Assembly (NCBI GenBank): GCA_027061995.1
Contig: JAMOUT010000022.1
Span: 1 to 13,654 of the forward strand
Origin: Candidatus Aminicenantota bacterium
Lineage (GTDB): Bacteria > Acidobacteriota > Aminicenantia > JAMOAD01
DNA length: 13,654 nt
Direction: 5' to 3'
In this document: piece after piece, positions 1 through 13,654 of the stretch
Layout: each line of letters begins with the position of its first letter
Position numbering within the stretch: the stretch's first letter is position 1
Notes under the pieces: generated by a model
Database searches by the model: none
Told to the model about the DNA's origin: nothing
The model's input: only the letters and a program-made list of their open reading frames with translations
Made by a program: the position numbers and the translations under genes

Positions 1-49
1 TGCTGAAAGCTGCACGGTTTTAAGAAAGCTTCGATGCTTTGAGGCTTTT

Positions 50-79
50 GGCTTCGAGGCTTTGAATAATTCATAATTA
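50..79 (+). repeat. 30-nt direct repeat, copy 1
   Basis: Exact match to 288-317. It joins a GAGGCTTT unit to an ATTCATAATT unit. The matches continue leftward, with a 7-nt difference in spacing, into the shared GAGGCTTTTGGCTT block at 41-54. Confidence 0.85.
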
Positions 80-287
80 ATTTTCCTCCCTTTTCGGACA
101 ATATTTTAATATATGAAATTTAACCATTTTCGTCAAATTATTTTGTTTTTTCATACTCTCGCTCCTCAACTCTTTGCTCCTTATAAAAAGCAAAGGATTG
201 AAAAGCTTCACACGGCACGGTTTTGAAAATTCATAATTCATAATTCAGCATTCATAATTATTACCGGCTCCGAGGCTTTTGGCTTTG

Positions 288-317
288 GGCTTCGAGGCTT
301 TGAATAATTCATAATTA
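288..317 (+). repeat. 30-nt direct repeat, copy 2
   Basis: Exact match to 50-79. Its left-hand block GAGGCTTTTGGCTT is at 272-285, so this copy of the composite unit is 7 nt longer than copy 1. A third partial unit, CTTCGAGGCTTTT, follows at 324-336, just ahead of the MBL-fold gene. Confidence 0.85.
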
Positions 318-381
318 CTACCTCTTCGAGGCTTTTTTTAATTGAATTGTTTTAATTCATAAAAAGTAATAAAATAAATTT

Positions 382-1077
382 ATGAAGATAACCATAGTTT
401 TTAATAATGAATCAATTAAAGGATTTAAAAAAGGTTGGGGATTATCCATTCTTCTGCAATATGATAATAAAAACATACTTTTTGATACCGGTTGTTCGGG
501 GGAGGATCTTTTATTCAACTTAAATAAACTGAATATTGATATTGATTCGATAGATCCCATTATCATCTCCCATTCACATTGGGATCACACGGGGGGATTG
601 TTTAGCCTGTTATCAAATAATAGTAATAAGAATATTTTTGTTGGAGAAAGTTTCAGTAATAAATTCGGAGAGGAATTGAAAAACAGAGGGGCTAATCTCA
701 TAAGAAATAATGATTGGTCGGAAATCAGCGAAAATCTGTTTTTAACCCCCGAATTAAAAACAAACTTTCCCGAGCAAGCTCTGATTTATAATGATCATAA
801 ACAATCCATAATTTTTGCGGGTTGTTCACACCCTTTGGTAGAAGATTTTTCCGAGATAGTTTACAAGAGATTCTCAAATCCCATTGTTTTGATAGGCGGA
901 TTTCATATGTTTAATAATAATGAAAAAAAGATATCGGAAAGAATTGAAAAATTAAAAAAATTTAATATTAAAGAGATATATCCTCTGCATTGCACGGGAG
1001 AGAAGGCTACCTACCGTTTTACCGAACATTTTCGAACAACCGTTATACGAGGGGGAGAATCATTTGATATTATCTGA
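382..1077 (+). CDS. MBL-fold metallo-hydrolase (MJ0301 / COG1237-like)
   Basis: A 231-residue metallo-beta-lactamase-fold protein, predicted cytoplasmic (no signal peptide). It has DTG at 35-37, the metal motif HSHWDHTGG (His64, His66, Asp68, His69), GCSH (His150), GGFH (His175) and PLHCTGE (His203). The HSHWDH form together with GCSHP and LHCTG is typical of the subgroup named after 7,8-dihydropterin-6-yl-methyl-4-(beta-D-ribofuranosyl)aminobenzene 5'-phosphate synthase (methanopterin pathway). Most bacterial members have no proven substrate, so I assign only the fold and subgroup. The ATG at 382 gives a full-length N-terminal strand. No Shine-Dalgarno precedes it, only A/T-rich sequence. 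The gene stands alone after the repeat region and ends 4 bp from the convergent patatin gene. Confidence 0.88.
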   Translation: MKITIVFNNESIKGFKKGWGLSILLQYDNKNILFDTGCSGEDLLFNLNKLNIDIDSIDPIIISHSHWDHTGGLFSLLSNNSNKNIFVGESFSNKFGEELKNRGANLIRNNDWSEISENLFLTPELKTNFPEQALIYNDHKQSIIFAGCSHPLVEDFSEIVYKRFSNPIVLIGGFHMFNNNEKKISERIEKLKKFNIKEIYPLHCTGEKATYRFTEHFRTTVIRGGESFDII

Positions 1078-1081
1078 TATA

Positions 1082-1963
1082 TTACAATAACTCGATACGA
1101 TACAATATATAATCTATTATTTTCTCGGTTACAATCTCCCCTTTTTTAATAATCTCTTCGGCTCTGTCAAAATCAAAAGTTTTAAATTCCTGAATATCGG
1201 GAGAAATCAGAATATCGGGAGGATAAACCCTGAGATTTTTTTTTACAATCTGCTCTTCCATAATATCGATTGAATTCAGAAATACCTTAATTATATTAGG
1301 CTCATCATCCTTTTCTTTTTCAAACATATTTAAGAACATGGTTGTAATTTTATCCATAAACCCTTTATTATCCATATGTTCCTCAACATTCTTTATTTTT
1401 ACTGAAGATTTAGTTTTAACAGGCTTGCTTACATCAACAGCTATTATAAAATCAGTCCCTTCCTCCATTAATTGCTTAATAGGAACAGGATTCACTAATC
1501 CTCCGTCATTAAGATAATGATTTTTATATTTGACAGGAGGAAAAAATACAGGGATGGAAGCACTTGCCATAACAGCTTTAGAAAGCTCCCCTTTTTTAAA
1601 AACGACCTCTTCCCCTGTCATTATATCCGTTGCAACGGATATAAAGGGACGGGATAATTCTTCTATTTTTCTTTTATTAAATGCAGATTCAAGAAAATCA
1701 ATCGCTTTGTTTTGATTAAGTATCCCCTGCATTGATAGTTTTGTCGAAAAAACATCTTTTATGTTTTTTTTGCTTATGGAAAGAGCGAGCTCCTCTATCT
1801 CGTTTGCAGTCATTCCAGCCGAATATAGACCTCCTATTACCGCTCCTATACTTGTTCCCGAGATAATATCAATCTTAAGCGAATATTTTTCAAATACCTT
1901 TAAAACTCCTATGTGTGCCAAACCCTTGGCACCTCCGCTCCCGAGAGCTATACCTATTTTCAT
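1082..1963 (-). CDS. Patatin-like phospholipase family protein (RssA-type)
   Basis: A 293-residue patatin-fold serine acyl hydrolase. It has the glycine-rich oxyanion loop GSGGAKG (8-14), nucleophile motif GTSIG with Ser38, and the DGG motif with catalytic Asp153, so the Ser-Asp dyad is intact. The C-terminal third carries the 'PPDILISPDIQEF...DFDRAEEIIKKGE' tail usual in the bacterial RssA/YlbK group (COG1752). No signal peptide is seen, so it is probably cytoplasmic or membrane-peripheral. The family releases fatty acids from lipids, but the substrate is unknown here. The ATG at 1963 is preceded by AAAAGG. It lies 24 bp behind fbp on the same strand, so the two are probably co-transcribed. 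The pairing suggests shared expression, not a shared pathway. Confidence 0.9.
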   Translation of the reverse strand: MKIGIALGSGGAKGLAHIGVLKVFEKYSLKIDIISGTSIGAVIGGLYSAGMTANEIEELALSISKKNIKDVFSTKLSMQGILNQNKAIDFLESAFNKRKIEELSRPFISVATDIMTGEEVVFKKGELSKAVMASASIPVFFPPVKYKNHYLNDGGLVNPVPIKQLMEEGTDFIIAVDVSKPVKTKSSVKIKNVEEHMDNKGFMDKITTMFLNMFEKEKDDEPNIIKVFLNSIDIMEEQIVKKNLRVYPPDILISPDIQEFKTFDFDRAEEIIKKGEIVTEKIIDYILYRIELL

Positions 1964-1987
1964 AGTAAACCTTTTTCTATTAATTTT

Positions 1988-3010
1988 TTAAACATCATCC
2001 CCATTCTTTTTGATAAATTCTTCAAGCTTTTTAACATCCTCTTCACTACCTATGAAAAGGGGAACTCTTTGGTGAATCTTATCGGGAACTATATCAAGAA
2101 TGTCTTTTTTACCGTCGCTTGCATATCCTCCGGCTTGTTTTACTATGTATGCAAGGGGACCGGCTTCATAAAGAAGTCTCAGTTTTCCGTTTTTTGATTT
2201 TTTATCTCTCGGATACATAAAAATTCCGCCGTATAATAGATTTCTGTGAAAATCCGCAACAAGAGAGCCTATATATCTTGCTTTATAAGGTCTGTCCGTC
2301 TCTTTATCTTCGGCTTTAAGATAATCAATATATCTCTTAACTCCATCCGACCATTTATTATAATTTCCTTCATTAACGGAATATATCTTACTTTTTTTAG
2401 GAATTTTAATATCTTCATGTGAAAGCAAGAATTCCCCCACACTCGGATCAAGAGTAAAACCGTGAACCCCTTGTCCCGTTGAATATACAAACATAGTTGA
2501 TGAACCGTAAATCACATATCCGGCGGCAACAAGATCTCTTGCAGGTTGAAGAACATCAGCATAACCGCATTTTTCATCTTTGTTTTCATCTGTTACCCTC
2601 TTATAAATACCGAATATAGTTCCTATACTAACATTAGCATCAATATTGGAAGAACCATCCAAAGGGTCAAATACCAGAACATATTTTCCTTTGGGATATT
2701 TATCGGGAATCGTTATTATATCATCAGTTTCTTCGGAAGCCATAACGCATAAACTCCCCCCTCTTCTCATAACTTTAACAAATGTTTCAAGAGAAAATTC
2801 ATCAAGTTTTTGAACCTCCTCCCCCTGAACATTAACTTTTCCCGTTAACCCGAGAATTTCAACAAGCCCCGCTTTATTTACCTCTCTTGATATTATTTTT
2901 GAAGCAAGAAGGATATCCTGAAAAAGGGAGGTAAATTCTCCGGTTGCTTCAGGATAATCTTTTTGCCTATTGAGCAAAAAATGTTGAAGATTAGTTGTCT
3001 CTTTATCCAT
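1988..3010 (-). CDS. fbp: Fructose-1,6-bisphosphatase, class I
   Basis: A 340-residue class I FBPase, the family's normal length. It hydrolyses fructose 1,6-bisphosphate to fructose 6-phosphate plus phosphate in gluconeogenesis and pentose-phosphate recycling, in the cytoplasm with Mg2+. Visible motifs are the metal ligands SEE (Glu93, Glu94), [11 protein letters not shown] (114-124, with Asp115 and Asp118), the substrate-binding region [19 protein letters not shown] (246-264), and [17 protein letters not shown] (279-295) with metal ligand Glu282. The ATG at 3010 has a good ribosome binding site (AAGGAGA). It is the first gene of a leftward operon with the patatin-like gene and is transcribed divergently from the cysteine-desulfurase-like gene. 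All catalytic residues appear intact. Confidence 0.96.
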
Positions 3011-3050
3011 TTTTCTTTCTCTCCTTTCTTAATAAATTTATTAATTTATA

Positions 3051-3079
3051 AATTTATCATTAATTTCACACTTTATCAA
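3051..3079 (-). promoter_or_regulatory. Candidate fbp promoter
   Basis: On the minus strand there is TTGATA (3079-3074), a 17-nt spacer, then TAAATT (3056-3051), directly preceded by TGA, giving an extended -10 of the form TGnTAAATT. It sits about 40 nt upstream of the fbp ATG, with a clear Shine-Dalgarno between. Such matches are easy to find in AT-rich DNA, so this is a candidate only. Confidence 0.45.
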
Positions 3080-3091
3080 CCTTTATTTAAC

Positions 3092-3120
3092 TTGTTATAA
3101 GTTTTTTAATATATTATAAT
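3092..3120 (+). promoter_or_regulatory. Candidate promoter of cysteine-desulfurase-like gene
   Basis: TTGTTA (3092-3097), a 17-nt spacer and a perfect TATAAT (3115-3120) lie 36 nt upstream of the ATG at 3157. The -10 is consensus and the spacing optimal. It points away from the candidate fbp promoter, so the 146-bp gap holds two divergent promoters whose -35 elements lie about 12 nt apart (3074-3079 and 3092-3097). Confidence 0.55.
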
Positions 3121-3144
3121 TATACAATTATATATTTAATATTT

Positions 3145-3150
3145 AGGAGG
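3145..3150 (+). promoter_or_regulatory. Shine-Dalgarno AGGAGG
   Basis: A perfect AGGAGG lies 6 nt before the ATG at 3157 and fixes that start. Confidence 0.85.
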
Positions 3151-3156
3151 TATTTT

Positions 3157-4533
3157 ATGCATATTAAAGAATTAAGAGAGGATATTCTCGGTGTTCACGA
3201 AAAAGTGGAGACTTTAAATGGTGTCAAAGATTATATATTTTTTGATAATGCGGCATCAGCTCCCGCTTTAAAAAGTGTTTACGAGAAAATGGAGGATGTT
3301 TCAAAATATTATTCCAATGTTCATAGAGGTGCCGGATATAAAGCATATTTTTCAACCGAAGCATTCGATGAAGCGAGAGAAATAGTATCTGAATTTGTAG
3401 GTGCCGGCGATGGTGATACTGTTATTTTCGTAAAAAACGCAACCGAAGCTTTGAATAAATTAGCAAGAATATTAAGTGATAGGTTTAACGGGGGAAAAGT
3501 TATTGTATCGGAGATGGAACATCATTCGAATATTCTACCGTGGAAAAAACATTTTGATGTTGTTTGGTGGCCTGTAAATGATGAAGGAAAACTTGAGTTA
3601 ACCACATTAGAAAACATTCTCAAAGAGGAAAAAGATAATATTAAAGTTGTAAGTGTTACCGGAGCATCAAATGTAACGGGTTTTGTAAATCCTATTCATG
3701 AAATAGCGAAAATAGCACATAAATATAATGCTTTAATATCCATTGACGGAGCACAGTTTGTTCCTCATGCAAAAATGATAATGGATAACGGAAATAAAGA
3801 TGAAAAAATAGATTTTCTCAGTTTTTCAGCTCATAAAATCTATTCCCCGTTTGGCTCGGGGGCCCTTATAGGTGATAAAAATCTTCTTGATGTTAACGAG
3901 CCTGAATGTGTAGGCGGTGGAACCATCCTTTTCGTATCAAAAGAGGAAACTTTGTGGGCTGATTTTCCCGAAAGAGAGGAAGCTGGAACACCTAATATTC
4001 CTGGTGCTATCAATCTTGCTCTGACTCTTAAAAGATTAAATTATTTCGGAATGGAAAATTTGGAAAAAAGAGAACATGAACTTTCAAAATATTTTCTTGA
4101 TAAATTTAACAAATTAAATGATTTTAAACTTCTCGGTAAAAACAGAGAGGAACATTATTTCAGTGTGTTTTCTTTTACGCATAAAAGTCTTTCCCCGTTT
4201 CTTTTAGCTTCAATTTTATCGGTGGAAGAGGGAATCGGTGTCAGAGCCGGATGTTTTTGCGCACACCCGTATCTTACGACAATAATGAATTTTTCAAAAG
4301 AAAAAGTCGAGGAAATAAAAAAAGATATGCTTGAAGGAAAAATCGAAAAATTCCCGGGTGCTGTAAGAGCAAGTTTGAGTTTCTATAATACAGAAGAGGA
4401 GATTGACAGATTTATAAATATTCTTGAAAAAATCGAAAAAGGTGAAATAGACACTTCAAAATACAGATATTATAAGGAATATGAAGCTTTCTTCCCCGAA
4501 AATTTCAAGTTTAAAAAACCTGATATTTTTTAA
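3157..4533 (+). CDS. Cysteine desulfurase-like class V aminotransferase
   Basis: A 458-residue fold-type I PLP enzyme related to SufS/Csd. It has the N-terminal FFDNAASAP (28-36), EHHSN with PLP-stacking His122, IDGAQ with Asp198, SFSAHKIYSPFGSGAL with PLP Lys227, EAGTPNIPGAI (275-284), and RAGCFCAHPY, in which Cys368 aligns with the catalytic Cys of SufS ('RTGHHCAQP'). Cysteine desulfurases transfer sulfur from cysteine to an enzyme persulfide for Fe-S or other thio-cofactors. The protein is about 50 residues longer than SufS, through a segment near 379-398 and a C-terminal tail after about 427. No sufB/C/D/E/U or iscU is adjacent, so partner and exact activity are open; selenocysteine lyase or an isopenicillin-epimerase-like role is possible. 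AGGAGG at 3145-3150 supports the start. It ends 9 bp from convergent purB. Confidence 0.82.
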   Translation: MHIKELREDILGVHEKVETLNGVKDYIFFDNAASAPALKSVYEKMEDVSKYYSNVHRGAGYKAYFSTEAFDEAREIVSEFVGAGDGDTVIFVKNATEALNKLARILSDRFNGGKVIVSEMEHHSNILPWKKHFDVVWWPVNDEGKLELTTLENILKEEKDNIKVVSVTGASNVTGFVNPIHEIAKIAHKYNALISIDGAQFVPHAKMIMDNGNKDEKIDFLSFSAHKIYSPFGSGALIGDKNLLDVNEPECVGGGTILFVSKEETLWADFPEREEAGTPNIPGAINLALTLKRLNYFGMENLEKREHELSKYFLDKFNKLNDFKLLGKNREEHYFSVFSFTHKSLSPFLLASILSVEEGIGVRAGCFCAHPYLTTIMNFSKEKVEEIKKDMLEGKIEKFPGAVRASLSFYNTEEEIDRFINILEKIEKGEIDTSKYRYYKEYEAFFPENFKFKKPDIF

Positions 4534-4542
4534 ACAATAATA

Positions 4543-5838
4543 TTATTTCTTATAATTTTTCTCATAGATATAATTTATATTATTAAGAAAAGAATCTATG
4601 GAAAAAATTCGCTCTATCTCATCTTCACTTAAATATTTTTTGACTTCATTATCTTTTTGAATAAGCTTTTTAAATTCTTCCCCTGTCTGCCAACTCTTCA
4701 TCGCATTTCTTTGAACCATTTTATATCCGTCTTCCCTTTTAACCCCTTTTTCCGCAAGAGCAAGAAGGACTTTTTGCGAAAAGATAAGACCTTTTGTTAA
4801 ATTCAGATTTTTTTCCATGTTTTCAGGATAAACAATGAGATTTTCTATAAGTTTGATCGTCTCTTTCAGCATAAAATCAAGGGTGATAAAAGAATCGGGG
4901 ATAATTACTCTCTCAACAGAACTATGTGAGATATCCCTTTCATGCCATAGAGCATTATTTTCAAGTGCGGCTATGAGATTTCCTCTTAATAATCTTGCCA
5001 TCCCGGTTATCCTTTCCGAATTAACAGGGTTTCTTTTATGAGGCATAGCTGACGAACCTTTTTGCCCCTTTGAAAAATATTCCTCAGCCTCTAAAACTTC
5101 CGTTCTCTGAAGATGTCTTATCTCAACCGCTATCTTTTCAAGGGTCGAGGCTGTAACCGATAAAGCGAATAATACTTCCGCATGTCTGTCTCTTTGCAAA
5201 ACCTGAGTTGAAGCCAATGAAGGGGTTAAATTTAGTTCTTTTAATGCTATCTCCTCAACCTTAGGTGTAATATGGGCATAAGTTCCAACTGCCCCCGCTA
5301 TCCTACCGTAAGAGATTATTTTTTCAGCTTGTTCCAACCTTTTTAAATTCCTTTCCATCTCATTTTTCCATATTAAGAATTTTAATCCGAAGGTTACAGG
5401 CTCCGCATGCACACCGTGAGTCCTCCCTATCTGAGGTAAAGATTTATATTTTAAGGATTTTTCTTTTAATGCCTCGATAAGTTTTTCATATTTGGGCTTT
5501 ATTAATGCTATCGCTTGTTTGATAAGCAGTGAAAGAGCGGTATCAACAACATCGTAAGAGGTCATGCCATAATGGACAAATCTTGAATCCTGCCCCACAA
5601 ATTCTGAAACTGATGTTAAAAATGCTATAACATCATGTTTTACCTCTTTTTCAATCTCCTCTATTCTATCAACCGAAAAATCAGCTTTATCCCTTATCCT
5701 TTCCAATACATCATTGGGAATAACTCCGAGATTATTCCAGGCTTTGCATACCGCAAGTTCCACTTTTAACCATGTTCCGTATTTGTTTTTTTCACTCCAT
5801 ATTTCACCCATCTCTTTTAAAGTATATCTTTTAATCAT
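4543..5838 (-). CDS. purB: Adenylosuccinate lyase
   Basis: A 431-residue member of the fumarase/aspartase superfamily. It cleaves SAICAR to AICAR and adenylosuccinate to AMP, each releasing fumarate, in purine synthesis. Visible motifs are KHDV (His68), HYGMTSYDVVDTA (89-101), the catalytic base region GRTHGVHAEP with His141, and the flexible signature loop GSSAMPHKRNPVNSE (261-275) with catalytic Ser262/263. The length is typical of bacterial PurB of the 430-residue class. The ATG at 5838 is preceded by GAGGAG (minus-strand complement of 5845-5850). It is the third gene of the lepB, beta-barrel, purB operon, 32 nt after the barrel gene. No other purine gene is in view. Confidence 0.96.
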   Translation of the reverse strand: MIKRYTLKEMGEIWSEKNKYGTWLKVELAVCKAWNNLGVIPNDVLERIRDKADFSVDRIEEIEKEVKHDVIAFLTSVSEFVGQDSRFVHYGMTSYDVVDTALSLLIKQAIALIKPKYEKLIEALKEKSLKYKSLPQIGRTHGVHAEPVTFGLKFLIWKNEMERNLKRLEQAEKIISYGRIAGAVGTYAHITPKVEEIALKELNLTPSLASTQVLQRDRHAEVLFALSVTASTLEKIAVEIRHLQRTEVLEAEEYFSKGQKGSSAMPHKRNPVNSERITGMARLLRGNLIAALENNALWHERDISHSSVERVIIPDSFITLDFMLKETIKLIENLIVYPENMEKNLNLTKGLIFSQKVLLALAEKGVKREDGYKMVQRNAMKSWQTGEEFKKLIQKDNEVKKYLSEDEIERIFSIDSFLNNINYIYEKNYKK

Positions 5839-5870
5839 AATTTGCTCCTCATTTTAATATTTATAAGAAT

Positions 5871-7037
5871 TTATAAACTAAAACCGATTGAAATTTCAAA
5901 CTTAGAACCTTTTATTTTAGTCATCGGGGTTTCACTCATAAAATCAAAATATGTTTTTGAAAACAGATACCTGTATCTCATCCTTAATATTATATTCCTA
6001 TATGTTATCAATGCACTTCCGTTTAAAGAATAGATTTTGGGAGCTTCCGAATCCTTATCAAGGATAAAATATTTCCCTTTTTCATAAGATAATTTTATAA
6101 CTCTGATAAAAGGATTATTTAACAGAACTCTACCCCCTATCTCATACATATTCCATTTACTATTGTTTATCCCTTTGAATTCATAATTTGAATTTTCATC
6201 AAACAAATATATCTTTTTTTCGGTAAATTGATAGTTGCCGAATAAAACAAATTTTTTAAAATCAAGTTTCACACCGAACATTATGGGGATTGCATAGTAT
6301 AAACTATAATCAGTAGTAATAACCTCATTATCTTTATAATAGTAATTTTTAATATAAGATCCTGTTATATTTTTTGGAAAAATTCCTGATAATCTGAGAA
6401 ACTTAACGGGAATAACCTCAACATACAGATACTTATAAACTCCCGAGATATGTTCATCCGCATATGAAAAAACGGTTTCAGGTGAATCTCCCGTTAATAT
6501 TTTACTTGTCTCCGAAAATTTATTCTCTCCGAACACTCTTCCATAGCATACACCTGCATTCAAAAATTTCCCGAAACTATAATATATGAATAATCTGTAA
6601 TATCTTATCCCCTCCCCTACACTGTAGGATCGTTCATTTTTCGAACCATTCATTTGATAAAAAAGTTCCCTGTTATATACAGGATAAAAACTTCCGATAG
6701 TTAAATTTAATCCAATCTGTTTATTACCATAGATAAAATTTATCTTTTCGGGAAGATTTCTGTCGGCTTTCCAAGTAATATTCGTATAAGAACCTGAATC
6801 TTCAATCTCCTGAGAATAATTTTCAAATACATATTTTATTTCAAAAAATGAATTCATTCCTCCGTCACCACTTAAATAATCTTTGAAATCTTCATAAAAT
6901 TCAATATTTGATTTAATATCAGTATTATAAAACCTATATAAAAGAATCTCATCATAAGAATAAATTATTGTTGCACTTAAAAACATAAAAAAGATTAAAA
7001 GATAAATTATCTTACTAATTTTAGTGTTCTTTTCCAT
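5871..7037 (-). CDS. Predicted secreted outer-membrane beta-barrel protein, unknown function
   Basis: A 388-residue protein I do not recognise. It starts with a classical signal peptide: Lys3, Lys6 and Lys9, a hydrophobic core at about 10-24, and likely cleavage near Ser27. The rest is rich in Tyr, Phe, Ile, Lys and Asn, with many short alternating polar/hydrophobic segments such as KYLYVEVIPVKFLRLSGIF and KWNMYEIGGRVLL, and it ends in the beta-like FEISIGFSL. There are no long helices and almost no Cys. This pattern fits an outer-membrane barrel of roughly 14-18 strands, with the barrel being an inference. The start lies 31 bp inside the 3' end of lepB in another frame, and no strong Shine-Dalgarno is visible, which suggests translational coupling. 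The start is supported because the signal peptide begins there. Cargo or substrate is unknown. Confidence 0.75.
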   Translation of the reverse strand: MEKNTKISKIIYLLIFFMFLSATIIYSYDEILLYRFYNTDIKSNIEFYEDFKDYLSGDGGMNSFFEIKYVFENYSQEIEDSGSYTNITWKADRNLPEKINFIYGNKQIGLNLTIGSFYPVYNRELFYQMNGSKNERSYSVGEGIRYYRLFIYYSFGKFLNAGVCYGRVFGENKFSETSKILTGDSPETVFSYADEHISGVYKYLYVEVIPVKFLRLSGIFPKNITGSYIKNYYYKDNEVITTDYSLYYAIPIMFGVKLDFKKFVLFGNYQFTEKKIYLFDENSNYEFKGINNSKWNMYEIGGRVLLNNPFIRVIKLSYEKGKYFILDKDSEAPKIYSLNGSALITYRNIILRMRYRYLFSKTYFDFMSETPMTKIKGSKFEISIGFSL

Positions 7038-7717
7038 CTTGTTTTAGTAAATATATGAAGCAAAGAGTTAATCATGTTTTTTATCTGATTACCCGCACCT
7101 TTTACCAGATATTGCCCTTTTTCAGCTTTATAACTCCAATAAACAATCCATGGTCTCCCTTTTATATAAGATCTTTTTAAAGGACCCCAATATCTGCTGT
7201 CATAGGAATTATCACGATTATCACCCATAACAAAAAAATACCCTTTAGGTATATAACTTATTTCATAATTATCCCTTTTTACATAATCCATAATGAAAGT
7301 ATTATCTTTGGTATAAATATTAGGATCTTTATGATATACATATTTTTCTATTAATGGTTTTTCATTGATAAAAACATGTTTATCCCTGATGGTTAATCTT
7401 TCACCCGCTTTTCCGATAACCCTTTTAACAAAATCTTTTCGAGGATCTTCGGGAAATCTGAAAACAACAATATCTTTTCTATCAATATCCTTAACGGGTA
7501 AAACCTTCTTTTCCCATGAAAAATAGGTATCAGCATATATGAATTTATTAACAAACAGATGATCTCCGACCAATAAGGTATCTTCCATTGAACTTGTCGG
7601 TATTAGAAAAGATTGTGCTATAAATGTTATAACAAAAAAAACATATATAGCTGTTTCAACCAATAATTCAAAATATTCTCTAAAAACAGTTTGTTCTCTT
7701 TTCCTCTTTTCTTTCAT
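7007..7717 (-). CDS. lepB: Signal peptidase I
   Basis: A 236-residue type I signal peptidase from the ATG at 7717. It is an inner-membrane serine protease that removes signal peptides from exported proteins. It has one N-terminal membrane segment (about 20-38), then IPTSSMEDTL with nucleophile Ser43, FVKRVIGKAGE with general-base Lys98, and the box E signature GDNRDNSYDSRYWG (165-178). The Ser-Lys dyad is intact. A TTG at 7723 would add two residues, but it overlaps the -10 of the best promoter and neither start has a Shine-Dalgarno, so I prefer the ATG. A basic C-terminal tail of about 30 residues (ending RTLKLVR) follows the catalytic domain and overlaps the next gene. It is first in an operon with the secreted barrel protein, itself a likely substrate, and purB. 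Confidence 0.94.
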   Translation of the reverse strand: MKEKRKREQTVFREYFELLVETAIYVFFVITFIAQSFLIPTSSMEDTLLVGDHLFVNKFIYADTYFSWEKKVLPVKDIDRKDIVVFRFPEDPRKDFVKRVIGKAGERLTIRDKHVFINEKPLIEKYVYHKDPNIYTKDNTFIMDYVKRDNYEISYIPKGYFFVMGDNRDNSYDSRYWGPLKRSYIKGRPWIVYWSYKAEKGQYLVKGAGNQIKNMINSLLHIFTKTRWKRTLKLVR

Positions 7718-7722
7718 AAACA

Positions 7723-7751
7723 ATATTAAATTATTTTTTTGTTTAGGTCAA
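7723..7751 (-). promoter_or_regulatory. Candidate lepB promoter, possibly giving a leaderless mRNA
   Basis: On the minus strand there is TTGACC (7751-7746, five of six to consensus), a 17-nt spacer, then TAATAT (7728-7723). Only 5 nt separate the -10 from the ATG at 7717, so transcription from it would begin at or beside the start codon. That fits the absence of a Shine-Dalgarno. Confidence 0.45.
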
Positions 7752-7949
7752 GTTCTGATCTTTCCGCACTAAACCTCAAAAATGAATAAATAATGATTAT
7801 TCAAATAGAAATAAAAGAGCCGGTAAATGTAACAAAAATTAATATGCAACATAGTAAAAAAACTATCTTTTAATTTATGAAACTCTTTTCCATTCAATGG
7901 CTTCTCATCCCTTTTTCATTTGATTTTAAGATTTTTTTCATATTTTCTC

Positions 7950-7978
7950 TTTACTATATTTTTCTATTGTGCTATATT
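7950..7978 (+). promoter_or_regulatory. Candidate promoter of the CsgG-family gene
   Basis: TTTACT (7950-7955), a 17-nt spacer and TATATT (7973-7978) lie about 31 nt before the ATG at 8010. The spacing and distance are good, but the match is moderate for AT-rich DNA. Confidence 0.45.
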
Positions 7979-7999
7979 AAAATTATTTATAAAAACAAT

Positions 8000-8005
8000 A
8001 GGAGG
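8000..8005 (+). promoter_or_regulatory. Shine-Dalgarno that sets the start of the CsgG-family gene
   Basis: AGGAGG stands 4 nt before the ATG at 8010. It picks this ATG, which opens a clean signal peptide, over the in-frame TTG at 7920 that has no ribosome binding site. Confidence 0.85.
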
Positions 8006-8009
8006 AAAT

Positions 8010-8735
8010 ATGCGAAAAAGATTTGTATTATTAACATTGGTAATCTTTTTTAGTATCGTAATGCTTACTTATGCCGGTGAAAAACCTCGTATCGGTGTTT
8101 TAAGATTTACAAACACTGTGGCAGGTAATAGTTTCTGGGCTTGGAATCCCAAAGTGGCAACCGATTTACAAGATATGCTGATTTCGGAGCTTGCAAGCAC
8201 CCACGCTTTTCAAGTCCTTGAAAGAAAAGAGATAGGAGCCATTCTAACAGAGCAGGATTTGAGTGCCTCGGGAAAAGTAAGTAAATCAACCCTTGTTAAA
8301 ATGGGAAAAATCAAAGGAGCACAATATCTTATAGCTGGAACAGTTAGTGCCTTTGAGATGAGTCAGAGCACAGGCGGAAGAATCAGGTTTAAAGGGATAA
8401 GCCTCGGAGGTAGAAAAACAAAAGTATATATAGCAATTGATATTAAGGTTATAGATACAGAAACAGGAGAAATTATAGATACCAGAACAATAGAAGCTAA
8501 AGCAAAAGGAACGAAAATAGGAGCCGGTCTTTCATTGAGAAATTTTGACATAGGAGGAACTGAAGCTAAAAAGACACCTGTAGGAAAGGCAATAAGAGCC
8601 TGTATTATTTATATATCCGAATATCTTAAATGCTCACTTGCAAAAGTTCATTATCCGAGATGTATGAAAAAATGGGATAAAATGGAGAAAAAAAGAAGGG
8701 AAAAAACAAAAGGATCAATTGACTTGGATATTTAA
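8010..8735 (+). CDS. CsgG/HfaB-family exported protein
   Basis: A 241-residue protein with a signal peptide (Arg2-Lys3-Arg4, hydrophobic 5-20, probable cleavage TYA|GEK after residue 22). The mature part matches the CsgG family: PRIGVLRFTN (26-35), LQDMLISELASTHAFQVLERKEIGAILTEQDLSASG (53-88), AQYLIAGTVSAFE (104-116), VYIAIDIKVIDTETGEI (139-155) and TPVGKAIRACI (189-199). CsgG forms the outer-membrane curli secretion pore, while relatives act in holdfast anchoring or as periplasmic envelope factors. Unlike E. coli CsgG there is no lipobox Cys, so it is unlikely to be a lipoprotein, and no csgA/B/E/F is present. A curli role is therefore not supported. The C-terminus is a Lys/Arg-rich tail (220-235). 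The gene is monocistronic, with its own promoter candidate and a strong terminator. Confidence 0.83.
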   Translation: MRKRFVLLTLVIFFSIVMLTYAGEKPRIGVLRFTNTVAGNSFWAWNPKVATDLQDMLISELASTHAFQVLERKEIGAILTEQDLSASGKVSKSTLVKMGKIKGAQYLIAGTVSAFEMSQSTGGRIRFKGISLGGRKTKVYIAIDIKVIDTETGEIIDTRTIEAKAKGTKIGAGLSLRNFDIGGTEAKKTPVGKAIRACIIYISEYLKCSLAKVHYPRCMKKWDKMEKKRREKTKGSIDLDI

Positions 8736-8756
8736 GAAATAAAGTTAATGTTTCCT

Positions 8757-8806
8757 GGCCAAATTTTCGGATCCTATTTATGATTCCGAAAATTTGGCCT
8801 TTTTAT
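8757..8806 (+). terminator. Strong intrinsic terminator after the CsgG-family gene
   Basis: A perfect 15-bp stem (GGCCAAATTTTCGGA at 8757-8771, its complement at 8785-8799) encloses a 13-nt loop and is followed at once by TTTTTTATTTTTTTT. The T-tract lies only on the right, so it acts for the forward gene 22 nt upstream. Leftward transcripts of the Sir2 operon would form the hairpin without a U-tract, so any bidirectional action would be weak. Confidence 0.93.
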
Positions 8807-8827
8807 TTTTTTTCGTATAAATAAAAT

Positions 8828-9601
8828 CTAAAAAACAAAGAATTTTTTTTGTTCTGATATTCTTATCAACTCTTTTGCTAATTTTTCCGTTTCCATATCA
8901 TACTTTTTAAACGAATAATCATCCAAGTATGTGTTACCTTTATTTATTATTATAAGTTTCGCACCATTATCCAAAGCATATTCGGGAATTCTCGCAACAG
9001 GCTGAACGGTTAAAGACGAACCCATTATAATACATAAATCAGATTCAGATGCCGATTTAATTGCTTTATTAACTTTTGTTATATCCGGCTTTTCTCCGAA
9101 AAAAATTATATTTGGCTTTAACAGGCCATTACATCTCTTACAATAAGGAACTTCCCCTTTAACTATTTTGTCAAAAACTTTATTAATCTCCGTTTTATAA
9201 TCACATTTCACACACTTAAACTCAGTAAAACTACCATGAATCTCCATTAGTTTTTTTGAACCCGCTTTTTTATGTAAATTATCAATATTCTGAGTGATTA
9301 TCATATCGATTTTACCCGTTTTTTCCAATTTAACCAATAAATAATGGGAAGAATTTGGCTCTGCAGAATATAAAATAGGGAAAAAGTTTTTACCGAATGA
9401 ATAAAATTTCTCGGGATTCTCAATAAATTTTTCCAAATCAAAAACATTATCTCTTTTTTCCTTGTATATACCGTTTTCACCTCTAAAATCGGGAATACCG
9501 GATGCCGTGCTTATCCCCGCACCTGTTATAATGCATATTTTTTTTGATTGATTAATTATATCAAGAATCTCTTTCGCTTGTTCTTTATATTTTGATTCCA
9601 T
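8828..9601 (-). CDS. Sir2-family NAD+-dependent protein deacylase (sirtuin)
   Basis: A 257-residue sirtuin that removes acyl groups from lysine using NAD+. Motifs in order: ITGAGIS (25-31) and GIPDFRGENGIY (35-46) for NAD binding, TQNIDNLH (103-110), catalytic His122 in EIHGS, a zinc site Cys130-x2-Cys133 and Cys154-x2-Cys157, FGEKP (168-172), and GSSLTVQP (194-201). All key residues are present. Substrate class (acetyl or longer/acidic acyl) cannot be decided by eye. It is the last gene of the kinase operon. Its ATG at 9601 lies 17 bp inside the end of folC and has only a weak AAAGAA upstream, which suggests translational coupling. Gene names such as cobB or npdA are used for such proteins, but I do not assign one. 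Confidence 0.93.
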   Translation of the reverse strand: MESKYKEQAKEILDIINQSKKICIITGAGISTASGIPDFRGENGIYKEKRDNVFDLEKFIENPEKFYSFGKNFFPILYSAEPNSSHYLLVKLEKTGKIDMIITQNIDNLHKKAGSKKLMEIHGSFTEFKCVKCDYKTEINKVFDKIVKGEVPYCKRCNGLLKPNIIFFGEKPDITKVNKAIKSASESDLCIIMGSSLTVQPVARIPEYALDNGAKLIIINKGNTYLDDYSFKKYDMETEKLAKELIRISEQKKFFVF

Positions 9602-10856
9602 GTTCTTTAATTAGTTTTTGAATATCACCGACAAGGTATAAAGAGCCGGTAACCAATATTTTATTATTTCCCGATATTTTTATTATTCGTTCAATAGCCT
9701 TTAAAAGTTCAAATTCAATCTCAACTTTATTTTTGAACTTTTTCAGCTCTTTTTTGATAAGTTCGGGTTCTTCCGCTCTATGAATATCAGCTTTAGTTAT
9801 AATTATCTTTTTACATAATGGAAATAATAGTTCCCCCATATCTTTTATCTTTTTCCCCTTTGATGCACCGAAAATACAGTATAAATCCCTATACCCTTTT
9901 TTAACAAGAAATTGGGCAACTCTTTTAATACCGTCAATATTATGAGCTCCGTCAAATATAACTCTATCATTTAGAATTTCTAGCCTCCCCTCTATAAAGG
10001 CGGTCTCTACACCTTTTATAACATCCTCTTTTTTAAATGATATATTAAGAGCTTCAAAACTTTTTATTGCCACAGCTGCGTTTTCCCCTTGATGTTTACC
10101 ATTTAGTTTAGGTTTAAAACGATATCCCATTTTTGTGGTTTTATAATAATATTCCCCTTGTTTTGTCACACTTAATTTATTATTCCTATCAAACGCTTTT
10201 ATTAATTCAGCCCCTCTTTTTTTAGCAATATCTCTAATCACATTAATAACATGGTATGGTATTCTTCCGACTATTATAGGTTTTTGAGATTTAATTATCC
10301 CCGCTTTCTCCCTTGCTATTTTTGTGAGAGTATTCCCGAGAATCCTTGTATGATCATAACTAATAGTGGTTATTACACTTAATTCCGGATTAACCACATT
10401 AGTGGCATCCAGCCTTCCGCCAAGACCTATTTCAAACACACTCCATTCCACATTTTTTTCTGAAAAATACATAAATGAGGCTATAGTCATAGTTTCAAAA
10501 AAGGTTAAAGGATTAGGTAAATTTCCCTTTTTTAACTCTTTCTCAACCGTGTGTTTTATGTGAAAGACTATTTTTTCCAATTCTTGATTCTCTATTTTCC
10601 TATTATTTACCCTTATTCTCTCATTAACACTAATAAGATGAGGTGATGTATATAATCCTGTTTTATACCCCGACTCCAAAAGAATATTACTTAAGAAAGT
10701 TGATACGGACCCTTTTCCGTTTGTTCCTGTAATAAGAATTGATTTAAAATTATTCTGAGGGTTTCCTAATACTTTTAATATTGACTCTATTCTTGTTAAT
10801 TCAAGTTTTAAACCAGCTCTTTGTATTGTTTGTAAATATTCGTTTAATCTATCCAA
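9585..10856 (-). CDS. folC: Bifunctional folylpolyglutamate synthase / dihydrofolate synthase
   Basis: A 423-residue Mur-ligase-superfamily enzyme that adds glutamate to dihydropteroate and folates using ATP, in the cytoplasm. Visible are the P-loop GTNGKGS (44-50), SPHLISVNERIRVN (71-84), FEIGLGGRLDATNVV (141-155), SYDHTRILGNTL with His169, EKAGIIK with Lys189 at the position usually carbamylated, GKHQGENAAVA (253-263) and FDGAHN (301-306). The length is normal. The start is a TTG at 10856. The in-frame region upstream is closed by a stop three codons earlier, and the conserved 'GLKLELTRIESIL' N-terminus is needed, so no later start fits. No strong Shine-Dalgarno is seen; the preceding coiled-coil gene ends 14 nt upstream. 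No other folate gene is in view. Confidence 0.95.
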   Translation of the reverse strand: MDRLNEYLQTIQRAGLKLELTRIESILKVLGNPQNNFKSILITGTNGKGSVSTFLSNILLESGYKTGLYTSPHLISVNERIRVNNRKIENQELEKIVFHIKHTVEKELKKGNLPNPLTFFETMTIASFMYFSEKNVEWSVFEIGLGGRLDATNVVNPELSVITTISYDHTRILGNTLTKIAREKAGIIKSQKPIIVGRIPYHVINVIRDIAKKRGAELIKAFDRNNKLSVTKQGEYYYKTTKMGYRFKPKLNGKHQGENAAVAIKSFEALNISFKKEDVIKGVETAFIEGRLEILNDRVIFDGAHNIDGIKRVAQFLVKKGYRDLYCIFGASKGKKIKDMGELLFPLCKKIIITKADIHRAEEPELIKKELKKFKNKVEIEFELLKAIERIIKISGNNKILVTGSLYLVGDIQKLIKEHGIKI

Positions 10857-10870
10857 TAATTTTTATGCTA

Positions 10871-11107
10871 TTAAATCTCTTCCGCATCCTCCTCATCTTC
10901 AGCAAATTCATCAGGAACACCAAGAAGTGTAGCGGCTCCATCATAAATCTGTTTAATAACTTTTCTTTTGTTTTTTAATTCAGCCATTTTGTTTTTAAAA
11001 TTTTCGATCTCTTCCTCAATTTGAGCATCAATAGACTTTATCTGCTCTCTAGTTTGATTTAGCGTGTTGTTGTAAAATTCTTTTTGTTCATCATTTAATG
11101 CTGGCAT
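10871..11107 (-). CDS. Small acidic-tailed coiled-coil protein, unknown function
   Basis: A 78-residue protein I do not recognise. Residues about 16-55 have a heptad-like series of hydrophobic positions (Leu16, Ile23, Ile26, Ile30, Ile34, Phe37, Met41, Leu44, Ile51, Ile54) between Glu, Lys, Gln and Asn, so a helical coiled coil is likely. The last dozen residues are nearly all acidic (EFAEDEEDAEEI). There is no signal peptide, membrane segment or Cys, so it is presumably cytoplasmic. Coding is supported by a strong ribosome binding site (AAGGAGAG, 6 nt before the ATG at 11107) and its tight place 14 nt after the kinase and 14 nt before folC. It could be an adaptor, regulator or substrate of the kinase, but nothing in the sequence proves this. 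Confidence 0.8.
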   Translation of the reverse strand: MPALNDEQKEFYNNTLNQTREQIKSIDAQIEEEIENFKNKMAELKNKRKVIKQIYDGAATLLGVPDEFAEDEEDAEEI

Positions 11108-11121
11108 TTTTTTACTCTCCT

Positions 11122-13479
11122 TTATTTTTTTATTAATAGACTAACAGTTTTCCATGATTTTACTTTTATTCCATTCTTTTTCGGAATAGAGAACCGCCAA
11201 TCTTTTATAACTTTTTTCATCTTTGAATCAAGTCCCGCTATTTTAGGAATAATTCTAATTATTCTAAATGTTTCGGCTTTTCCATTTGTATTAACAAGAA
11301 CCTGCATGATAACTCTTATAGCTCCGAGTCTTGTTTCCCCGTAGGTTAAAGACGGACTAACTTGTTTTAAAACCTTAATAGGGCTATCAAGTTGGGGATA
11401 CGCCACTACATCACCCTCTTTAATTATAGGTTGTTTTTGAATAATCTTTTTTGGTTTTGGTTTGGGTTCCGGTTTTTGAACAGTGGGTTTATTGTTTTGA
11501 ATATTTTGTATCACATTGGTGTTATTCTTATTATTATCATTCGCAGATTGGGAATCTTGACCTTGAATCACTTTTTTATTTTGCTTTGAATCGGTTAATT
11601 TTGTATTTTGGGAATCATTATTCTGAGTGATAATATTATTGTTTTGAGCAATAACATTATTATTTTGTGTTTTGTTTATTTTAGGCTTTGATTGCTGTTG
11701 TTTTGTGTTTCGTATGGGTTCTTTATTTTTATTGCTCGGACTAATCGTAGCAATAGTTTTTTTATTTATTTTATTAATATTATCATAATTATTTTGTTGT
11801 ATTGAATTTATTGTATTGTTAATTTGAGTTTTATTTTTTTTGTTATTGACCGAAGTATTTTGTCCCTGTTGATTTTGACTTTGAGTATTTACATCTTTTT
11901 CGCTTATGGTATTATTATCAATAGTTTGATCTTGTGTTATTGTTTGCTCTTGTTGATCAGTGCTCGAACTATTATCCTGATTATCAGTTTGCCGAGACAT
12001 CTCCTCCGGTTTGGGTGGAATTACAATGTTATTATGATTCTTATTAGGAAGAACTGTAGAAAAAAACTTTTGATAAGCAAAATACCCACCAGCTCCGAGT
12101 ATTGCAAGCATTAAAAATACAATTAGAAACCTTGAAAAATGACTTTTCTCTTTCTTTATCGTTATGGCGATTTCTTTTTCCAACATCATTTTCTCTTTTT
12201 CTTTCTTTTGTTCCTCTATTATATCTTCATAAGTTTTTGTGTTACGGATTTTTCTTTCATTTTGTCCTTCTTTTTCTTTTTGCTTGCCGGCATCAATCTT
12301 TTTGTTTTCGATTTTTTCCTCTTTCTTATAATCTTTCTCTTTTTTCACATTTTTTTCCGAAAGACTTTTTTTATTTGATTCAATTTCATCCTCTTCGGTT
12401 AATTCTATAACAATCTCATCACCTTCAACCTTCGCTTCACTAACTCTTTTCTCTTTCTTTGTTTTTTCAGATATGATTTTATCTATCTCATCTTTTCTTT
12501 TTACTAATTCAATGGTATCGTCAATGGTAAAACCAGCTTTTCTTGTTTCATCCGGAAAATTCTTTGCTACGAACTTGGAAAGTAAATCTTTTAATATGGC
12601 AATATTGGTTACCTCTTTAATCAATACTTTTTCAATATCATTTCTTAATTCTTTCGCATTCTGATATCGTTTATCGGGATTTTTTTGCATACATTTATCG
12701 ATAATTTTAACTATTTCTTCTGATATGGAATGATTTAATTTTCTCGGATCTTCATATTCAACTTTTTTTACTTTCTCTAATATTGCAGGTTCCGAAAAAG
12801 AGATAAAAGGGTTTTTCAGTGTTAAAGTTTCATATAAAAGGATGCCGAGGGCAAATATATCCGTTCTTAAATCAACCTCTTTTCCGCTTGCTTGCTCGGG
12901 AGACATATAGATATATTTACCTTTTAATCCTCCGGCTATTGTGTGATGTAGTTTCACTCTTGCTTTGGATATACCAAAATCAACAAGTTTAACTTCCCCT
13001 TCAAATGATACAAGAATATTATTAGGATTAACATCACGATGAACAATCCCCATTGGTTGTCCATAATGATTTTTCTTTTTATGCGCATAATCAAGAGCTT
13101 CACTAACTTTTAGCGTTATATATAATGGTATTTCCACGGGGAAATGTCTTTTGCTTTTTCTCAGTTTTTTATTAATCGTCCCCAAATCTATCCCTGCAAT
13201 ATATTCCATAGCTATTATAAATTCATTATCCATCTTCCCCAAATCAAATATCTGAACAATATTCGGATGTGATAAAGAAGCTGCGATTTTTGCCTCATCA
13301 ATAAACATCTCTATAAATTCTTCATCATCAGCAAGATGTGGCAATATCTTTTTAATAGTAACTATTTTTTCAAAACCAACGGCTCCCCTTTGCTTTGCTT
13401 TGTATATTTCAGCCATGCCACCGGTAGCAATTTTCTCAATAAGCTGATATTTACCTTCAGCTTTTACCTCCGGTTTCAC
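11122..13479 (-). CDS. Transmembrane Ser/Thr protein kinase with Gln/Asn-rich linker and TonB-like C-terminal domain
   Basis: A 785-residue protein counted from the GTG at 13479. The cytoplasmic kinase domain (about 10-290) is complete: Gly-loop IATGGMAEIYKAK (17-29), ATP-binding Lys43, helix-C Glu62, HRDVNPNN (Asp149, Asn154), DFG (167-169), GGLKGKYIYMSPEQ (183-196). A Lys/Glu-rich segment (330-447) leads to one membrane helix (about 449-469), with basic residues on the inner side. Next come a linker in which about 70 of 175 residues (496-670) are Gln or Asn, a TonB-like Pro/Lys stretch KPEPKPKPKK (669-678), and a TonB C-terminal-type domain (about 690-785: GAIRVIMQVLVNTNGK, then KKVIKDWRFSIPKKNGI). 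It probably joins a periplasmic or outer-membrane input to cytoplasmic phosphorylation. The GTG has no ribosome binding site and the frame is open upstream, so the true N-terminus is uncertain. It leads the operon containing the 78-residue protein, folC and sir2. Confidence 0.88.
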   Translation of the reverse strand: MKPEVKAEGKYQLIEKIATGGMAEIYKAKQRGAVGFEKIVTIKKILPHLADDEEFIEMFIDEAKIAASLSHPNIVQIFDLGKMDNEFIIAMEYIAGIDLGTINKKLRKSKRHFPVEIPLYITLKVSEALDYAHKKKNHYGQPMGIVHRDVNPNNILVSFEGEVKLVDFGISKARVKLHHTIAGGLKGKYIYMSPEQASGKEVDLRTDIFALGILLYETLTLKNPFISFSEPAILEKVKKVEYEDPRKLNHSISEEIVKIIDKCMQKNPDKRYQNAKELRNDIEKVLIKEVTNIAILKDLLSKFVAKNFPDETRKAGFTIDDTIELVKRKDEIDKIISEKTKKEKRVSEAKVEGDEIVIELTEEDEIESNKKSLSEKNVKKEKDYKKEEKIENKKIDAGKQKEKEGQNERKIRNTKTYEDIIEEQKKEKEKMMLEKEIAITIKKEKSHFSRFLIVFLMLAILGAGGYFAYQKFFSTVLPNKNHNNIVIPPKPEEMSRQTDNQDNSSSTDQQEQTITQDQTIDNNTISEKDVNTQSQNQQGQNTSVNNKKNKTQINNTINSIQQNNYDNINKINKKTIATISPSNKNKEPIRNTKQQQSKPKINKTQNNNVIAQNNNIITQNNDSQNTKLTDSKQNKKVIQGQDSQSANDNNKNNTNVIQNIQNNKPTVQKPEPKPKPKKIIQKQPIIKEGDVVAYPQLDSPIKVLKQVSPSLTYGETRLGAIRVIMQVLVNTNGKAETFRIIRIIPKIAGLDSKMKKVIKDWRFSIPKKNGIKVKSWKTVSLLIKK

Positions 13480-13654
13480 CGCTTTAGACTTTTCTTTGGT
13501 ATCTTGTTTATCCTTATTAGATTTTTTTTGTTCCGCCTCTATACTTTTTTGTTTTTCCTCGATTTTTTTCTCAATCTCTTCTAACTGTTTTCTCTTTTGT
13601 TCGGGAGATAAATCTTCAATTTCATTTATTTTTTTTTTTCTTTTTTTTTAAATC
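13480..13654 (-). other. In-frame open upstream extension of the kinase, ending at poly-A tracts
   Basis: On the minus strand the kinase frame runs open for 56 codons before the GTG (13647 to 13480), and encodes charged, coding-like sequence such as LSPEQKRKQLEEIEKKI. It holds no ATG, GTG or TTG and is closed by TAA at 13650-13648, at the start of tracts of 9 A (13649-13641) and 11 A (13639-13629) split by one G. The nearby ATG at 13625 is in another frame and stops after 14 codons. One extra A would join this frame to the other frame running off the window edge (Asp-Leu-Lys...). So either an A was lost in assembly, the tract slips, or initiation is unusual. Confidence 0.6.

Follow-up and report, generated by a model that had tools for sequence, protein, structure and literature searches.

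Several described systems come close to the protein encoded at this locus. TonB and TolA, the energy transducers, combine a membrane helix with a long periplasmic linker and a TonB-fold C-terminus, and they need a histidine in the membrane helix for coupling to ExbB/ExbD (TolQ/TolR in the case of TolA). Domains of this C-terminal type have also been reported to bind peptidoglycan. PknB and Stk1 are bitopic Hanks-type kinases with an extracytoplasmic sensor part made of PASTA repeats. In Myxococcus xanthus, GltG (PglI) and GltJ (AgmX) join a cytoplasmic signalling module, via one membrane helix and a periplasmic arm, to a TonB-like C-terminus (PMC3169522, PMC5349195); they are part of a proton-driven gliding machine, and their published domain table contains an FHA domain in GltG and no kinase or receiver in either protein. 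FrzS, a social-motility polarity protein of the same species, has a receiver fold without the phospho-accepting aspartate (PMC1974792). The protein described here resembles each of these in part. It has the helix, linker and TonB-fold end of TonB and TolA but lacks the helix histidine, carries a large cytoplasmic kinase half, and has no ExbB/ExbD or TolQ/TolR genes adjoining its own. It is a bitopic Hanks-type kinase like PknB and Stk1, but its PASTA repeats give way to a long flexible arm ending in a TonB-fold domain, and a pseudo-receiver is added at the N-terminus. It shares the overall plan of GltG and GltJ, and its pseudo-receiver recalls FrzS, which is however fused to neither a kinase nor a TonB domain.

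The window, that is the whole stretch of 13,654 nucleotides that was analysed, is the entire contig C22 of a 2.36 Mb genome in 104 contigs. The frame is read on the minus strand, from 13479 to 11122; over the same interval the plus strand is rich in stops. The first-pass annotation had taken this frame for one polypeptide; the open frame does encode its 785 residues, but the start of the gene lies further upstream, on a second contig of the same genome. A search of that genome with the N-terminus of an orthologue matched the extreme end of contig C96, whose last 122 bases are identical to positions 13638..13517 of the window. The kinase gene is thus cut by a contig end, and joining the two contigs across this exact overlap gives a protein of 1131 aa, of which 346 N-terminal residues, mostly encoded on C96, are absent from the frame starting at 13479. 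On the strength of the overlap and the joined frame, a stand-alone 785-aa protein starting at 13479 was rejected. An apparent in-frame stop at 13648-13650 falls in the last bases of the window contig, around which the window and C96 disagree inside A-runs. Orthologues of 1042-1086 aa with the receiver domain first are present in three of four family genomes. The full-length order is a receiver domain, a linker, the Hanks-type kinase, one membrane helix, a second linker and the TonB-like domain, with a cytoplasmic part of about 800 residues (Table 1).

Table 1 Features of the kinase gene and its downstream neighbours (positions in the window; residues numbered in the 785-residue frame).
Feature	Position	Strand	Remark
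785 C-terminal residues (and stop) of the 1131-aa protein	11122..13479	-	GTG at 13479 internal
Upstream continuation of the coding frame in the same gene	13480..13638	-	
Hanks-type Ser/Thr kinase domain, residues 11-276	12652..13449	-	PF00069
Single transmembrane helix FLIVFLMLAILGAGGYFAY, residues 451-469	12073..12129	-	Lacks the TonB/TolA histidine
Periplasmic linker, about 220 residues	11416..12072	-	Rich in Asn, Gln and Lys, with Pro/Lys enrichment confined to the end
TonB-fold C-terminal domain, residues 689-785	11125..11415	-	Pfam TonB_C match at 722-777
78-aa coiled-coil protein, acidic C-terminus	10871..11107	-	Directly downstream of the kinase gene
folC	9585..10856	-	Same downstream position in some family members; cited for synteny, with no function implied

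The complete Hanks-type kinase proposed earlier was borne out by a PF00069 match of 139.6 bits (cut-off 31.7), with the catalytic Lys, the HRD, DFG and SPEQ motifs and the Mg-loop intact. The catalytic residues are invariant in all 22 aligned relatives of the same architecture (type I, see below), and the kinase half is predicted from these motifs to be catalytically active. The receiver encoded on C96 also scores above its cut-off (PF00072, 61.8 bits against 30.2), yet the position of the phospho-accepting Asp is occupied by Gly (DAVITGVVIPKMDG). Among 27 relatives the Asp is kept in one and replaced by Glu, Ser, Ala, Thr, Arg or Asn in the other 26, and most of the receivers have a YKG-type motif after the lost position. 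A working phosphorelay receiver was rejected on these grounds, and because the phospho-accepting Asp is missing the domain is here called a pseudo-receiver. Most members with a kinase have a motif like [LI]FGD[IV] between receiver and kinase, which reads ILFGDIL on C96; the listed members without a kinase all lack it.

One strong membrane helix was found, as the first-pass annotation had stated, and none of the helices of 49 family members contains His. The TonB-like Pro/Lys stretch that it had described holds for about the last 20 residues of the linker, the rest being rich in Asn, Gln and Lys. Across the family the linker measures 112-230 residues and would in principle be long enough to cross the periplasm. 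In another genome (G004, loci L038 and L043) the same family and gene order occur in a G+C-rich setting with Pro/Ala linkers instead, and the composition of the linker seems to track that of the genome. Since the kinase needs ATP, it is presumably cytoplasmic and the tail periplasmic; the charge bias around the helix, whose N-side carries the more positive net charge in only 12 of 49 members, neither favours this topology under the positive-inside rule nor decides it.

Taken singly, the tail sequence stays below threshold against TonB_C (E 6e-4, 20.6 bits, cut-off 24.6) and against TIGR01352 (19.5 bits, cut-off 27.1). The case for a TonB domain therefore rests on the family profile and on the fold. 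In an alignment of 47 tails, every member has a TonB_C match at E<=0.01 (2.6e-22 for the best), and the resulting profile matches solved TonB domains (2k9k, E 4e-13; 1u07, E 1e-11) and, in a profile comparison, the TonBs of the same genome (98.9%, E 2e-17). The AlphaFold2 model of the tail (mean pLDDT 89) superposes on the TonB C-terminal domain 6i97_D with Z 9.8 and an rmsd of 2.5 A over 87 residues, on seven further TonB-type entries with Z 8.0-8.7 and on TolA with Z of about 5, and Foldseek agrees with the TonB-type match. Family conservation, profile E-values and fold together led us to reject a chance or low-complexity match, and the tail is placed in the TonB C-terminal domain superfamily. 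The proposed fusion of kinase, membrane helix and TonB domain thus stands, by family profile and predicted model. Elsewhere in the sampled material, a 181-aa protein (locus L001, 1492-2037, contig C87 of genome G000) joins a prepilin-like N-terminus (GFSLVGAIVIIAIV) to a strong TonB_C domain (75 bits), and the stretch fetched around it contains no ExbB/ExbD.

The kinase gene is a member of an Acidobacteriota family, and the fusions detected all fall in Acidobacteriota, the phylum that was sampled. The profile scan of contigs gave, as named matches, two close relatives and one Fischerbacteria locus; the close relatives are MAGs of Candidatus Aminicenantes, a group placed in this phylum by GTDB. 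In 297 genomes of the phylum, 223 have a tail-profile match of some kind, the weak ones including ordinary TonBs. Three types of locus were distinguished: pseudo-receiver, kinase, membrane helix and tail (type I, 864-1166 aa), pseudokinase, membrane helix and tail (type II, 587-644 aa), and pseudo-receiver, membrane helix and tail (type III, 517-740 aa). The type II sister matches the kinase profile with 100% probability (E 1e-43), and its model (pLDDT 91) has kinases as its Foldseek matches; HRD and DFG are both missing, for which reason a catalytic second kinase was rejected. In the type II protein of the window genome itself, the tail region is 49% identical to that of the kinase. A comparison by hand of two match lists placed a long tail protein and a pseudokinase tail protein together in 22 of the 297 genomes.

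Directly upstream of the type II gene of the window genome lies a gene for a zinc-ribbon kinase with TPR repeats, and locus L039, of the same family, shows this pair at 6509-9301 and 9339-11192, with fabH and folP downstream. At loci of the L136 type (also L135, L137 and L138), which represent another family of the class, the pseudokinase gene is preceded by a TPR gene and this in turn by an FHA-GAF-nucleotide cyclase gene (927-2444 in L136).

The 78-aa coiled-coil protein gave no Pfam match above cut-off for its family. Of 31 type I/III loci, 29 have a homologue immediately downstream; the 17 type II loci examined have none there (Fisher p 4e-11). The gene is present in 108 of the 297 genomes, nearly always as a single copy, and in 72 of the 78 genomes with a strong type II match, a count that is based on the matches listed and on genomes that are not independent of one another. 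In a large acidobacterial family (L155-L159) the kinase stops just after the membrane helix and has no TonB tail, and the small gene is still next to it; in another group the gene before it encodes a protein with the tail but with no kinase detected. The small gene therefore follows the locus and not any one domain, and, given the tail-less family and the kinase-less receiver-tail group, sensing through the tail cannot be a universal requirement. This partner gene, the pseudo-receiver, the pseudokinase sister and the phylum-wide conservation had no place in the first-pass annotation, a reading of the sequence alone. Directly upstream of the kinase, the window genome has a gene for a small multi-helix membrane protein (L167, 1223-1702), found at the same position in a second family (L118, L119, L120 and L126; phmmer E 1e-13 to 4e-8). 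The window also encodes a CsgG-domain protein (151.5 bits) on the plus strand at 7920-8735, and no other curli genes were recognised in it.

The use made of the TonB fold admits several explanations. That the protein is a true energy transducer for TonB-dependent receptors, its activity tuned by the attached kinase, would accord with the fold of the tail and with a genome encoding seven Plug-domain matches and ExbD, but is highly improbable. The helix histidine is absent throughout the family, the cytoplasmic part is very long, and the genome already has a separate TonB-ExbB-ExbD locus and a Tol locus elsewhere. No exbB or exbD was found in the window, in line with the earlier remark that none is adjacent, and in the stretches fetched around 51 tail loci such genes appear at only two, adjacent at neither. 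A canonical TonB was consequently rejected, and because of the missing histidine and the gene neighbourhood the kinase protein is predicted not to be an energised TonB. The same observations, with the TonB fold, speak for a suggestion already made in the first-pass annotation, that the fold serves as a plain periplasmic binding domain.

The main rival to such a passive receptor is a motor-driven mechanical scaffold of the kind formed by GltG and GltJ, in which the TonB-fold arm would cyclically contact outer-membrane proteins, driven by an unlinked motor of the TolQR/ExbBD type, and the kinase, pseudokinase and pseudo-receiver would be cytoplasmic regulatory modules. Of the four ExbD matches in the genome, two belong to neither of the TonB and Tol loci identified, and the window tail does match the AgmX/PglI tail model NF033768; this match, however, is sub-threshold (18.8 bits against a curated cut-off of 40), five family genomes gave none over the cut-off, motor genes are not adjacent, and the absent histidine weighs here as well, so that we hold the scaffold to be unlikely. 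Slightly less credit is given to an analogue of the PASTA kinases, with a TonB-fold domain that would bind peptidoglycan or a precursor of the cell wall and a kinase that would control wall growth. The topology is that of PknB/Stk1, the Stk1 model NF033483 matching over the kinase region only (256.7 bits, below its cut-off of 450), but no PASTA repeats are listed among the matches of the window protein and the loci share no consistent wall-gene neighbourhood. SjdR, a cyanobacterial protein once annotated as TonB-like, shapes septal peptidoglycan, although it is itself described as having no TonB-like periplasmic domain (PMC8262864).

The explanation that we prefer, at a probability of about 0.55, is that the protein works in the envelope as a bitopic Ser/Thr kinase of the receptor type, with its TonB-fold domain as a passive periplasmic binding or tethering domain. 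Its recurrence across the phylum beside the small coiled-coil gene, often with a dead sister kinase, makes an envelope-sensing receptor probable, and the host is presumably diderm, since its genome has TonB, Tol and Plug-domain receptors. Inside the cell, the pseudo-receiver would be an interaction domain and not a phosphorelay switch, connected by a flexible linker to the active kinase. Outside, the membrane helix would lead into a long flexible periplasmic arm and the TonB-fold domain, undriven by ExbB/ExbD, which most likely would dock a beta-strand from a partner in the outer membrane or associated with peptidoglycan, or else may pair with the tail of the sister. On gain or loss of the partner the kinase would, like other bitopic Hanks kinases, change its pairing state, and this would switch phosphorylation inside. 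In many genomes the pseudokinase sister may be the kinase's pairing partner, and the small downstream protein could bind the cytoplasmic half as an adaptor or substrate. The topology, the pairing, the ligand, the way the signal runs and the parts played by the sister and the small protein are what we infer. A fuller version, in which an active kinase and its catalytically dead sister pair through matching periplasmic TonB-fold domains, the coiled-coil protein reads the cytoplasmic state, and the TonB fold, once a force transducer, has come throughout Acidobacteriota to sense envelope integrity, is offered tentatively, as a doubtful but conceivable extension.

Each of the domains is already known; their combination and its conserved partners appear to be undescribed. 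No paper describing a kinase-TonB fusion was found in the literature searched, coverage of which was partial, and the word "kinase" is absent from a 2025 study on the evolution of TonB and TolA. The family also exposes a source of annotation error, in that domains lacking the defining residues receive the label TonB or response regulator. It names a conserved locus, the kinase with its small coiled-coil gene, through which an envelope signal could be tested in cultivable Acidobacteriota. If the receptor reading is true, a phylum of common and poorly studied bacteria would use the TonB fold for signalling and not for transport, and would possess a receptor pair of kinase and pseudokinase, of a sort better known from animals.
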